DNA from: Sneathiella marina
GTDB taxonomy: Bacteria; Pseudomonadota; Alphaproteobacteria; Sneathiellales; Sneathiellaceae
Reading direction: 5' to 3'
Length of the DNA stretch: 64,000 bases
Assembly (NCBI RefSeq): GCF_023746535.1
Contig: NZ_CP098747.1
Location: 2,502,501-2,566,500, forward strand
The position numbers were made by a program, and so were the translations under genes. The notes beneath the pieces are model-generated. The model did no database searches, was not told the origin of the DNA, and worked only from the letters and a program-made list of their open reading frames with translations. Shown one piece after another: positions 1 to 64,000 of the stretch. Each line of letters opens with the position of its first letter. Position 1 is the stretch's first letter.

Positions 1-776
1 CGGATATTGAGGCCGGAGATGCCTTTGTCTGGCAGGCGGAAAGTAATAGTCTAAGACTGATCCCAAAAGTCAATCATGTAGGGATGTCCATGCTGCAGGG
101 TATTGACCGTGTGAAGGACATACTGCTGGAAAATACATTACGATTTGCCAAGGGATTACCGGCCAATAACGCACTTTTATGGGGCGCGCGCGGTATGGGT
201 AAGAGTTCACTGGTAAAAGCTGCCCATGCGTTGGTCAATCAGCAATTGGATCATTCCCTGGTTCTGGTTGAGATCCACCGCGAAGACATTCCCTCTTTGC
301 CGCTCCTCATGCAGGTTCTTCAAAAAACGGAACGCCGTTGTGTCTTGTTCTGTGATGACTTGTCCTTCGACAGTGACGATTCTACATATAAATCCCTCAA
401 AACTGTCCTCGACGGCGGGCTTGAAGGGCGCCCTTCTAATGTTATTTTTTATGCGACGTCGAACCGACGTCACATGATGCGGCGGGACATGATTGAAAAT
501 GAACGCTCTACTGCAATCATGCCCTCAGAAGCAATAGAAGAAAAGGTGTCCCTTTCCGACCGATTTGGACTTTGGCTTGGTTTCCACAGCTGCTCTCAGG
601 ACGAATACCTGGATATGATTCGAGGCTATCTTGCCCATTACAATATCCCGATTTCTGAAGAGGAATTTACAGCAGAAGCTATTGAATGGACACGAACACG
701 GGGGTCCAGGTCCGGCAGGGTTGCCTGGCAGTATATTCAGGATATAGCGGGACGAACAGGCACAATCATCGAGTGA
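1..776 (+). CDS. DUF815-family P-loop ATPase, 5'-truncated by window edge
   Basis: The frame starting at base 3 is open from the left edge to the stop at 776. The residues before the first ATG (84) already fit the family (a Trp-containing stretch followed by the L-x-GID block), so the true start lies outside the window. The visible part carries a Walker A in the WGARGMGKSSLVKA stretch and a Walker B-like CVLFCDDLSF. DUF815 proteins are cytoplasmic AAA-like ATPases of unknown substrate, usually about 290 residues; about 257 are seen here. It is followed by a thioesterase gene on the same strand and converges on the nlpD-pcm-surE block, its usual neighbourhood in alphaproteobacteria. Family call is firm, function unknown. 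Confidence 0.85.
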   Translation, partial: DIEAGDAFVWQAESNSLRLIPKVNHVGMSMLQGIDRVKDILLENTLRFAKGLPANNALLWGARGMGKSSLVKAAHALVNQQLDHSLVLVEIHREDIPSLPLLMQVLQKTERRCVLFCDDLSFDSDDSTYKSLKTVLDGGLEGRPSNVIFYATSNRRHMMRRDMIENERSTAIMPSEAIEEKVSLSDRFGLWLGFHSCSQDEYLDMIRGYLAHYNIPISEEEFTAEAIEWTRTRGSRSGRVAWQYIQDIAGRTGTIIE

Positions 777-868
777 CGAATGAGGTTAAGCACTTATCTC
801 TCGGGTAATTGCTTTTCTTTCCCCAGTCACTAACCTGCTCGATGTTGATTTGGAAGGAGCCGTCGCAA

Positions 869-1279
869 ATGAAGACAACAGACCTAACAGCTTATATTCG
901 ACAGAAAATGCCTCTATGTGAAACGATGGGCATTCATGCGGAAAAACTCGACGCAGGCGAAGTTATCCTCTGGCTCGATTGGTCGACAGGACTTTGCACA
1001 AGCAATGACATGCTGCATGGCGGTACAGTCATGGCGCTAGCAGATTCTGCAGGTGGTGCCGCGGCAATGGCTAATTTGCCTGACGGCGCTGTTGGAACAT
1101 CAACGATTGAATCGAAGACTAATTTTCTAGGAGCTATTCGCGGTGGTCAGGTCATTGCCACATCGCGTCCCTTGCATGTCGGATCGTCGACAATTGTCAT
1201 AGAAACTGAAATCAGAAATAACGACAAACTGGTTGCGAAGGTTACGCAAACACAGACTGTGCTGCGTCCAAGAGATTAG
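869..1279 (+). CDS. PaaI-like hotdog-fold thioesterase
   Basis: A 136-residue protein with the hotdog signature: the LHGGTVMALADSAGG stretch, including the HGG turn and helix, and the later NFLGAIRGGQVIA strand. Such proteins hydrolyse acyl-CoA thioesters in the cytoplasm; the substrate cannot be read from sequence. I start it at ATG 869 rather than the open-frame start at 809 because GGAAGGAG lies about 9 bases upstream of 869, and the extra 20 residues are not hotdog-like. It lies 92 bases after the DUF815 gene on the same strand, so co-transcription is possible. Confidence 0.8.
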   Translation: MKTTDLTAYIRQKMPLCETMGIHAEKLDAGEVILWLDWSTGLCTSNDMLHGGTVMALADSAGGAAAMANLPDGAVGTSTIESKTNFLGAIRGGQVIATSRPLHVGSSTIVIETEIRNNDKLVAKVTQTQTVLRPRD

Positions 1280-1307
1280 GCGGGTCTGCACAGCCTTGTT
1301 AGGCAAC

Positions 1308-2510
1308 TCACTTTAGATATTTGGTGGGATTTACGGCCCGGCCTTTCTTGCGAATTTCGAAATGCAACTGGCTTTCAGTGACATTCCCGGAAGATCCGGC
1401 ATAGGCAATTATGTCGCCTTTTTTAACGGCCTCTCCTTTGGAAACCGCTGATTTTTTCGTATGGCCATATGCCGTAACATATCCGTCTGCATGGGAAACC
1501 AGCAACAAGTTGCCAAAGGACCGCATTTCGTTTCCGACATAGGACACGACGCCATTTTCCGACGCCCGAATTGGCGTTCCTTCTTTAACCCGGATATTTA
1601 CCCCGTCATTATGATAACCAGAGTCTTTTTTACCATACCATGAAATCACCTTGCCTTTGACCGGCCAGGCAAACGACTTCCCACTTCGCTGGGGCAAGTC
1701 TTTCACACTATAACGGCGGCGTGGAACAGGCGGAATATCAAGCTTCGCCACTTGAAAGGCAGTGTCCTGAGATGCTGGCACCGCCGGCTTGGCAGCTGAT
1801 TTGGATGCAGGTGCAGGCTTGAATGTTTTTGGTGGCTGTTTTGGAGCTACCGCAACAGTTTCTGTTGATGGCAATGGGACGACTTTTGGCGAAGAATTGA
1901 TCACAACGGTTTTCAAGGGTTGGACCGTCAGGGATGTCTTCGGCTGCGGTACAAATGCTTGATTTGCCGAAGCCACCTGCACCTGCCCCCTGTTTTTCAT
2001 GGGGATCTGCAGGTTTGTACCCGGCATCAACGTATAAGGTGATGCCAGGAAGTTATAATGGGCTACTTCCGGCATTTCCACGTCATATACCCGGGATATG
2101 GCATACAACGTTTCTCCTGGCCGAACCGAATGCGTTCTAAATGCAGGCACCTTAAGTTGCTGGCCGGGATAAATAGTGTATGGCGACCGCATATTATTCA
2201 AAGTAACAATCGACTTTATTGGTACATTTTGACGGGCAGCTACTTTTGAGAGCGTGTCTCCCCGGTTCACAGTCACAAAATGATAAGACAAATTTTGATA
2301 GTAGGGCGAGAAATCGGACGGCATCGTAAAACCGGCGGACACAACCGATGTTGTCGTTTTTTGTGGGGCGGCATATGTCCGTGTAGAGCCACTGGTTGGC
2401 AAATAGGTATTATACAAACACCCAGATAACACCAGAGAAAGTACGCAACTAGAGGCTACGCGAACAAAAAGATTTAGATTCCACGCCATCATGCGTTCAA
2501 TATTAAGCAT
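1308..2510 (-). CDS. nlpD: NlpD-like LysM/M23 lipoprotein (degenerate LytM domain)
   Basis: A 400-residue envelope protein. An N-terminal signal ends in a lipobox (LSGC near residue 31). Two LysM repeats follow (about 75-120 and 125-170, each with a PGxxLxxP-type end), then a Pro/Lys/Ala linker, then a C-terminal LytM/M23 domain (about 280-400). The LytM site is degenerate: where active enzymes have H-x-G-x-D this has N-D-G-V-N, and the late HxH is Q-L-H. It is therefore probably a non-catalytic activator of cell-wall amidases, as known for E. coli NlpD/EnvC. It ends the pcm-surE-serS run. The start is uncertain: ATGs at 2492 and 2489 also fit and none has a clear ribosome site. Confidence 0.85.
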   Translation of the reverse strand: MLNIERMMAWNLNLFVRVASSCVLSLVLSGCLYNTYLPTSGSTRTYAAPQKTTTSVVSAGFTMPSDFSPYYQNLSYHFVTVNRGDTLSKVAARQNVPIKSIVTLNNMRSPYTIYPGQQLKVPAFRTHSVRPGETLYAISRVYDVEMPEVAHYNFLASPYTLMPGTNLQIPMKNRGQVQVASANQAFVPQPKTSLTVQPLKTVVINSSPKVVPLPSTETVAVAPKQPPKTFKPAPASKSAAKPAVPASQDTAFQVAKLDIPPVPRRRYSVKDLPQRSGKSFAWPVKGKVISWYGKKDSGYHNDGVNIRVKEGTPIRASENGVVSYVGNEMRSFGNLLLVSHADGYVTAYGHTKKSAVSKGEAVKKGDIIAYAGSSGNVTESQLHFEIRKKGRAVNPTKYLK

Positions 2511-2562
2511 ATTTCGGCATGATTAACAATAGATTTAAACCAATACCAAATGTTGTGAAGAA

Positions 2563-3210
2563 TTAAGACTCTTCCGCAACCCCTTGAACCATTGGCACGA
2601 ATCTAACGGGTAACATCACCTCTTCGGAGACTTCACCCTTGTCGTTCTTGGAAATCTTGATGATATGCTGGTCAGCCGGATCCTTACCAACCGGGAGGAT
2701 CATTATTCCGTCATTGCCAAGTTGATCCAGAAGATTTTGCGGAATTTCTTCTGCCGCGGCCGTCACCAAGATCCGATCAAACGGCTCTTGTTCCTGCCAT
2801 CCTTTATGGCCATCTCCAACTTTCGACGTAATATTGGTGATTTTCAACTCTTTGAACAATTCCTCTGACCCCTGCAGAAGATTTCTATGCCGCTCAATCG
2901 TGTAAACCCGTCGGCAAAGCCGCGCCAATATTGCAGTTTGATATCCCGAGCCGGTCCCGATCTCCAGAATCTTGCGCCGCTTATCCAGATCCAGTATTTG
3001 GGTCATATAAGCAACAATATACGGCTGGCTGATCGTCTGACCGCTAGCGATCGGCAAGGCAATATTCTCATATGCACGGTCACGGAATGTCGCCGGTACA
3101 AACACTTCGCGCGGAACGCGTTCTATCGCTGACAGAACGTCCGTATTGCTGATCCCCTGGCGCCGAAGCTCCATGATCAGGCGAATTTTTAAGGCAGGAT
3201 TATCGTTCAC
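2563..3210 (-). CDS. pcm: Protein-L-isoaspartate O-methyltransferase
   Basis: A 215-residue SAM-dependent methyltransferase that repairs isoaspartyl residues in aged proteins. It shows motif I of the SAM fold (KILEIGTGSGYQTAILA, about 78-94), the upstream SQPYIVAYM block and the RILVTAAAEEIP strand typical of PCMT. Its start overlaps the surE stop by 4 bases (ATGA type), so the pair is translationally coupled; surE-pcm-nlpD is a widely conserved stationary-phase and stress cluster. A second, more divergent family member is encoded at 35130-35786. Confidence 0.93.
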   Translation of the reverse strand: MNDNPALKIRLIMELRRQGISNTDVLSAIERVPREVFVPATFRDRAYENIALPIASGQTISQPYIVAYMTQILDLDKRRKILEIGTGSGYQTAILARLCRRVYTIERHRNLLQGSEELFKELKITNITSKVGDGHKGWQEQEPFDRILVTAAAEEIPQNLLDQLGNDGIMILPVGKDPADQHIIKISKNDKGEVSEEVMLPVRFVPMVQGVAEES

Positions 3211-3962
3211 TCGAAAACCTTGGAAAGGCGGGTTGCGAGCTGTTGCTCTGTAAGATTAAGCTTCAATGGGGTTACGGATACTTCCTGGCTAACCACGGCC
3301 CGTAAATCCGTCCCAACAGGGGGATCGCCAAATGATGGCCGGTAGCCGAGCCAGAAATAGTCCCTGCCCCGCGCATCGACACGGTCGTCAATGGATAAGT
3401 TGGAAAGGTCCCTTTTTCCCTGCGAAGTAAGCTTGACGGCACTCACATCATCCTTGGATACCGCAGGAAAATTGATATTCATCAACACATCATCGCCCCA
3501 AGGCGTTTCCAGAAGCTTACTAATAATCTGAGGCGCCATGTCACCCGCCGTATCCCAATGGATGACCTCTGCATCCAGAATGCACTGACTGATTGCAACA
3601 GAACGAACACCGAGCAGTGTTCCTTCACTGGCGGCAGCAACGGTTCCGGAGTAAAGCACGTCTTCACCAAGGTTCCCGCCCCTGTTGACGCCGGACAGAA
3701 TCAGATCAGGCTGCTTGTCCTTAAACAGATAGTTCATGGCCATCATCACGCAATCCGTCGGTGTGCCTTCAACAGAATATTCCCGATCGGAGAATTTGTT
3801 GATACGCAGCGGATCATGCAGCGTAAGCGACCGGGAGGCCCCGCTTTGCTCTTTTGCCGGGGCAACAACATAAATATCGTCAGAGAGGGCCTCGGCAATC
3901 CGTCTTAATATTTCCATACCAGGGGCATCGAAACCGTCATCGTTGCTCAGTAAAATACGCAA
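3207..3962 (-). CDS. surE: 5'/3'-nucleotidase SurE
   Basis: A 251-residue survival protein E, a metal-dependent nucleoside monophosphate phosphatase of the cytoplasm. The N-terminus begins MRILLSNDDGFDAPG with the Asp-Asp metal site, and the second family block SGVNRGGNLGEDVLYSGTV is intact. Length is normal for the family. It overlaps pcm by 4 bases and starts 26 bases after the serS stop, consistent with one minus-strand transcript serS-surE-pcm-nlpD. Confidence 0.95.
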   Translation of the reverse strand: MRILLSNDDGFDAPGMEILRRIAEALSDDIYVVAPAKEQSGASRSLTLHDPLRINKFSDREYSVEGTPTDCVMMAMNYLFKDKQPDLILSGVNRGGNLGEDVLYSGTVAAASEGTLLGVRSVAISQCILDAEVIHWDTAGDMAPQIISKLLETPWGDDVLMNINFPAVSKDDVSAVKLTSQGKRDLSNLSIDDRVDARGRDYFWLGYRPSFGDPPVGTDLRAVVSQEVSVTPLKLNLTEQQLATRLSKVFE

Positions 3963-3988
3963 CTTCTTATCCTTTATGTTTATTGTTC

Positions 3989-5260
3989 TTATTTTTCTAT
4001 TCGCGTTACGCCGCCCATATAAGGGACCAAAACATCAGGAACAGCAATCGCCCCGTCTGCCTGCTGATAATTTTCCATGACGGCAATTAATGTCCTGCCG
4101 ACGGCAAGACCTGATCCGTTCAGGGTATGAACAAAGAGATTGCCTTTCCCCCCTTCGGGCCGGTATCTGGCCTTCATACGGCGCGCTTGAAAATCACCAC
4201 ATGTTGAACAGCTCGAAATTTCACGATACGCCTGCTGTCCCGGCAACCAAACTTCCAGGTCATAGGTCTTGCGTGCCCCAAACCCGGTATCACCGTTACA
4301 GAGCACCACTACACGATAAGACAAGCCAAGACGCTTCAAAACCTCTTCGGCACATTCGGTCATACGCTCATGCTCCGCATCAGACTGATCCGGCGTTGTA
4401 ATAGAAACCATCTCGACCTTGGCAAACTGATGCTGGCGTAACATGCCCGCCGTGTCTTTACCAGCCGAACCGGCCTCTGAACGGAAGCATAACGTGTGGG
4501 CTGTATAGCGTTTGGGAAGATCTGCCTCGTCCAGAATACTTTCCCGAACAATGTTGGTTAAAGAAACCTCTGCTGTCGGGATCATATATTGATCATCACT
4601 GGTTTTATACAGATCTTCTTCAAATTTAGGGAGCTGGCCGGTTCCGTATAACGCATCTTTTCGAACCATTACAGGCGGAGATACTTCCAGATAGCCTTTC
4701 TCCGAAGTATGCATATCAATCATGAAAGCAGCCAACGCCCGTTCCAGGCGGGCAATCAATCCGCTGGTGACAACAAAGCGGGATCCGGACATTTTCGCGG
4801 CTGTTTCAAAATCCATCATGCCAAGGGCATCGCCAAGCTCATAATGCTCTTTTGGCGTAAAATTAAATTCCGGTTTGTCTCCAACAACGCGAAGCTCCGT
4901 ATTGTCTTCGTCGCTTTGGCCTTCCGGCACATCGTCTTTCAGTATATTGGGAAGAACGGACAGAGCCGCCTCCATTTTCTCGTTCAGATCCCGTTCCTGC
5001 CCTTCGAGTACTTGAACAGACGACTTCAGATCCGCCACTTCCTTAATGAGCGCGTTCGCATCTTCGCCTTGTGATTTGGCTTTACCGATGGCTTTTGCTG
5101 CTTCATTTCGGCGAGCTTGTATTTCCTGCAAGTCAGTTTGTACTTTTCGCCGCTGGGTATCGAGCACAATCAATTCTGCAGAAACCGGCGCAACATTGCG
5201 ACGGACCATTGCGGCATCCAGTGCACCGGGATTTTCCCTGATCCATTTTAAATCGAGCAT
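3989..5260 (-). CDS. serS: Seryl-tRNA synthetase
   Basis: A 423-residue class II aminoacyl-tRNA synthetase charging tRNA-Ser. The N-terminal ~110 residues form the long helical hairpin that grips the tRNA variable arm. Motif 2 is seen in [15 protein letters not shown] followed by LRQHQF, the [15 protein letters not shown] block is intact, and motif 3 is [18 protein letters not shown] near the C-terminus. Length is typical. It lies directly upstream of surE. The 137-base gap to tatC's stop contains no gene. Confidence 0.96.
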
Positions 5261-5397
5261 TTCTTCGTCATTTCGGTTCTAAAAAACGTAGGATTTTATG
5301 TTGTATAAGCGCGTGACCGCCTGCAGTCCAGTGGGCTTTCACATCACGGCTTTATTTATGGCTTTTTTGTGCCCTAGTTTCCACACTTAGCTGGAAG

Positions 5398-6273
5398 TTA
5401 GTCTTCGTTATCTTCCAAAGCTTCACGGGCTTCCCGTTTTTTCTCCACCATGCGGACACTAACAATGGAAATTGCATACAGGAAAATTATCGGAACCGCC
5501 AAGGTGATTTGGCTCAAAGGGTCTGGTGGTGTCAGTACTGCCGCCGCAATAAAGGCAAAGACAATTGAATATTTGAATTTTGCTTTAAGTCCTGCAGAGG
5601 AGACAATTCCAACACGCCCAAGCAGTGTAAGGAGTACCGGCAACTGGAAACATAAGCCGAAGGCGAATATCAACTTCATGGACAGACTGAGATACTCACT
5701 CACCCTGGTTTCCGACTGGATCGGGAGTGACATAGGTTCAGCAGGCGTCGGCAGGAAGTTTGCCAATTTCGGAAACTCCTCAACTAATGCTGTGAAAGCC
5801 CGGGCATACATTGTTGCTTCGCCACTACTTTCGAAGCTCAAAAGGAATTTCCAGGCCAAAGGCATCACGATTTCGTAGGCCAGTGCCCCACCGGCAAAGA
5901 AAAGCAACGGCGTCACGACAAGAAAGGGTAAAAACGCTTTTTTCTCATTTTTATACAAACCCGGCGCAACAAAGATCCATATTTGTGTGGCAATAACAGG
6001 AAAAGAAATGAACAGGGCGCAAAAGAAGGCGATTTTAATATAGGTAAAAAAGGCTTCATGCAGGCCGGTAAATATCATTCGCCGACCTTCGATATCGTCT
6101 CCCATCGCCTCAACAAGCGGTTCCACAAGAAAGGCAAACAAATCTTCAGAAATAATGTAGCAAAGGATAAAAGCCACGAGCAAGGCAACAACGGAATAAA
6201 CCAGCCGGTTACGAAACTCGATGAGATGCTCCATTAAGGGAGCTTTGCTATCTTCTACGTCCGTATCACTCAC
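5398..6273 (-). CDS. tatC: Sec-independent translocase subunit TatC
   Basis: A 291-residue polytopic inner-membrane protein with six expected membrane spans, the core receptor of the twin-arginine translocon. The N-terminal PLMEHLIEFRNRLVYS is the conserved TatC entry motif with its Glu. A long periplasmic stretch between spans 3 and 4 (about 150-195) is larger than in E. coli, a common alphaproteobacterial trait. The charged C-terminal tail is cytoplasmic. Its ATG overlaps the tatB stop by 4 bases. Confidence 0.95.
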   Translation of the reverse strand: MSDTDVEDSKAPLMEHLIEFRNRLVYSVVALLVAFILCYIISEDLFAFLVEPLVEAMGDDIEGRRMIFTGLHEAFFTYIKIAFFCALFISFPVIATQIWIFVAPGLYKNEKKAFLPFLVVTPLLFFAGGALAYEIVMPLAWKFLLSFESSGEATMYARAFTALVEEFPKLANFLPTPAEPMSLPIQSETRVSEYLSLSMKLIFAFGLCFQLPVLLTLLGRVGIVSSAGLKAKFKYSIVFAFIAAAVLTPPDPLSQITLAVPIIFLYAISIVSVRMVEKKREAREALEDNED

Positions 6274-6770
6274 GAGACTTTGGTTTCCGGTTTGCTTGTG
6301 TTATCCCGCTTAACCGTCGCGCCAATGCTGTTCTCGGCGGCATCACCGTCCACGGTCGCGCCATCTGTCTCGACGGGCGTCTCCGCAGCCGACTCCGTGG
6401 CCGTCTTAACAACAGCTTCTTCACTCTCCCCCATCGGATTGGAGTAATTGTTTTCGCTTAAGCGAGGATCGCGGATCTGCGGTTTGACATCATCGAACAT
6501 ATTTTCATGACTACCTGTTGGGTCTACCGCATCTTCAATTTGCTTTTTCAGATTAAAATCCGTGGATTGCTGTAAATCTTTCTTGATTTCATCGAGCTCT
6601 GTCTCTTTTGCAAGATCATCAATACCGGATTGGAAGTCGCGCGCCATAGATCGAGCTTTGCGAACGTATTTCCCAATTGTGGCAATCGCACGCGGCAAAT
6701 CTTTCGGGCCGATAACCAGCACCGCGATAATTACCACGAACATCATTTCTGCCCAGCCAATATCAAACAT
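6270..6770 (-). CDS. tatB: Sec-independent translocase subunit TatB
   Basis: A 166-residue protein with one N-terminal membrane span (MFDIGWAEMMFVVIIAVLV), the G-P hinge (VIGPKDLPRAI) and an amphipathic helix, followed by a long acidic, Ala/Thr/Glu-rich cytoplasmic tail. TatB links TatC to the substrate signal peptide and to TatA. It is encoded between tatA and tatC and is coupled to tatC by an ATGA overlap. Confidence 0.93.
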   Translation of the reverse strand: MFDIGWAEMMFVVIIAVLVIGPKDLPRAIATIGKYVRKARSMARDFQSGIDDLAKETELDEIKKDLQQSTDFNLKKQIEDAVDPTGSHENMFDDVKPQIRDPRLSENNYSNPMGESEEAVVKTATESAAETPVETDGATVDGDAAENSIGATVKRDNTSKPETKVS

Positions 6771-6821
6771 GGCTTACCACTCAATCACTTTGGAAAACAT
6801 ATTTACAAATGCACAAGGAAT

Positions 6822-7055
6822 TCAGCCTTGTGCTGCCTTGTCTTTTTCTTCGGCCTTTTCGCTAGTGCTTGCCGAAGCCTCAATCTTTTCAGGATCTTCT
6901 TCGGATTTCTCCGCCTGATTATCTTCGTTCATTCCACTCTTGAAGTTTTTAATACCTTTCGCCAAATCTCCGGCGACACGAGGTAGTTTCCCTGCTCCAA
7001 AAATGATGAGCACAATGACAAGGATCAATATAATCTGCCATGGACCAATACTCAT
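6822..7055 (-). CDS. tatA: Sec-independent translocase subunit TatA
   Basis: A 77-residue single-span protein (GPWQIILILVIVLIIFGAGKLP) with the F-G hinge before an amphipathic helix and a charged tail. TatA oligomers form the passage for folded Tat substrates. It is the first gene of tatABC, 51 bases upstream of tatB. The 188-base gap to the next gene (7056-7243) presumably holds the operon promoter; I could not single out one box with confidence. Confidence 0.93.
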   Translation of the reverse strand: MSIGPWQIILILVIVLIIFGAGKLPRVAGDLAKGIKNFKSGMNEDNQAEKSEEDPEKIEASASTSEKAEEKDKAAQG

Positions 7056-7243
7056 AACTCAAGCTCCTGTTCTCATTTCGAGAATCTGTAAATAAATGCA
7101 ATTTACCGCTGCGGGATAATTTAGCCTTATGCCGGCTTATTTTTATTTATCCTGTGCGACCTTCCTAGGCCCTATATAACGGTCTAATGGTGTTTATACG
7201 ACATTTTATTTCAGTTTCACACGGGAATCAGGGATTTTTCTTA

Positions 7244-8290
7244 TCAAGCTTCGTCTGCGAATACAAAAACCTGATCTAAATTTAGAGAAATGGCGCAGCT
7301 TTCGCCAACTTTGGGTGTCTGCAAGGTCGCCACTCTGGCCGTTACCTTCGATCCATCCGGAAACCCAAGCTCAACAAGGGAAAAAGCACCTAAATTTCGG
7401 GCATTTAGAACTTCACTGACCGGGTTTTCAGGCGTTGCCTCGGATACAAACCGGATCGCTTCCGGACGCACAAGAATTTTTTTCGCGATTTTACCCAACA
7501 ATTTTTCGGGAACTGGGATAGTACCAAGAACGGTCGATAAATGATTTCCCTGCCGCCCGGCAGGGACATGATTCACATCTCCGAGGAAGGATGCGACAAA
7601 TTCGTTCACGGGATTATTGTACAAATCACCTGCAGAACCTTGCTGAATAATCTTGCCTTTTTGCATTAAGACAATTTCGTCCGCCATCCGCATCGCCTCT
7701 TCCGGATCATGCGTGACCATTAAAACAGTTGTCCCCATTTCCTTGAGGAGAGTCTGCGTTTCATCCCGAACATGATTTCGTAACACCACATCCAGGCCGG
7801 AAAAAGGCTCGTCCATCAATATTATTCTGGGATTTGGCGCCAAGGCACGTGCTAGCGCAACACGTTGTTGCTCCCCGCCAGAGAGCATGTGGGGGTATTT
7901 TTCCGCAGAGTCGCTCATGCCAACTGTTTCGAGCATATGTAACGACTGAGATCGCCGTTCAGGCGCTGAAAGGTGAGACAAACCGAAAGCCACATTACCC
8001 TGAACGGATAAATGTGGAAATAAAGCATAATCCTGAAATACGAGACCGACCCGCCGGTCTTCCGGCCCGACGAAAATCTCATCATCCGCCATCACCTCAT
8101 CCTTGATCAGGATCTTACCTTCTGTTGGGCTCTCCAAACCTGCAGCCAGCCTCAGTGTTGTTGATTTTCCACAACCAGACGGTCCCAGCAGGCAAACAAG
8201 TTTTCCTGCTCCCACTTCCAAGTGATTGATATCAACGGAATAGGCCCGACTATAGCTATGTCGCACATTTTCAAAGACCAGATTACTCAT
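7244..8290 (-). CDS. fbpC: Iron(III)-type ABC transporter ATP-binding protein
   Basis: A 348-residue ABC ATPase. Walker A is LLGPSGCGKSTTLRL (about 33-47), the signature is LSGGEQQRVALARAL, Walker B is RIILMDEPFSGLD, and the H-loop is VTHDPEEAM. A C-terminal TOBE-like region (about 245-348) places it in the Fe3+/sulfate/spermidine importer group. It overlaps the permease gene by 4 bases. With a Fur-like site upstream of the permease, iron(III) import is the best reading; thiamine or another oxyanion import is possible. No substrate-binding protein is encoded in the window. Confidence 0.85.
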   Translation of the reverse strand: MSNLVFENVRHSYSRAYSVDINHLEVGAGKLVCLLGPSGCGKSTTLRLAAGLESPTEGKILIKDEVMADDEIFVGPEDRRVGLVFQDYALFPHLSVQGNVAFGLSHLSAPERRSQSLHMLETVGMSDSAEKYPHMLSGGEQQRVALARALAPNPRIILMDEPFSGLDVVLRNHVRDETQTLLKEMGTTVLMVTHDPEEAMRMADEIVLMQKGKIIQQGSAGDLYNNPVNEFVASFLGDVNHVPAGRQGNHLSTVLGTIPVPEKLLGKIAKKILVRPEAIRFVSEATPENPVSEVLNARNLGAFSLVELGFPDGSKVTARVATLQTPKVGESCAISLNLDQVFVFADEA

Positions 8291-10008
8291 TTTAGCTCGT
8301 TTCGAAGCGAGCCTTTTTGGCCCGGACGGGATTTCGCAATAGCGCGACTTAATACGATAACTGGAATAATGCCGGCAACCACAATCGCCAGAGAAGGTCC
8401 TGCCGCAGCAGCCAGCTGTTCATCCGTCGCCATTTCATATGCACGTACAGCCAAGGTGTCAAACCCAAATGGGCGCAGCACCAGGGTCGCTGGCAGCTCT
8501 TTCAACACATCCACAAATACAAGTAATAAAGCTGTCATCAAGCTTCCGGAAATAATCGGAAGATGAACCCGGAACATTGCCTTTATGCCTGTCACCCCCA
8601 TGGTTTTCGCAGCGCGATCCATATTTGGCGTTATTGTATCGACGCTAGCTTCTACAGTATTCAAAGCGACAGCTAAAAATCGGACAACATATGCAAAAAG
8701 CAGGGCTACCATGGTACCGCTCAATAAAAGACCAGTAGAATAGCCCAAAGTCGCCCGCGTCCATTGGTCAATGCTGTTATCTATAAAACCAAAAGGAAGA
8801 AGAACACCTATTGCAAGAACAGGTCCTGGAATAGCGTAACCCATAGAAGCTATCCGAATTGCTGTCCGCTTTACTTTCTGTGATGAACGGCTTTCCCGGC
8901 GCAATCCGTAAATCAGCAATATGGCAAGAACAAGTGAAAACACGGCCGCAAGAATAGCGACCCCCACACTGTTGAAAACCAGAATTGGAAAGTGACGATT
9001 AAAAATTTCATCAAAATGCACAACACTGTCTTTTATGAGCCATCCGGTTGGCAAAAGAAAACCCAAAAAAACCGGCAGGCAGCAGGCTAAAATCGCGACA
9101 TACATACGTATGCCTTGTAATCTGAATCTTGTAATCTTTTGGTATCTACCTGTGGTGTGGTGATATTTTTTTGATCCGCGGTTCAGCCGTTCCAACAGTA
9201 TCAACGCAAATACAAAAACCATCAGAATTGCAGCCAGCTGCGCTGCAGCTGCTGGCTCGCCTAACCCGAACCAGGTGCGATAAATACCGGTCGTAAAAGT
9301 ATCTATAGCGAAATACTGAACTGTGCCAAAATCACTCAGTGTTTCCATCAAGGCAAGCGCCAGGCCCGTTACAATCGCTGGCCTGGCCAAGGGAATTGCT
9401 ATGGAAAAAAACACCCGCCAAGGACCACGCCCTAGTGTTCTGCCGACCTCAAGCGCACAAATCGATTGCTCCAAAAATGCCATGCGACTTACAAGATATA
9501 CATAAGGATAAAGCACTAAGCCGAGCATAACGATAGCCCCGCCGAGGCTACGTATGGGCGGGAACCAGTAATCCTGCCGTGACCAATCGAAAAACTCCCG
9601 TAGAAAAGATTGAAACGGTCCCGAAAAATCAAGCATGCCCGTATAAGTATAAGCAATAATATAGGCTGGCATTGCGAGCGGTAGAAATAGAGCCCAGGTG
9701 AACAGATTACGGCCAGGAAAATCACACATGGTAACCAACCAGGCGCTCCCGACACCAATCGATAGCACAAGAACAGATACACCAGCTGCAAGCCCTAACG
9801 TATTCATCAAATATGTCGGCAAGACTGTGGCTGCCAGATGTGACCAAATATCCCCGGAGGGTACAAATATAAATCCAAACACAACAAGGATCGGAATAGA
9901 AATTATCAGAGCTACAAGAAACGAAAACCAGGTTGTGACAGATACAGTTCCACGCCCATTTCCCTTACGAGAAATCAACACGGTTTTATCTGCATCAAAA
10001 ATTGTCAA
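8287..10008 (-). CDS. fbpB: Iron(III)-type ABC transporter permease, double-domain
   Basis: A 573-residue inner-membrane permease with about 12 spans made of two fused BPD_transp_1 domains (about 60-270 and 340-560). Each half has an EAA-like loop: LEVGRTLGRGPWRVFFSIAI in the first half, and AAKTMGVTGIKAMFRVHLP in the second. FbpB-type permeases move iron(III) into the cytoplasm with FbpC and a periplasmic FbpA. The gene starts 62 bases from a Fur-box-like sequence, supporting iron control. FbpA is missing nearby, so the binding protein must be elsewhere or shared. Confidence 0.83.
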   Translation of the reverse strand: MTIFDADKTVLISRKGNGRGTVSVTTWFSFLVALIISIPILVVFGFIFVPSGDIWSHLAATVLPTYLMNTLGLAAGVSVLVLSIGVGSAWLVTMCDFPGRNLFTWALFLPLAMPAYIIAYTYTGMLDFSGPFQSFLREFFDWSRQDYWFPPIRSLGGAIVMLGLVLYPYVYLVSRMAFLEQSICALEVGRTLGRGPWRVFFSIAIPLARPAIVTGLALALMETLSDFGTVQYFAIDTFTTGIYRTWFGLGEPAAAAQLAAILMVFVFALILLERLNRGSKKYHHTTGRYQKITRFRLQGIRMYVAILACCLPVFLGFLLPTGWLIKDSVVHFDEIFNRHFPILVFNSVGVAILAAVFSLVLAILLIYGLRRESRSSQKVKRTAIRIASMGYAIPGPVLAIGVLLPFGFIDNSIDQWTRATLGYSTGLLLSGTMVALLFAYVVRFLAVALNTVEASVDTITPNMDRAAKTMGVTGIKAMFRVHLPIISGSLMTALLLVFVDVLKELPATLVLRPFGFDTLAVRAYEMATDEQLAAAAGPSLAIVVAGIIPVIVLSRAIAKSRPGQKGSLRNELK

Positions 10009-10069
10009 TGAATGTTCCTTTTATCCTACTGCGTCAAAGTCGTTATCATTAGGGCGATTGCGTATTGCT

Positions 10070-10088
10070 GTAAATAATAATCATTCTT
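10070..10088. promoter_or_regulatory. Fur-box-like operator
   Basis: The 19 bases starting at 10070 match the classical Fur consensus (GATAATGATAATCATTATC) at 14 of 19 positions, including an unbroken run of nine (ATAATCATT). It lies 62 bases upstream of fbpB on one side and about 160 bases upstream of the hybrid kinase on the other. The match is seen in sequence; binding is inference. In many alphaproteobacteria iron is sensed by Irr or RirA instead, so the regulator identity is open. Confidence 0.6.
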
Positions 10089-10245
10089 AATGGCAATGAG
10101 CAACGTGACATTTTGACTTTTTTCTACATGAAGTCATTTATGGAAAATCCCACGATACCGAACACCCATGCCATTCCGTAGACTATTTGTTAATACAATT
10201 GACCTAAATTTATAGAAGTTAAGGAGGGATTGTTGTGGCAGGTAA

Positions 10246-13200
10246 ATGATAATGAGATTCTATAGATTTTTTTGTATGTGTCTTGTGGCGACTGGCCTCC
10301 TGTCCCTTGCCGGACAAAATATAGTCTTTGCCAAGGATGGCACAGAGGTTCATTTCACAACAGAAGAAGCAGATTGGCTTTCCCATCACCCTACCATTCG
10401 TATCGGGCCAGATCCGACGTTCTCACCGATTGAGTATTTTGATGACGATGGTAATTTCCATGGCATCGCAGCAGACTACCTCCGCCTTCTCGAGAAAAAG
10501 CTCGGCATTTCATTTCAAATTGAGCGTCTTGATAACTGGAATGCGTCTATAGAAAAGGCCAAAAATCAAGAAATTGATGTGTGGACAGCTGCCGTCGAAA
10601 CACCTCAACGTGCAGAATACATGCTTTTCACCGAACCCTACCTGAAAGTACCCGCCGTAATAATGGTTCGTGACGATAGCGAAAAGGACAATTTGACGCT
10701 TGAAAGCCTTGACGGTATGCGTGTTGCAGTCGTCGAAGGATATGCGGTTCATGATTTCATCATCAATTCCTATCCACACCTTCAGGTCATATTGGTGCCA
10801 GATGTGGAAACAGGCTTACAAAAACTATCCTTTGGTGAAATTGGTGCCTTCGTTGGTAATATTGCCACGGCTGCCCGTTATGCTGAAACAGCAGGTATCG
10901 GCAATATTCGGGTTGCTGGAAATTCTGGATACTACTACAAATGGGCCCTCGCAAACCGGAAAGATTGGCCGCTTTTAACAGCTATCCTACAAAAAGGCCT
11001 GGATGCAATAACTGAGGCAGAAAGCCAGGAAATCCAGCAACGCTGGATCAGTTTGAATACTCGGGAAACAATGTGGACACCAGAGTTTATCTTTGGACTC
11101 ATGTCTACGGCCCTTCTCATCATCGTCGTTGGTATGCTTTTGTGGACACGATCTTTGCAAAAACGTGTCGAAACGAGAACAAATACACTTCAGCAAGAAC
11201 TGTCCGCACGCCGAGAAGTAGAGGAAAAACTACAAAAGCAGAAAAATCTGTTAGACGAAGTTGGATCGTTGGCGATCATAGGTGGCTGGGAAGTTGATTT
11301 ACGTACCAATGAACTCAGATGGAGTACCGCTACCTACCATATTCATGAAGTTGACGATGATTTTGATCTCACCCCGGCATCCTCTTTTAAATTTTACGCT
11401 CCTGAAGCCCGTGAAACGGTTATGGAAGCCGTAGAGCACGCAAAAAAGACCGGCGAAGGCTGGGATCTGGAAGTTCCCATTATTACCGCCCAAGGCCGGC
11501 ACAAATGGGCGCGTGTGCGCGGCCAATGTGAAATTCAGGAGGGGAAAGTCATTCGGCTGTTTGGCGCCTATCAAGACATTACATACCGACGGGAAGTCCA
11601 AAAAGACCTTCAGCGAAGCAAGGAAGAACTCGCGACACAGCTTCAGGAAGTTGAATATTCACATCGTCAGCTTGAGAAACAAGCTTCCGAACTTGTTGCG
11701 CTTGCAGAAGAGCAAAAGTCACTCCGGGATAAAGCTGAATTGGGGGAGAAAAGCAAATCTGATTTTCTCGCCACAATGAGTCATGAAATTCGAACACCAA
11801 TGACCGGGATACTCGGTATGGCGGATCTTCTGTTGATGGAGGACCTGACCGCCGATCAAAGAAAGCAAGCTCAAACTATTCGGAGTTCCGGCGAAATACT
11901 ATTGACAATTCTCAATGACATTCTCGATCAGTCCAAGCTCGATGCCGGTAAGTTCGAGCTGAGCAACTCGGACATCTATTTGCCCGAGCTCATTGAAAGC
12001 AGTTTGAGTTTATTGAATGATCGGGCGAAACAGAAAAAACTGTCTTTGGTCTACACACCCGAAGAGAACCTGCCAACGGGTATCAACATTGATGCCGTTC
12101 GGCTTCGCCAGATCTTAACAAATCTCGTGACCAACTCAATAAAATTTACCGAAACCGGTGCGATTACACTCCTTGCCACTCGGCTCACGAGCCCTGGGAA
12201 GAGCGATAGATTACGCTTCGAAGTTACAGATAATGGAATCGGTATTTCACATGAACATCAGCAACGCCTGTTTCAACGATTTGAGCAAGCGGACGCCTCA
12301 ACCGTTCAACAATACGGCGGATCCGGTCTCGGGTTATCAATCTGTAAGCAATTGGTTGAGTTGATGGAAGGTGAAATCGGCGTTGAAAGCGAACTTGGCA
12401 AAGGCAGTACCTTTTGGTTCACCATTCCCTTGCGGCATGCGATCAAAGACGTTACACCCGTCGACGAACCCCCCGCAATCGGAATTTCAGCAAGCAAGGA
12501 AAATCTAAAGATTCTTCTGGCTGAAGATAATACCGTCAATCAGATCTTAATCACTGCCCTCCTCAGCCAGGCTGGTCATAGTACATTTGTCGTCGATAAT
12601 GGAAAGAAGGCAGTAGAGGCAGCTCTGGCTGGCGAGTATGACCTCGCCTTGTTCGATGTACGTATGCCCGTGATGGATGGACCGGAAGCGACAAGAACAA
12701 TCAGAGCCAGCGGCAGCTCGATCGCCAATCTACCTATTATCGCCATTACGGCCGATGCAATGAAAGAACATTTACCACGTTATTATGAAGCCGGAATGAA
12801 TGCTGTAGAAACAAAGCCCATCGATTTGCCAAGGCTACTTTCAACAATGGACAAAGTCCTCGAAGCTGCGAAATCCGGAAAATCGATTTCAGACGAAGAC
12901 AGGCGAGTATCATTGGAACTTGTACAGCCAGCCCTTGGCGATGAACAGAAGTTCCTGGAGTTATGTGATCAGCTCGGCCGGGAGACTATCCTCGACCTAC
13001 TGCATCAAATCCCGGACTCGCTGGTTGAAAATATCGATCGACTGAAAACCGCAATTGATGAAAAAAACAAGGACGATATTCGTTCCGCCGCCCATGCTAT
13101 TCGAGGAATGAGTTCTTCCATGTGTGCTGTCCGACTGGCTCTCGCCGCCGCAGATATTGAGGATCGTGCTGAAAAAACGAAAGAAGTTAAGGCGCTTCTG

Positions 13201-13281
13201 CCCAAGCTCGAAGATATAATTCAGGAAACCCTCGACTGGTGGGCGCGCATCAGTGAATTGCAGTTGCGGGATACCGCCTAA
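10246..13281 (+). CDS. BvgS/EvgS-like hybrid sensor histidine kinase
   Basis: A 1011-residue multidomain kinase. Order: signal peptide (1-29); one periplasmic solute-binding domain of the SBP_bac_3 type (about 41-270); a membrane span (about 284-303); a PAS-like domain (about 345-455); a coiled coil; HisKA with [10 protein letters not shown] and the phospho-His at about 513; HATPase (about 620-740, [13 protein letters not shown]); a receiver domain with phospho-Asp about 804 in [10 protein letters not shown]; and a C-terminal Hpt with His about 950 ([12 protein letters not shown]). This is a full four-step phosphorelay in one chain. No partner response regulator with a DNA-binding domain is adjacent. 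AAGGAGGG lies unusually far (17 bases) from ATG 10246; ATG 10252 is the alternative. It converges on and overlaps scpB by 4 bases. Confidence 0.9.
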
Positions 13282-13898
13282 AACTCCTCTTCAGGGTCTA
13301 ACTCATCCTGATCATCTTCCCTCTCGCCATCCAGGTTTTCCTTGGATAAATGACTGAAGATACCGGAAGGCTCAGAATCCAACAAACCAGCGGCCTTTAA
13401 TTCATCAAATCCCGGAAGGTCTTTGATATCATCCAAACCAAAATGAATGAGAAATTCCTCTGTTATGCCATAAGTTACTGGCCGGCCGGGAGTGCGGCGG
13501 CGCCCGCGCGGCCTGATCCATCCAGCTTCGAATAGAACATCCATCGTTCCCCTGCTAAGGCCAACACCTCTAATTTCCTCGATCTCTGCACGCGTCGCTG
13601 GCTGATGATAGGCAATAATCGCCAAAGTCTCGAGCGCAGCCCGGCTCAATCGTCGGGTTGTCTGTCGTTCCTCTTCCAACATCCACGATAAATCAGGTGC
13701 TGTTAAGAACGTCCATTTCCCAGCGAGGCGTGTCAGATTAACACCGCGATGCTGATAATGTTCCTGAATCGTTTGTAAAATGGCACCAATTTCCGCGCCT
13801 TCCGGCAGGCGGGCCGCGAGGGTTTTCTCGTCCAGAGGTTCGCTCGCGGCAAACAATAAAGCTTCCGCCATTCTTACATGTTCCGGATCAATGCTCAT
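13278..13898 (-). CDS. scpB: Segregation and condensation protein B
   Basis: A 206-residue ScpB with two winged-helix domains; the hallmark is RAALETLAIIAYHQPATRAEI followed by the IRGV block. With ScpA it bridges SMC heads in chromosome condensation. The C-terminal ~40 residues are an acidic tail. Its ATG overlaps the scpA stop by 4 bases. In many alphaproteobacteria tatA follows scpB directly; here the kinase and iron-transporter genes intervene. Confidence 0.93.
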   Translation of the reverse strand: MSIDPEHVRMAEALLFAASEPLDEKTLAARLPEGAEIGAILQTIQEHYQHRGVNLTRLAGKWTFLTAPDLSWMLEEERQTTRRLSRAALETLAIIAYHQPATRAEIEEIRGVGLSRGTMDVLFEAGWIRPRGRRRTPGRPVTYGITEEFLIHFGLDDIKDLPGFDELKAAGLLDSEPSGIFSHLSKENLDGEREDDQDELDPEEEF

Positions 13899-14689
13899 GT
13901 GCTGCCCTTCTTCTTGATCTCAATGGGTCCGAAAACAGTGGATTGACGAATTTCCAGGTGCCCTTCTTTCGCCATTTGCAAACTAGCCAACAATGTAGAG
14001 GCTTGAGCTGACCTTTGTCGAAATGGGTCTGTCAAATTATTTGGTAAGTATGACATGAGGTTCGTCCATTCAGGCAGCTTCCCAAGCATATTCTCCAGCC
14101 GCTCCATAGCCGCTTCGACCGAGTAAACAGCATCACGCATCAAGCGTAATGGATCGGAAACTCCTTTTCGTGCCTCCTGATCCGCGTAAGCCTGTAACAA
14201 GTCGCGCAAACTGCATTCGAATTTGGAATGACGTATGATACGGACACCTTCGGGCTGACCCCGCTGCATCTGATCCCGGCCTACAATTGACCCGTTCATA
14301 AGCTCTTCAGTCGCTTTTCTCATTGCTTCCAACTTCTTCAACTGGAATGCCAACCGATCAGCGAGCTCTTCTCCGGTGGGTCCATCATCTTCCTGGGCGG
14401 GCAGTAAAAGCCGCGACTTCAAATAAGCCAGCCACGCCGCCATCACCAGATAATCCGCTGCGACTTCAAGACGTAATTGTCGCATTTTCTCGACAAAGCT
14501 GAGATATTGCTCTGCCAGTTCGAGAATGGAGATTTTGAGGAGGTCGACTTTCTGGTCGCGCGCCAGTACAAGCAGCACATCCAGCGGCCCTTCATACCCG
14601 TCCAGATCCACCACAAGAGAGCTTGTTGGAAGAGGAATGACATCTGGATTTTCTTTTCCCGATTTTTCGAAAGAACCCTTGTCCACCAT
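13895..14689 (-). CDS. scpA: Segregation and condensation protein A
   Basis: A 264-residue kleisin. The N-terminal block GYEGPLDVLLVLARDQKVDL and the AEQYLSF helix bind the SMC neck; the C-terminal winged helix (about 190-260) binds the SMC cap. It is translationally coupled to scpB and lies 9 bases downstream of the site-2 protease gene, making a nagZ-M50-scpA-scpB transcript likely. Confidence 0.93.
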   Translation of the reverse strand: MVDKGSFEKSGKENPDVIPLPTSSLVVDLDGYEGPLDVLLVLARDQKVDLLKISILELAEQYLSFVEKMRQLRLEVAADYLVMAAWLAYLKSRLLLPAQEDDGPTGEELADRLAFQLKKLEAMRKATEELMNGSIVGRDQMQRGQPEGVRIIRHSKFECSLRDLLQAYADQEARKGVSDPLRLMRDAVYSVEAAMERLENMLGKLPEWTNLMSYLPNNLTDPFRQRSAQASTLLASLQMAKEGHLEIRQSTVFGPIEIKKKGST

Positions 14690-14698
14690 CTAAAAAGG

Positions 14699-15391
14699 TT
14701 ACTTCAGGCCGGCTAGATTGGCAATGAGATTGACGACATAGCCTATAGGCTCATTCAACAACCAGCTCACAGGATTGAAGTCACTTCCGAATTGGCGGAA
14801 AATCAAGGGTAAAATAAAAATTGCGCCAATCAGGATCAAAAACCCGTATCGTTCCAACTTCGCAAGCGGAATTGCGAGCGCATTGGGTAAAATTCCGACA
14901 GCAACCCGGCCTCCGTCCAACGGCGGTAACGGCAGAAGATTAAAAACACCCAATACAACATTGAGAATAATTGCATTTCTAAAGTTATCTGCAAGCCACT
15001 GCGCGACATCTACTGGAAAGAAATCCAGCACATGGTATCCCAATGCAAATACAAAGGCTAAAATGAAATTCATGGCCGGCCCAGCAAGAGCTACCCAGAC
15101 CATATCCCGCCGCGGGCTTCCCAAACGGCCAAAATTTACGGGCACCGGTTTCGCGTATCCAAACAAAAACGGAGCCTTCAGCAAAAGTAGCATTCCCGGA
15201 ATTATGATCGTTCCCATGGGATCAATATGCTTGAGTGGGTTAAAAGTCACTCGCCCTTGCCGTTTTGCCGTGTCATCGCCAAGCTTCCAGGCAACGAAAC
15301 CGTGCGCGGCCTCATGAAGCGTAATCGCCACAAGCGCGGGAACAATCCATATCGAAATGTTGTATAAAATCTCTCCGAAATCCACAATCAA
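14699..15391 (-). CDS. Site-2 protease family (M50) membrane metalloprotease
   Basis: A 230-residue polytopic protein with the intramembrane zinc site HEAAH (about residues 26-30) and the second motif NLLPLPPLDGG (about 155-165), whose Asp completes the site. There is no PDZ or CBS domain, so it belongs to the short YwhC-type site-2 proteases, whose substrates are mostly unknown. It starts 3 bases after the nagZ stop. Confidence 0.9.
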   Translation of the reverse strand: MIVDFGEILYNISIWIVPALVAITLHEAAHGFVAWKLGDDTAKRQGRVTFNPLKHIDPMGTIIIPGMLLLLKAPFLFGYAKPVPVNFGRLGSPRRDMVWVALAGPAMNFILAFVFALGYHVLDFFPVDVAQWLADNFRNAIILNVVLGVFNLLPLPPLDGGRVAVGILPNALAIPLAKLERYGFLILIGAIFILPLIFRQFGSDFNPVSWLLNEPIGYVVNLIANLAGLK

Positions 15392-15394
15392 TCC

Positions 15395-16429
15395 TTAACT
15401 TTCAGCCAGCAAACTATCCAATCGAGCCAAATCCGCCACCGGATCAAGAGAATCCTGAACGTGGTCAAAAACCAGATTAGTTGCCGCAATCCGGGAGAGC
15501 GATTTTTCACTCAAATTGGAGCAGGCCGGTGCAACTTCCTGCATTTCCGGCATTTTTCCTGAGCAGTGAAGAACAATATCGACGCCTGCCTGCAGCGCGC
15601 GAGCCGCTCTGTCGGCAAGTGTCCCGGACAAGGCATTCATATTCAGATCATCCGTCAATAACAATCCCTCAAACCCTATATCACCTCTGATAATCTCCTC
15701 AATTACCTTCGCCGATTGCGTTGCTGGAAATTCCGGGTCAATCTGATCAAAAACGATATGGCTAGTCATTCCCCAGGGTAAATGCGCCAGTGCTTTAAAC
15801 GGGATAAAATCCGTTTCACCGAGTGCCTCGCGGGACAAGGTGACCAACGGTAATTCATGATGGCTGTCGACGGTTCCGCGGCCATGACCCGGCATATGTT
15901 TTATTACCGGAAGAATTCCGGCTTGAATCATTTCTTCTGCAACCAATGCTCCAAGTTCCGCGACAACAGCCGGATTGTCGGTAAATGCACGATCGCCAAT
16001 GGCAGCCGCCGTTTCAGGCAACAATAAGTCCAGGCATGGCGTGCAATCGACATTTACCCCAACTGAAAGCAAGTCAGCGGCGATTAACCGCGTTGTCAGA
16101 GCGAGGGCTTCACGTGCAAGTTCAGGATCCGATTTGTAAAGCGCCCCGAAGAATCCGAAGGGCCGAGCATCAAACCAATGCGGGGACCGCATCCGCTGTA
16201 CCCGCCCGCCCTCCTGATCCATAAGCACCGGCGCATCCGGGCGCCCTACTGAAGATCTTAGTTGCTGGGTAAGGTGTTTGACCTGTTCGGGCGTATCGAC
16301 ATTCCGCGCAAACAGAATAAACCCATATGGCTGCTGCTCAGCGAAAAAATCGATTTCCATATCGCTGAGCTGCAGTCCGGCACATCCCAGTATCAAGGAT
16401 TTACAGTTGCGAAGTTTATCTGCTGACAA
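15395..16429 (-). CDS. nagZ: Beta-N-acetylhexosaminidase NagZ
   Basis: A 344-residue GH3 cytoplasmic enzyme that removes GlcNAc from anhydro-muropeptides in cell-wall recycling. The family signature KHMPGHGRGTVDSHHELP carries the catalytic His/Asp loop, and LLTDDLNMNAL carries the nucleophile Asp. Length is typical. It overlaps the SPOR-protein gene by 14 bases. Confidence 0.94.
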   Translation of the reverse strand: MSADKLRNCKSLILGCAGLQLSDMEIDFFAEQQPYGFILFARNVDTPEQVKHLTQQLRSSVGRPDAPVLMDQEGGRVQRMRSPHWFDARPFGFFGALYKSDPELAREALALTTRLIAADLLSVGVNVDCTPCLDLLLPETAAAIGDRAFTDNPAVVAELGALVAEEMIQAGILPVIKHMPGHGRGTVDSHHELPLVTLSREALGETDFIPFKALAHLPWGMTSHIVFDQIDPEFPATQSAKVIEEIIRGDIGFEGLLLTDDLNMNALSGTLADRAARALQAGVDIVLHCSGKMPEMQEVAPACSNLSEKSLSRIAATNLVFDHVQDSLDPVADLARLDSLLAES

Positions 16430-17219
16430 CGAGGCAATCCTGCTTTTTCGCTTTTAGGGATTCACAAAGCTTGTTGGCGTTTGACTTATTTTCATATGCA
16501 CCAGCCTGCAGGCGATGAAAGGTCCCTTTATCCTTAACATCAATATCCTGTACACGGTAACTAACGTTACCAAGAAGTGACGCAAACTTACCTTTTAAGG
16601 TCGTCCATTGTTTTTCAGCAGCTTCTTTATTCCGGAAAGAGCCGAGCTGCACACGATAGCGGACACCGCTTGTACTTGTCGTTGGCGCTTTTGCTACAGG
16701 TTCCGGTTTTTTCGCCGCAACAGTCTTCTCCGGTAACTGAACCGGTTTGGGTGGTTCGACAACAGCCGGTTTATCCGCAACAGCTTCAGGTGATTTCTCA
16801 ATCAGCTTTTCTGCCGGGGCATCATCAGCTTTGGCAGCCGTATCAGGCTCTGTCGTCGCAACGCTCTCCTCCGGCGCAGGATCGTCAGTTGATTCTTCGA
16901 GAGGCGGCATCAGTTTTTCAACTTTTTCCTGTTCCTCACCGGATTTCAATACGCCGAAAACTTGCTTGTCCTGATGCGGAATATCCATTCCGCCGGGCTC
17001 ATCTGGCTTTTCCTTCACCGGCGACGTATCCGCGCTGATGATCGGAGGCGCCAATTGCACTCCTTTTTTGACGCCCTGGTCATAGGCATACCAAATACCG
17101 ACGCCAAACCCGGCGACAATCAGGATCGCCAAAATAGCGCCAATCCATTTACCCTTACTCATTCCCCGATCGTCATCCCCATCATAATAGTCATCATCAG
17201 GAAAATCGTTATTACTCAC
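16416..17219 (-). CDS. SPOR-domain membrane protein
   Basis: A 267-residue bitopic protein: short acidic cytoplasmic N-terminus, one membrane span (about 24-46, WIGAILAILIVAGFGVGIWYA), a Pro/Glu/Ala-rich periplasmic linker (about 80-185), and a C-terminal SPOR domain (about 190-267, starting YRVQLGSFRNKEAAEKQW). SPOR domains bind denuded septal glycan, so a role in division is expected. The start codon overlaps the stop of the ArgS-like gene by one base. Confidence 0.88.
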   Translation of the reverse strand: MSNNDFPDDDYYDGDDDRGMSKGKWIGAILAILIVAGFGVGIWYAYDQGVKKGVQLAPPIISADTSPVKEKPDEPGGMDIPHQDKQVFGVLKSGEEQEKVEKLMPPLEESTDDPAPEESVATTEPDTAAKADDAPAEKLIEKSPEAVADKPAVVEPPKPVQLPEKTVAAKKPEPVAKAPTTSTSGVRYRVQLGSFRNKEAAEKQWTTLKGKFASLLGNVSYRVQDIDVKDKGTFHRLQAGAYENKSNANKLCESLKAKKQDCLVVSR

Positions 17220-18232
17220 TAGACAAACTCCTCTGTCGATTGGAGATCAAGAATGTCTAACCCTTGATCCAGTATCTTTTTAGTTGCGCTTAACAAAAGC
17301 AAACGCGCCAATACTGCCGGCTCAGTCCGCAAATATTCCGATGAGATTGGGCGCCTCTCTTCAACCAGACGGAAAAATAGCAAGGAAACGTCCTGCAGGA
17401 AAGCAATGAGATAAAAAACATCCCTTTTACGCCAAGTTTTTTCCACAGCCATTGGCCATCCACATAGTAATTTTGCCAATTTTACTTCTATGGGCAAACT
17501 TAAGACGGACATATCTGCTGCCGTTTCCTCAATTGCTTTCGCGCGATCCAGCAACTTCATCAGGAACCTACGCGCATAGGGAATGCAAAATACGGGATTA
17601 TCATAAGTCTTATCTATGGCCAAAATGGGGCTGAATGCGTCGATAAACGCTGGCGGATTTGCAATCAAAGCAAAATCTGTCTGAGACTTGCCGCATCTGG
17701 CAATGGCAGTCTCAAGAGGAAAGCCAAACGGTTCTCGTTCAACTTCTGCTCGTTCATCAAAGGACCATCCTGTCAAACCCGCCACAGACCGCAGGCTTTT
17801 CGCATTCACATGTAACCGGGCACTTGTCAAATCATTGACTATATTGGGAAATTCTATTGAAATTTCCTGATTGTCCGGATCCAGTCCATATTTTTCATCT
17901 TTTTCAAGAATTTCTGTAACGCCGTTTTGCCAGATGGCATTCCCATATTTAAGATTGATATATCCACTTTCTGCAAGAACCGCAGTGTCCAGTCCGGGAA
18001 GCTCAGAAAAAGCTTTAATAAATCGATCCTCTGCGTTGAAATCTATTATATATTCCTTTGATTTCAGCAAGATAATGATGTTTGTACAAAGATCGCCCCA
18101 GCCCGTGTTTTTCGGAGGCTTTAAGGAAACCTCTCGATAAATCTGCTGCTTTTGCAGATTATCCAAATCTTCAAGCTCATTTATCGCCTGAAAAAGCGCC
18201 TTTCTGGCATGGAATAAATAGCTCAAAGACAT
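17219..18232 (-). CDS. ArgS-like protein lacking the catalytic core
   Basis: A 337-residue relative of arginyl-tRNA synthetase (normally about 560-590). Residues about 1-118 match the N-terminal tRNA-binding domain (GWGDLCTNIIILLKS, then ESGYINLKYGNAIW). The next strand (ISIEF) is where class I ArgS enters its Rossmann fold, but the HVGH signature has become LHVNAKS, and most of the Rossmann fold including KMSK is absent. The frame resumes at the end of the catalytic domain and the anticodon-binding domain (DNPVFCIPYARRFLMKLLDRA to the LARLLLLSATKKILDQGL C-terminus). It sits exactly where argS sits in the argS-SPOR-nagZ order and is coupled to the SPOR gene. It cannot be an active synthetase. 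It is either a decaying or a repurposed paralogue; a working ArgS must exist elsewhere. Confidence 0.82.
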   Translation of the reverse strand: MSLSYLFHARKALFQAINELEDLDNLQKQQIYREVSLKPPKNTGWGDLCTNIIILLKSKEYIIDFNAEDRFIKAFSELPGLDTAVLAESGYINLKYGNAIWQNGVTEILEKDEKYGLDPDNQEISIEFPNIVNDLTSARLHVNAKSLRSVAGLTGWSFDERAEVEREPFGFPLETAIARCGKSQTDFALIANPPAFIDAFSPILAIDKTYDNPVFCIPYARRFLMKLLDRAKAIEETAADMSVLSLPIEVKLAKLLCGWPMAVEKTWRKRDVFYLIAFLQDVSLLFFRLVEERRPISSEYLRTEPAVLARLLLLSATKKILDQGLDILDLQSTEEFV

Positions 18233-18351
18233 AAAATCACTAACTTTTTAAACGGCAAAAATTGACAAAGAAGGTTAGAGTTAATACATCATTGAGTATA
18301 TAGTAAGTAATATGAAGGCACATGTTCCCTTTCTTTTGAATGCAGGACGGT

Positions 18352-18702
18352 ATGTTTGCAAGCGATAACTCAGAATCCCTGGTAAAATTGTCAGAGTCGG
18401 CAGCGGACAGGATAAATGTCATTGTCGATGAAATGAAATCCGACAAGAAGATGCTGCGCGTCGCCGTAAATGGCGGTGGATGCTCTGGCTTTCAATACAG
18501 CTTTGACCTTGAAGATACGCAAAACCCAGATGACCTTGCCGTAAGTAATAAAGGCGCCACCTTACTTGTCGATCAAATCTCGTTGATGTATCTGGCGGGC
18601 TCGGAAATTGACTATGTAAATGACCTGATCGGAGCGTCTTTCCAAATTAAGAACCCGAACGCGACAGCGTCCTGTTCCTGCGGATCATCATTTGCCGTTT
18701 AA
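18352..18702 (+). CDS. erpA: Iron-sulfur cluster insertion protein ErpA (HesB/IscA type)
   Basis: A 116-residue A-type Fe-S carrier with the three conserved cysteines in NGGGCSGFQY and ASCSCGSSF. It delivers clusters to apo-proteins in the cytoplasm. I prefer ATG 18352 over 18340 because an AGGA element lies about 6 bases before it and the first four residues of the longer form are not conserved. It is divergent from the ArgS-like gene and followed by a terminator and xthA. Confidence 0.92.
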   Translation: MFASDNSESLVKLSESAADRINVIVDEMKSDKKMLRVAVNGGGCSGFQYSFDLEDTQNPDDLAVSNKGATLLVDQISLMYLAGSEIDYVNDLIGASFQIKNPNATASCSCGSSFAV

Positions 18703-18727
18703 CAGCTGACTTAAAAATGCTAGATAA

Positions 18728-18754
18728 AAGCTCGGTAGTAATCCGGGCTTTTTT
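18728..18754 (+). terminator. Rho-independent terminator after erpA
   Basis: The stem AAGCTCGG / CCGGGCTT (one mismatch) with a 7-base loop is followed by a run of T. It sits 25 bases after the erpA stop and just before xthA, so xthA probably has its own promoter or depends on readthrough. Confidence 0.75.
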
Positions 18755-18768
18755 AATGGGAAAATGAG

Positions 18769-19542
18769 ATGAAAATTGCAAGCTGGAATGTCAATTCGGT
18801 CAAGGCCCGGCTTCCGCGGCTTGTGGATTACCTTAAAGCAGCCAGCCCCGATGTTCTGTGTTTGCAGGAACTAAAAGTGATCGACGAAGCCTTCCCGCGC
18901 CTGGAAGTCGAGGAACTGGGCTATAATGTTGAAACCCATGGCCAGAAAACCTATAATGGCGTTGCTATACTTTCCAAATTCCCCATTGAAGATGTTATGC
19001 GACGCCTGCCTGGAAACGAGGCTGATGAACAGTCACGCTATATTGAGGCAACAATTAACAATGTTCGTGTTGCGTCCATATATCTTCCGAACGGAAACCC
19101 GGTTGATACGGAAAAATTTCCTTATAAACTTGAATGGATGGATCGGTTAATCGAACGGGCAAAATATCTTCTTACATTGGAGGAACCCACAGTCCTTGCA
19201 GGCGATTACAATGTAATCCCGCAAAATGAAGACTGTTATGACGCAAAGGCCTGGGAAGGTGACGCCCTCACCCAGCCTGATAGCCGCAATCGATTTCGCC
19301 ATATTCTCAATCTAGGTTATGCAGATGCCTATCGCACCTTTACACCGGAAGTAAATTATACCTATTGGGATTATCAGCGCGGCGCCTGGCAAAAGGACAA
19401 CGGGATCCGTATCGATCATTTGCTGCTCTCCCCGCAGGCAACAGATCGCCTCGCCCTTGTCGGTATTGACAAAGAACCCCGAGGTCAGGAACGCCCCTCT
19501 GATCACACACCCATCTGGTGCGAATTATCAAACGCAAATTGA
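18769..19542 (+). CDS. xthA: Exodeoxyribonuclease III
   Basis: A 257-residue AP endonuclease/3'-exonuclease of the EEP fold acting in base-excision repair. Seen motifs: MKIASWNVNSVKARL at the start, CLQELKV with the metal-binding Glu, LAGDYNVIPQNEDCYD, the RIDHLLLS block and the C-terminal SDHTPIWCEL with catalytic Asp-His. Length is typical. The erpA-xthA pairing is common in alphaproteobacteria. Confidence 0.95.
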   Translation: MKIASWNVNSVKARLPRLVDYLKAASPDVLCLQELKVIDEAFPRLEVEELGYNVETHGQKTYNGVAILSKFPIEDVMRRLPGNEADEQSRYIEATINNVRVASIYLPNGNPVDTEKFPYKLEWMDRLIERAKYLLTLEEPTVLAGDYNVIPQNEDCYDAKAWEGDALTQPDSRNRFRHILNLGYADAYRTFTPEVNYTYWDYQRGAWQKDNGIRIDHLLLSPQATDRLALVGIDKEPRGQERPSDHTPIWCELSNAN

Positions 19543-19572
19543 ACTCTCCCCTAAGTCAGTACCCACTGTGGG

Positions 19573-20655
19573 CTAGTTCGAGATCTTTTTATGTAATTTG
19601 GTCAGTTTATTCTGATAATCCTCACAATTACTAAGACCGGTAATTTGATCGTAGCTGAGGTAGTTTTTCAGGCTATCGTAGCCTTTATTAAAATCTGCGC
19701 TTGATTTGTAATGATCCTTGATATCTGCAAAGGCAGTGTTCCCGACTCCAATGCCAAGAAACTGTGCGCAGAGTTCGCTATAAACTGTCATTACACCAAG
19801 AATACGATACTGTTTTGAGCTCAAACCCTTCGGTTTTGGTTCCTGTTTCGCGGCTGATTCACTTGCCGATTTTCGAGGCGCTACTGGTGGTGAGTATTTA
19901 GCAACAGTACCGATATCGCCCAAAACAGTAAATTCCGAAATTAGCTTTTTGTTCTGATTAACCACTGCAAATTTGCCGCCTTTTTTGTACAAACTCACGC
20001 AATCTTCCATGCCAGCATTAAGATAGGATAATTTGCGACAGAAGTGTCCATCTTTTACCCACCATACGCCTTGATCACTTCTTGTGAAGTTCAACTTCCT
20101 ATCGAGCAACCGAACATAAATTCGACCGCCTGTGGTGATCTCCGCCGAGAATTTCTGGCCGCCAAAAGTTTCGCCGGTAATAGTCTTTCCAGAAAGATTT
20201 TCCCGTATGGTCACATCATTTAGGATTGAAGCTTTCAGATTCAAAAGGTCCGCATTTGGTAGACGCAATTCATATTCCGAAATTACTGCTTCTCGTTCAG
20301 AAGCACTTTGGTCAAATACAATCACATTGCCGATTGCATATATTGAACATGCATTACCAAATTTCTCGCATTTTGCACGCGCTACCGAAACTGCTTTATC
20401 AACGGAATCGAAAGCATAGGCTCTGCCCCAGGCACCGCCATGCGGATCAACAAAGAATGCCTTGAAGTCCACAAAATTCCTGTTATCCGAATATTTTTCA
20501 AAAGCCGCCAAAGCAGTACCGCTAAGAGCAAAAGAATCATTGTTTTTCTTGATCTGAGTAGACGGCGAAGCTTTAGTCTGGGTTTGTGACGTCGAGTTGC
20601 AAGCTGCAACAAAAAACAACATTATCATTAGAAACCCAATCCAACGCATACTCAA
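19573..20655 (-). CDS. Lipoprotein of unknown function
   Basis: A 360-residue protein with a lipoprotein signal (membrane stretch then VAAC, Cys about 19). Three parts can be seen: about 45-115 with an Ala/Cys-rich helix and a paired-Cys segment (ARAKCEKFGNACSIYAIG) resembling DUF4189-like modules; a beta-rich middle (about 140-240) with two Cys; and, after a Lys/Pro/Ser linker, a C-terminal helical part (about 275-355) with Cys near both ends. I do not recognise the whole. It is transcribed alone, convergent with xthA. Confidence 0.6.
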   Translation of the reverse strand: MSMRWIGFLMIMLFFVAACNSTSQTQTKASPSTQIKKNNDSFALSGTALAAFEKYSDNRNFVDFKAFFVDPHGGAWGRAYAFDSVDKAVSVARAKCEKFGNACSIYAIGNVIVFDQSASEREAVISEYELRLPNADLLNLKASILNDVTIRENLSGKTITGETFGGQKFSAEITTGGRIYVRLLDRKLNFTRSDQGVWWVKDGHFCRKLSYLNAGMEDCVSLYKKGGKFAVVNQNKKLISEFTVLGDIGTVAKYSPPVAPRKSASESAAKQEPKPKGLSSKQYRILGVMTVYSELCAQFLGIGVGNTAFADIKDHYKSSADFNKGYDSLKNYLSYDQITGLSNCEDYQNKLTKLHKKISN

Positions 20656-20760
20656 CTCCTTGTATCAAATTTCACTATTTAAACGTGCAAAACTAAATTT
20701 TAATTTATCGTGATACTGAGTGTATAATCAAGAACTAAGTTCAACTATGGTTAACGATGA

Positions 20761-20789
20761 AAGGGCCCGCCGAATTTCCGGCAGGCCCT
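20761..20789 (-). terminator. Terminator hairpin downstream of ilvD
   Basis: A strong inverted repeat: GGGCC-x-GCCG pairs with CGGC-x-GGCCC across a 5-base loop. Read on the minus strand it follows the ilvD stop by about 20 bases, but only three T follow it, so it may act as a weak terminator or 3'-end stabiliser. Confidence 0.55.
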
Positions 20790-20809
20790 CAGTTCTCGGT
20801 ATTACTGAT

Positions 20810-22663
20810 CTATTTCTTAAGCTGGTCCACATCCCGGACAGCACCGCGTGCCGCGCTTGTTGTCAAGGCTGCATACGCACGAAGTGCCATTGAAATCTTG
20901 CGAGGTCTGGACTCAGTTGGCGCCCAGGCCTGATCCCCTTTCGCGACCATATGTGCGTGCCGATGCGCCATTTCTTCTTCACTAATATCCAGATGAATAG
21001 TCCGATTGGGGATATCGATCTGGATAATGTCATTCTCTTCAATCAAGCCGATGGCGCCGCCTTCCGCAGCTTCCGGTGACACATGGCCGATGGATAAGCC
21101 TGACGTCCCGCCAGAAAACCGGCCATCGGTCAACAACGCACAGGATTTACCAAGTCCCTTTGACTTCAGATATGAAGTTGGATAGAGCATTTCCTGCATT
21201 CCGGGGCCGCCTTTTGGTCCTTCATAAAGGATAACGACCACATCACCGGCTTTTACCTTGTCGCCTAAAATTCCCTCGACAGCCGTATCCTGGCTTTCGA
21301 ACACACGAGCCGGGCCGGAAAAGACCAAGCTGTTTTCATCAACACCGGCAGTTTTAACAATACAACCCTCAGCCGCGATATTACCATAGAGAACGGCCAA
21401 TCCGCCGTCTTGGGAGTAGGCATTGTCCTTGGATCGGATACATCCGTTTACACGGTCGATGTCAAGCTCTGGATAGCGTTTGTCCTGGCTGAACGCTTCC
21501 GTCGTTCGAACACCGCCTGGCCCTGCCCTGTAAAATTCCTGAACCGTATTACTTTTGGTTTTAACCACATCCCAAAGTTCAATTGCGTCCCCAACAGTTG
21601 GCGAATGAACAGTCGGCAAGTCAGTATGCAATAAATCAGCACGCGACAATTCACCGAGCAACGCCATTATACCGCCAGCTCTATGGACGTCCTCCATATG
21701 ATAGGTCTGTATGCTGGGGGCCACTTTACATAAATGCGGGACTTTACGGCTGAGGCGATCGATATCTTCCATTGTAAACCCGACTTCGCCTTCTTCCGCA
21801 GCTGCAAGGAGATGCAGGACCGTATTCGTCGATCCCCCCATTGCGATGTCGAGAGTCATGGCATTTTCAAAAGCCTTAAAAGACGCGATGTCGCGCGGCA
21901 GCAATCCCGGCTCATCCATTTCGTAATGACGCCGGGTGATGTCGACAATCGTACGCGCCGCATCAAGAAACAACTGCTTGCGGTCTGCATGTGTCGCCAG
22001 CATGCTGCCGTTGCCCGGCAATGCAAGGCCCAAGGCTTCCGTCAGGCAATTCATGGAATTGGCCGTAAACATGCCGGAACAGGATCCACATGTGGGACAG
22101 GCTGACCGTTCAACTTCCGCGACCTGCTCATCTGAGACGGACGGATCTGCCGCTTGCACCATGGCATCAATAAGATCAAGGCCGACCGGTTTGCCATCTG
22201 CCATGCCCTTTCCAGCCTCCATTGGGCCGCCGGAGACAAACACGACCGGGATATTAAGCCGCATGGCCGCCATGAGCATGCCTGGTGTAATTTTATCGCA
22301 GTTTGATATACAAACCAACGCGTCTGCACAATGGCCATTCACCATGTATTCCACAGCATCGGCGATCACTTCGCGCGACGGCAAACTGTAAAGCATACCA
22401 TCATGGCCCATGGCGATGCCGTCATCGACGGCAATCGTATTAAATTCCTTTGCAACACCCCCGCATTTTTCGATTTCCCGCGCCACCATCTGACCGAGAT
22501 CTTTTAAATGCACATGCCCTGGAACAAACTGAGTGAAGGAGTTGGAAATCGCAATAATCGGTTTGTTAAAATCGCTGTCACCCATACCGGTTGCCCGCCA
22601 AAGTGCTCTTGCACCAGCCATATTGCGGCCATGGGTGGATGTTTTTGATTTATACTCGGGCAT
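20810..22663 (-). CDS. ilvD: Dihydroxy-acid dehydratase
   Basis: A 617-residue Fe-S enzyme converting 2,3-dihydroxy-isovalerate and -methylvalerate to the 2-keto acids in valine and isoleucine synthesis. Cluster ligand regions are visible: [12 protein letters not shown] and [18 protein letters not shown]. The substrate-loop [12 protein letters not shown] near residue 525 is intact. It stands alone, with 162 bases of gene-free sequence upstream. No ilv neighbours are in the window. Confidence 0.96.
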
Positions 22664-22825
22664 TTCTTTCTCACTTTTCCAGCAATTCCTGTTTGTATCT
22701 AATTAGTACCTTCCGGGCAGGAGAACAAGCTTAAGCCACTCTTCTTTCTTTATAGTGCTCCGTTTTTTCGTGATATCTACTTTTACTTGTATTGAAAGTT
22801 ATATTTACTATTTATTGTTTTAACG

Positions 22826-24514
22826 ATGAATGAGAAAACAAGGCGATTTAGAATGCAATGCGAAGGAATAACCCGAGGGGGAAAGCGGTGCCGCAACAAA
22901 GCTCTGGGCGACGAGATATTCTGCGAAATACATCTACGGGTAAATAGAACCTATAGTCTGGCCTTGCTGATCCCTTTTCTGACAATCCTTTTGCTCTGTT
23001 ATTTCTTTGTGTTCGGGCTGCTGTTCGATACGCTGGTTTATGGCATTTTCGAGCTGAATTATTTAAAATACGCGGGCTTGTCCGATTTCTTTGTCAGTAT
23101 GTTTCGCACAGGCGGAATGCTCACTGTTGTTGTTGTAAAAATCTGGTTTGCCTATTCCATTCTACTGGCCGTACTGTTTTCCATTGGCCTGTTTATTCAC
23201 ATGATTGCCCAGACTTCTCACCGTCATTTAAAACCTGGGCGTCGCATTAGAATAATAGGCCTCAGCCTGGGAATTTTTATTCTAAATTTTTTCCATATGT
23301 TTGTGTTTCTTCTACCGGAGAGAAACCGGAAGGAGCCGTCTCATATCTTGATCGGCCGGGAACACCTGGCGCGGTCCCTTAAGCACCAGAAAAAAGAGAC
23401 CAGGCAAACATCTCAAGGGGCTCCACGCGCCGCAGCCTTCACTTTTTACCAACATTTTTTGAAATTCTGCAGTTTTAAAAATCATCGATTTTCCGCTACC
23501 ATTATTTTAATGGTAGCGATCTCTTCCATGTCAATTTACCACGCGGGGGAGAAAGCCAGGGAAACCCGAAATTGCATAATTGATGCGGTCAAAAATGACA
23601 CTGCGTCTCCTGTAACCTCAGCTAAACTATATCCTGGGTTAAATATTGCAAATCTATGCAAAGTGGGCGATGAACACCCGTTTGAAGAGGTAAATCTCTT
23701 CCTCAGTTTCGCTCGAACTATGGGAGAGTTTTTTACTTTCCCTGTCGTTCTTTTTGATATTCCTTCAATGGATAAACCCGTCATTTTCCTTGGCTCCACA
23801 GAGCGTTTCGATCTATTCTTCAATGGTGGAACACGCTTGCCATTTGCCGTGCCGGTACAATCCCTGCAGTCTCTCTTTTCCAGATCTTCGGAAAATGCAA
23901 ACTCCAATAATCCCAGCTTTACCGAGCTTAGAAATACCGTAGAAAAAAACGGTCGGAAAGTGGCGAACATCGCGATTAAAATAGCCGAAAGGCCTCTTTT
24001 GAACAGCTCAGTTCTAAAGAGTAAGATTTCTAGAATTGAAGAACGCACAGATCGTTCCAGCACCAAACTGCGTCAGCTTGAATTAGGGCTGGATAAGTTC
24101 AGCAACGAGCTCTTTCAAATGGAAAAAAAATCAAATGACAAGATCGCTCTATCAATTCCTGCGAATTGTTGGAACTCCGAGCCAAATCTAATCCTTCCAT
24201 TCGATGTAAGTGCGGTAAAAATTTCGAGCCTCATTCGCATTAGAAAAGTTAAAGAGCTTGCAGGGGAATTCATCGGATCAGAAAACCAGATTGTCGTTAT
24301 TTCAGGATTTTCTGATCCAACAGGACCCTACTCCGATAATGATCGCCTTTCTCACCAACGCGCTGCTGAAGTCAAATCCTTAATGCTGCAATCGGGGCTT
24401 AACGCGGCATCTGTCTACAGCGTCGGCCACGGAGAAAATTTCAGCACTCATTTACCGCGACGCCGTGTCGAAATTCGTAAATGCACACTCCCTCCTCAAC
24501 GCCAGATTAACTAA
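22826..24514 (+). CDS. Zinc-motif / multi-span / OmpA-like fusion protein
   Basis: A 562-residue protein with an unusual build. Residues 12-36 form a C-x9-C-x10-C-x2-H motif (CEGITRGGKRC then FCEIH), a small putative zinc site of the type seen in phage and nuclease-associated CxGxTxxGxxC proteins. Four likely membrane spans follow (about 45-70, 108-128, 145-166, 228-246). After a long extracytoplasmic region with a coiled coil (about 395-440), an OmpA/MotB-like peptidoglycan-binding domain closes the protein (about 460-557, GFSDPTGPYSDNDRLS, then the RAAEVKSLM helix and RRVEI end). ATG 22853 is an alternative start just before the first Cys. Function unknown; a wall-anchored inner-membrane protein is inferred. 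Confidence 0.7.
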   Translation: MNEKTRRFRMQCEGITRGGKRCRNKALGDEIFCEIHLRVNRTYSLALLIPFLTILLLCYFFVFGLLFDTLVYGIFELNYLKYAGLSDFFVSMFRTGGMLTVVVVKIWFAYSILLAVLFSIGLFIHMIAQTSHRHLKPGRRIRIIGLSLGIFILNFFHMFVFLLPERNRKEPSHILIGREHLARSLKHQKKETRQTSQGAPRAAAFTFYQHFLKFCSFKNHRFSATIILMVAISSMSIYHAGEKARETRNCIIDAVKNDTASPVTSAKLYPGLNIANLCKVGDEHPFEEVNLFLSFARTMGEFFTFPVVLFDIPSMDKPVIFLGSTERFDLFFNGGTRLPFAVPVQSLQSLFSRSSENANSNNPSFTELRNTVEKNGRKVANIAIKIAERPLLNSSVLKSKISRIEERTDRSSTKLRQLELGLDKFSNELFQMEKKSNDKIALSIPANCWNSEPNLILPFDVSAVKISSLIRIRKVKELAGEFIGSENQIVVISGFSDPTGPYSDNDRLSHQRAAEVKSLMLQSGLNAASVYSVGHGENFSTHLPRRRVEIRKCTLPPQRQIN

Positions 24515-26066
24515 CCTGCTTATCACTTTCAGCCCAGAAAGGCTTACGAAGCTCCGTTTTCAAAATTTTACCGGCACCTGACAATGGGAGCGGATCTGTC
24601 ACGAATGAAACGCTGCGGGGGCATTTGAATCCTGCAATCAACGCGTGAGAATGATCAATGATATCCTGCTCAGCGGCAGCTTTTCCCTCTTGAAGGCGGA
24701 CTACCGCATGAACTTGCTCTCCCCATTTTTCATCAGGAATACCTATCACGGCACATTCCGCCACGGCAGGGTGCTGGTAGACAGCATTCTCAACTTCCGC
24801 AGAATATACATTTTCACCACCGGAAATGATCATATCTTTAACCCGGTCAACAATATAAACGAAACCCTGTTCATCCATGTAACCGCCGTCTCCGGAATGC
24901 ATCCAACCACCGCGGAGGGCTTCTTCGGTTTGTTCAGGCTTGTTCCAGTATCCAAGCATGACGTTAGGGCCACGAACACAGACCTCGCCAACTGTCCCGT
25001 AAGGCACCTCTTCATCATTTTCATCGAAAATTCTGACGTCAACTGAATAGGCTGCCCTCCCCGCAGACTTAAAGCGACCAGCGTTTGGACCGTTCAATTC
25101 ATGGAATTCCGGGCCGGTATAGGTCACCAAAGGGGCGCATTCCGTTTGTCCGTAGGCATGGGTAAAGCCGCAATTGGGAAGAACTTCTATGGCCTTTACG
25201 ATCACGGCTTCCGGCATTGGTGATGCGCCATAGACAATATCGCGAACACTTGATAAATCGTAATTTTCAACAGTCGGGTCGTTTACGACCATATTGACCA
25301 TGGTGGGTACCAAAAGTGTATTGGTTACTTTGTGATCCTGCATTGCCTGCATTGTACCGGCCGGTGTAAAGCCGGGAATAAAGACGTGCGTCGCCAATCC
25401 CATGGTCGCCCCGAACACGGCACATCCATCGGCAATGTGGAACATCGGCGCTGCATGAAGCCAGCGGGATCCTTCGCTGAAGTTGAAGGCCGGCATCGAG
25501 TTCAATGTATTCGCAACAAAATTACGGTGGCTGAGCATGACACCCTTCGAGACACCTGTCGTACCGCCGGTATAGAACAACCCGGCAAGCTCATCGTTAT
25601 GACGTCCGGCATCTTCAACAGGGTCATTTTCAGCAACCAGTGCCTCGTAACTCAGCATATTTTCCGGTGTTTCGGCCTCACCGATATAGATGATGTGCCT
25701 TAAGCCGGGAACCAGCTCCCTTAACTCAGGAACAACACCGGCAAAGGCATCATCGACCAGCAGAATTTCGGATCCGGAATCATTCAACCAATAGGCAAAT
25801 TCCGGGACAGCAAGCCGCGTATTCACGGGTACAAAGATGCCACCTGCCCAGGGAGTAGCGTAATAGAACTCCAGATATCTATCGGAATTATGGGCAAGTA
25901 TCGCGACGCGTTCTCCCTCGCCCACGCCCAGGCTCCGTAGCGCGCCTGCAAATTTTTGTACACGATCGGAAAATTGTTGATATGTATGTTGCCGTCCGGC
26001 ACAGATCGTTGCGACCATGTCTCCCCGGGTTTGAACCGCCCGCATCAATATCTGTGAAATATACAT
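24507..26066 (-). CDS. Acyl-CoA synthetase (AMP-forming), FadD-like
   Basis: A 519-residue ANL-superfamily enzyme activating a carboxylic acid via acyl-AMP to acyl-CoA. The P-loop-like A3 motif is YTGGTTGVSKGVMLSHRN (about 165-182), A5 is HAYGQTECAP, A7/A8 are GWMHSGDGGYMDEQGF and VDRVKDMIISGGENVYSAE, and the catalytic Lys lies in GAGKILKTELR near the C-terminus. Medium or long fatty acid is likely; aromatic acids cannot be excluded. It overlaps the convergent OmpA-fusion gene by 8 bases. Confidence 0.88.
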   Translation of the reverse strand: MYISQILMRAVQTRGDMVATICAGRQHTYQQFSDRVQKFAGALRSLGVGEGERVAILAHNSDRYLEFYYATPWAGGIFVPVNTRLAVPEFAYWLNDSGSEILLVDDAFAGVVPELRELVPGLRHIIYIGEAETPENMLSYEALVAENDPVEDAGRHNDELAGLFYTGGTTGVSKGVMLSHRNFVANTLNSMPAFNFSEGSRWLHAAPMFHIADGCAVFGATMGLATHVFIPGFTPAGTMQAMQDHKVTNTLLVPTMVNMVVNDPTVENYDLSSVRDIVYGASPMPEAVIVKAIEVLPNCGFTHAYGQTECAPLVTYTGPEFHELNGPNAGRFKSAGRAAYSVDVRIFDENDEEVPYGTVGEVCVRGPNVMLGYWNKPEQTEEALRGGWMHSGDGGYMDEQGFVYIVDRVKDMIISGGENVYSAEVENAVYQHPAVAECAVIGIPDEKWGEQVHAVVRLQEGKAAAEQDIIDHSHALIAGFKCPRSVSFVTDPLPLSGAGKILKTELRKPFWAESDKQVS

Positions 26067-26153
26067 CCCGTACTCCCTGTTGAGATTTTTTTTTGATTAT
26101 TCAAGAAATTAGTGATCAGGTAAAGGGTAGGATGGGCGGCAGCCTCAAAAACA

Positions 26154-26183
26154 CAAAAAAAACGACGCCTCAAGAGGCGCCGT
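26154..26183 (-). terminator. Rho-independent terminator of VPLPA-CTERM gene 1
   Basis: On the minus strand the hairpin ACG-x-CGCCTC / GAGGCG-x-CGT with a 2-base loop is followed by a run of T, 28 bases after the stop of the gene at 26212-26913. Confidence 0.85.
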
Positions 26184-26211
26184 TTGTCTTAAACGTCTGA
26201 TAAACAGTGAG

Positions 26212-26913
26212 TTAGGCTTGCAAAGCTGTTTTTTGTTTACGACGTCGGGCCAGGAAGCCCATTCCAAGAAGCGCCGCGCCGAAAAGCGGCAAAGCGGCAG
26301 GAATTGGAACCGCAGACAGGCGGACATCATCAATATACCCACCATAAGTATCTTCTTTACCGATGGCTTTAAACCAGAAGGCAACATTTGTTGCGTCTGT
26401 CAAACTGAAGGTTTCAATATACTGAACCCAACCGTCTTTTCTGACGCCCGTTACATCATCTTTGAAGATTTTTTCGTTGCCATCATCAGCATCCGTTATC
26501 CGGTACCGAATACCGTTTGTACCGGCATCCTTGGTCCGACCCTTGTACCAGAAAGAATATTCGTATGTTCCAGCATCCAGAGAAACAATTTGTTTCATCG
26601 CCGAATTACTTTCGTAGTTTTTCGGCTTGCCTTTGTCATCCAGGTTGTGGCTATCGAGTTCGATTTTTTGCTGGCCGCCATGAGGGCTTGACCCGCCAAT
26701 ATTCTGACCACGCTGGACTTCAATTCCTTGTCCATTTGTCCGCGTCCAGGCTCCAACGTTATCGAACACACCCCATTGGTTGTTCCCCAGGCCAACGTTG
26801 TTTTCAAATCCACCATCTAAAATAAGATTGACACCAACAGCAGCGGCTGGAGATGCCAGAACAGCAGTTAATGTTGCTGCGGCAAATGTTGTAGTCATTA
26901 CTTTCTTAATCAT
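26212..26913 (-). CDS. VPLPA-CTERM exosortase-sorted extracellular protein 1
   Basis: A 233-residue exported protein: signal peptide ending near PAAAVG; a DUF642/carbohydrate-binding-like beta-sandwich (about 30-200, starting NLILDGGFE and ending GGYIDDVRLS); then the sorting tail VPIPAALPLFGAALLGMGF with an RRRK end. Such tails belong to the PEP-CTERM/VPLPA family and are cut by exosortases, with the protein linked to exopolysaccharide or the surface. I start at ATG 26913, because the open-frame start 12 bases earlier is a TTG that overlaps the GGAG ribosome site. The upstream region carries three ATGGTTAAT-like sites. Confidence 0.82.
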   Translation of the reverse strand: MIKKVMTTTFAAATLTAVLASPAAAVGVNLILDGGFENNVGLGNNQWGVFDNVGAWTRTNGQGIEVQRGQNIGGSSPHGGQQKIELDSHNLDDKGKPKNYESNSAMKQIVSLDAGTYEYSFWYKGRTKDAGTNGIRYRITDADDGNEKIFKDDVTGVRKDGWVQYIETFSLTDATNVAFWFKAIGKEDTYGGYIDDVRLSAVPIPAALPLFGAALLGMGFLARRRKQKTALQA

Positions 26914-27330
26914 TGTGCGCTCCAATAAACAATCAAAATCAACTTAATAAAAAAATTAAAACCATAGGACTGAATAATTGAGAGGAATTTATAATAAAAT
27001 TTTAGCTAAATAAATCACTTTCTTTTAAGGAACGTCGATTTGCGAATATTAACTATAAAGGTATGATTTTATTGCAACATTAACCATTTGAATTAACAAC
27101 AAAGTAGATTTTATGGTTAATTTTTCAACATATTTACCCGTGCTTCAACCCTGGGCTTCGGCATTCCAGCGAGATTTCGCGGGAATCGGAAAGATTAATA
27201 TGTTGATGTGCTGAAATATAAAACTGCTAGACGACCCTGGGATCACCACATAATATTATATTGGCCGTCAAGAATTAAAGAATAAAGAAAAGGCCTGTAT
27301 TTACAAAAATCCCTAATTTAGGAACTAAAG
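26914..27330. other. AT-rich intergenic region with regulatory motifs
   Basis: A 417-base gene-free stretch between the divergent VPLPA-CTERM gene 1 and a thioesterase gene. It is very AT-rich and contains three copies of an ATRGTTAAT nonamer (listed separately). No open frame of note, RNA gene or clear terminator was found. Confidence 0.6.
27048..27121. promoter_or_regulatory. Cluster of three ATRGTTAAT sites upstream of VPLPA-CTERM gene 1
   Basis: ATAGTTAAT (minus strand, 27048-27056), ATGGTTAAT (minus strand, 27079-27087) and ATGGTTAAT (plus strand, 27113-27121), 31 and 34 bases apart, about 135-210 bases upstream of the gene start. The same nonamers form the arrays at 45574-45700. They contain TTAACCAT, which resembles the CtrA half-site known from Caulobacter. 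Confidence 0.5.
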
Positions 27331-27744
27331 ATGTCGGAACTTTCCATCAAAGATGCCGAGGATTTCTATGAAAAAGCATTTCCTCCATGGGTGAAAGCCC
27401 TGGATATCAGTTTTACACATGTTGAAAAAAACGGTGTTACACTACGTATTCCCGCCTCCCCTGCGCTCAATCGGATGGATGGCATTATGTGCGGACAAGC
27501 GATCATGGCGCTCGCAGATACCGCCATGGTATTTTCAGTGGCGGCTTTTGTCGGAGAATTCATAAATATGACGACCATTAATTTGCAGACGTCATTTTTA
27601 AGACCTGTCGTTGATAGTGAATTATTTGCCGACGCTCGGATTATAAAGCCCGGCCGAACCATAATGTATGGGGAAGTGAATTTACATACGGGAAACACCG
27701 AAAAACCTGTCGGTCACGTGATCGGCAACTTTATGCTACTCTAA
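27331..27744 (+). CDS. PaaI-like hotdog-fold thioesterase
   Basis: A 137-residue hotdog protein: NRMDGIMCGQAIMALADTAM replaces the usual H-GG turn with an M-CG turn, and INLQTSFLRPV is the typical following strand. It should hydrolyse acyl-CoA esters; the altered HGG motif may change activity or substrate. It converges on a small membrane-protein gene with 3 bases between stops. Confidence 0.75.
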   Translation: MSELSIKDAEDFYEKAFPPWVKALDISFTHVEKNGVTLRIPASPALNRMDGIMCGQAIMALADTAMVFSVAAFVGEFINMTTINLQTSFLRPVVDSELFADARIIKPGRTIMYGEVNLHTGNTEKPVGHVIGNFMLL

Positions 27745-27747
27745 CGG

Positions 27748-28155
27748 CTAGCGGCGGCTATCATCGATGAGGTTCTCGGAAAGCTCGGGCGAGGCAAGCA
27801 TGATACGGCGGCGCTGCCGTAAATTTTCCATTTCGAACATATCTTCCGCATCTTTGCTTTTTTCAGCCTTCACCTCGACAATGTCTTCTCTCACAGTGCC
27901 AAATTGATGGCCCGCCGGATGAAACCCTCGGCTCAGCAAGGAGTGGTAATGCCAGGCGTTATAAACGAAGATAAAAACAAATGTCGACAAGCCTAGTGTC
28001 GCTAAATTGACGATTGTCATGCCAATAAATCCGAACAAATGGCCGCGATATAAAGCTGGAAAAGGCCCGAAAAACAGACAGGTCCACGAAACACCGCTAT
28101 AACCCGTATCGCGTTTACGCGACGTAGGCTGAATCATTTTGATGGCATAGGCCAT
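27748..28155 (-). CDS. DUF2628-like small membrane protein
   Basis: A 135-residue protein with two hydrophobic segments near the N-terminus (SWTCLFFGPFPALYRG region and GMTIVNLATLGLSTFVFIF) and a charged cytoplasmic tail. The W-x-FFGPF-x-LYRG segment resembles the DUF2628 family. I start at ATG 28155 because GGAGGG lies 4-5 bases upstream; the longer frame adds 16 unlikely residues. Function unknown. Confidence 0.6.
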   Translation of the reverse strand: MAYAIKMIQPTSRKRDTGYSGVSWTCLFFGPFPALYRGHLFGFIGMTIVNLATLGLSTFVFIFVYNAWHYHSLLSRGFHPAGHQFGTVREDIVEVKAEKSKDAEDMFEMENLRQRRRIMLASPELSENLIDDSRR

Positions 28156-28381
28156 AATTCCCTCCTGGACAATATACCCGCAAATGCCAGCTTCAATCAG
28201 CAATTTGGCTATTGAGCCAGTCCCGGCAAAAGCACCCTTATTTCAGGGGTATCAGGAGTTTATGAACAAAATCTTTCGAAAAATTCGCAGTTTTAGGTAG
28301 TTTTTAGTCTAACGCAATCTAATTTGGAAAAAGCCGTTCGCAATCAATCCATTAGCAGACTCACCGTGAATTAAGGCATTT

Positions 28382-29836
28382 TCAACTGTAACCGGGTGGT
28401 GGCGTAAATCCGCCAAAACTTTCCTCAATCAGTCGACATAACGCCAGGGAAGTCCGGTCTTCGCCATAGGCTGCAACAGCCTGCAATCCTACCGGAAGAC
28501 CGGAAGGTGTTTTTCCTGCCGGAATGACGGTCGACGGCAAATCAACTATGTTTGAATATCCTGCCCAGAACATTTGATCTGTACTTGGCTGTAAATGACC
28601 ATTGACGTCAATCATCCGATCTTGACGCTCACCAATCTGGTTTTGAGGAAATGCCGGACCTGCAGCGGCCGGGCAAATCAGGACATCATAATCGTCAAAG
28701 AAAGCGGCCCATTTCCGGGCCATTAACCGACGCTCGTTATTTAGTCGCAGCCATTCCTTGTGGGACAGGGTTCCCGCCCGTGCCATCAAGGTCAAATAGC
28801 TCTTATCGTCTGAACTGCTGCTGGCCACAATATCCTTAAAGCGATCCAGTTGCTCGTCGGACAAGGCGCCAGAGGTCGCAGCGCGTAAGAGCAGGATATA
28901 GGTTTCATATGCATGTGCTATGTCAATATCCGGACGCGCCGTCCGGCTAACCGTCGCACCGCTGGCGGCAAGCTTGTCTGCAATGTCGCTCAGGCAGGCT
29001 TGATAATCCGTATCCACATCAAACCCGGGCGCCGATGTCATGACGGCAACCCTGAAGTCGGAGAGTTTATTATGACGTGCCGGTTTCAGGTCCAAAGTCC
29101 AGGCGGACCCGTCTGGTTGACCGGCCCCTGCCATGATGTCCAATGCGATTTCAAGATCAAGGGAGGAGCGCGCGATAGGCCCCAAAACAGCAATATCGCT
29201 ATCCGCGACAATCCCGGGAGGTTTTTGCCCATGCCCCGGAATAATTCCGTATGTCGGCTTATGACCGCAAACACCGCAATAATGCGCCGGGTTGCGAATG
29301 GAGGCACCGATATCAGAGCCAATTTCTATCCCGCTCAGACCAGCCGCCATCGCCGCGGCCGAGCCACCTGACGATCCACCGGGTGTCAGGCTCAAATCCC
29401 AGGGGTTATTTGTGGTGCCATAAATATCGTTAAAGCTCTGCCAATCCGCAAGCATGAACGGCACGTTCGTTTTCCCGAATATATTTGCCCCGGAATCCAG
29501 CAACCGCTGGACACTCAGGGCGTTGCGCTCCGGAAAGTGATCTTTCCAGGCCGGGTTACCCCAGGTTGACGGGCTGCCGACCAGATTATAACTTTCCTTG
29601 ATCGTCATCGGGACACCGGCAAGCGGTCCAAGCCGATCCCCTCGCGCCCGCGCCTGATCCGTCGCAATCGCCCGTGCTCTTGCTCCTGGTTCATCCATCC
29701 AGATAACGGCATTCAAGGCGTCATTATAAGTTTCAACACGTTTAAGATAATGATCTAATAGTTCCACGGCACCAATATCCCCAGCAGCAATTTTTGTCGC
29801 TTGCTCATGGGCTGGCAGGAAGTGAATATCTGTCAT
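28382..29836 (-). CDS. Amidase (amidase-signature family)
   Basis: A 484-residue hydrolase with the Ser-Ser-Lys triad: the Lys in PMTIKESYN (about 81) and the Gly/Ser-rich signature GGSSGGSAAAMAAGLSGIEI followed by the second Ser in GSDIGASIRNP. Substrate is not readable; fatty-acid amides, indoleacetamide or other amides are possible. A GatA role is unlikely, as no gatB or gatC is near. It is a single gene. Confidence 0.85.
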   Translation of the reverse strand: MTDIHFLPAHEQATKIAAGDIGAVELLDHYLKRVETYNDALNAVIWMDEPGARARAIATDQARARGDRLGPLAGVPMTIKESYNLVGSPSTWGNPAWKDHFPERNALSVQRLLDSGANIFGKTNVPFMLADWQSFNDIYGTTNNPWDLSLTPGGSSGGSAAAMAAGLSGIEIGSDIGASIRNPAHYCGVCGHKPTYGIIPGHGQKPPGIVADSDIAVLGPIARSSLDLEIALDIMAGAGQPDGSAWTLDLKPARHNKLSDFRVAVMTSAPGFDVDTDYQACLSDIADKLAASGATVSRTARPDIDIAHAYETYILLLRAATSGALSDEQLDRFKDIVASSSSDDKSYLTLMARAGTLSHKEWLRLNNERRLMARKWAAFFDDYDVLICPAAAGPAFPQNQIGERQDRMIDVNGHLQPSTDQMFWAGYSNIVDLPSTVIPAGKTPSGLPVGLQAVAAYGEDRTSLALCRLIEESFGGFTPPPGYS

Positions 29837-29956
29837 CTTGAGATCCTTTTATCAAAGCGATGTGATGCGCCAAATTTTTATTATTCGGAAAGAAAAAGAC
29901 AAAAGAAGTTTAGAGCTATAGCGGAACATGAGACAATAGAAAAATTACAGACACAA

Positions 29957-29984
29957 AAAAAGGCGGCCCCGTTTGAGCCGCCTT
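29957..29984 (-). terminator. Rho-independent terminator of valS
   Basis: On the minus strand AAGGCGGC / GCCGCCTT with an 8-base loop is followed by seven T, about 20 bases after the valS stop. Confidence 0.88.
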
Positions 29985-30004
29985 TCAACGAAATTTGAAT
30001 GATC

Positions 30005-32650
30005 CTAGAGTTCGGCAAGCCGAGCTGCTGCATCGTTGAGCTTCGCCAGTTTGACTTCTGCATCTGCCAATTTGGCTTTCTCACCGGCGACAACATCTAC
30101 CGGTGCGTTGGCAACAAACTTTTCGTTTCCGAGTTTTTTGTTCAGCCCCATCATATAGCCGTTCAGGTTCCCAATCTCCTTCGCCAGGCGGTCCCGTTCT
30201 GCACTGACATCCATAGCTTCGGCCAATGGTAAGCCGACGGTTGCACCGCCAAGAACAAACTGCAATGCCCCTTTTGGAAATTCCGTGTCGATCGACTTAC
30301 TCTCAAGCCGGGCCATCCGCGCGATAATTGCCCAGTTGCGACCCAGCCATTGATTTTGTTCCGCGTTGCCGTCATTGAAAATGAGCGGGACCTTAGCGCC
30401 TGCCGGAACATTCATTTCACTCCGCACGGCACGAACACCCGCAATCAATTCCTGGACCCAGTCCATCTCGTCCTGCGCCGATGTCATGGCGTAGTTGGGA
30501 TAAACAGGCCAATCCGAGACGATTAAATCTGTGGCACGCTCAACACCGAGGTTGCCCCAGATTTCTTCGGTCACAAAAGGCATAAAGGGATGCAGGATTT
30601 TCAAAATTTGATCCAGTGTCCAAGCTGCGGTGGCTTTCGTTTCCGATTTGGCTTTCGCATCGTCGCCTTGAAAGGGTAGTTTTGCGAACTCAAGATACCA
30701 GTCACAAAACACATTCCAGGTGAAGGCATAGATTGCGTTGGAGGCGTCGTTAAAACGATAGCTTTCCAATGCGGCCCGAACGGCTTCCTCGCACTTAACC
30801 ACTTCACCAATGATCCATTGATTGACGGGCTGCTCGACAGCAAACGGATCAAATTCCTGCGGTATAGCGCATTCATTCATCTCGCAAAAGCGGGCCGCGT
30901 TCCATAATTTGGTGGCAAAATTGCGATATCCTTCAACCCGCTGTTCAGACAAGCTGACATCGCGCCCCTGCGCAGCGCTGACTGACAGGAAAAAACGCAA
31001 TGCATCCGCCCCATAGCTATCTATGAGGTCCAGCGGGTCCACCACATTGCCTTTTGATTTAGACATTTTGGCGCCATGCTCATCCCGGACCAACGCATGG
31101 ATATAGACAGTATGGAAGGGCGCTTCATCTGTGAAATGCAAACCCATCATCATCATTCTTGCAACCCAGAAGAAGATAATGTCAAATCCGGTTACCAGGA
31201 CATCTGTTTGATAGTATTTCGCCAGTTCCGGTGTTTTCTCGGGCCATCCGAGGGTGGAGAAAGGCCAAAGGGCGGACGAAAACCAGGTATCCAGCACATC
31301 TTCGTCGCGGATCAGCGGTTCCGTATGGCCATAGTGAGCCTCGGCAGCCGCAATTGCCTCTTCCTCGGTCTCTTCCACAAAGAACTTACCGTCAGGTCCG
31401 AACCAAGCCGGGATCCGGTGTCCCCACCAAAGCTGGCGGGATATGCACCAGGGCTGAATATTGCGCATCCAGTCATAATAGGTATTGGTCCATTTGGCCG
31501 GCACAAATTCTGTGCTGCCATTTTCAACGGCTCGTATTGCCGGTTGCGCCAATGTCGCCGCGTCCGCGAACCATTGATCCGTCAACAGCGGTTCAATGAC
31601 AACACCGGACCGATCACCATAGGGAACAGTATGCGGGTGATCGTCAATTTTCTCCAGCAGGCCGAGTTTTTCTATTTCCGCAACGACTTTTTTGCGGGCA
31701 GCGAAGCGTTCCAACCCCTGATATTCCGCGGGAACGGCATCATTCAAATGGGCGTTTTCATCCATTATATTGATGACCTCAAGACCCGCGCGCTTCCCAA
31801 CTTCATAATCATTAAAATCATGTGCCGGCGTTATTTTAACAGCGCCGGAACCCTGCTCCGGATCCGCATAATCATCTGCGACTATGGGAATTCGGCGTCC
31901 GACAATCGGTAAAATGGCGAACTTGCCAACAAGGTCCCCATATCGCTCATCCTCTGGATGAACAGCGATGCCTGTATCCCCGAGCATGGTCTCCGGTCGC
32001 GTTGTCGCCACGGTAATGAAACGTCCGTCCTCTCCCTCAACCGGATATCGGAAATGCCACATATGGCCGTTCACTTCACGTTGCTCAACTTCCAGGTCAG
32101 AAATAGCTGTATGAAATTGCGGATCCCAGTTTACCAGGCGCTTGTCGCGATAAATCAGTCCCTCTTTGAAAAGTTGCACGAATACCTTGCGAACGGCGAC
32201 AGATAATCCGTCATCCATGGTAAACCGCTCGCGCTCCCAATCGCAAGTTGCCCCCAGTCGCTTAAGCTGTTCGAAAATCAGCCCGCCAGATTCGCCTTTC
32301 CATTCCCAGACTTTATCGACGAAAGCCTCGCGGCCCAGATCATGACGGGAAATCCCTTTTTCCGCCAGCTGCCGTTCGACAACCATCTGCGTGGCAATAC
32401 CGGCATGATCCATGCCTGGCTGCCAGAGAACATCCTTACCGCGCATCCGTTCAAATCGGACAAGCACGTCTTGAAGTGTGTTATTGAGGGCATGCCCCAT
32501 ATGAAGGCTGCCTGTCACATTCGGCGGTGGAATGACAATTGTAAAGGCGTCATCAGAATCTGCGCGTCCACAAGAGAACGCGCCTTGCTCCATCCATTTT
32601 GAATAGAGCTTTCCTTCGACCTCTTGGGGTCGATAAGATTTGTCCAGCAT
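30005..32650 (-). CDS. valS: Valyl-tRNA synthetase
   Basis: An 881-residue class I synthetase charging tRNA-Val. HIGH is present as GSLHMGHALNN (about 48-58), KMSKS as GAKMSKSKGNVVDP (about 525), and the editing domain lies between (for example TTRPETMLGDTGIAVHPED). The C-terminal ~65 residues form the arm coiled coil. Length is on the short side of normal. popZ and tolC lie upstream on the same strand, an order common in alphaproteobacteria. Confidence 0.96.
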   Translation of the reverse strand: MLDKSYRPQEVEGKLYSKWMEQGAFSCGRADSDDAFTIVIPPPNVTGSLHMGHALNNTLQDVLVRFERMRGKDVLWQPGMDHAGIATQMVVERQLAEKGISRHDLGREAFVDKVWEWKGESGGLIFEQLKRLGATCDWERERFTMDDGLSVAVRKVFVQLFKEGLIYRDKRLVNWDPQFHTAISDLEVEQREVNGHMWHFRYPVEGEDGRFITVATTRPETMLGDTGIAVHPEDERYGDLVGKFAILPIVGRRIPIVADDYADPEQGSGAVKITPAHDFNDYEVGKRAGLEVINIMDENAHLNDAVPAEYQGLERFAARKKVVAEIEKLGLLEKIDDHPHTVPYGDRSGVVIEPLLTDQWFADAATLAQPAIRAVENGSTEFVPAKWTNTYYDWMRNIQPWCISRQLWWGHRIPAWFGPDGKFFVEETEEEAIAAAEAHYGHTEPLIRDEDVLDTWFSSALWPFSTLGWPEKTPELAKYYQTDVLVTGFDIIFFWVARMMMMGLHFTDEAPFHTVYIHALVRDEHGAKMSKSKGNVVDPLDLIDSYGADALRFFLSVSAAQGRDVSLSEQRVEGYRNFATKLWNAARFCEMNECAIPQEFDPFAVEQPVNQWIIGEVVKCEEAVRAALESYRFNDASNAIYAFTWNVFCDWYLEFAKLPFQGDDAKAKSETKATAAWTLDQILKILHPFMPFVTEEIWGNLGVERATDLIVSDWPVYPNYAMTSAQDEMDWVQELIAGVRAVRSEMNVPAGAKVPLIFNDGNAEQNQWLGRNWAIIARMARLESKSIDTEFPKGALQFVLGGATVGLPLAEAMDVSAERDRLAKEIGNLNGYMMGLNKKLGNEKFVANAPVDVVAGEKAKLADAEVKLAKLNDAAARLAEL

Positions 32651-32729
32651 TGCTGAATCTTTCTTTATTGATAAATCTGCAAAAAGTTCGGGAGTAATAT
32701 AGTCGGCTCACCGCCCTGCAGGAAAGACT

Positions 32730-33431
32730 TTATTCGTCTTCGTCTGCACGATCGGCAAGCTTGCTCACTTCACGTTCCACAATACGCTGAACAATCTGCG
32801 GGAGGTTTTGATCAAGCCATTCTTTCAAAATTGGCCGGACCATATCTTTGACCATTTCTTCGAGTGTAGCATTGTTACCCATTTGTAGTCCCCGTGAAGA
32901 GGCAACCGCGCCAGCCAGATTGGCGAAAGCGGAAGTGGTTGCAGCGATTGTTGGATCAGCCAGCAGGCTGTTGGTTGAAAGATTTTCTGTTGCAGCCGTT
33001 TCCGGCTCGGCTTCCGTGTCGTCTTCGACATCGGCTTCTTCTTCAATCTCGGAATCAGCGCCCAGTTCAATTTCTTCCTCGGCGGCCGCTATTTCTTCCT
33101 GAATTTCCTCAGTCAGTTCCAAAATGTCTTCCTCGTCGATTTCGGGTTCCGGCTCTGGTTCTGGCTCTGACGCCACTTCTGGTTCCGGTTCTGGTTCTGG
33201 CTCAGAAGCAACTTCAGCTTCTGGTTCCGGCTCAGGTTCCGGTTCTGACGCAACCTCCGGCTCTGGCTCTGGCTCTGGTGCTGCTTCTATTTCCGGCTCT
33301 GCTTCTTCCGTGATTTCAGCGCCAGCTTCCTGACCTTCTGTTTCTTCTTCGCCATCTTCAGAAATGATACGGCGAATGGAAGCTAATATCTCTTCCATCG
33401 TCGGTTCTTGTTCTGTTTTCTGATCACTCAT
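32730..33431 (-). CDS. popZ: PopZ-like polar organizing protein (DUF2497)
   Basis: A 233-residue acidic protein with the DUF2497 layout: an N-terminal helix ([19 protein letters not shown]), a long disordered Glu/Pro middle (about 25-150), and C-terminal helices ([20 protein letters not shown] then [13 protein letters not shown]) that drive assembly. PopZ forms the polar matrix that holds the chromosome origin and cell-cycle proteins in alphaproteobacteria. The middle region has glutamate-proline repeats encoded by a repeated DNA tract. I take ATG 33431 over the TTG six bases earlier; GGTGGA precedes it. Confidence 0.85.
33130..33300. repeat. Low-complexity Glu-Pro repeat tract inside popZ
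   Basis: Degenerate 6-base units encoding Glu-Pro, grouped into longer blocks separated by a V-A-S-E-P spacer that recurs three times. Such tracts change length by slippage; the length of the disordered linker may vary between strains. Confidence 0.7.
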
Positions 33432-33539
33432 GTTCAATCCACCATCGAAACAAAAGGCCCTGACATCCTTTACAAGCTGCAGATCGCCTTAAAAATCTTT
33501 TCTTCGTCCCTACTATGGCACTGTTCCTTTAAGGAACCC

Positions 33540-34904
33540 TTAATCCAGGCCGCCGTCTGTCCCGACCCATTTACCCCGAACGCGGTCATAGTTGGCAGCA
33601 GGATCATAGTAATCCACATTAAGTTGGAGATCCCGTGCGTTCAGTTTACCGATAGAGGCGACAACATTATAAACCGCGACATACTGGTCCCGTTGTGCGA
33701 GCACCAGATTAACTTTACTATCGAGGAGTTCCTGTTCAGCGTTTAAGACATCCAAAGTCGTCCGGGAGCCAACCTGGGCTTCCTGCTCAACACCTTCCAA
33801 TGCAATGGTGTTGGCGCGAACTGCTTCCTGGTTGGAACCAATTCTGGACCGGGCTGTTTCCAGCTGCTCCCAGGATTGAACAACGCTTTCGCGAATGAGG
33901 CGAACCGCTTCTTCTATTTCCTGCATCCGCTGGCTGTTAATCTGACGTGCCTGCCGAACCTGGCTGTAAACGGACCCGGACTGATAAAGCGGCACGGTCA
34001 AAAAAGCGCCGATACTCGCGGTATTGGCCCAAGACCCGCTTCCCGACACTTCGTTGCCATGCGCCAAAGTCCCGTCCACCGAAATTACTGGTAGAAGCTG
34101 ACCGGAGGTCGCGCGAATATTATGCCGCGAACTTTCTTCGTTAAATTTTGCCGTTTTTATATCAGGATGGTTTTCAAGCGCTGTGATCAATGCGGCATCT
34201 TCGGATTCCGGAAAATCAGTCGGAATTACGGGAATTACCAAATCTTCCGGCGCCTTACCAACGATACGTTCGAAATTAGCTCGGGTTGATCTCAAATTCC
34301 CTTCTGACTGGATCAAATTCGAGATCGAGTCGGCCAGCCGGGCTTCGGCCTGCGCCACATCAGTCCGTGTAATTTCACCGACTTCAAACCGGTCTTGCGC
34401 AGCTTCCAGCTGGCGCCGGAGAACTGTCGTATTATTATTGTTCAACTCGACAACCGCGGTATCACTCAAAACATTCACATAAGCAGATACAGCCTGCTGA
34501 AAAATCGTCTGCTCGGTTGACAGAAGTGATTCACGCGCGGCCAGCACAGAGGCTTCCGCGGATTTGGTCGTCGCTGTCGTAATGCCACCTGTATAAACAG
34601 GTTGCGAAACAGTCAACGCTGCCTGTGTTGGTGTTGTATCCTTGCTGCCACCAGGGTTATTGGTGATATTCGTATTGCTATGTTGTGCCGAAGCATTCGC
34701 AGTTGCAATGACTTCCGGGCGCCATCCAGAAAGCGCCTGGGAAACATCTTCATCGACACCGCGGACACTTGCCCGCTGTGCTTGCAAGGTCGGATTGTTC
34801 TGATAGGTTGCTGCCAGCGCTTCATTCAGCGTCTCGGCGCTCACGCCAGATAACGGTAAGATTACCGCAATAACTGACGCAACGGTTAAGGCCATTTTAT
34901 TCAT
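33540..34904 (-). CDS. tolC: TolC-family outer-membrane channel protein
   Basis: A 454-residue outer-membrane efflux/secretion channel. A Sec signal ends near GVSAETLNEAL; two repeated OEP halves follow (about 25-225 and 230-425) with long helices, for example RRQLEAAQDRFEVGEITRTD and its counterpart EGVEQEAQVGSRTTLDVLNA. TolC serves type I secretion and RND efflux; no partner pump is in the window. TTAACC sites lie upstream (34946, 35069). Confidence 0.92.
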   Translation of the reverse strand: MNKMALTVASVIAVILPLSGVSAETLNEALAATYQNNPTLQAQRASVRGVDEDVSQALSGWRPEVIATANASAQHSNTNITNNPGGSKDTTPTQAALTVSQPVYTGGITTATTKSAEASVLAARESLLSTEQTIFQQAVSAYVNVLSDTAVVELNNNNTTVLRRQLEAAQDRFEVGEITRTDVAQAEARLADSISNLIQSEGNLRSTRANFERIVGKAPEDLVIPVIPTDFPESEDAALITALENHPDIKTAKFNEESSRHNIRATSGQLLPVISVDGTLAHGNEVSGSGSWANTASIGAFLTVPLYQSGSVYSQVRQARQINSQRMQEIEEAVRLIRESVVQSWEQLETARSRIGSNQEAVRANTIALEGVEQEAQVGSRTTLDVLNAEQELLDSKVNLVLAQRDQYVAVYNVVASIGKLNARDLQLNVDYYDPAANYDRVRGKWVGTDGGLD

Positions 34905-35129
34905 CTTTACTCGCCTCTCAAGCCCGACTTTGGGCTACCAAGAAATTAACCATAAAAGAATTTAGTCCCGAATACTGTTTTTATCAACTAATATAAACAG
35001 TTCTCGTCACTACAAAACTTATCGAAACACATCATCTACTATTATCGGGCCAAATCATGATAGAAATCTTAACCTTAACAAGAATGTTCGATTACTACGT
35101 TGCCATTATGTAACAATCTTCTTGTTCTA

Positions 35130-35786
35130 TCAAAATTCAAACGTCACCGGCTGAGCCAAATCCTTCAATACAGGAACTGACGCATCAAACGCTTTGCGCG
35201 GAAAAAAACTCTCCCCGGTCCGTGTATAAACAGTCGCCGTCCCCGGGTTACCGCCCAAAACGCAAACCAGACGCCCATCATCTGCCAGCTGTTCAAGCAG
35301 GCTCACAGGCACAACATCGATCGCCCCGTTTATATGGATGACATTGTACGGACCGTGTTTTTTGTTCCCCTCTGCCAGCTCACCTTCAACAATGGCGACA
35401 TTATCGCATTCCAGCTTGTTTAAGGTTTCCGATGCTTTCGCAACCAGTTCCGGGTCTTTATCAATTGCAACAACAGCCTGCGCCAAATGACCGAGCACGG
35501 CTGAGGAATATCCGGTACCTGCCCCGATATCCAAAACCACATCCGTACTCTTTACATCAGCTTCCTGCAGGAGCCTGGCAAAGACACGGGGCTCAACCAC
35601 GAAACGCCCGGGCGCCACTTCCAGATCTTCATCCAGATACGCGACGCTCCGCAGGTTTTTTGGAACAAATTCTTCCCGGGGGACAGTATCCATGGCATTG
35701 GCAACACGGTCACTCGTCACCTGATTGGGACGCAATTGACTCAACACCATATGATGGCGCGCTTCGGCATATTTTTCGGTTATCAT
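35130..35786 (-). CDS. Protein-L-isoaspartate O-methyltransferase-like (second copy)
   Basis: A 218-residue PCMT-fold methyltransferase. SAM motif I is VVLDIGAGTGYSSAVL (about 84-99); the N-terminal DTVPREEFVP is also PCMT-like. It lacks the normal SQP-YIVA substrate loop (PGRFVVEPRVFARLLQ instead), so repair activity may be lost or changed. Annotated relatives often stand beside tolC in alphaproteobacteria, as here, suggesting a distinct envelope-linked job (inference). Confidence 0.8.
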   Translation of the reverse strand: MITEKYAEARHHMVLSQLRPNQVTSDRVANAMDTVPREEFVPKNLRSVAYLDEDLEVAPGRFVVEPRVFARLLQEADVKSTDVVLDIGAGTGYSSAVLGHLAQAVVAIDKDPELVAKASETLNKLECDNVAIVEGELAEGNKKHGPYNVIHINGAIDVVPVSLLEQLADDGRLVCVLGGNPGTATVYTRTGESFFPRKAFDASVPVLKDLAQPVTFEF

Positions 35787-35877
35787 GATCTTCCAGATTA
35801 CCCTGTTTTAAATCTACGGCTTTTATACTGAATAATGGTCATCGAACGCAAGGCATAACACGGATATTCTCGACCCA

Positions 35878-36735
35878 TTATCCCTTTGGATTTATGGGTC
35901 GATCCTCCGTCCAGTCATACGTCCCGCCGTCCCGTTCGCGAACTGCCTGTTTCCAACCGACATTTTCACTTCGATGCTTGAAATTCAGACCCTCAGGAGA
36001 ATGCCGCGTGATACCGTCAAAAATCGTCGCCAGACGCTGGGTGCTTTCCATTCCCGATGCTTCGACCGCCTGATTAATCACCATTTTCTGCATTGTCAGC
36101 TGATTTATGGGAACAGTCGCCATGCGCTCGGCCATGGCTTCAACTTCGGCATCCAATGTATCATCGGGCACGGATTTAAGAACCAATCCCATGGCGGCCG
36201 CCTCACGGCCATCAATTTTATCGCCCGTCAATAGCATGCGTTTTGCTTTTTCCGCCCCCAGGCGATACACCCACATGGCCGTCGTCGGGCATCCCCAAAC
36301 CCGCGCCGGCATATATCCGATTTTCGCGGTGTCCCCCATGATCGTCACATCCGCGCAAAGGGCAATATCTGACCCTCCGGCAACAGCAAATCCATGGACT
36401 TTACATATCACCGGCTTCATAGCCCGCCAGAGCGACATGAAATGCTGGGTATTTTGCCACATAAAGGCGTAATCCTGCATGGGGTCCCACGGCATTTTCT
36501 GAGTGATTTCATTTTTGCCATTCCCCTCCGCATAGTAAGTCAGGTCATATCCAGCGCAGAAGGCAGGACCATTGCCGGAGAGAATCATGACATGGATATC
36601 CCGATCCGCATCGGCCTTCGCGACAGCCTCGGACAACTCCTGCGGCAGATCATCATCAATGGCATTCATAACATCCGGGCGATTTAAAGTAATGCGTCCG
36701 ATACGACCATCTTTCTCAAACAGAACCTTCTTCAT
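35878..36735 (-). CDS. Enoyl-CoA hydratase/isomerase (crotonase) family protein
   Basis: A 285-residue crotonase-fold protein. The CoA oxyanion hole is formed by AFCAGYDL (about 60) and the KVHGFAVAGGSDIAL segment. The usual catalytic Glu positions are not both obvious: the segment after GGSDIALCADV reads TIMGDTAKIGYMPARVWG. It may thus be a hydratase with altered chemistry. Start chosen at ATG 36735, 8 bases from AAGGGG; ATG 36741 is too close to it. It stands alone. Confidence 0.8.
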   Translation of the reverse strand: MKKVLFEKDGRIGRITLNRPDVMNAIDDDLPQELSEAVAKADADRDIHVMILSGNGPAFCAGYDLTYYAEGNGKNEITQKMPWDPMQDYAFMWQNTQHFMSLWRAMKPVICKVHGFAVAGGSDIALCADVTIMGDTAKIGYMPARVWGCPTTAMWVYRLGAEKAKRMLLTGDKIDGREAAAMGLVLKSVPDDTLDAEVEAMAERMATVPINQLTMQKMVINQAVEASGMESTQRLATIFDGITRHSPEGLNFKHRSENVGWKQAVRERDGGTYDWTEDRPINPKG

Positions 36736-37023
36736 CCCCATCGCCCCTTGTAGTACGTGACCGCGGCCCCTTCCCGCCGTTGACGAAATGTCAACACACT
36801 CCAGGGCACCGCATAAGCCGAAAATCCTACGTTAAAAAAAAATTCCTTGCCATAATTTCTCTTCTTTTTTGTGATCAAGTGCAAATCAGCACCGCGTGAC
36901 CTTAGTCTGGGAGCTTTTGTAAAACCTGGCGTGTACATTACAATGTAACGATTACTAGAATTTGAAATAACACTTATACTTAGTATCCAATTTGAAAATA
37001 AAATCGTCATTAGGTTGCGGAAA

Positions 37024-37221
37024 ATGGATGAGATACAATCTAAAAAAATTGAAGAGAGCGATTACTCGGCCGGTTATTACGCGGGCTTAAATGATATTGA
37101 AGGCAGAATAGACAGCTTGCATATCCGCTATCGCGAAGATTCCAGAACAACATTTATCGTTGTGGTCATCGCCCTTGTCTTTGCTTTCATCGGCGGCTTT
37201 ATTATCCGCGATCTCCTTTAG
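37024..37221 (+). CDS. Small C-terminally anchored membrane protein
   Basis: A 65-residue frame: acidic/polar N-terminus (about 1-42), then a single hydrophobic span (TTFIVVVIALVFAFIGGFII) and a short charged tail. The stop codon touches a tandem repeat. No family recognised and no strong ribosome site, so the call rests on the membrane-protein-like composition only. Confidence 0.45.
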   Translation: MDEIQSKKIEESDYSAGYYAGLNDIEGRIDSLHIRYREDSRTTFIVVVIALVFAFIGGFIIRDLL

Positions 37222-37270
37222 GGTCACGCGAAAAAAACTGGGGTCACGCGAAAAAACTGGGGTCACGCGA
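37221..37270. repeat. Short tandem repeat, 2.5 copies
   Basis: Units GGGTCACGCG followed by seven A and CTG (20 bases), then the same with six A (19 bases), then a partial GGGTCACGCGA. It begins at the stop of the small membrane protein and is followed by about 235 gene-free bases to the tRNA-Cys gene. Possible slippage product or mobile-element footprint; no inverted ends seen. Confidence 0.7.
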
Positions 37271-37444
37271 TGAAAAATCGCAAATCTTCCCGGCAAACCG
37301 ACTATTTTATTCCTGTTGGCGGAAATAGCTGTAAATCGGAATTGCCATTGACCGGCGCCCCTCTGGTAAACGCCATAGTAAAACCCCTGGTAAACCCTGT
37401 GATTTTTTGCCGTTTTAGGTTCCAATTACCGCTAATTTGCATCC

Positions 37445-37473
37445 TTGACAGCCCCCTTGCAAGCTCTTATAAC
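37445..37473 (+). promoter_or_regulatory. Sigma-70-type promoter of tRNA-Cys
   Basis: TTGACA at 37445-37450, 17-base spacer, TATAAC at 37468-37473, placing a start near 37480, about 30 bases before the mature tRNA. Confidence 0.8.
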
Positions 37474-37508
37474 CCCTAGGCTTTTTAAGCATAACACCAC
37501 AGTTCAGA

Positions 37509-37582
37509 GGCCTGGTGGCGGAGTGGTGACGCAGCGGATTGCAAATCCGTCTACACCGGTTCGATTCCGGTCCAGGCCTCCA
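37509..37582 (+). tRNA. tRNA-Cys (GCA)
   Basis: The acceptor stem GGCCTGG pairs with CCAGGCC, discriminator U, CCA encoded. The anticodon loop carries GCA (GGATTGCAAATCC), and the T arm GGTTCGATTCC is standard. The U at position 73 fits cysteine identity. No integrated element is seen at its 3' end. Confidence 0.96.
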
Positions 37583-37716
37583 TTTTCACCCGTCATTTCC
37601 TTACATATTTCCGTGGCTGGATTTAACAGCCCAAAATCCTGCAGGTTATCTACCGATTGCCAATATAGATCTGCTTAGGTAAGCTGCCCGACAAATTCAG
37701 GACAAAGGAAACCGTT

Positions 37717-37905
37717 ATGAGACTAATTTTAGCCCTGCTCCTTCCCTTCATTGTGTTCTTCACGATCGGCAGACCTTTTCAAGGTATATTCTGCCTGATT
37801 TTGCAGATAACCCTAATTGGATGGATACCGGCGGCTATTTGGGCTGTTTACGCGCTAAGCCAATATAATACTGACAAGAAAATCGCCGAAGCCCATGGCG
37901 ATTAG
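37717..37905 (+). CDS. YqaE/Pmp3-like small membrane protein
   Basis: A 62-residue protein with two membrane spans (about 2-20 and 25-48) and a short charged tail. The arrangement, with a G-W-I-P-A-x-I-W segment in the second span, matches the UPF0057/Pmp3 family, stress-linked proteolipids affecting membrane potential. AAAGGAAA lies before the ATG. Encoded between the two tRNA genes. Confidence 0.72.
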   Translation: MRLILALLLPFIVFFTIGRPFQGIFCLILQITLIGWIPAAIWAVYALSQYNTDKKIAEAHGD

Positions 37906-37968
37906 CGGCTGACATCAGGAATTACCAACCCGGTTTCCAAATTTTTTTCAGTTTTGTAAAATCAAGGC

Positions 37969-37997
37969 TTGGCAGGCTATCTCGCAATTGCTATAAG
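37969..37997 (+). promoter_or_regulatory. Sigma-70-type promoter of tRNA-Asn
   Basis: TTGGCA at 37969-37974, 17-base spacer, TATAAG at 37992-37997, about 30 bases before the mature tRNA, the same layout as the tRNA-Cys promoter. Confidence 0.75.
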
Positions 37998-38027
37998 CCG
38001 CCATCCCGAATGCGTTCGGGCCACTGG

Positions 38028-38103
38028 TCCCCGATAGCTCAGTTGGTAGAGCAGCTGACTGTTAATCAGCCTGTCGCAGGTTCGAGTCCTGCTCGGGGAG
38101 CCA
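38028..38103 (+). tRNA. tRNA-Asn (GUU)
   Basis: Acceptor TCCCCGA pairs with TCGGGGA, discriminator G, CCA encoded. Anticodon GTT lies in CTGACTGTTAATCAG, the D arm is AGCTCAGTTGGTAGAGC and the T arm is AGGTTCGAGTCCT. A terminator hairpin follows immediately. Confidence 0.97.
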
Positions 38104-38110
38104 ATTCAAA

Positions 38111-38142
38111 AGCCTCTGAAGTAACTTCGGGGGCTTTTTTTT
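38111..38142 (+). terminator. Rho-independent terminator after tRNA-Asn
   Basis: AGCC..GAAGT / ACTTC..GGCT stem with G-U pairs in the middle and a run of eight T, 8 bases after the tRNA 3' end. Confidence 0.85.
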
Positions 38143-38171
38143 CGACATGTCTGTAAAATAGGCCGAAAACC

Positions 38172-38435
38172 ATGAAACCTAGTCTCGCACTTTTCACCCT
38201 GCTTATTCTGGGCGCCTGTAACACGGCCCCGAAATCCCTCGCCGAAAATTGTGCTTACCTTGCCGAAGAGTATCGCGCAAACACCGTCGTCATCACGAAT
38301 AACAGAGGTGGAAACAGGCTGCAGCGGTTTGATGCCAATAGGCTTTACGATTTAAATATTGCCATTAAAAACAATGCGACCTCGGACAAATGTGATGTGT
38401 CGGGCTGGCCCGCGCAGCCGGAACGACCTGTTTAG
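38172..38435 (+). CDS. Small lipoprotein, copy 1 of a tandem family
   Basis: An 87-residue lipoprotein: signal MKPSLALFTLLILGAC, then a mature domain with a C-x-YLAEEY helix, a variable middle and a C-terminal KCDVSGWPAQPERPV. The two following genes share the C-x-L..EY start, an N-rich middle, and the C-x-(T/V)-x-x-W-x-x-QP end, so the three are diverged duplicates. Two Cys in the mature part could form a disulfide in the periplasm. Function unknown. Confidence 0.65.
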   Translation: MKPSLALFTLLILGACNTAPKSLAENCAYLAEEYRANTVVITNNRGGNRLQRFDANRLYDLNIAIKNNATSDKCDVSGWPAQPERPV

Positions 38436-38534
38436 AAACCCGCCCCTATCCGCCATTATTAGTTCCGTTAAATTTGACAGGGAGCATTGCCTGTGATTGT
38501 CTTTTCCCAACTTTGGAGAATAATGAGGCATGGG

Positions 38535-38798
38535 ATGAAAAAGTTGATTTTGTTACCGCTGATAGTTGGATTGGCCGCGTGCAATACAGCGCGGGATGAT
38601 CGGACCTATAGCTGCGAGCAATTACAAATCGAATATAATTCAAAAACCGAAGAGGCCATTCGGAAATATTCCGGCGGTCAAGCATTGAGCGGCGAGGGAA
38701 ATGCACTGCTCGATCAGAATGAACAGACTAAATCACTCGCCGACCGTAAAGGCTGCAAAACCCAGTTCTGGACCGAACAGCCTGAAAGGGTTTTTTAG
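38535..38798 (+). CDS. Small lipoprotein, copy 2 of a tandem family
   Basis: An 87-residue lipoprotein, MKKLILLPLIVGLAAC signal, mature part with RDDRTYSCEQLQIEY, a KYSGGQALSGEGNALLD middle and the GCKTQFWTEQPERVF end. It is closest to copy 3 (same RDDRTYSCEQL block). Start 38535 is chosen by alignment with copy 3; ATG 38523 with GGAG upstream is also possible. Confidence 0.7.
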   Translation: MKKLILLPLIVGLAACNTARDDRTYSCEQLQIEYNSKTEEAIRKYSGGQALSGEGNALLDQNEQTKSLADRKGCKTQFWTEQPERVF

Positions 38799-38925
38799 CC
38801 TTCGGCAGGAAAATCGCCTACAACTGCAACATTGTATCGCAAGGAATTTGGCTGCGACAATTATTTGACAGTCCCATCGGCATATGGTTCCCTTTTAGAC
38901 CACTTTTCTTATTTGAGGGAACATA

Positions 38926-39189
38926 ATGAAAAAGCTGATGATTTTGCCGCTACTCCTGGCTGTTGCCGCCTGCACCACCCCCCGCGATGACCGGACCTAT
39001 AGCTGCGAGCAATTGAGTGCCGAATATGCGGAGAATACGAAATCCGCCATTGGCAAATTTGGTCAGGGAAAGGCGATGTTTGGTGAAGGCAATGGCCTGC
39101 TTGACATGAACGTTGGCGTTAAGGCACGTGCAGACCGCAAAGGCTGCGATACAAAATTATGGCCTGCCCAACCGGATTCCATGTTCTAG
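38926..39189 (+). CDS. Small lipoprotein, copy 3 of a tandem family
   Basis: An 87-residue lipoprotein, signal MKKLMILPLLLAVAAC, with the same RDDRTYSCEQL block, a GKAMFGEGNGLLDMN middle and a GCDTKLWPAQPDSMF end. GAGG precedes the ATG by about 8 bases. Each copy has its own leader of more than 90 bases, so they may be expressed separately. Confidence 0.72.
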   Translation: MKKLMILPLLLAVAACTTPRDDRTYSCEQLSAEYAENTKSAIGKFGQGKAMFGEGNGLLDMNVGVKARADRKGCDTKLWPAQPDSMF

Positions 39190-39224
39190 TATCCGTATGC
39201 CGGAATAACATCCCGGAATAATCA

Positions 39225-39250
39225 GGCGGCCGATGAAGGCATCGGTCGCC
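39225..39250. other. Strong intergenic hairpin
   Basis: GGCG-x-CCGATG pairs with CATCGG-x-CGCC across a 4-base loop. No T run follows on the plus strand, so it is not a textbook terminator; it may mark the 3' end of the lipoprotein transcript. Confidence 0.5.
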
Positions 39251-39322
39251 ATTGACCTTATTCGTGCGATGACTCTAAGGTGATCGGAAGATCTTCCCTC
39301 TTTGCGAACAGGAGACATAAGA

Positions 39323-40168
39323 ATGCCGAAACAGGCACAGCTGGACCATGCGGTCATCAATGTTGGTTTTGACATGGATCAGGCCGCTCAGATTTTTTCA
39401 AACCTCGGATTTCACCTGACGGAGCGCGGATATCATTCCCTCGGGTCCATCAATCATCTGATGATGTTTGGCACCGACTATCTGGAACTGATCGGCCTGC
39501 CGGCGGAAAGTAAAGGGAGCCCCGCCGGGCGGCCGGATATTGCCAATGCTCCGCCAGGGTTGAACGGCCTTGTTTTCAAGACCGACAGCGCGCAAGGTAA
39601 TCTGGATATTCTTGAGACATTGGGCATTGCCGCGGGACCAACCAAATCCTTTACCCGCCCGGTCAGCCTGCCAGACGGTGAGGTAGAGGCCAGCTTCACC
39701 ACGACCCATGTCAAAGGCGGGACATTTCCGGGTGGCCGCGTTTATTTCTGTGAACATCATACGCCTGACGTTGTCTGGCGGCCGGAGTGGCAAGACCATG
39801 CCAACGGCGCCCAGGCCATTACTGATTTTGTTATCGCCTCAACCTCACCCGATCAGGAAGCGGGGAAATTTTCCGCCCTGCTCGAGACTGAAATCAAGCA
39901 GGATGGAGAGGTCAGGACACTCGTAATGGACGGTGCCACTTTGACTATTCTGTCCCCGGAGGCGTACGGGGCAAGGTTCGGTGCCCTCGCCTGTTCCCTC
40001 AATGGCAGAGCGTCAATTTTCGGCGCATTGAAAATTCGCACGCGCAGTCTTGATGCCGTCAGACAGGTTCTGACTGAGCTGAAAACACCCCTCCCCATGG
40101 AGGATAACCAGACCCGTATTCTCATCCATGAGCCGACCTTCGATAGTCTGTTCGAATTCACGGAATAG
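39323..40168 (+). CDS. VOC-family glyoxalase-like protein
   Basis: A 281-residue protein beginning QLDHAVINVG, typical of the vicinal-oxygen-chelate fold with a metal His near residue 8. The later GSINHLMMFGTDYLELIGLP and GRVYFCEHHTPDVVW match the glyoxalase-like (PF13468) group. The substrate is unknown. Start at ATG 39323 with AGGAGA 7 bases upstream. It is followed by a class II aldolase gene 52 bases on, suggesting a small catabolic unit. Confidence 0.8.
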   Translation: MPKQAQLDHAVINVGFDMDQAAQIFSNLGFHLTERGYHSLGSINHLMMFGTDYLELIGLPAESKGSPAGRPDIANAPPGLNGLVFKTDSAQGNLDILETLGIAAGPTKSFTRPVSLPDGEVEASFTTTHVKGGTFPGGRVYFCEHHTPDVVWRPEWQDHANGAQAITDFVIASTSPDQEAGKFSALLETEIKQDGEVRTLVMDGATLTILSPEAYGARFGALACSLNGRASIFGALKIRTRSLDAVRQVLTELKTPLPMEDNQTRILIHEPTFDSLFEFTE

Positions 40169-40220
40169 TCATATTTCACGCCCACATAAAGATCGACCTA
40201 TCTAACCAACGGAGATCATA

Positions 40221-40985
40221 ATGGGAATTCAACAAGCCATCCGCATCAACAGCATGTCCCTTGACGAATGGCAGGCCCGCGTCGACCTGGCTGCCTGCTA
40301 TCGCCTGATCGCCCATTTCGGCATGGATGACCTGATTTACACTCATATCTCCGCCAGGATCCCCGGGCCAGAGGACCATTTTCTGCTCAACCCGTTTGGC
40401 TTGCTGTATGAGGAAGTCACCGCTTCCAATCTGGTTAAGGTGGATTTGAACGGAACGATCATTGATCCGGCGGAAGAGGAGATTAACCCCGCCGGCTTTA
40501 TTATCCATTCCTGCGTGCATGAAGCCCGCACCGATATTGCCTGTGTGATCCATACCCATACGGTTGCCGGTGTGGGGGTTGCCGCGCAAAGTGAGGGGCT
40601 TCTGCCCCTCAGCCAGACAGCCCTGCTCTATACCGGCCTGATCGGATATCATGAGTATGAGGGGCTTGCCCTCAATCCCGAAGAGCAGGCCCGACTGCTC
40701 GCCGATCTGGGAGATGACAAACAAATATTATTCCTGCGCAATCATGGCCTGCTCACCTGCGGGCGCAGTATCCCGGAGGCCTTTATCATGATGTATTACA
40801 TTGAGCAGGCCTGCCGCATGCAAATCGCCGCGCAAGCGGGCAACGGCCTCCATCTGCCGTCAAAGGATGTCCAGGACCTGGCCCATGCGCAAGCCATGAC
40901 CGGCCTCGGCGCCCCCATCGGTTCCCGCGAGTTCGCGGCGCTCAAGCGCCGGCTCGACAGGCTTGGCGCCGACTACGCCCGGTGA
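40221..40985 (+). CDS. Class II aldolase/adducin-family protein
   Basis: A 254-residue protein with the class II aldolase fold: zinc-site His pair in CVIHTHTVAG (about 112-121) and the later His in FLRNHGLLTCG (about 177). THISARIP and the LLNPFGLLYEEVTASNLVKV block are family hallmarks. Members are sugar-phosphate aldolases or decarboxylases; the catalytic class cannot be told here. AACGGAGA precedes the ATG. Confidence 0.88.
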   Translation: MGIQQAIRINSMSLDEWQARVDLAACYRLIAHFGMDDLIYTHISARIPGPEDHFLLNPFGLLYEEVTASNLVKVDLNGTIIDPAEEEINPAGFIIHSCVHEARTDIACVIHTHTVAGVGVAAQSEGLLPLSQTALLYTGLIGYHEYEGLALNPEEQARLLADLGDDKQILFLRNHGLLTCGRSIPEAFIMMYYIEQACRMQIAAQAGNGLHLPSKDVQDLAHAQAMTGLGAPIGSREFAALKRRLDRLGADYAR

Positions 40986-41071
40986 TATGATCGCCCTTCA
41001 CTAGAATCCGGGACGGCCCGAGCAGGCGCTTGTCATGTCCTGTTGGGGGGCTTGAAATTTTACGCAGATCC

Positions 41072-42208
41072 ATGACGTCCCGATTGAGAGACTTTGCCCA
41101 TGGGACGACAACGCCGCTGGCCTCCATCTTCGGCAGCGGCTTTTTGGTTATCGTCGCCGTTCTCGCTGATTCTGTCGGTCCCTACGCCCTGCCCGCCATG
41201 GCCGGAATCTGTCTTGTCGCTTACGGCGTTGGCGCCATTATCCGCTTCAATATCCGGCATGCGGAACCGGTGCTGGACGCCGGAAACGCCACCGGCCTGA
41301 CATCCATATTCGAGCGTATCGCCGATATTGCCCTGGTGCCCGCCTATATCATTTCCGTCACCCTTTATATTCGCATTCTGGCTTCCTACGGCCTGGGCTT
41401 TCTGGGCAGTAACACGGAGTATAACCAGCGGGCCCTGACCACCGCTATTATCCTGTTTATCCTCTTTATCGGCGTCACCAAGGGCCTGCGCGTGCTGGAG
41501 GGACTGGAACGCTGGGCCCTGATCACCACCATGGCCATCATAGCCCTGATGATCGCCGCCTTTTTTGTCCATGATATGGGCGTGCTGGTCACGGGTGAGC
41601 TGACCCTGCCCGACCTCACGGACCCGTCATTATGGCAGATCGTCACCGTCTTGGGCGGGACCTTGATCGTCGTCCAGGGGTTTGAGACGACCCGCTATCT
41701 GGGCGACGAGTTTGACGCCCCGACCCGCATCAAGGCCAGCCGCAATGCGCAATTCCTGTCAACCGGGGTTTACATCCTGTTTGTTGCCCTGGCGACACCC
41801 ATTATGTATACCTTGCCCGACGACGTGGCGGATAACGCCCTGATGGATCTGGCCGGGACCGTCGCCGTCTGGTTGCCCCTGCCGCTGGTGATCGCGGCAA
41901 TTTTCAGCCAGTTCAGCGCCGCCACCGCCGATACCATCGGCGCGTCGGGCAATATGCTGGAATTCACCCGCCACAGGATCCCGGTCCGCCTCACCTATCT
42001 GATCATCTGCGGCTTTGCCGTGCTTCTCACCTGGTCCGCGGATACCTTTGAAATCCTCACCCTGGCCTCGCGCGCCTTCGCCTTTTACTACTTTATGCAA
42101 TGCCTTGTGGCGTTCAGCGTGGCACAGACGAACAAACAGCGGATCCTGTTCCTGCTGGCCGCCGCCGGATTGCTCTTTATCACGATTTTCGCCGTGCCCG
42201 TGGGTTAG
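41072..42208 (+). CDS. APC-like membrane permease
   Basis: A 378-residue polytopic protein with about 10-11 membrane spans. The first helix break TTTPLASIFGSGFLVIVAV resembles amino-acid/polyamine (APC) carriers, and FETTRYLGDEFDAPTRI matches the conserved loop after span 6. Substrate unknown. I start at ATG 41072; the open frame begins at 41030 but the added residues look non-coding. It ends 4 bases before the convergent panE stop. Confidence 0.7.
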   Translation: MTSRLRDFAHGTTTPLASIFGSGFLVIVAVLADSVGPYALPAMAGICLVAYGVGAIIRFNIRHAEPVLDAGNATGLTSIFERIADIALVPAYIISVTLYIRILASYGLGFLGSNTEYNQRALTTAIILFILFIGVTKGLRVLEGLERWALITTMAIIALMIAAFFVHDMGVLVTGELTLPDLTDPSLWQIVTVLGGTLIVVQGFETTRYLGDEFDAPTRIKASRNAQFLSTGVYILFVALATPIMYTLPDDVADNALMDLAGTVAVWLPLPLVIAAIFSQFSAATADTIGASGNMLEFTRHRIPVRLTYLIICGFAVLLTWSADTFEILTLASRAFAFYYFMQCLVAFSVAQTNKQRILFLLAAAGLLFITIFAVPVG

Positions 42209-42212
42209 GGTT

Positions 42213-43154
42213 TCAACCCTGATCCGGCGCCTTGCCATCGCGGTAGGGGGTCAGCAGGGCGTAGCACATATCATGGATCGGGGTTGGTACGCCAAGACGT
42301 TTTCCTTCCGTGCAAAGCCAGCCCACCGTGCTGTCAATTTCCAGCGGCTTGCCGCGCTCCAGGTCCTCCAGCATGGAGGCCCGGGTGCCGGGATCCGCAT
42401 GGGTCTGGCAAAATGCCACTTGCTTTTGTGCTATATCGCTGGAAATGGCCACACCTTTGCGCATGCCGACGGCGCAGACTTCCAGCATGGCCTGCAGGAA
42501 TAATTCCTGCATTTCCGGATTAACGATCCATTGGCCCACTGACATCCGGGTCAGGCAGCCGATAATATGAAACGGCGCCAGCACGACAAATTTTTCCCAG
42601 ACTGCCGGCAGTGGCTCGTCCAGCGCTTTCAGCTCCAGCCCGACCGCCTGCAGGGCCGCGGCCAGTTCATGATGCAAGGTCATATCCCGCGGCGTATAGG
42701 GGCCGAACACCGATCGCGTCACCTTGCCCGTATGCCGCAGCTGGCCCGGCGCATCAATAACCGCCGGAATATAGGTAATCCCGGCCGATACCCGATGCTC
42801 GCCGAACAGCTCCACCAGCAGTTCAACCCCGGACAGGCCATTTTGAAAGCTGATAATCTCCGTCTCCGGCCCGATCATCGGCCACATATCCTCGGCGGCC
42901 TTGGCCGTGTCCTGTCCCTTCACCGTGAAGACAACCGCATCCATCAAACCCAGCGCTTCCGCCTTGTCGGAAACGCCCTCGAATTTCACCGTGATATCGC
43001 CCGTATCGGAATGGATTGACACTCCCTCCGATGCCAGCACCTCAAGGTTTTTGCCCCGGGCCAGGACATATACGTCATACCCGGCGGATACCAGTTTCGC
43101 CCCAAAGAAGCCGCCAATGGCGCCCGCGCCCACAATCCCGATTTTTTTTGCCAT
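42213..43154 (-). CDS. panE: 2-dehydropantoate 2-reductase family protein
   Basis: A 313-residue NADPH-dependent reductase: KIGIVGAGAIGGFFGAKL Rossmann start, VFTVKGQDT, and SFQNGLSGVELLVELFG. ApbA/PanE enzymes make pantoate for CoA, but the family also includes other ketoacid reductases, so the symbol is tentative. The start at 43154 removes 31 non-conserved residues of the open frame and leaves one base between it and the upstream GFA gene's stop, so the two are likely co-transcribed. Confidence 0.82.
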   Translation of the reverse strand: MAKKIGIVGAGAIGGFFGAKLVSAGYDVYVLARGKNLEVLASEGVSIHSDTGDITVKFEGVSDKAEALGLMDAVVFTVKGQDTAKAAEDMWPMIGPETEIISFQNGLSGVELLVELFGEHRVSAGITYIPAVIDAPGQLRHTGKVTRSVFGPYTPRDMTLHHELAAALQAVGLELKALDEPLPAVWEKFVVLAPFHIIGCLTRMSVGQWIVNPEMQELFLQAMLEVCAVGMRKGVAISSDIAQKQVAFCQTHADPGTRASMLEDLERGKPLEIDSTVGWLCTEGKRLGVPTPIHDMCYALLTPYRDGKAPDQG

Positions 43155-43155
43155 C

Positions 43156-43626
43156 TCACGCAGACTCCACAGCACGGCGGCGGGCATAATTCTCAGCCGG
43201 CCACAACGCTTCCTGATCATAGTAAATATCAAACACCGCCGCCTCATTGCTCAAATCAACCCAGGGCAGCTTGGACCGGGTGAAGATATGAACATCCGGC
43301 GGCATTCGCGATGGCTCCTCCAGGGTCCCGACACGGAGATAGCGCAGGGCCGGCTTGCGGCCATAGTCACTCCACATCGCCGTCTGGCAATTGCTGCAAT
43401 GATAGATATCATGGGGCCCGCCGCTTTGGGTCGGCACGGAGACGGGAGTCAGATCACCGCTTTTTATCTGAATATGCGCCGTCTCGATCAACGCGTTCAT
43501 GACAAAGGCGCTGCCGGTCAATCGCTGGCATTCCGTGCAATGACAACAATGCACGAACATTGGCGGCGCCGTCATTTCATATTGTACTGCACCGCAAGCG
43601 CAGCTTCCTGGATAGGTCTCGGACAT
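43156..43626 (-). CDS. GFA/CENP-V-type zinc protein
   Basis: A 156-residue protein of the glutathione-dependent formaldehyde-activating (GFA) family. Zinc cysteines are seen in CACGAVQY, HCCHCTECQRLTGS and YHCSNCQTAMWS. Most members are not proven to act on formaldehyde. ATG has AGGAGAT just upstream. Confidence 0.88.
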   Translation of the reverse strand: MSETYPGSCACGAVQYEMTAPPMFVHCCHCTECQRLTGSAFVMNALIETAHIQIKSGDLTPVSVPTQSGGPHDIYHCSNCQTAMWSDYGRKPALRYLRVGTLEEPSRMPPDVHIFTRSKLPWVDLSNEAAVFDIYYDQEALWPAENYARRRAVESA

Positions 43627-43705
43627 TGTGGATCTCCTGATACGGGTGGCTACGGTAGGAAATTATCCCGCCAACGGCAAGCGTCAAAACCGGCCAGGCC
43701 TGGAA

Positions 43706-44431
43706 TCAGGCCGGATCAACAATAACAACACCAAGAGATGTCCGATAAAGAAAGGACACAAAGGTGATCGTCACCGCCAGAACAAACGGGGCAATCACAA
43801 AGCTGGACGTCACGAAAAGGACCATATCCCCGAGATCCGGATGCCGGAGGGCAATCACTATACCGGGCAGATAAAGCAGAACTGAAATCCCGACAATGGC
43901 GACAAGACCCAGAAAAATTGTCCCGATCAACGGAACAAGGATGTCCAGGATACGCCGGACAAAGAGACCAATCTGAAGCGGCTGATCAAGGGCAATGGCG
44001 GGAAACAGGAAGATAAAGGGCAGAAAGCAAAGATAGACCGCGGCAATGATCACGAACACGGAGCTGACCGATTTAACGCCAACCGCACTGACAAGACTGC
44101 CCCCCAGAAGATAACTGATCACGACAAACCCCAGAAGCGCGGCGGCAAATTTTATTTCGCGAAGCCCGAAGGCAAGGCCAAATCCCATCTCCCCCCGCAA
44201 ATCGGGGCGCAGGACATATCGATGCCAGAAAACGGCGAAAATCGCGTAAATAAGTTCCTTCATCACCAGCGAGAAATATTCGGCGGCCGCGAGAAGACTG
44301 CTTTCCAGATAGGTCATGATGCCGGTAAGCAAAATGACCGGCACCGCTCTGATCAGGCAGGGCCAGCGGTGCGCCAGCACAAAGCGGAACGCATCGAATA
44401 AACAAATAGTGGGCCTCACCTCGCCGATCAT
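43706..44431 (-). CDS. Polytopic membrane protein of unknown function
   Basis: A 241-residue protein with about six hydrophobic segments (30-48, 57-78, 95-120, 125-148, 165-195, 208-232). No catalytic motif is seen. GGAGACAGG precedes the ATG. It lies between the GFA gene and the Sel1 lipoprotein, all on the minus strand. Confidence 0.6.
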   Translation of the reverse strand: MIGEVRPTICLFDAFRFVLAHRWPCLIRAVPVILLTGIMTYLESSLLAAAEYFSLVMKELIYAIFAVFWHRYVLRPDLRGEMGFGLAFGLREIKFAAALLGFVVISYLLGGSLVSAVGVKSVSSVFVIIAAVYLCFLPFIFLFPAIALDQPLQIGLFVRRILDILVPLIGTIFLGLVAIVGISVLLYLPGIVIALRHPDLGDMVLFVTSSFVIAPFVLAVTITFVSFLYRTSLGVVIVDPA

Positions 44432-44515
44432 CCTGTCTCCTTCACGTGGAAAATAGGCGACAGAGACTAAAGTTCGGTTAATTCGCGGTTCTCGGTAAAT
44501 CCAAGGGCATCCAAA

Positions 44516-45433
44516 CTAGCATTCTTTGATACTAAGCCTGGATTCCAATGAGGCTTCACAATGCTTTTTCTTGTAATATTCAGCCTTTTCAACATCACTG
44601 GCCACCCCGCCATGGCCGATGTAGTAAATATTGGAAAGAACAAGGCAACTCTTGTCATAATTTGCCTCACACCCGGCATTCAGATATGCCAGTGACTTAT
44701 TTTGATCTCCCTTATTTTTTCGGGTCGGGAGCAACATTAACCCCAATTTATGACAGGCTTCGCCGACGTTCCCCCCAAGGCAGGCACGATCAAAAAAGAA
44801 GGCGGCTTTGGGTAAATTCTCGCGCGTGTCCTTGCCTTTTAAATACCTGTCACCTTGAACCTTACAGCTCTCATAATCTCCTTCATAACACTGATATTCA
44901 AATTCAGATTCATACAAAGATCTACTCGTATCCCTGCCCGCCGCGACGTCATCAAACAGCCGTTTTCCCTTGCAGCCGTCTTCGTCTCCGCGAAGGCAGG
45001 CCGTGTTATAGAGAGCTTGGGCTTTTTCAATATCCTCAGGCGTCGGGTCTTTACGGAGCATATGTAACTTCGCGGCCGAGTTACATCCACGGGTGATGCC
45101 GCCGCTACAGGCTTTTTCATGGTAAAAAATCGATTTATCTACGTCTTTTGGGATTTCGAAAATCCCGGAATAAAAGAGCGCCGCATACATGCAGGCTTCA
45201 TTTTGATTGAGGCCACAGGCTTTGATGGACAGGGCCAGGGCTTTTTCATGGTCTTCTTCTACACCCCTCCCTCTGGCATAGCTCCCCGATAACACATGAC
45301 AGGCATATCCATCCCCGGCATCGCATTTCACCGTATTGTCACGGATAGGATTGGCAACATTGCTAACAGTATTTGTCGTGACACAAGATGCCAACAAGAT
45401 CGTAAAAAGAACACAAAGAAAAAACCGCAACAC
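44516..45433 (-). CDS. Sel1-repeat, cysteine-rich lipoprotein
   Basis: A 305-residue secreted protein: lipoprotein signal ending LLASC, then about six Sel1-like alpha/alpha repeats with cysteine pairs (for example AGDGYACHVLSGSYARGRGV and GGNVGEACHKLGLML), the pattern of Helicobacter-type cysteine-rich Sel1 proteins where each repeat has a disulfide. Start is GTG 45433 with GGGAG 6 bases upstream. A sigma-70-like promoter lies at 45470-45498, and two three-unit arrays lie further upstream. A protein-protein scaffold in the envelope is inferred. Confidence 0.8.
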   Translation of the reverse strand: MLRFFLCVLFTILLASCVTTNTVSNVANPIRDNTVKCDAGDGYACHVLSGSYARGRGVEEDHEKALALSIKACGLNQNEACMYAALFYSGIFEIPKDVDKSIFYHEKACSGGITRGCNSAAKLHMLRKDPTPEDIEKAQALYNTACLRGDEDGCKGKRLFDDVAAGRDTSRSLYESEFEYQCYEGDYESCKVQGDRYLKGKDTRENLPKAAFFFDRACLGGNVGEACHKLGLMLLPTRKNKGDQNKSLAYLNAGCEANYDKSCLVLSNIYYIGHGGVASDVEKAEYYKKKHCEASLESRLSIKEC

Positions 45434-45469
45434 GAAAAACTCCCAATCACAAATACTATTTTTAAGAGT

Positions 45470-45498
45470 ATAATAGGAAATTTTAAGGACAAGCTCAA
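45470..45498 (-). promoter_or_regulatory. Candidate promoter of the Sel1 lipoprotein gene
   Basis: On the minus strand TTGAGC (45498-45493), 17-base spacer, TATTAT (45475-45470), about 37 bases upstream of the GTG start. Confidence 0.55.
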
Positions 45499-45573
45499 GC
45501 GCAAAATACGCTGTCTGAAATGTTGAAAATAATCAGATTTTGGTGGAATGCAGGATGGTGATTGTCAGAAGTT

Positions 45574-45608
45574 ATGGTTAATAAACATAGTTAATTTTTA
45601 TGGTTAAT
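45574..45608 (+). repeat. 13-bp-period nonamer array A
   Basis: ATGGTTAAT (45574-45582), ATAGTTAAT (45587-45595), ATGGTTAAT (45600-45608): three units exactly 13 bases apart. It lies 76 bases upstream of the Sel1 gene's candidate -35 box. The complementary core TTAACCAT resembles the CtrA half-site. Confidence 0.8.
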
Positions 45609-45665
45609 TATTTAGTCTTACAGCTTAAAAACGGTAATAAGGGCTCCAAAATTTGCCAAAAAAAT

Positions 45666-45700
45666 ATGGTTAATAATTATAGTTAATTATTATGGTTAAT
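45666..45700 (+). repeat. 13-bp-period nonamer array B
   Basis: ATGGTTAAT (45666-45674), ATAGTTAAT (45679-45687), ATGGTTAAT (45692-45700): the same unit order and period as array A, 92 bases away. It sits between array A and the terminator of the VPLPA-CTERM gene 2. Confidence 0.8.
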
Positions 45701-45713
45701 TTTCGTTTACCAT

Positions 45714-45742
45714 AAAAAAACGGCGACCCGAAAGCCGCCGTC
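45714..45742 (-). terminator. Rho-independent terminator of VPLPA-CTERM gene 2
   Basis: On the minus strand ACGGCGGC..GTCGCCGT stem followed by seven T, about 25 bases after the stop at 45766. Confidence 0.85.
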
Positions 45743-45765
45743 TTGTTGTCCCTATGATCGCCCTG

Positions 45766-46434
45766 TTAGGCTTGCGTCAATTTATTTTTACGACGACGGC
45801 TCAAGAGGCCGAGGCCGAGAAGTGCGGCACCGAACAGCGGCAAGGCTGCGGGGATCGGTACAACGGAAATCACTGTGTTATAGACACGGAGATTACTCCA
45901 GTCCTTAGGCGACAAGTCCGCGAAAAAGCTTTCCTGAATGTCTTCAAAGTACCAGGCCATGGCATATTGGCCGGTATGAAGATAATAAACCTGGCCTTCG
46001 ATTTTCGTCTCGAAATTCTTGCCCGACGTAATAGTGTCAATCTGCCCGACCAAAGTCAGGGCTTCGCCAAACCAGTCAGAGGATTCAAGAACCGTCTCTA
46101 CAGCGCCAGGGCTCTGGTTAGGAAATGCTTTTGACGATTTTGGTGAATAAGAAAACTGGGATTTGCTGAAACCCGATGAGACGGAAAGTTCCGACCAGTT
46201 ATCTTCGGGGCTACCGTCAAAGGTTGCTTGCCAGTCGGCAGCATCCTTGAAATCACCGCTGGGGTCGCCGCGGCCGTTATTGTTATAGCATTGGCCCCCA
46301 CCTGCAGCATCCGGGCAGGTAAAAGTCGCCGCTGTCGCGGAATTGGATGCACCAAGCAACAGGCTCGCGCCGATCACGGCGGCGGCACCAAAGCCCAATA
46401 CCTTAAGTTTCAAAGAAGTTATGTTGGTGGACAT
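45766..46434 (-). CDS. VPLPA-CTERM exosortase-sorted extracellular protein 2
   Basis: A 222-residue exported protein: signal peptide (about 1-35, SLKLKVLGFGAAAVIGASLL), a secreted domain with a Cys pair near the start (CPDAAGGGQC), and the tail VPIPAALPLFGAALLGLGL ending RRRK. The sorting tail is nearly identical to that of the protein at 26212-26913, but the mature domains differ. GGGAGGGGC precedes the ATG by a few bases. An ATGGTTAAT site lies 232 bases upstream. Confidence 0.82.
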   Translation of the reverse strand: MSTNITSLKLKVLGFGAAAVIGASLLLGASNSATAATFTCPDAAGGGQCYNNNGRGDPSGDFKDAADWQATFDGSPEDNWSELSVSSGFSKSQFSYSPKSSKAFPNQSPGAVETVLESSDWFGEALTLVGQIDTITSGKNFETKIEGQVYYLHTGQYAMAWYFEDIQESFFADLSPKDWSNLRVYNTVISVVPIPAALPLFGAALLGLGLLSRRRKNKLTQA

Positions 46435-46665
46435 AATGCCCCTCCCATCAATAAAAATATAAATTACGCAATATTATGTAAAAAATACGCAACGACTAAA
46501 CTTGGCGAATACCAATATCAATCAAACAGGTATTCTGAATTTATTAACGCTTATTTAACTAAAATTTTAAATGAATTCAAAGTAATATTTTTGACTGCAA
46601 TTAACAGTAATTGCTTGAATCCAAACATTTATATGAGAAAAAACTCACTAAAACAGCCAATAATT

Positions 46666-46674
46666 ATGGTTAAT
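46666..46674 (+). promoter_or_regulatory. Single ATGGTTAAT site upstream of VPLPA-CTERM gene 2
   Basis: The same nonamer, extended on both sides as in the copy at 27113 (TTATGGTTAATTTTT), 232 bases upstream of the start at 46434. Confidence 0.4.
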
Positions 46675-46855
46675 TTTTTGAACTTCCTACCAAAATCCCT
46701 GAAATTCCTGCTCTCAAATCATGGGCATAAATACCGTAATAGAAGGTAATCGAAGCCGAATCGAAGGTTTAATCCTACACTCGCTGCTTGATTCTTCCTC
46801 ACCCATATCCCCAGATATACGGGTTTTCAAACCTCCCTATGCCGGCGTCAGGCAC

Positions 46856-46884
46856 AAAAAAGGCGGCCATTGGGCCACCTCGTG
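46856..46884 (-). terminator. Rho-independent terminator of the short gene at 46929
   Basis: On the minus strand AGG-x-GGCC / GGCC-x-CCT with a 4-base loop and a run of T, about 45 bases after the stop. Confidence 0.75.
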
Positions 46885-46928
46885 TCTTGCCGGGATCTCT
46901 TCCGGGCAATTTTATAGGGGCTGACGCG

Positions 46929-47129
46929 TCAGCTCTTGTTTTTGATCAGGTCAAGTATCTTGATCGTCCCACTGGTTTCGATGGTTTGTGCGTCGGTGAT
47001 ATGCTGATCGCATCCGGTGGTCAGGCCCGTTCCGCAAGTTGTCGCGTTTAACAATGTCATGCCGCCAATGATCACCGCGACACCCAGACCAAGTACTTTG
47101 AGTTTCAAAGAAATAAAATTAACTGACAT
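46929..47129 (-). CDS. Short exported protein sharing the signal region of VPLPA-CTERM protein 2
   Basis: A 66-residue frame. Its first 29 residues (SLKLKVLGLGVAVIIGG core) match the signal peptide of the protein at 45766-46434, and the same GGGAGGGGC ribosome site precedes its ATG, so the 5' parts are a duplication. The remaining ~37 residues (with a Cys pair) end before any sorting tail, and a good terminator follows. It is either a truncated remnant of a paralogue or a genuine small secreted protein. Confidence 0.6.
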   Translation of the reverse strand: MSVNFISLKLKVLGLGVAVIIGGMTLLNATTCGTGLTTGCDQHITDAQTIETSGTIKILDLIKNKS

Positions 47130-47333
47130 CGGCCCCTCCCGAAAAAATTTATACACATCCATACCGCTTTAACGACCCATCTTCTATGACGCCGGTTACA
47201 AAATGACCTCAAATCAGGTCCTTTTCACCGGTATGACCCAGTTTAACGAGTAATAAGGCAGAAATAAGGTGCCGATTGGCCTTTTTACGCATCAATGGAT
47301 TGAACCTGGCAGTTTCCCTGCTACTCTGGCGTC

Positions 47334-47945
47334 ATGGAACTCTATCTCACCCTTATCCTCGTCAGCCTCGGGCTGGTGCTGGTCCCCGGACCCAATGTGG
47401 CGTTGATCATTGCCAATGCCATGCGCTATGGCACGCGATACGGCCTTTGTACCGTTGCCGGGACCACATGCGGCATCGCCCTGCAGCTTGCCCTGGTGGT
47501 TGTCGGAATTGGCGCCCTGCTTGATTTTGCCGCCAATGTCCTGATCTGGGTGAAATGGGCGGGCGTGCTCTATATGGTGTATCTGGGATTTCGGACCTGG
47601 CTCACCTCACCCGAAGACCTGTCCCTGATCACGGCGCGCAAAGCCCCGGCCCTCACCCTTTATTGGCAGGGTCTGGGCATCGCCGTCCTTAATCCCAAGA
47701 CCCTGATTTTCAACGCGGCCTTCCTGCCGCAATTTGTCGCGCCGGGCGGCAGCTACGCCTGGCAGCTCGCCGTCGTCTCCGCCATCTTCCTGACCACGGT
47801 CACCATCGGCGATTCCATCTGGGCGGTGTTTGCCGGAGCCTTGCGCCCGGTCATGCTGAAATTCCAGCGCCTGCGCAACCGGGTCACCGGCCTTTTTTTT
47901 GTCGCCGCCGGTATCGGCCTCGCCTTGAGTGACCAGCGGAAATAG
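47334..47945 (+). CDS. LysE/RhtB-family exporter
   Basis: A 203-residue inner-membrane protein with about six spans. The N-terminal GLVLVPGPNVALIIANAMRYG is the LysE signature (PGPN), and NPKTLIFNAAFLPQFV is the second conserved block. It exports an amino acid or similar small metabolite. It is the last clearly chromosomal gene before the prophage. Confidence 0.9.
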   Translation: MELYLTLILVSLGLVLVPGPNVALIIANAMRYGTRYGLCTVAGTTCGIALQLALVVVGIGALLDFAANVLIWVKWAGVLYMVYLGFRTWLTSPEDLSLITARKAPALTLYWQGLGIAVLNPKTLIFNAAFLPQFVAPGGSYAWQLAVVSAIFLTTVTIGDSIWAVFAGALRPVMLKFQRLRNRVTGLFFVAAGIGLALSDQRK

Positions 47946-47950
47946 CCCCC

Positions 47951-48250
47951 TCACCCCTCATCCAGAAAGCCGCGCATGCCGGATCGTTGTGGGGTGAAAT
48001 CCAGCTCAAACAGGTCCTCGCGCGTCGCCACCGTGGGTCCGTCTTCCATGGCACCGGCTTTTGCCTGCAGGGATTGAACATCACGCCACACCGCGCCCTT
48101 GACCACATCGAGCAACGGGGCATTGTCATTGGCCGCCTCTTCGGGGTCCGATGCGGCAAGAAGCCCGATCTCCGCCTCGCCCCGCGGAATGATGGCATCG
48201 GGCCCTCTGTCCGGATCTGTGCTTTCCTTGTGCTTATATTTCAAACTCAT
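47951..48250 (-). CDS. Hypothetical protein at the left end of the prophage
   Basis: A 99-residue acidic, soluble protein without recognised domains. The start at ATG 48250 has AGGGGGA just upstream; the open frame begins earlier but lacks a site. It is 25 bases after the lipase stop on the same strand, so probably the last gene of the phage transcript; it could equally be a host gene. Confidence 0.5.
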   Translation of the reverse strand: MSLKYKHKESTDPDRGPDAIIPRGEAEIGLLAASDPEEAANDNAPLLDVVKGAVWRDVQSLQAKAGAMEDGPTVATREDLFELDFTPQRSGMRGFLDEG

Positions 48251-48275
48251 GCTTCCCCCTCTGTGGTTTCGCTGA

Positions 48276-48932
48276 TTAGGATGTTGAGAAATACCGATGT
48301 TTTTTGCCTGAAACACCGCTTACATAAGCCGCCATGCCATGCCCGAACGTGCTCAGGCGGACAGCACGACCGGCATGGACATATGCCTCCGTCTGTTGCC
48401 GATCACCTCTGCGAACGGACCCGCGAAACGGCAGGCGCGACAGAAAATCCCCGCGATTGACATAGCGGGTGATCCGCACGTGAGACGTGATGTTTTTGGC
48501 AAAAACCTTATTGCCGATGCGCGGACAGGCAAAGGCGTGAACCCGCTTTGCCAACAGGAACCGGGCCGCCAGAACCGCCAGGGCGGCGCCCATGGAATGC
48601 CCGGTGAGGATAACATTTTCCCCGTTGATCCGCTCCCGCCGGAGGGCCGCCACCAATTGCCACATGGCCTGGTGATAGCCCTCATGCACCAGCCCGGGCC
48701 CCATCCAGGGCACCAGATCCGTAGACATATTGGCTCGATAGGGACCGGAGCCTGAGCGCGAAAAAGCGCTGCCCCGAAAGGCGATGACCGTCAGGGCCCC
48801 GCGCCGGCCAATCCAGGCGAAATGCGAATTCCGCCTCACCGCCCGGTAGCTGAACCCCAGTTTGCGGGCCGCTGCCGCCCCCTCATCCAGATAGGCGATT
48901 TTCGCGCAAAGAGCCGCTTCAACCGGTGTCAT
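48276..48932 (-). CDS. Class 3 lipase-like alpha/beta hydrolase
   Basis: A 218-residue protein with the lipase elbow LTGHSMGAALAVLAAR (Ser about 114), the upstream oxyanion region VIAFRGSA, a candidate Asp in NRGDFLSRLP and His in TFGHGMAAY, giving a full triad. This is the fungal-lipase-like Lipase_3 fold. No signal peptide. It overlaps the preceding small membrane-protein gene by 4 bases, in the position where a lysis gene is usual. Confidence 0.82.
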   Translation of the reverse strand: MTPVEAALCAKIAYLDEGAAAARKLGFSYRAVRRNSHFAWIGRRGALTVIAFRGSAFSRSGSGPYRANMSTDLVPWMGPGLVHEGYHQAMWQLVAALRRERINGENVILTGHSMGAALAVLAARFLLAKRVHAFACPRIGNKVFAKNITSHVRITRYVNRGDFLSRLPFRGSVRRGDRQQTEAYVHAGRAVRLSTFGHGMAAYVSGVSGKKHRYFSTS

Positions 48933-49126
48933 CCGTCGTCCGCATTTTTGTTGTGGCCGACATTTCCGGCGATCAGATTGACATAGTGAAACAACCTGTC
49001 CATTGCCTGATTGTCCCAGCGGGTCGGTGTCAGGGCACTGATGATGGTTGCCAGGGTCACCAGAAGGGTCAGAACCTCGAACGCCAGCAAGATGGCGCCT
49101 TCCAGCAGTGACGGGGTCAAATACAT
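48929..49126 (-). CDS. Small phage membrane protein, holin-like
   Basis: A 65-residue protein with one strong hydrophobic segment (about 8-33, GAILLAFEVLTLLVTLATII) and a polar C-terminal part (ALTPTRWDNQAMDRLFHYVN) resembling small proteins in phage lysis regions. AGGAGA lies 8 bases before ATG 49126. Holin function is inferred from position and size. Confidence 0.5.
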   Translation of the reverse strand: MYLTPSLLEGAILLAFEVLTLLVTLATIISALTPTRWDNQAMDRLFHYVNLIAGNVGHNKNADDG

Positions 49127-49150
49127 GGCCAAATTCTCCTTGATTTTGCC

Positions 49151-49369
49151 TTAAGGGGTAAAGGGTTTGAACATCTGGCCGAACCAGGCGGCAAATGTTG
49201 TTAACGTGACAAGGACGCCGCCTGTGATACCGGCAAGTTTCAAGGCGCCCCGGCCCATGCTCACCTGCAGGGTCAGCAATTTCACATCGTCGCGCAGTTC
49301 CACCATATCCAGATGCAGGTTTTCCACCCGCGCCCGCAGGGCTCCGATTTCCTGTTCAAGCCTGTCCAT
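49151..49369 (-). CDS. Small coiled-coil membrane protein of the prophage
   Basis: A 72-residue protein: N-terminal coiled coil (MDRLEQEIGALRARVENLHL), then a C-terminal membrane span (about 45-65). AGGAGA precedes ATG 49369. The coiled-coil-plus-anchor layout is common in phage late regions next to holins; the exact role is unknown. Confidence 0.6.
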   Translation of the reverse strand: MDRLEQEIGALRARVENLHLDMVELRDDVKLLTLQVSMGRGALKLAGITGGVLVTLTTFAAWFGQMFKPFTP

Positions 49370-49398
49370 CAACGTCTCCTGAATATCTAAAGAGGGGA

Positions 49399-50226
49399 TT
49401 ACCCGGCGGCGAGAAGACTGAACCAGCAACTGTCATGGACCAGAACCTGCCGGTTGGCACCGGAGTTCTGCCAAACGGCCACCTCAAAATAATCCCCGGC
49501 GGTTACCGGCAGAACCGGCGACATGACCGTTTGCATGGTGACACCGGCAACTGCCGCCGTCCGGCTGAAAGCCCGCCCGGCATATGTGTTGGCGCCATTT
49601 TTATAAATCTGCACTTCGCGGAAATTGGCGCTGTTGTTGTCCCAGCGGATTTGCGCTGTCAGCTGAACTTTCGGAACGCCGGGCGGGATGGTCAGCCGGC
49701 TGCCGGTTGCGTTTGGATCATGGAAGCTGTCCGTATCATAAGCGGCCGCCTGCCAGTCCAGAATTTGTACCGATCCCGTCGCCACTGTCTGATCCAGGGT
49801 TTTACTCACCAGCGCCCCGCCAGGGCTGGTGCCGCCGCTGCTGGCCCCTCCCGTAACGGAATGATCACTGAGGGCCAGAACATTGCGGCCATCGCAATAG
49901 AATAACCGGGTTTGTGTATCCAGCACCTGACCGGAGGCGCCCTTGCCGGTTTGAACCGTTGCGCTCTGGCCGCTCCTGTTGGTGATCATGAAGGGACGGC
50001 GAAATGCGGGTATCGTCACCGTAAAAGCGGCGCCGGGTGTCCCGCCAATCCCCTGATGCCAGGCGCGACGGAAATCCGCTGCGGAAAGAGAGAAATCTCC
50101 CGCCGTTGCATCATGACCGGAAATATCCTCGCACAGAGCCTTTTCCAGCAGGGCATCGGCATCATTGGAGGTGACGTAAGCCAGCGCCTGGCTTTCGGCG
50201 ATTTGCGGTAAGTCCAGTTGGGACAT
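49399..50226 (-). CDS. Putative tail fibre / receptor-binding protein
   Basis: A 275-residue protein directly after the tail hub gene (one base apart). The N-terminus (LDLPQIAESQALAYVTSNDA) resembles the start of DUF2793-type phage fibre proteins; the C-terminal half is beta-rich with repeated Gly/Ser/Thr turns. This suits a host-contact role but no adhesin motif is proven. Confidence 0.6.
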   Translation of the reverse strand: MSQLDLPQIAESQALAYVTSNDADALLEKALCEDISGHDATAGDFSLSAADFRRAWHQGIGGTPGAAFTVTIPAFRRPFMITNRSGQSATVQTGKGASGQVLDTQTRLFYCDGRNVLALSDHSVTGGASSGGTSPGGALVSKTLDQTVATGSVQILDWQAAAYDTDSFHDPNATGSRLTIPPGVPKVQLTAQIRWDNNSANFREVQIYKNGANTYAGRAFSRTAAVAGVTMQTVMSPVLPVTAGDYFEVAVWQNSGANRQVLVHDSCWFSLLAAG

Positions 50227-50227
50227 G

Positions 50228-53200
50228 TTAAATCTCCTTTACGGCCGGGTATCCGCGGCCGATGGTTTCTGAAAGTTGATAAAGCTTGAGGGACAGCACC
50301 GGGAACCCGGTCAAATCCTGGTTGAAATCTGCGTTGAATTCCGCCAGTTCATAGGCATATTCCGTAGCGTCAGAGAGATATTTCGACACCGTTTTTCCCG
50401 CATGGGTAAAGACGAGCTCATAGCGCTCATGGGTTTCCGATAACGGGACAATCCCGTTCAGGCCGCCGCCGCCAATCCGGGTGCGCCGCTGCCAGCCCAG
50501 ATACAGCCTGTTGTCGCGCCGTGTCGCGGTAATCTGAACCGGCGCATAGGGCCGTAAATCCTTCCCGGTCAGGGTACGGATTTCCGCCGGGGCCAGTTCC
50601 AGCGATTGCCCGGCCCCGACCCCCTTGAACGACCGGGGAAGGTTCAATTCACCCAGCGGGGTAAAGCCCCGCCCCAGGGCCTCTTCGCTCAACAGAAGCA
50701 CTCTCTCACCGGTTTGATGGCTGTGCCGGGCGCCTTCGGTTCCCCGCCGGCCACGGATCAGTGTTGCCAAATGATAACTGCCATCGCCATTCTGGCTGAC
50801 CTCGGCGAACTGGAGTATTTCATCCCCCACCAGCAGGGCATTCCCGCCGTTCAGCAAGGCCGCCTCGGATATGGTTTCCAAGGCCCCGCCGCCATTTACA
50901 AAGCTCACATCCAGGCTGTTCACCCGGTCGGTCTGCCACGGCGTGTCGGGGGCGGGCAGTGCCTGCAGGGCAATACCCCAGCTGGCATTTTCAAATACCG
51001 TTCCCGCCAATTGATACCGCTGATCATCACGGGCAACGTGTAGCGCGCCCCTCTGGACCCCGGGCTGATAGCGATCCAGGGCGAAATAATAGCGGCTGCC
51101 GCTGCCGGCCGTCGCGTCCTGATCGCGCAACAGGGGCAAATCGAGAATGAACATGTCGCCATGCGTTCCCTGACGGATCAGCACCTGTTCGTAGCCCGTG
51201 CCCGCTTGCCCGGAAACACGGGAGCTGTAATCAAAGGCGGAAATTGTTTTTGCTGTCACGGACAGGCTCATATCAGCGCCCAGATTAACCTCGGCCAACC
51301 GCATGACTGCATCGCCCGCCGGCAAGCTGACCTCTATCACATCTGCCGGGTCCAGCAGCAGATAGCGAAGCGGCAGCCGGGCGGTGAGCGACTGCCGCTC
51401 CGCCCAGAGGGCGTAAAGTGTTTTTTCCGCCGTCTGCCGGGCACCGTCCGCCGTCAGGGCCAGGGGCAAATTCCGGCTCAGGTGGTTGCGGCCGAACATG
51501 GTCGCGGTCGGCTGACAGCTACGCTTTTCCGATTGGGACCCCAGCTGATAGCCCGCATCCGCCGCCAGGTACGTCACCGAAATCCGTTCCGGCAGCTCGC
51601 TTTCCTGAACTCTTTGCAGGGTTGGTGGGGCCAGCAACTGGTCATGGTCCAGCAAGAGGGCCCGTTGCTGGTTGCGGGGAATAAAGCTGAGCTTCTCGTT
51701 GCTTTCCACCACATCAAAAAATCCGTACTGGCGAAGCGGTTGCAGGGCATCGGCAACGGACATGGACCGGTTGACCACATATCCCGGCAGCGGGGTTTGC
51801 AGCCTGTCCGTATCAAATTCCGCCGCGGACAGGCCCGCCCGGGTACAGAGGTCACCGACCACCCGCCCCAGATCCGCCGCCCCGCCCGAGCGGCGGCGGA
51901 GAAATAACCGCCGCAGGCCGACACCGGCATCAAATACCAGCAGGCTATCGCTGGACGCCTCATAAAGGTTTTTGGTGGTGCCGGTTATCCCGTCAAACCG
52001 GGTTAAATCGACCCGGTCCTTTTCCGCCAATGTCCCGGCGTCGAGATAGACCCCGTACCGCCCTGCTTCCACATAAAAAAGCTCGGAATTGCCATGGCCA
52101 TGGCGCAAGGACAACGCGCCGTTCAAGCCGCCTGTATCGCGGCGGGCGCTCACGGTGGCGGAGAGCAGCGACCATTTGAAAATCCGGTGGTCATTTTGCA
52201 GGACCAGCTCTTCGCTGACCGGCAAATAGGCCACCAGCCGCGTCACGTTATTGCCCTCCCCGCCGCTACCGCCCCGCGGGGTCAGGTCCGCCGCCGCGAT
52301 GTGATGGCGGGTGGAAATGACATTAAAGCGGCCTCCCTCCACGTCCGGGGCGCCGAAAATCGAGACATGGACAATCTCCAGGTCACTGATCGCTGAGGTG
52401 CCAAGCTGGCCTGACATGACAATCCAGCCGTCCTCGCGCTGATCGGTCACGGCGCCTGTACACACCTTTGCGGCGGTTTCGATTTTTGCCACCAGCTGCA
52501 AATCCTCGTCGAACACGGCAACCTGGCCGTTCTGCCGGGAGCCGAAAACCTGGACCCGCGCACCGGTCAGCCTGGAAACACAGTCCGTGGAAAAACCCAG
52601 CGCCGCAATGCCGGGCGGCAAGTCGGTGGTTTTTTCCAGGGTCAGCGCGGCCGCTTTGACCCGGTGCAATTGCCGTCCGCTTAACAGCCCGAAGCCTGTC
52701 CCGATCCAGAACCGCCCCTGCCGGTCCAGTGAAAAGCCGCTGGCAGCATCGGGAAGACGGGGAAAATCCCGGCCGATTTTCGCAGCCTGGACAACGGTCA
52801 GATCCTCCACCTTAATTTTACGCACCAGATCGACACCGTCCGCGACCTCGTAACTATAGGCAAATCCCCGATCCCCATCATACGCCAGCGACCCCGGCTG
52901 AAGACTGGGCTGCCTGCTGCTGGTCAGCGGATAAACAATGTCGGGCTCCGTGCTCACCAGCACCTCGATATTGGGCAGCCGGTTGCCAAAATCAGTCAGG
53001 GGGAAATCCTCGAACACCAGATAACAGAGGCCGCGATAAGCCGGCACCGCGTCTGCGCCAAGGGCCGCCGACATCACGCTATCGGGCAGTTGCGTTTGTG
53101 TGCCGGGATAAAAGCGGACGCGCAGGCCCGGCGCGATCACCGCGCCCGCCGCTTCGCGATCATAGAGGATCACGCCGTCCGCCCAGATTTTAATCAAGGC

Positions 53201-53554
53201 GGCAATCTCCCCTGCCGCGATGGCGACAGCGAAACTGCTGGAATAGGACATGCCCGCGGGTTGGCGGGGGCCCCCGCCTTTGCCGCCACCGCTGGCCGGG
53301 GTCCGGGTTGCCCGCCAGCCGGAGGTCCAGATGATCGTGCCGCCAAGCCGCATGGTGCCATAGATATGGGGGATCGGCCGCCCGTAGCTGGCGCCGGTGA
53401 CTTTCAGATCACCAAGCTGCGATCCGGTATTTTCCGGGGTGTCGGGGAACAGAACCTGCCCCAATGCCGTTCCCAATGTCCAACCGGCTGCAGCTCCCAC
53501 ACCGGTTACGGACCCGATACCGGCACCAACAATACCCAAAGCAAGGCTTCCCAT
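50228..53554 (-). CDS. Tail hub/host-specificity protein, RcGTA gp15-like
   Basis: A 1108-residue protein. The N-terminus has a Gly/Ala-rich segment (GSLALGIVGAGIGSVTGVGA), then YGRPIPHIYGTMRLGGTIIW, the typical entry of GTA/phage hub proteins. The hub core resumes at about 575 (LGRVVGDLCTRAGLSAAEFD) and the C-terminus has the RTLTGKDLRPYAPVQI block and fibronectin-like strands. Between about 215 and 560 lies an insertion of repeated beta-strand units (DGDRGFAYSYEV, DRQGRFWIG and similar) resembling a beta-propeller. The start at ATG 53554 shares one base with the preceding stop (TGATG). Confidence 0.82.
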   Translation of the reverse strand: MGSLALGIVGAGIGSVTGVGAAAGWTLGTALGQVLFPDTPENTGSQLGDLKVTGASYGRPIPHIYGTMRLGGTIIWTSGWRATRTPASGGGKGGGPRQPAGMSYSSSFAVAIAAGEIAALIKIWADGVILYDREAAGAVIAPGLRVRFYPGTQTQLPDSVMSAALGADAVPAYRGLCYLVFEDFPLTDFGNRLPNIEVLVSTEPDIVYPLTSSRQPSLQPGSLAYDGDRGFAYSYEVADGVDLVRKIKVEDLTVVQAAKIGRDFPRLPDAASGFSLDRQGRFWIGTGFGLLSGRQLHRVKAAALTLEKTTDLPPGIAALGFSTDCVSRLTGARVQVFGSRQNGQVAVFDEDLQLVAKIETAAKVCTGAVTDQREDGWIVMSGQLGTSAISDLEIVHVSIFGAPDVEGGRFNVISTRHHIAAADLTPRGGSGGEGNNVTRLVAYLPVSEELVLQNDHRIFKWSLLSATVSARRDTGGLNGALSLRHGHGNSELFYVEAGRYGVYLDAGTLAEKDRVDLTRFDGITGTTKNLYEASSDSLLVFDAGVGLRRLFLRRRSGGAADLGRVVGDLCTRAGLSAAEFDTDRLQTPLPGYVVNRSMSVADALQPLRQYGFFDVVESNEKLSFIPRNQQRALLLDHDQLLAPPTLQRVQESELPERISVTYLAADAGYQLGSQSEKRSCQPTATMFGRNHLSRNLPLALTADGARQTAEKTLYALWAERQSLTARLPLRYLLLDPADVIEVSLPAGDAVMRLAEVNLGADMSLSVTAKTISAFDYSSRVSGQAGTGYEQVLIRQGTHGDMFILDLPLLRDQDATAGSGSRYYFALDRYQPGVQRGALHVARDDQRYQLAGTVFENASWGIALQALPAPDTPWQTDRVNSLDVSFVNGGGALETISEAALLNGGNALLVGDEILQFAEVSQNGDGSYHLATLIRGRRGTEGARHSHQTGERVLLLSEEALGRGFTPLGELNLPRSFKGVGAGQSLELAPAEIRTLTGKDLRPYAPVQITATRRDNRLYLGWQRRTRIGGGGLNGIVPLSETHERYELVFTHAGKTVSKYLSDATEYAYELAEFNADFNQDLTGFPVLSLKLYQLSETIGRGYPAVKEI

Positions 53555-53970
53555 CAGCCCCCCTCCCGCAGGCGGAAAACCGCAACGGGCGGCCCCACAT
53601 GATGCAGGTCTTCTTCCACCACCTGACGCCGTCCGGCATGGGCATGGATCACGGTAGACCCGGTATCTGACGTCGCGAGAAAGCCCAGATGAGCCGGGCA
53701 TCCCTGCTCCATGAAAACACCAATATCTCCGTTTTTATAAGTACTTACGGATATATATTTCAGCTGATCATGAAGATCCTGCAGGAGAATCCTCCCGTCC
53801 TGCCGGCGGCCATAGCCGCGCCGGTCCTCAAGCCCCAGATCAAACCGGCTGGCCACGCAGACCAGCAGCCCGGCGCAATCCACACCGCGCCGGAAATCAC
53901 GTCCCTGATGGCGCCAGCGCACCCCGATCCAGCGGCGGGCTTCGCCTATCAACAGCTCTGCTTCAGGCAT
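53554..53970 (-). CDS. NlpC/P60-type tail peptidase, RcGTA gp14-like
   Basis: A 138-residue cysteine peptidase: catalytic Cys in RGVDCAGLLV (about 32), His in CPAHLGFLA (about 94) and a further HAHAGR. Such proteins sit at the phage tail tip and cut host peptidoglycan during DNA entry. It overlaps the DUF2163 gene by 8 bases. Confidence 0.85.
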   Translation of the reverse strand: MPEAELLIGEARRWIGVRWRHQGRDFRRGVDCAGLLVCVASRFDLGLEDRRGYGRRQDGRILLQDLHDQLKYISVSTYKNGDIGVFMEQGCPAHLGFLATSDTGSTVIHAHAGRRQVVEEDLHHVGPPVAVFRLREGG

Positions 53971-54808
53971 CCGCGTCCTCCGTCAGGGCATCGGTCCCGG
54001 GGATATGCGGAAAGCCGCGAAAATTGATCTGGTTGGCAAAGTGATCCCGGCAGGTGGCGAAGCTTTTGTCGCAGCCCCGGGTCACCGTGACCCCGTCACC
54101 GGGCTCAATATCAAAGGGGGCGGCCAGAAACAGGGTCACCTGTTGCGATCCCGGCTGCCAGTGACTGATTTCAAGACGGCGACCGGCATTCAGGCCGCTG
54201 GTAAAGGACAGCACCCCGCCGACCGGCTCGCCCGCCTCTGCGGCATAGTCCGACAGGATAAACTCACGGCGGCTCACAACCGCGGCCACCTGATCCTTTT
54301 TCATCAGCGCCGCCGTATCGACGGTGCAGGCCCCATCGCCGAAATCGGCCCGGCAGGTGGGCCCGTATGTCTCGCCGATTTGTGTCAGCAGCGCCTGACT
54401 CAACCCGCGCAGTTCGGCGGTAAATTGCTGATCGATCAGCGACAGCTCCCCCAGCCAGCCCGTGCGAAGCGGGATGCTTCCCATGCTCAAATCCTGCCAG
54501 TTGACCATGAAAATATGGATTTGGGCATGGTCATACAGGCCCGATAAAAGATCTGTTTCGGTGATCGCGTCACTGTCTAAATATCCAATGATATCAAGGT
54601 TATCGACCGTAAAGCTGTCGGAATTGGTGATGGCCGTCCGGGAATATCCCTTGTCCGCCTCATATATGTCGCCGTCAATATCCAGATCCTGGTCAAAATC
54701 GGTGAAAAACATCCCCATCCCATCGGTCCGCCGGAGCCGCCAGCAGGTTACCAGCGAGGTCAGGTCGCCTTGCAGATGCGCGGCCATTGCCGGGCTGGCG
54801 GATTTCAT
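53963..54808 (-). CDS. DUF2163-family tail protein, RcGTA gp13-like
   Basis: A 281-residue protein. The N-terminal TSLVTCWRLRRTDGMGMFFTD and the C-terminal RGCDKSFATCRDHFANQINF with NFRGFPHIPGTD are hallmarks of the TIGR02218/DUF2163 family. Three conserved Cys in the GPTCRADFGDGAC and GCDKSFATC regions may bind an Fe-S cluster, as seen in the RcGTA homologue. It belongs to the distal tail. Confidence 0.88.
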   Translation of the reverse strand: MKSASPAMAAHLQGDLTSLVTCWRLRRTDGMGMFFTDFDQDLDIDGDIYEADKGYSRTAITNSDSFTVDNLDIIGYLDSDAITETDLLSGLYDHAQIHIFMVNWQDLSMGSIPLRTGWLGELSLIDQQFTAELRGLSQALLTQIGETYGPTCRADFGDGACTVDTAALMKKDQVAAVVSRREFILSDYAAEAGEPVGGVLSFTSGLNAGRRLEISHWQPGSQQVTLFLAAPFDIEPGDGVTVTRGCDKSFATCRDHFANQINFRGFPHIPGTDALTEDADA

Positions 54809-55413
54809 AGGCGGATCTCCACCAGCTTGATGCTTTGCCAGTGATGCACATCCGGCCCCGGGATAACCGCCTGCAGCAGATCCGTATCAAAGCGCACGGG
54901 CACATCGAACTCACAGGCCAGCGATATATCAACGGCCTCCGCCGGCGGCAGCTCAAGGCTGAGGATACCGCTGGTCGCGTCAACGGACCAGCCACTTGCC
55001 TGCTCTGACCCGGACAGGTACAGATGGACAGTGCCCGGGGCAATCTTGTTCAGCAGCCGGTCATAGGGTGCGGCGGGCAAATCCTCATCCACATAGCGCT
55101 TGAAAATCTGAAACTCGGTTTGCACGCCGTTGCCGGTGCCGATGGTTTGCCGGGGCATCCGGAAATCGGAAAAATCCTTCAGCCGGAAGCCATAAGCCCG
55201 CCCCCGGCGCGCATGAAAGAAATTGAGGATGGCTGTCCATTCGGCCCCGCGGCTCGGGCTTAAATCCACGGAATAGTCGCGGCGGGCCTGCGCCCAGTTG
55301 ATATTGCGCTGCTCGTGACCGGAATTGAGGACCTGCACCGTGGTTGAAAACCGCGGACCTCCGCTGGCGCCATAGGACACCGTGGTCGGAAACCGCACGT
55401 CGTGAAAACTCAT
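54805..55413 (-). CDS. DUF2460-family tail protein, RcGTA gp12-like
   Basis: A 202-residue protein with the family start (FHDVRFPTTVSYGASGGPRF) and the FFHARRGRAYGFRLKDFSDF block. In the GTA this is the distal tail protein joining tube and tip. It overlaps the DUF2163 gene by 4 bases. Confidence 0.9.
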   Translation of the reverse strand: MSFHDVRFPTTVSYGASGGPRFSTTVQVLNSGHEQRNINWAQARRDYSVDLSPSRGAEWTAILNFFHARRGRAYGFRLKDFSDFRMPRQTIGTGNGVQTEFQIFKRYVDEDLPAAPYDRLLNKIAPGTVHLYLSGSEQASGWSVDATSGILSLELPPAEAVDISLACEFDVPVRFDTDLLQAVIPGPDVHHWQSIKLVEIRL

Positions 55414-55416
55414 GGC

Positions 55417-56103
55417 TTATCCATTCCTTTTCAGTTGTCGCTGGGCCGCCCGCAAGGCGTCGCCTTGAATCTGGGCCTGACTGCGACGGAAACTGTCGGC
55501 ATCAGGTGTGGTGATATGGAACGACAGGTTGATCGTGGGAGCTGCGTCTCGATGGTCATTTTTCCGTTGTTGTTGAGGGGTTTGCACCGTCACCTTCTCC
55601 CCCCGTGTCAAGCGCAGGCCAACCAGGTTGCGATCGGTCCCGGCGGCCCCGCCCACGGTAAAGGCACCGCCGTTGGCAAATCCGGGAAACATCCCCGCCA
55701 GAGAGGAAATGGCCCCCGTCAGCAAGCTATTGTTGGTACCGGTAGAGGGCGTGGTTCGCTTTGAGCTGCCCAAAACCTGATGGCCGAGTTTCAGCAAATC
55801 CCCTTCCAGCCCCTTGAGGACGGATTTGAAATCGCCGCCCTTGATCATCAGCTTGCTGAAGGCAGACCCGAACGCGCTCTCCAGTGTCTTGCCCGCCCGC
55901 CCGGCTATGGCCGGCAAATCTGCAAGATCGCGGACCAGCGGATCAAGGCCGCGGCGTCTTCCCGCTGTCAGGCCGCTGAGCGTATAGCCAAGGCCGAGCA
56001 CCTGCCGGGTCAGGGCCCGGGCGTCACGCGCGGCCTTGCGGCTGTTGCCGGACAAATGATCCAGCATTTTCAACCCTTCCTTCAATTGCGAAAGCTCCGT
56101 CAT
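55417..56103 (-). CDS. Short tail tape-measure protein, RcGTA gp11-like
   Basis: A 228-residue protein: an N-terminal helical part (SQLKEGLKMLDHLSGNSRKA), a TLESAFGSAFSKLMIKGGDF helix, a hydrophobic/Gly segment and the FANGGAFTVGGAAGTDRNLV tail typical of the C-terminus of tape measures. Very short for a siphovirus but the same size class as the GTA gp11. The start at ATG 56103 overlaps the chaperone stop by 3 bases (ATGA). Confidence 0.75.
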   Translation of the reverse strand: MTELSQLKEGLKMLDHLSGNSRKAARDARALTRQVLGLGYTLSGLTAGRRRGLDPLVRDLADLPAIAGRAGKTLESAFGSAFSKLMIKGGDFKSVLKGLEGDLLKLGHQVLGSSKRTTPSTGTNNSLLTGAISSLAGMFPGFANGGAFTVGGAAGTDRNLVGLRLTRGEKVTVQTPQQQRKNDHRDAAPTINLSFHITTPDADSFRRSQAQIQGDALRAAQRQLKRNG

Positions 56104-56456
56104 TTCCGTTCCTTCAATCCCGCGTCCATACATTTCAATGACATTTCAAAAAGATCCTGTAACAAATTGATTTCAAACATATTTGGGAGCATCCCAAACC
56201 GGGTTTCCACATCCATCGCCAGCTGCGAGGGCGGTATCGCCCCCGGTATTTCCCGCCGGCCATAGAAGGGCAGCAATGCCAGCCACCAGTTGCTCACATG
56301 CTGCAGACAGGCGGGCAGCTGTGCTGCTGCACCGGGTTTCGCCCGCCCAGCTTTTTGATACACCGCCCGCCGCGTCACCCCGCCGCCCAGATCCTCGGCC
56401 ATCCAGAGCTGATGCCGAACCCAGGATTTGAGGCGATCGGCGGCTAGGGCAAAAAA
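56100..56456 (-). CDS. Tail assembly chaperone, -1 frame extension (GT part)
   Basis: The open frame at 56100-56501 has no good start of its own and overlaps the end of the frame-0 chaperone. A T-TTT-TTG heptamer at 56456-56450 is in phase to shift ribosomes from frame 0 into this frame, giving a fusion of about 245 residues (129 from frame 0 plus 116 here). The extension has helices (LAADRLKSWVRHQLWMAEDL; DVETRFGMLPNMFEINLLQD) suited to binding the tape measure, as in lambda gpGT. Confidence 0.65.
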   Translation of the reverse strand, partial: FFALAADRLKSWVRHQLWMAEDLGGGVTRRAVYQKAGRAKPGAAAQLPACLQHVSNWWLALLPFYGRREIPGAIPPSQLAMDVETRFGMLPNMFEINLLQDLFEMSLKCMDAGLKERK

Positions 56457-56836
56457 TGCGCTCTGTCCTCCACGAAGCTCACCACCTGCTCGCGGATCCA
56501 CAGCTGCTCCGTATATAGCCGCCGGGCATTATCTGGCGTGCAGGGAAATTCGGCGCCGTCATAGTCTATTTTCTCCCAGCGCAAGGTCAGAGCCGCCAGC
56601 CGTTCCAGCAGCCGGTTCTCCAGATCCATGGCTGTTAAATCCAGTTGCCGGTCGCGCAGCTGGCGATCGATTTGCTGGCGCAACAGATGCCGGTAGCTAA
56701 GCGCATCCTCTCCTTGCAACCAGATCACCGCCGGCAAGTCCGCGCCGGATTTGGGATGCCGCAGGGTCAGCGGTGCCCCGGTTTCCGCCCGGGCCTGGCA
56801 CTCAAACCGGGAAAGATCAAAATTTGGGTCAGACAT
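56444..56836 (-). CDS. Tail assembly chaperone, frame-0 product (G part)
   Basis: A 130-residue protein between tail tube and tape measure, the position of lambda gpG. It contains the CQARAETGAPLTLRHPKSGA and VIWLQGEDALSYRHLLR segments. ATG 56836 has AAGGA 6 bases before; ATG 56842 abuts it and is less likely. The stop comes one codon after the slippery heptamer. Confidence 0.75.
   Translation of the reverse strand: MSDPNFDLSRFECQARAETGAPLTLRHPKSGADLPAVIWLQGEDALSYRHLLRQQIDRQLRDRQLDLTAMDLENRLLERLAALTLRWEKIDYDGAEFPCTPDNARRLYTEQLWIREQVVSFVEDRAHFLP
56450..56456 (-). promoter_or_regulatory. Programmed -1 frameshift site
   Basis: On the minus strand six T followed by G, in phase as T TTT TTG relative to the frame-0 gene: a perfect X-XXY-YYZ heptamer. 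The frame-0 stop is one codon downstream and the -1 frame stays open for 116 codons. Confidence 0.7.
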
Positions 56837-56859
56837 GAGCATTCCTTTTGGGCTGTTCA

Positions 56860-57765
56860 TTACGATATACTGCGGGTGATCATCAGGTTGCTGCCAGTGG
56901 CCGCATCAAAGCGCGCCGTGAACGGCAGCGTCAGGGTTACGGGGCCGTCGCCCGGCACCGCATTGTCAGCGCCCGTATAGAGGATATCCGGCAGGGTCAG
57001 GGTCAGGTTTCCAGCATTGCTGTCCAGGGTAATTTGCAGGCTGCTGGCCGTCCCGGCGCGGAATTTCTCCAGTAAACCGGCGCTTTCAAAGAAACAGAGC
57101 ATCTCACCGCTAACCGTTGATTTTCCAGCATAAATCGATGATGCCGCGGCAGCCCCCACAACATAAGTCGGCGCCAGGTCATTCTCGATCAGCAAATCCA
57201 GCCCGGCAACGATAGCAAGGGGATTTCCGCCCTCCAGCACCGCCGCCGAAAAGCTGTCAAATGGCGCGCTGGCGGGCGCCGCGACTGGTGTCGCGTCAAG
57301 GGTATCAGTCGCATAGCGGACCGCCTGCCCGATCATGGAAAACTGCCCGCGCACCAGCGCGTCCGGCTTGATGGACAGGCTCAGCTTGTCAACCACGCAG
57401 CCGGTCAGCCGCTGATAGGTTCCGATATCACGAAAGGCCCGCTCCAGGGTAAAGCTGGGCTGATTTGTCCCGGTTTTCAGGATATCCGATGACCAGTCCG
57501 ATTGCAGGGCGGCGGCCAGCAGATCGTCGAAGGCGCCAGCGGCAAGCTCGAACCCCAGATCACCGGACACGCTTTCCTGCCCGTGAAAGACTCCGCCCTG
57601 TTGCCGATCGGCGCGGATTTCATCGGCCTCAAACAGGGTTTTCGATAACCCGATATCACAGCTGGTATGACGCAACACCGTCATCTGCGGTGCTGACGGT
57701 ATCTCGCCGAACGCCGCCTCCCGGGTATAAAAAAGGCCATGCCGGGCCCCGGATGCAATTCTCAT
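56860..57765 (-). CDS. Phage tail tube protein
   Basis: A 301-residue beta-rich protein between the tail terminator and the chaperones. The start TREAAFGEIPSAPQMTVLRH and VSGDLGFELAAGAFDDLLAA match large tail tube proteins (Phage_tube_2-like). A later VDKLSLSIKPDALVRGQFSM strand pair fits. It forms the inner tube of the siphovirus-type tail. Confidence 0.82.
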   Translation of the reverse strand: MRIASGARHGLFYTREAAFGEIPSAPQMTVLRHTSCDIGLSKTLFEADEIRADRQQGGVFHGQESVSGDLGFELAAGAFDDLLAAALQSDWSSDILKTGTNQPSFTLERAFRDIGTYQRLTGCVVDKLSLSIKPDALVRGQFSMIGQAVRYATDTLDATPVAAPASAPFDSFSAAVLEGGNPLAIVAGLDLLIENDLAPTYVVGAAAASSIYAGKSTVSGEMLCFFESAGLLEKFRAGTASSLQITLDSNAGNLTLTLPDILYTGADNAVPGDGPVTLTLPFTARFDAATGSNLMITRSIS

Positions 57766-57774
57766 GAGTTTCTC

Positions 57775-58179
57775 CTAGAAATAGCTGCGCCACTGAAGGG
57801 ACAGCGGCAGGGATGTCTGTTTCAACGGCGATGGGGCCGAACCGGGAACGGTGGAACCAAGACTGGCCACCCCCAGATGGACCAGCTGATCCTCAAAGGT
57901 CAGCTCAAGGCCCGGATAAAAATGACGGCGCAGGGCGGCCACCGTGGCCAGCGCGTCCTGGCGGTCGGGATCATGGACAGTGATCCGGTAGGTCCCGGAA
58001 TGATGCAACGGCATCTGCGCCCCCAGCAACACGGATTTCGCCGGGTCGGGCAACAGCGCCACTTCCAGATACGCCGTGCCATGGGTCGGGCGAAACGGCC
58101 GTCCGGGAAAGGCGATATTCGCCGATTGATAGGCCAGAAGATGGGTATCAAGGGCCGCCTGCAGGCTGGCATAGCTCAT
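57775..58179 (-). CDS. Putative tail terminator (DUF4128-like)
   Basis: A 134-residue protein beginning with an alpha helix (YASLQAALDTHLLAYQ) and continuing with strands (YLEVALLPDP, TYRITVHDP), the layout of phage tail terminators. Position between the connector and tube gene supports this. Start overlaps the preceding stop by 4 bases. Confidence 0.65.
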   Translation of the reverse strand: MSYASLQAALDTHLLAYQSANIAFPGRPFRPTHGTAYLEVALLPDPAKSVLLGAQMPLHHSGTYRITVHDPDRQDALATVAALRRHFYPGLELTFEDQLVHLGVASLGSTVPGSAPSPLKQTSLPLSLQWRSYF

Positions 58180-58535
58180 TGATAGGTCACCTCATACAGG
58201 ATCCCGGCCCCCAGATCGGCGGGCACCACCTGCATCAGGGTGACCAGCACCTGGCCCAATTGCAGGTCATCATCGATGCGGGGCACCATGTCTGCGCATT
58301 CCAGCAAGCCATGGCGACAAGCCGGTACAATAACTGTATCGGCTGCGGTGTGACGGACGGACAACGGTTTCTCCGTTGCCACAAAGCGGATGGCCACGGA
58401 ACGGGTGGTCTCCACAAGCGTCGATCCGGGCACATGGTCACCGGCGGTTTTACGGATCAATTGGCCCGATTGCGCCACATCCCCGGCGGCGGTAAAGGCC
58501 CGCTGCACGGCGCGTCGAATGGTTGCGTTTTTCAT
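58176..58535 (-). CDS. Putative head-tail connector/head closure protein
   Basis: A 119-residue protein with an N-terminal helix (NATIRRAVQRAFTAAGDVAQ) and a beta-rich remainder; contains two Cys (PACRHGLLECADM). Position after the adaptor and before the terminator fits a head-completion role. The family is not certain. Confidence 0.55.
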   Translation of the reverse strand: MKNATIRRAVQRAFTAAGDVAQSGQLIRKTAGDHVPGSTLVETTRSVAIRFVATEKPLSVRHTAADTVIVPACRHGLLECADMVPRIDDDLQLGQVLVTLMQVVPADLGAGILYEVTYQ

Positions 58536-58538
58536 GAT

Positions 58539-59009
58539 CTAGCCCCGCGCCAATGTCTGGGCGGAAACCCGCGCCCCGATTTGCCGGAGCAAACGATAGA
58601 CGAAGCTGCCGCCGCGCCCGCCGGTCTCATACGTCAGTTCCAGCGCGCCGATCCTTTCCTTCACCGCCCGGCGTCCGTCCAGCCCTTGCGTGTCCTGTAA
58701 AAATGTCGCCGCCAGTTCCAGCGCGGCGGTGCGTAACGCATGGGGCAAGCCGGTCAGAGCCCGGCCGTCGCGGTCATAGACGGCATTGCGCGGCCATTTC
58801 AGCCCCTGATCCCAGATGAGAACCCTGCCCGGATAGCTGTAGCTGTCAATATGCAGGCTGGCCCGGATCAGCGCCTGTTCGCGCTGCCCGCCGGTGGCGC
58901 TGCCCCAGTCGTCAAGGGCGAGCGCGGCGAAATGGCTATCGGCCTCGGCCAGCGACACATAGCTCAAGGCGCCGGTAATGCCGGTACCGGTTTCTGTAAT
59001 AAGCGTCAT
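58539..59009 (-). CDS. Head-tail adaptor protein (DnaT-like family in phage context)
   Basis: A 156-residue, largely helical protein: SYVSLAEADSHFAALALDDW then QALIRASLHIDSY and GLPHALRTAALELAATFL. This matches phage adaptor proteins often annotated as DnaT-like. The start at ATG 59009 has AGGAACGG upstream; the open frame begins 24 bases earlier without a site. Confidence 0.7.
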   Translation of the reverse strand: MTLITETGTGITGALSYVSLAEADSHFAALALDDWGSATGGQREQALIRASLHIDSYSYPGRVLIWDQGLKWPRNAVYDRDGRALTGLPHALRTAALELAATFLQDTQGLDGRRAVKERIGALELTYETGGRGGSFVYRLLRQIGARVSAQTLARG

Positions 59010-59081
59010 GAATTCCGTTCCTGAAAGGGACATGGGAGGGAAGCGGGAGTGTGCGCCCCCGCTTCGATTTCAGAGTTGGCT

Positions 59082-60212
59082 CTACCCGGCGAGGCGGACG
59101 GCAAGCGCCGGACGGACCAGCGCCACACCCCACAGGATGTCAAACTCCCAGACCACCTGTTTATACTGGCGGCTGACTTCCAGCCGCAGCGACAGGCCGG
59201 TCACCGGGTCGGTCATGGACAGGATCTGGTTGCCCAGCCCCAGCTCCTGGGAGCTTTGCGCCAACGGCCGGTTGGCGAAGGCGAAGGCATCGCGGTTGAA
59301 CACCAGATTGACCACATGATCGCCGACGAAGGTCAGTGCCGCCTTATCCGCCGGGCTTTGCTGCAGGGCCGGTGTCAGGGTCACGGTTGCCTCCGTGCCC
59401 GATAAATCGCTGGCCCCGGTAACGGCATATTGCTGCGCGTCCCCATCAATGGTGAAGATATCCCCCACCGCCGGGGCGGTTGTCAGCCCGCCCAAGATCA
59501 GGCTATGTCCCGAGTGTCCCGCGCCCTTGACCAGCGGTGTCCCGGCGGCGGCGGTGACATGGGTCGGCACATGATCGTCACTATGCCAGTGGATGCCATA
59601 TTTTCGGCCGATCTCGCCGTCGATCTTGACCCCGTCACTGCCTGCCCGATCCGCATCGGCAAAAGCCGCAAGATTAAGCGCCTGCGCCTCGGCTTCAAAA
59701 TCGAGGACGCCGAAACGGTTTTCCTTGGGCGCTTTTTGTTCCAGCAGCAACCGGCGGGCCGCCGTGGCGTCGGTGGCATCCTTGGCAAAGGGGGTGGTCC
59801 CCGCCGTCCCCACTAACCCGGGAATGCCCACATATGTCGCATGGATGGACTGATTGACCGCATTGGCCAGCGCCCGGATTGCGGCACTTGCCTGCACGGG
59901 GAGGAAATTATCGCGCATATCCACTTCCATCATTTCCTTGTCGGTCAGATAGAAACTGGCTTTTTTCCAGTTGGTCAGCTCGATTTGCACTTTTTCAAGG
60001 GCGCTGTCTTCGGGCGCCTCGGCGGTGATACCGGGTGTCACATCCTCCGCTGTCAGGGCGGAGGGGAGGATTATATCCACCGTATCGCCTTTGGCCGCGG
60101 CGTCCGCACTATAGTCGCCATTGACCAGCCGCGGCATCACCGCCTGTTCGCGCAACGCCAGCAAACCGCGGGCCAGTATTTTCGGCATGGCTGCCGAGAT
60201 ATCATTTGTCAT
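59082..60212 (-). CDS. Major capsid protein, P22 coat-like
   Basis: A 376-residue coat protein. The N-terminus (AMPKILARGLLALREQAVMP) and the KGDTVDIILPSALTAEDVTP strand, the VNQSIHATYVGIPGLVGTAG helix/loop, and the C-terminal VVNLVFNRDAFAFANRPL match P22 gp5-type coats. An extra beta domain (about 235-320) may be the inserted I-domain. CGGAGA lies 7 bases before ATG 60212. Confidence 0.8.
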   Translation of the reverse strand: MTNDISAAMPKILARGLLALREQAVMPRLVNGDYSADAAAKGDTVDIILPSALTAEDVTPGITAEAPEDSALEKVQIELTNWKKASFYLTDKEMMEVDMRDNFLPVQASAAIRALANAVNQSIHATYVGIPGLVGTAGTTPFAKDATDATAARRLLLEQKAPKENRFGVLDFEAEAQALNLAAFADADRAGSDGVKIDGEIGRKYGIHWHSDDHVPTHVTAAAGTPLVKGAGHSGHSLILGGLTTAPAVGDIFTIDGDAQQYAVTGASDLSGTEATVTLTPALQQSPADKAALTFVGDHVVNLVFNRDAFAFANRPLAQSSQELGLGNQILSMTDPVTGLSLRLEVSRQYKQVVWEFDILWGVALVRPALAVRLAG

Positions 60213-60315
60213 GAGATGTCTCCGATTGGGTAAAAGTCGGTTGTGAGATAAAGCCCGTCCCGGGCTGGTGCCGCCTCTCGCGGACTTAAAAATACAGGCG
60301 TTGCAACACAAAAGG

Positions 60316-60996
60316 TCATCCGAGCAGTGTCACCTTGCCCGCCGCAATATCTTCGAGGCGGGTATTGAGCGCCCATTGAGAGCGCCCGGAAATTTCGCCG
60401 CCGCCCGTATGACTGCCAGTGCTGCTACCACTGGCCGGGTCCATGCCGCTGCCCCGCCGTACCAGCGGATCAAAGGCACGGGCAAAGACCGGGGATCCGC
60501 GAAATTCTTCCAGCAGGTCATCGGCGGTCATCAGCTCGCCCTCCGTGGTTTCGCGCAACGATCCATCGCTGGCCAGCACCCGAAGGACGGGCGCCCCCGC
60601 CTCTTCCACCAATGTCAGCGCCGCTTCCAGATGGGGCAGGAGCAATTCGGGGCTGCCCCTGCCTTTGAGGACCGCTTCCGTCGCTTTATGGGTTTTCAGG
60701 TCCTGGTGGTTCTGCGCCTGCAGTTCCTCAATCCGCATTTGAGCCTCCGCCGCGGCGGATTGCCGGGCCCGGGCGCTTTCCGGATCCGGGGCCAGCTGTC
60801 GCCAGGCTGCCAGTTCCCGGGTCGCCCTTTGCGCCGACTTACGTTCCTTTTCAAGGGCCGAGCGCAATCCCGACACATCCAGCTTTGCGGCCAGTTCCGG
60901 GACCAGCCGGAACCCGGCATCGCCAGCTTCGTACAAGGGCTGGAACTGCTCTGGTACAGGGGTCAAATCTTCTATATCAACGGGAAAGTCAAACAT
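60316..60996 (-). CDS. Phage scaffolding protein
   Basis: A 226-residue, highly helical protein placed just before the coat gene. A Leu/Glu/Arg-rich coiled coil (LRSALEKERKSAQRATRELA to about 150) and a basic-end C-terminus fit scaffolds. Start at ATG 60996 with GAGGT 5 bases before. The terminator hairpin sits in its leader. Confidence 0.7.
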   Translation of the reverse strand: MFDFPVDIEDLTPVPEQFQPLYEAGDAGFRLVPELAAKLDVSGLRSALEKERKSAQRATRELAAWRQLAPDPESARARQSAAAEAQMRIEELQAQNHQDLKTHKATEAVLKGRGSPELLLPHLEAALTLVEEAGAPVLRVLASDGSLRETTEGELMTADDLLEEFRGSPVFARAFDPLVRRGSGMDPASGSSTGSHTGGGEISGRSQWALNTRLEDIAAGKVTLLG

Positions 60997-61008
60997 GGGC
61001 ACCTCACT

Positions 61009-61032
61009 AAAAAAGCCCCGGAAAACGGGGCT
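61009..61032 (-). terminator. Rho-independent terminator between portal and scaffold genes
   Basis: On the minus strand AGCCCCG / CGGGGCT with a 5-base loop followed by six T: a textbook terminator inside the head operon, 33 bases after the portal stop and 13 before the scaffold start. Confidence 0.85.
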
Positions 61033-61064
61033 GCCAAAAGGGAATGTAAAATCTGCGCACCGGT

Positions 61065-62369
61065 TTAGCCCCCGCCTGCCCCATTGACGGACAGGCTGTC
61101 ACTCAGCAGGCCGCGTTGGCGGGCCTCGGCCAATAACTCATCCTGACTGATATCCCCGTGCTGCCGGGCCGCCATCAGGAACTGCATATCCGCCGCCCTG
61201 TCCCCGCTGCCTGTCGCACTGCGGCTGACACCGATGGCCCCGAAATCGGCAATTTCCAGCCACCGGGCCAACAGGGCCAGCACCGCATTGAGGCTATCCT
61301 CCAGGTTCATGGTCATGGCACTGAGCGGTGACAGGGCATCGGCGGCATCCAGCGCCCGCCCCGTTGCGGTCTCCCGCCCGGTCGGGGTTTCGAACTGCAG
61401 CCCGAACTGCTGCATGGCCGCCTCCAGCGCCTCCAGCTCTCGCGCCCCGGCGGCCAATGCGGCGCCGCTGCTTTCCACATAATAATAGCGGCCCTCATTT
61501 TCCGTGGTGGTCAGCACCTTGTTCGGCCCGACCTCGATGGCGCCATCGATTTCCGGATCATAGCCGGACGCCGCCAATATGGGAAAAGACGCCACATTCA
61601 GCGCGTTGCGCTGATCGGAACGGATCTGGTAATGCTCCAGATTGAGAAAGGCCAGGTCTTCCAGCGGCGGCGCCGCCTCCAGAAATCCCGTGCGGTTGGT
61701 ATACAGGGTCACCAGCGGAATCCGGCCCAGACTGTTCTCGCCGCTCTCGCGCAACTGCCAGTCACCGCGGTCATCGGCCCGGTACAAAGACCAGCTCTGC
61801 GGCTCCAGCACCCGGATCTGCGTCACCTCCTTTTCCTCAAAGCCCTGATAATCAGTCGCTTTTTCGCGGATGCGAACCTGCGTCAGGACATTATCCTGCC
61901 CGCAGATATCCCATTGGGCGCCGATAAGCTGGTCCGCCGTCACCTGTACCGCATAGGGCCGGGCATCCGGCCCGCCCTCTGTATGGGCGGGAAAATCCAC
62001 CAGCACATGGGACAGGCCGTTGACCAGGGCATCCTGAAACCAGTCGCGGGCAAAAATGTTCAATCCGCGCCCCATCAGGTCCATATTCTGTAGCAGGGCC
62101 ACAAGTACGGGTGGGGTGGCGGTGTCAATGATCAGCGGCTCTGCCAGAACCCGGCCGGTCAGTTTCTGCACGGTCCGGCGAAAATAATTGCGCAGCACGG
62201 ACCGGCGGGCCCGCTCCGCATAGGTGCGGCCATGTTCTGCCGGATGCCGTGGTAAATAGCGGCTACCCGCCGCCTGCATCGCCAGACTGCCGCCCATTAA
62301 AGCTTGTGGCAGGGCCCAGCGGCGCGCCATGCGCGCATAAGCCAGAGAGGGTGTCGAGGGATCATTCAT
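61065..62369 (-). CDS. Phage portal protein (DUF4055-like)
   Basis: A 434-residue protein with SLAYARMARRWALPQALMGG, YLPRHPAEHGRTYAERARRS and the FAVW-like DWFQDALVNGLSHVLVDFP segment typical of DUF4055 portals paired with P22-like coats. The portal forms the DNA channel at one capsid vertex. It overlaps the terminase stop by 4 bases. Confidence 0.82.
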   Translation of the reverse strand: MNDPSTPSLAYARMARRWALPQALMGGSLAMQAAGSRYLPRHPAEHGRTYAERARRSVLRNYFRRTVQKLTGRVLAEPLIIDTATPPVLVALLQNMDLMGRGLNIFARDWFQDALVNGLSHVLVDFPAHTEGGPDARPYAVQVTADQLIGAQWDICGQDNVLTQVRIREKATDYQGFEEKEVTQIRVLEPQSWSLYRADDRGDWQLRESGENSLGRIPLVTLYTNRTGFLEAAPPLEDLAFLNLEHYQIRSDQRNALNVASFPILAASGYDPEIDGAIEVGPNKVLTTTENEGRYYYVESSGAALAAGARELEALEAAMQQFGLQFETPTGRETATGRALDAADALSPLSAMTMNLEDSLNAVLALLARWLEIADFGAIGVSRSATGSGDRAADMQFLMAARQHGDISQDELLAEARQRGLLSDSLSVNGAGGG

Positions 62370-63715
62370 GCGTCCATATCCTGTTGTCTTTTTTGCGGAT
62401 ACCCGGTGAGCCCGTTAAAGGCCTCGCAGACCGCATCAACCTGATCATCATGCAGGCCGCCGGGAAACCCTTCCAGCTCACTCAGGAAGGCCTCGTTCCA
62501 CGGCCCCGCCACCAGCAGGACATTGCCCACTTCGGCTTGTCCGGCGAAGGGTTTCGCCCGCACATATTTACTGCCGGTCACCGGTTGCGTCGAAATCCGG
62601 TATCCGGCCAGCAGCCGGGCCAGAGACTGGGTCTGGGACTTGCCCGCCTGCCCCGGATCCTGCGGCAGGGCAACGCCCACCCGCCGGCCATCCTGTTCCG
62701 CCAGCGTCCGCAGGGATTTCTCCACTTCATGGGGAGATCCCTGAAACCGTTCCACATGCTCCACATAAAACACGCCGCGATCATCGCAGCTCACCTTCGC
62801 TCCGACGGTCCAGTCGCGGGGCTGGCCCGGTTCGCCGCGACATGAGGCCAGATCCCATCCGCGGATGCAGTGGCGCTGACGAGCCGGCGCGGCGGCGACA
62901 ATGGGAAACCAGCTGCGGCGAAACACCACCCCGGCATCGGGCCGGATTTTCCAGTTGCCGCGCAGCAGCCGTTCCCGGTCAACCGTGGCAAGGGTCGCCA
63001 GATTGGCCTTATATCCCGGATCCTTTTTCATCAGGATCCTGTTATCCTCCACGTTGGCCGCAACAAAGGTCACCGACTTGGCCACCTGCCCCGGATATCT
63101 GGCTTCCAGCTTATGCCGGTCGCCGCTCCATTTCAGGCTATCCTCATGGCGGATAAACCAGCGCAGCCGACCGGATCGCTCCGGCCGGGGATAGCCGGTT
63201 TTGGGGCTGATCCACCAACGGACAAACTCCGCGACCCAGCTATCCGCATCGGGATTACAACTGGCCCGCACATAGGGCCGGCTGCCGGACAGGGAGCGAT
63301 TGCGGCTCAGCAGGTAAAAAAACTGCGACTGGGAAAAATGCGTCAGTTCATCAAAGCCCAGATAGCTGATCTGCGCCCCTTGCCAGTCAAACTTGTTCTT
63401 CTCATGCTCCAGATGCCCGAAACTGATGATGCTGCCGGCGGGAAACCGCCAGCTCAAGGTACTTTCCCGTGCCGTCCCGCCCATGTCGCCATACAGACCC
63501 GATGCCGTATCCCAGAGGCCACCTTCGTTGCGCACCTGTTTCACGGTCCGCCGGAAAATCACGGCGCGAAACTCGCTGTCATGCAAATGCCTGAGGGGTT
63601 CCATCAGCAAGGCAAAACTTTTCCCCCCACCGGCCGCACCGCCATAAATGGCTATGTCAGCCGCGGACGACAGGAACAGCTCCTGCGGTCCGGCTTGCGG
63701 TTTAATCGCGTCCAT
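62366..63715 (-). CDS. Terminase large subunit
   Basis: A 449-residue packaging motor. Walker A is YGGAAGGGKSFALLME (about 26-40), Walker B-like ISYLGFDELTHFS (about 120-132), and the nuclease Asp is in RGWDLASCRG (about 265). The open frame starts at 63766 but ATG 63715, giving 14 bases of overlap with the small subunit gene, better fits family N-termini. Confidence 0.93.
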   Translation of the reverse strand: MDAIKPQAGPQELFLSSAADIAIYGGAAGGGKSFALLMEPLRHLHDSEFRAVIFRRTVKQVRNEGGLWDTASGLYGDMGGTARESTLSWRFPAGSIISFGHLEHEKNKFDWQGAQISYLGFDELTHFSQSQFFYLLSRNRSLSGSRPYVRASCNPDADSWVAEFVRWWISPKTGYPRPERSGRLRWFIRHEDSLKWSGDRHKLEARYPGQVAKSVTFVAANVEDNRILMKKDPGYKANLATLATVDRERLLRGNWKIRPDAGVVFRRSWFPIVAAAPARQRHCIRGWDLASCRGEPGQPRDWTVGAKVSCDDRGVFYVEHVERFQGSPHEVEKSLRTLAEQDGRRVGVALPQDPGQAGKSQTQSLARLLAGYRISTQPVTGSKYVRAKPFAGQAEVGNVLLVAGPWNEAFLSELEGFPGGLHDDQVDAVCEAFNGLTGYPQKRQQDMDA

Positions 63716-64000
63716 TTTCGGGCAAATACAAACGGGGCGCCTTGAAGGACGCGGATCCTGTGTCATTGGCGGCGACGGGACGGTCGCTATATTTCATCGG
63801 GGAGAAATTCGCCATCAGCCATTTACGCGTATCAATGCGCAGCTTGGAGCGCGGGACATCTTCCCCCGGGCTCTCGGCCTCCGCCTCATTGTCATTGTCA
63901 TTGTCATTGGCCCCGTCGGAAATTTCAAGAATTTCCCCGGCCAGCACATCGGCCATAAACTGCCGGATGATCACTTCCTCCTTTCGCTGAAAAACCGATC
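63702..64000 (-). CDS. Terminase small subunit, C-terminal part (cut by window edge)
   Basis: The frame is open from the right edge to the stop at 63702. The GTG at 63974 is only 2 bases from AGGAGG, and the residues before it (FQRKEEVIIRQFMA) continue the pattern of small terminases, so the gene extends beyond the window. The block GEILEISDGA followed by LRIDTRKWLMANFSPMKYSD is the family's C-terminal signature. An Asp-Asn repeat encoded by a TCATTG tract lies between. Confidence 0.8.
   Translation of the reverse strand, partial: SVFQRKEEVIIRQFMADVLAGEILEISDGANDNDNDNEAEAESPGEDVPRSKLRIDTRKWLMANFSPMKYSDRPVAANDTGSASFKAPRLYLPENGRD

Follow-up and report, generated by a model that had tools for sequence, protein, structure and literature searches.

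The locus and its genes

The window analysed in this study is a stretch of 64,000 nucleotides of the Sneathiella marina genome. On its reverse strand it harbours a gene of 337 codons related to that of arginyl-tRNA synthetase (ArgS or ArgRS), referred to here as the shortened gene. The coordinates of this gene, of its recognisable parts and of its neighbours are presented in Table 1.

Table 1. Features of the shortened argS-derived gene and of the surrounding locus
Feature	Position	Strand	Basis
ArgS-derived shortened gene, 337 aa plus stop	17219..18232	-	Open frame; DALR_1; shared by 21 of the 24 Sneathiella genomes
N-terminal (D-arm binding) domain, residues 1-97	17942..18232	-	Alignment with native ArgS; Pfam Arg_tRNA_synt_N sub-threshold
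A20 pocket residues Tyr91 and Asn93	17954-17962	-	Alignment with native ArgS
First Rossmann unit, remnant, residues 98-170	17723..17941	-	Alignment; strands and helices of the model
HVGH position, reading DLTS, residues 134-137	17822-17833	-	Family alignment
Post-KMSK segment and DALR domain, residues 171-337	17222..17722	-	DALR_1 at residues 231-334; conservation tables
SPOR-domain gene, GTG start at 17219-17217 overlapping the stop of the shortened gene (TAGTG)	16416..17219	-	Pfam SPOR
nagZ-type glycosyl hydrolase 3, member of the ancestral argS neighbourhood	15395..16429	-	Pfam Glyco_hydro_3
erpA-type Fe-S protein, divergent, upstream edge of the slot	18340..18702	+	Pfam Fe-S_biosyn
xthA-type endonuclease/exonuclease, adjoining erpA	18769..19542	+	Pfam Exo_endo_phos

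The reading frame starts with an ATG at 18232, ends with a TAG at 17221-17219 and contains no internal stop, in agreement with the original prediction of an intact frame of 1014 bases. The predicted coupling to the SPOR gene was also found: of the 23 loci read, 22 had a SPOR start that overlapped or adjoined the end of the shortened frame, and the remaining one stops at a contig end before the junction. As judged from the conserved slot, this coupling may have been inherited from the full-length argS. Beyond nagZ lie frames resembling a membrane protease, ScpA and ScpB (named by eye). The G+C content of the shortened gene was 0.43, compared with 0.52 for the window and 0.47-0.52 for the four neighbours.

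Domain content and predicted fold

The DALR_1 domain of Pfam was recognised above its cut-off in the 337-residue protein (E = 2.2e-7), and Arg_tRNA_synt_N scored 15.8 bits, under the cut-off of 21.5. Across the family, DALR_1 was present in all 20 members, none of which matched any core model, and Arg_tRNA_synt_N was matched at E <= 0.1 in 17 of the 20 (best 7.6e-9). No Pfam model of the catalytic core, PF00750 included, matched the 337-residue protein. Its score against TIGR00456 was 46.2 bits, with a cut-off of 261.65, which places it outside the functional ArgS class.

In an alignment with 26 alphaproteobacterial ArgS, the N-terminal domain and the former HVGH strand and helix were kept, followed by a jump of about 230 residues to about the KMSK motif and then by the C-terminus; the deletion was placed near residues 160-168 of the shortened protein. 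Together with the missing match to a core model, this bears out the claim that most of the Rossmann fold and KMSK are gone. Both histidines of HVGH were replaced in all 19 aligned members, KMSK was absent, and a conserved Arg139 stands just after DLTS, all residue equivalences in this work depending on one multiple alignment. LHVNAKS, which had been proposed as the remnant of HVGH, is not that remnant, as the family alignment puts HVGH on DLTS.

The model of the protein obtained with AlphaFold from 15 sequences was compact and confident (pLDDT 87.4, pTM 0.88). When it was compared with the PDB by Foldseek, the best 20 matches were all ArgRS, with a TMq of up to 0.68. The structural check suggested with the original prediction is concordant with that prediction, the modelled fold being ArgS-like without the core.

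The functional arginyl-tRNA synthetase

PF00750 matched a single place in the genome of the window (G000:C1:3658994-3660046). This place is within a frame of 615 residues, the neighbours of which, as named by eye, are groES-groEL and a frame resembling fructose-bisphosphate aldolase. The functional argS that was to be sought elsewhere in the genome was thus found, in one copy. Among the enzymes of solved structure, those of E. coli and Neisseria matched it best, at about 360 bits; it aligned to the E. coli enzyme over almost its entire length, and in the phylogenetic tree its type was far from the alphaproteobacterial type. In the Sneathiellales the enzymatic role of the native ArgS has thus passed to an ArgS of E. 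coli type encoded elsewhere. A split synthetase with its core encoded elsewhere was ruled out, as the sole PF00750 place is the 615-residue ArgS.

ArgS was found above the family cut-off in 23 of the 25 genomes of the order; the two without it were 56% complete (G017) and 91% complete in 220 contigs (G020). In G020 the shortened gene is present on two contigs, yet no ArgS exceeded the cut-off, which is probably an assembly gap. In the S. glossodoripedis draft (G005), frame breaks were observed both in the true argS (C12:832019-833775) and in the shortened gene (L085, about 3977-4933). These are likely sequencing errors, because the true argS should be essential.

Descent of the shortened gene

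A tree built with IQ-TREE on 338 shared columns placed 19 members and the one from the sister genus in a single clade (support 99) within the alphaproteobacterial ArgS, the node of which set them apart, with a support of 100, from 8 other proteobacterial and 4 foreign-type ArgS. The shortened clade was on a long branch and the inner alphaproteobacterial nodes were weak, so its exact sister is uncertain. Two loci of G020 (L012 and L023, one gene over two contigs) were left out of the alignment, the tree and the dN/dS analysis, and L018 (S. glossodoripedis, with a frame break near the N-terminus) was kept in the alignment and left out of the other two. By its sequence, the shortened gene is a descendant of the native alphaproteobacterial ArgS; with SPOR/nagZ and erpA-xthA as neighbours, it occupies the native argS slot, as originally predicted.

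A different origin would be horizontal transfer of a member of the NrtL family, with no contribution of the resident argS. NrtL is actinobacterial. The NrtL model NF045898 was the best NCBIfam match of the protein, aligning in one stretch (21-331 to 18-322 of 327), and 19 of the 20 members matched it at E <= 0.01. However, the score was 52.1 bits for a cut-off of 340, and the best ordinary proteobacterial ArgS halves reached 80-103 bits, so the match is generic; in addition, the gene occupies the original argS position and branches within the alphaproteobacterial ArgS. Transfer of an NrtL gene is therefore a very improbable origin, and membership of NrtL was ruled out by a score below both the cut-off and ordinary ArgS halves. 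Among the matches listed for NF045898 were two short frames, in G407 (341 aa) and G530 (387 aa), with C-terminal matches and a start less than 700 bases from the contig start.

Distribution within and beyond the order

The shortened gene was detected in 21 of the 24 Sneathiella genomes, the three without it being 56, 65 and 66% complete, and in all 17 genomes of the genus with at least 90% completeness and at most 5% contamination. The one genome of the sister genus encodes a highly diverged homologue of 329 residues, located between SPOR and erpA-xthA, with both domains above the Pfam cut-offs and a family-profile E of 3.7e-6. Orthologues in sister species were thus present and in frame, as anticipated, except in the S. 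glossodoripedis draft, where the true argS is broken too. Copies identical to members of the window's genus were carried by 14 of the 16 contigs encoding a relative. An assembly error at 17219-18232 was ruled out by the presence of the gene in 21 genomes and on these 16 contigs.

In a search of 387 genomes of the class with the family profile, native alphaproteobacterial ArgS were matched as two halves, at about 1-165 and 175-341. Among the matches listed outside the order, these separate halves lay in frames of at least 575 residues, with two exceptions. Restriction of the shortened gene to the Sneathiellales holds among the matches listed at E <= 1e-6, a threshold that would miss even the sister-genus homologue (3.7e-6). 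The two exceptions were short frames of other alphaproteobacteria with an ArgS N-terminal match, at G225:C47:35925-36296 (386 aa) and G046:C17:39274-39651 (449 aa); these may be cut by a contig end, broken in frame or additional cases of a shortened ArgS.

The slot was also read in alphaproteobacteria lacking a recognisable native argS. Of the 57 class genomes without a match, 24 were sampled, to which G172 (also without a match) and G001 were added, giving 26 in total. Of these, 24 were examined and 22 had nagZ, and 20 loci were read (G049 and G380 were left out), including one of just 1.7 kb (L174) that may fall short of the slot. No remnant was detected in these 20 slots with the shortened-family profile at E up to 1. 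Two frames of L167 and L179, 504 and 730 residues long, matched the native ArgS profile weakly (14.0 and 13.2 bits) and were taken for other synthetases. SPOR, erpA, xthA and dgt were recognised in these slots by short motifs only, and on this basis SPOR was seen in 8, erpA in 13 and dgt in 16 of the 20. Slots of lineages without recognisable native ArgS (L167-L186; for example L168, L172, L173, L175 and L186) often contained erpA and dgt motifs, SPOR and nagZ with no argS. The slot of the Sneathiellales is the reverse, dgt being gone and argS retained in shortened form.

The dgt gene, described as absent in the original prediction, is missing from the slot but present elsewhere in the genome (G000:C1:3419016-3420266). 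It was found in 24 of the 25 genomes of the order, the one without it being 66% complete. Two dgt homologues were present in G003 (C12:1183106-1184365 and C18:19488-20738) and one in each of the other 23 matching genomes.

Selection on the shortened gene

The dN/dS of the shortened gene (NG86) had a median of 0.297 and a range of 0.217-0.377 over 21 pairs from 7 close genomes. In the same genomes the values were 0.044 for the foreign argS, 0.040 for erpA, 0.101 for SPOR, 0.112 for part of nagZ and 0.048 for xthA (4 of the 7 genomes), so that the shortened gene was about 3 times higher than SPOR and nagZ and 7 times higher than argS. Bootstrap limits for three pairs spanned 0.21-0.50, with upper limits of 0.39-0.50. 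Over the 210 pairs of 21 members, the median pN/pS was 0.62 and the maximum 0.80; only the close pairs are informative, because synonymous sites were mostly saturated over this larger set.

Such fast evolution, relative to the 0.040-0.048 of argS, erpA and xthA, and such pN/pS values might be taken to indicate slow decay, the alternative raised in the original prediction, or a mere coupling spacer, the frame of a functionless protein being kept so that ribosomes reach the SPOR start, which overlaps or adjoins its stop in nearly all loci. A spacer would, however, need no specific residues, yet 25 columns were invariant in 20 members with an identity to the window protein as low as 28%. The bootstrap upper limits of dN/dS also argue against it. 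In a simple Jukes-Cantor simulation of neutral change, with dS set to the 0.44 of the closest pair, copies acquired a mean of 9.3 stops and none of 1000 was stop-free; at a dS of 0.2, 9 of 1000 were. A pseudogene or spacer is close to refuted by the invariant columns, dN/dS and simulation, and only a slim chance was left to it. The shortened gene is under purifying selection, weaker than that on its neighbours, which upholds the earlier suggestion that the intact frame reflects selection: the closest pairs have a dN/dS well under 1. Almost certainly, then, this is a selected, non-catalytic gene derived from argS.

Conserved and altered residues

According to the accessible portion of PMC8975779, A20 of tRNA-Arg is held in E. 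coli ArgRS by F36, Q40, A78 and N84 and by the stacking residue F82. When these positions were mapped through motif spacing and alignment, every one of the 20 aligned Sneathiella members, as well as the sister-genus protein, had Asn where E. coli has N84. In place of F82, 16 of 19 members and the sister-genus protein had Tyr, and the other 3 had Asp. At the F36 position, which is His in most native alphaproteobacterial ArgS, 16 of 19 members had an aromatic residue. Ala was found at the A78 position in 5 of 19, and Gln at the Q40 position in none, 18 of 19 having Cys or Ser there (mostly Ala or Ser in the native enzymes). Contact residues of ArgRS were also sought in PMC5766645, the accessible portion of which gave none.

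Native ArgS residues among the 25 invariant columns were Asp47, Asn51, Asn93, Phe200, Pro213, Phe215, Glu249, Pro260, Arg310 and Glu335; the sister-genus protein lacks Asn51. Other residues were invariant in the family and different in the 26 alphaproteobacterial ArgS: Phe287 (His in 26), Tyr300 (Arg in 26), Ser201 (Asp in 26), Cys180 (Val in 25) and Tyr210 (Lys or Arg in 25). Pro218 was found in 17 of 19 members. These new family-specific invariant residues are located in segment 171-337. The anticodon side was assessed through the native-invariant residues of the C-terminal part: of 22 such polar residues, 14 were kept in fewer than 30% of members, 4 partly and 4 in at least 80%. The net charge over the same columns was -3 to -21 in the 19 members and -11 to +2 in the 26 native ArgS.

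Because the pocket Asn is kept, most of the native-invariant C-terminal polar residues are lost and the protein is more acidic, a reading of the D-arm is plausible and an ordinary reading of the anticodon is unlikely. The original prediction that both tRNA-binding ends are kept therefore holds for the domains and for the Asn of the A20 pocket and fails for the 14 lost polar residues. Similarly, for the proposed tRNA-Arg binder or regulator, the conserved Asn, as far as sequence can indicate, favours contact with tRNA-Arg, and the C-terminal losses and negative charge argue against ordinary anticodon reading.

The concentration of new family-wide invariants in the C-terminal half, where native polar residues are lost, the more acidic charge and the tight SPOR coupling might instead indicate a protein-protein regulator that uses the ArgS fold only as a scaffold, has lost tRNA binding and binds protein through its new residues. 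Its partner could be an enzyme of arginine metabolism, by a logic similar to that of HisZ, or the product of the coupled SPOR gene, as a partner in the envelope. The coupling says little on function if it was inherited from the full-length gene. In addition, the retention of the pocket Asn in all 20 members and the sister genus, while most native-invariant residues of the N-terminal domain are gone, is hard to explain without RNA contact. Such a regulator is a serious possibility to which somewhat more than a one-in-three chance might be given, only a little less than to the tRNA-elbow mechanism presented below.

Four tRNA-Arg genes were found in 30 of the 45 tRNA places, and all four carry A20, which speaks for contact through the A20 pocket. 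They also bear on a further role, that of a helper that fits the foreign ArgS to the native tRNA-Arg or stabilises it as a heterodimer, as in SLIMP, a dead SerRS paralogue that pairs with the live SerRS (accessible portion of PMC9437257). The shortened gene and a foreign-type ArgS occurred together in 17 of the 18 order genomes with at least 90% completeness and at most 5% contamination, G020 being the exception. However, the foreign ArgS, which aligns with the E. coli enzyme almost from end to end, has its own N-terminal and anticodon domains, the standard A20 of the native tRNA-Arg makes no mismatch evident, and other alphaproteobacteria without a recognisable native argS show no remnant in the slot. 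A helper role was considered unlikely.

Proposed function

The mechanism favoured here, with less than even confidence, is that of a pseudo-synthetase accessory that would touch the elbow of tRNA-Arg and a new partner at its other end. After an E. coli-type ArgS had taken its place as the enzyme, the native alphaproteobacterial ArgS of the Sneathiellales shed about 230 residues, from just past the HIGH helix to about KMSK, and was retained. The product would be unable to charge tRNA, and would serve as a small accessory whose N-terminal domain may still hold the D-arm/A20 side of tRNA-Arg. Its rebuilt DALR end (Cys180, Ser201, Tyr210, Phe287, Tyr300, Pro218) might meet a new partner protein, or a subset or different state of tRNA-Arg. 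The whole would hold tRNA-Arg or serve as its adaptor, much as DALRD3 does for a methyltransferase. If the adaptor reading is true, the protein might serve in tRNA-Arg modification, storage or stress sensing.

Several observations stand against this mechanism, namely the loss of C-terminal polar residues, the charge, the Asp at the stacking site in 3 of 19 members, the changes at the A78 and Q40 positions, the loss of Asn51 in the sister genus and the high dN/dS. The locus also contains no partner gene besides the ancestral neighbourhood, which counts against an adaptor.

Comparison with known systems

The shortened protein shares with native alphaproteobacterial ArgS the N-terminal domain, HIGH-helix unit, post-KMSK segment and DALR domain in order, as well as the gene slot and the position in the tree. 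It differs in the absence of about 230 core residues, the HIGH histidines and KMSK, and in the replacement of many C-terminal invariants. NrtL (NF045898) likewise combines the ArgS N-terminal and DALR domains without the core, and its model of 327 positions is nearly equal in length and aligned in one stretch. The comparison was made by model score, in which the shortened protein fell below ordinary ArgS halves; the likeness is apparently convergent, with an independent origin. No paper on NrtL was among the literature matches listed, and the matches listed for core-less ArgS paralogues, Sneathiella synthetases and truncated ArgS/DALR proteins contained nothing on the shortened protein.

DALRD3 of vertebrates has a DALR domain and no recognisable synthetase catalytic motif; it binds tRNA-Arg-UCU and -CCU and recruits METTL2 (accessible portion of PMC7237682). 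As reported there, its N-terminal part has no recognisable domain, and it belongs to a separate lineage; no METTL2-like partner is known for the shortened protein. The latter is loosely like DALRD3 and a member of neither DALRD3 nor NrtL. HisZ, SLIMP and YadB are also synthetase-derived proteins with a task other than charging their original tRNA (accessible portion of PMC9437257, a review of synthetase paralogues in which ArgRS is not mentioned), but they come from other synthetase families. YadB, as described in that portion, keeps the catalytic domain without the anticodon domain, the reverse of the shortened protein.

In the Sneathiellales a displaced synthetase was trimmed and kept in both genera of the order that were examined, compared with its erasure in the 20 comparable slots read, and the shortened gene offers a testable route from an enzyme to a tRNA-handling protein. 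Tentatively, and with some doubt, it might be the third instance, independent of NrtL and DALRD3, of an ArgS that lost its catalytic core and became a stand-alone protein, with the A20/elbow module kept and the anticodon end re-tooled into a dedicated tRNA-Arg adaptor. If this is true, excision of the core would be a repeatable route by which a displaced synthetase becomes a tRNA-Arg adaptor.
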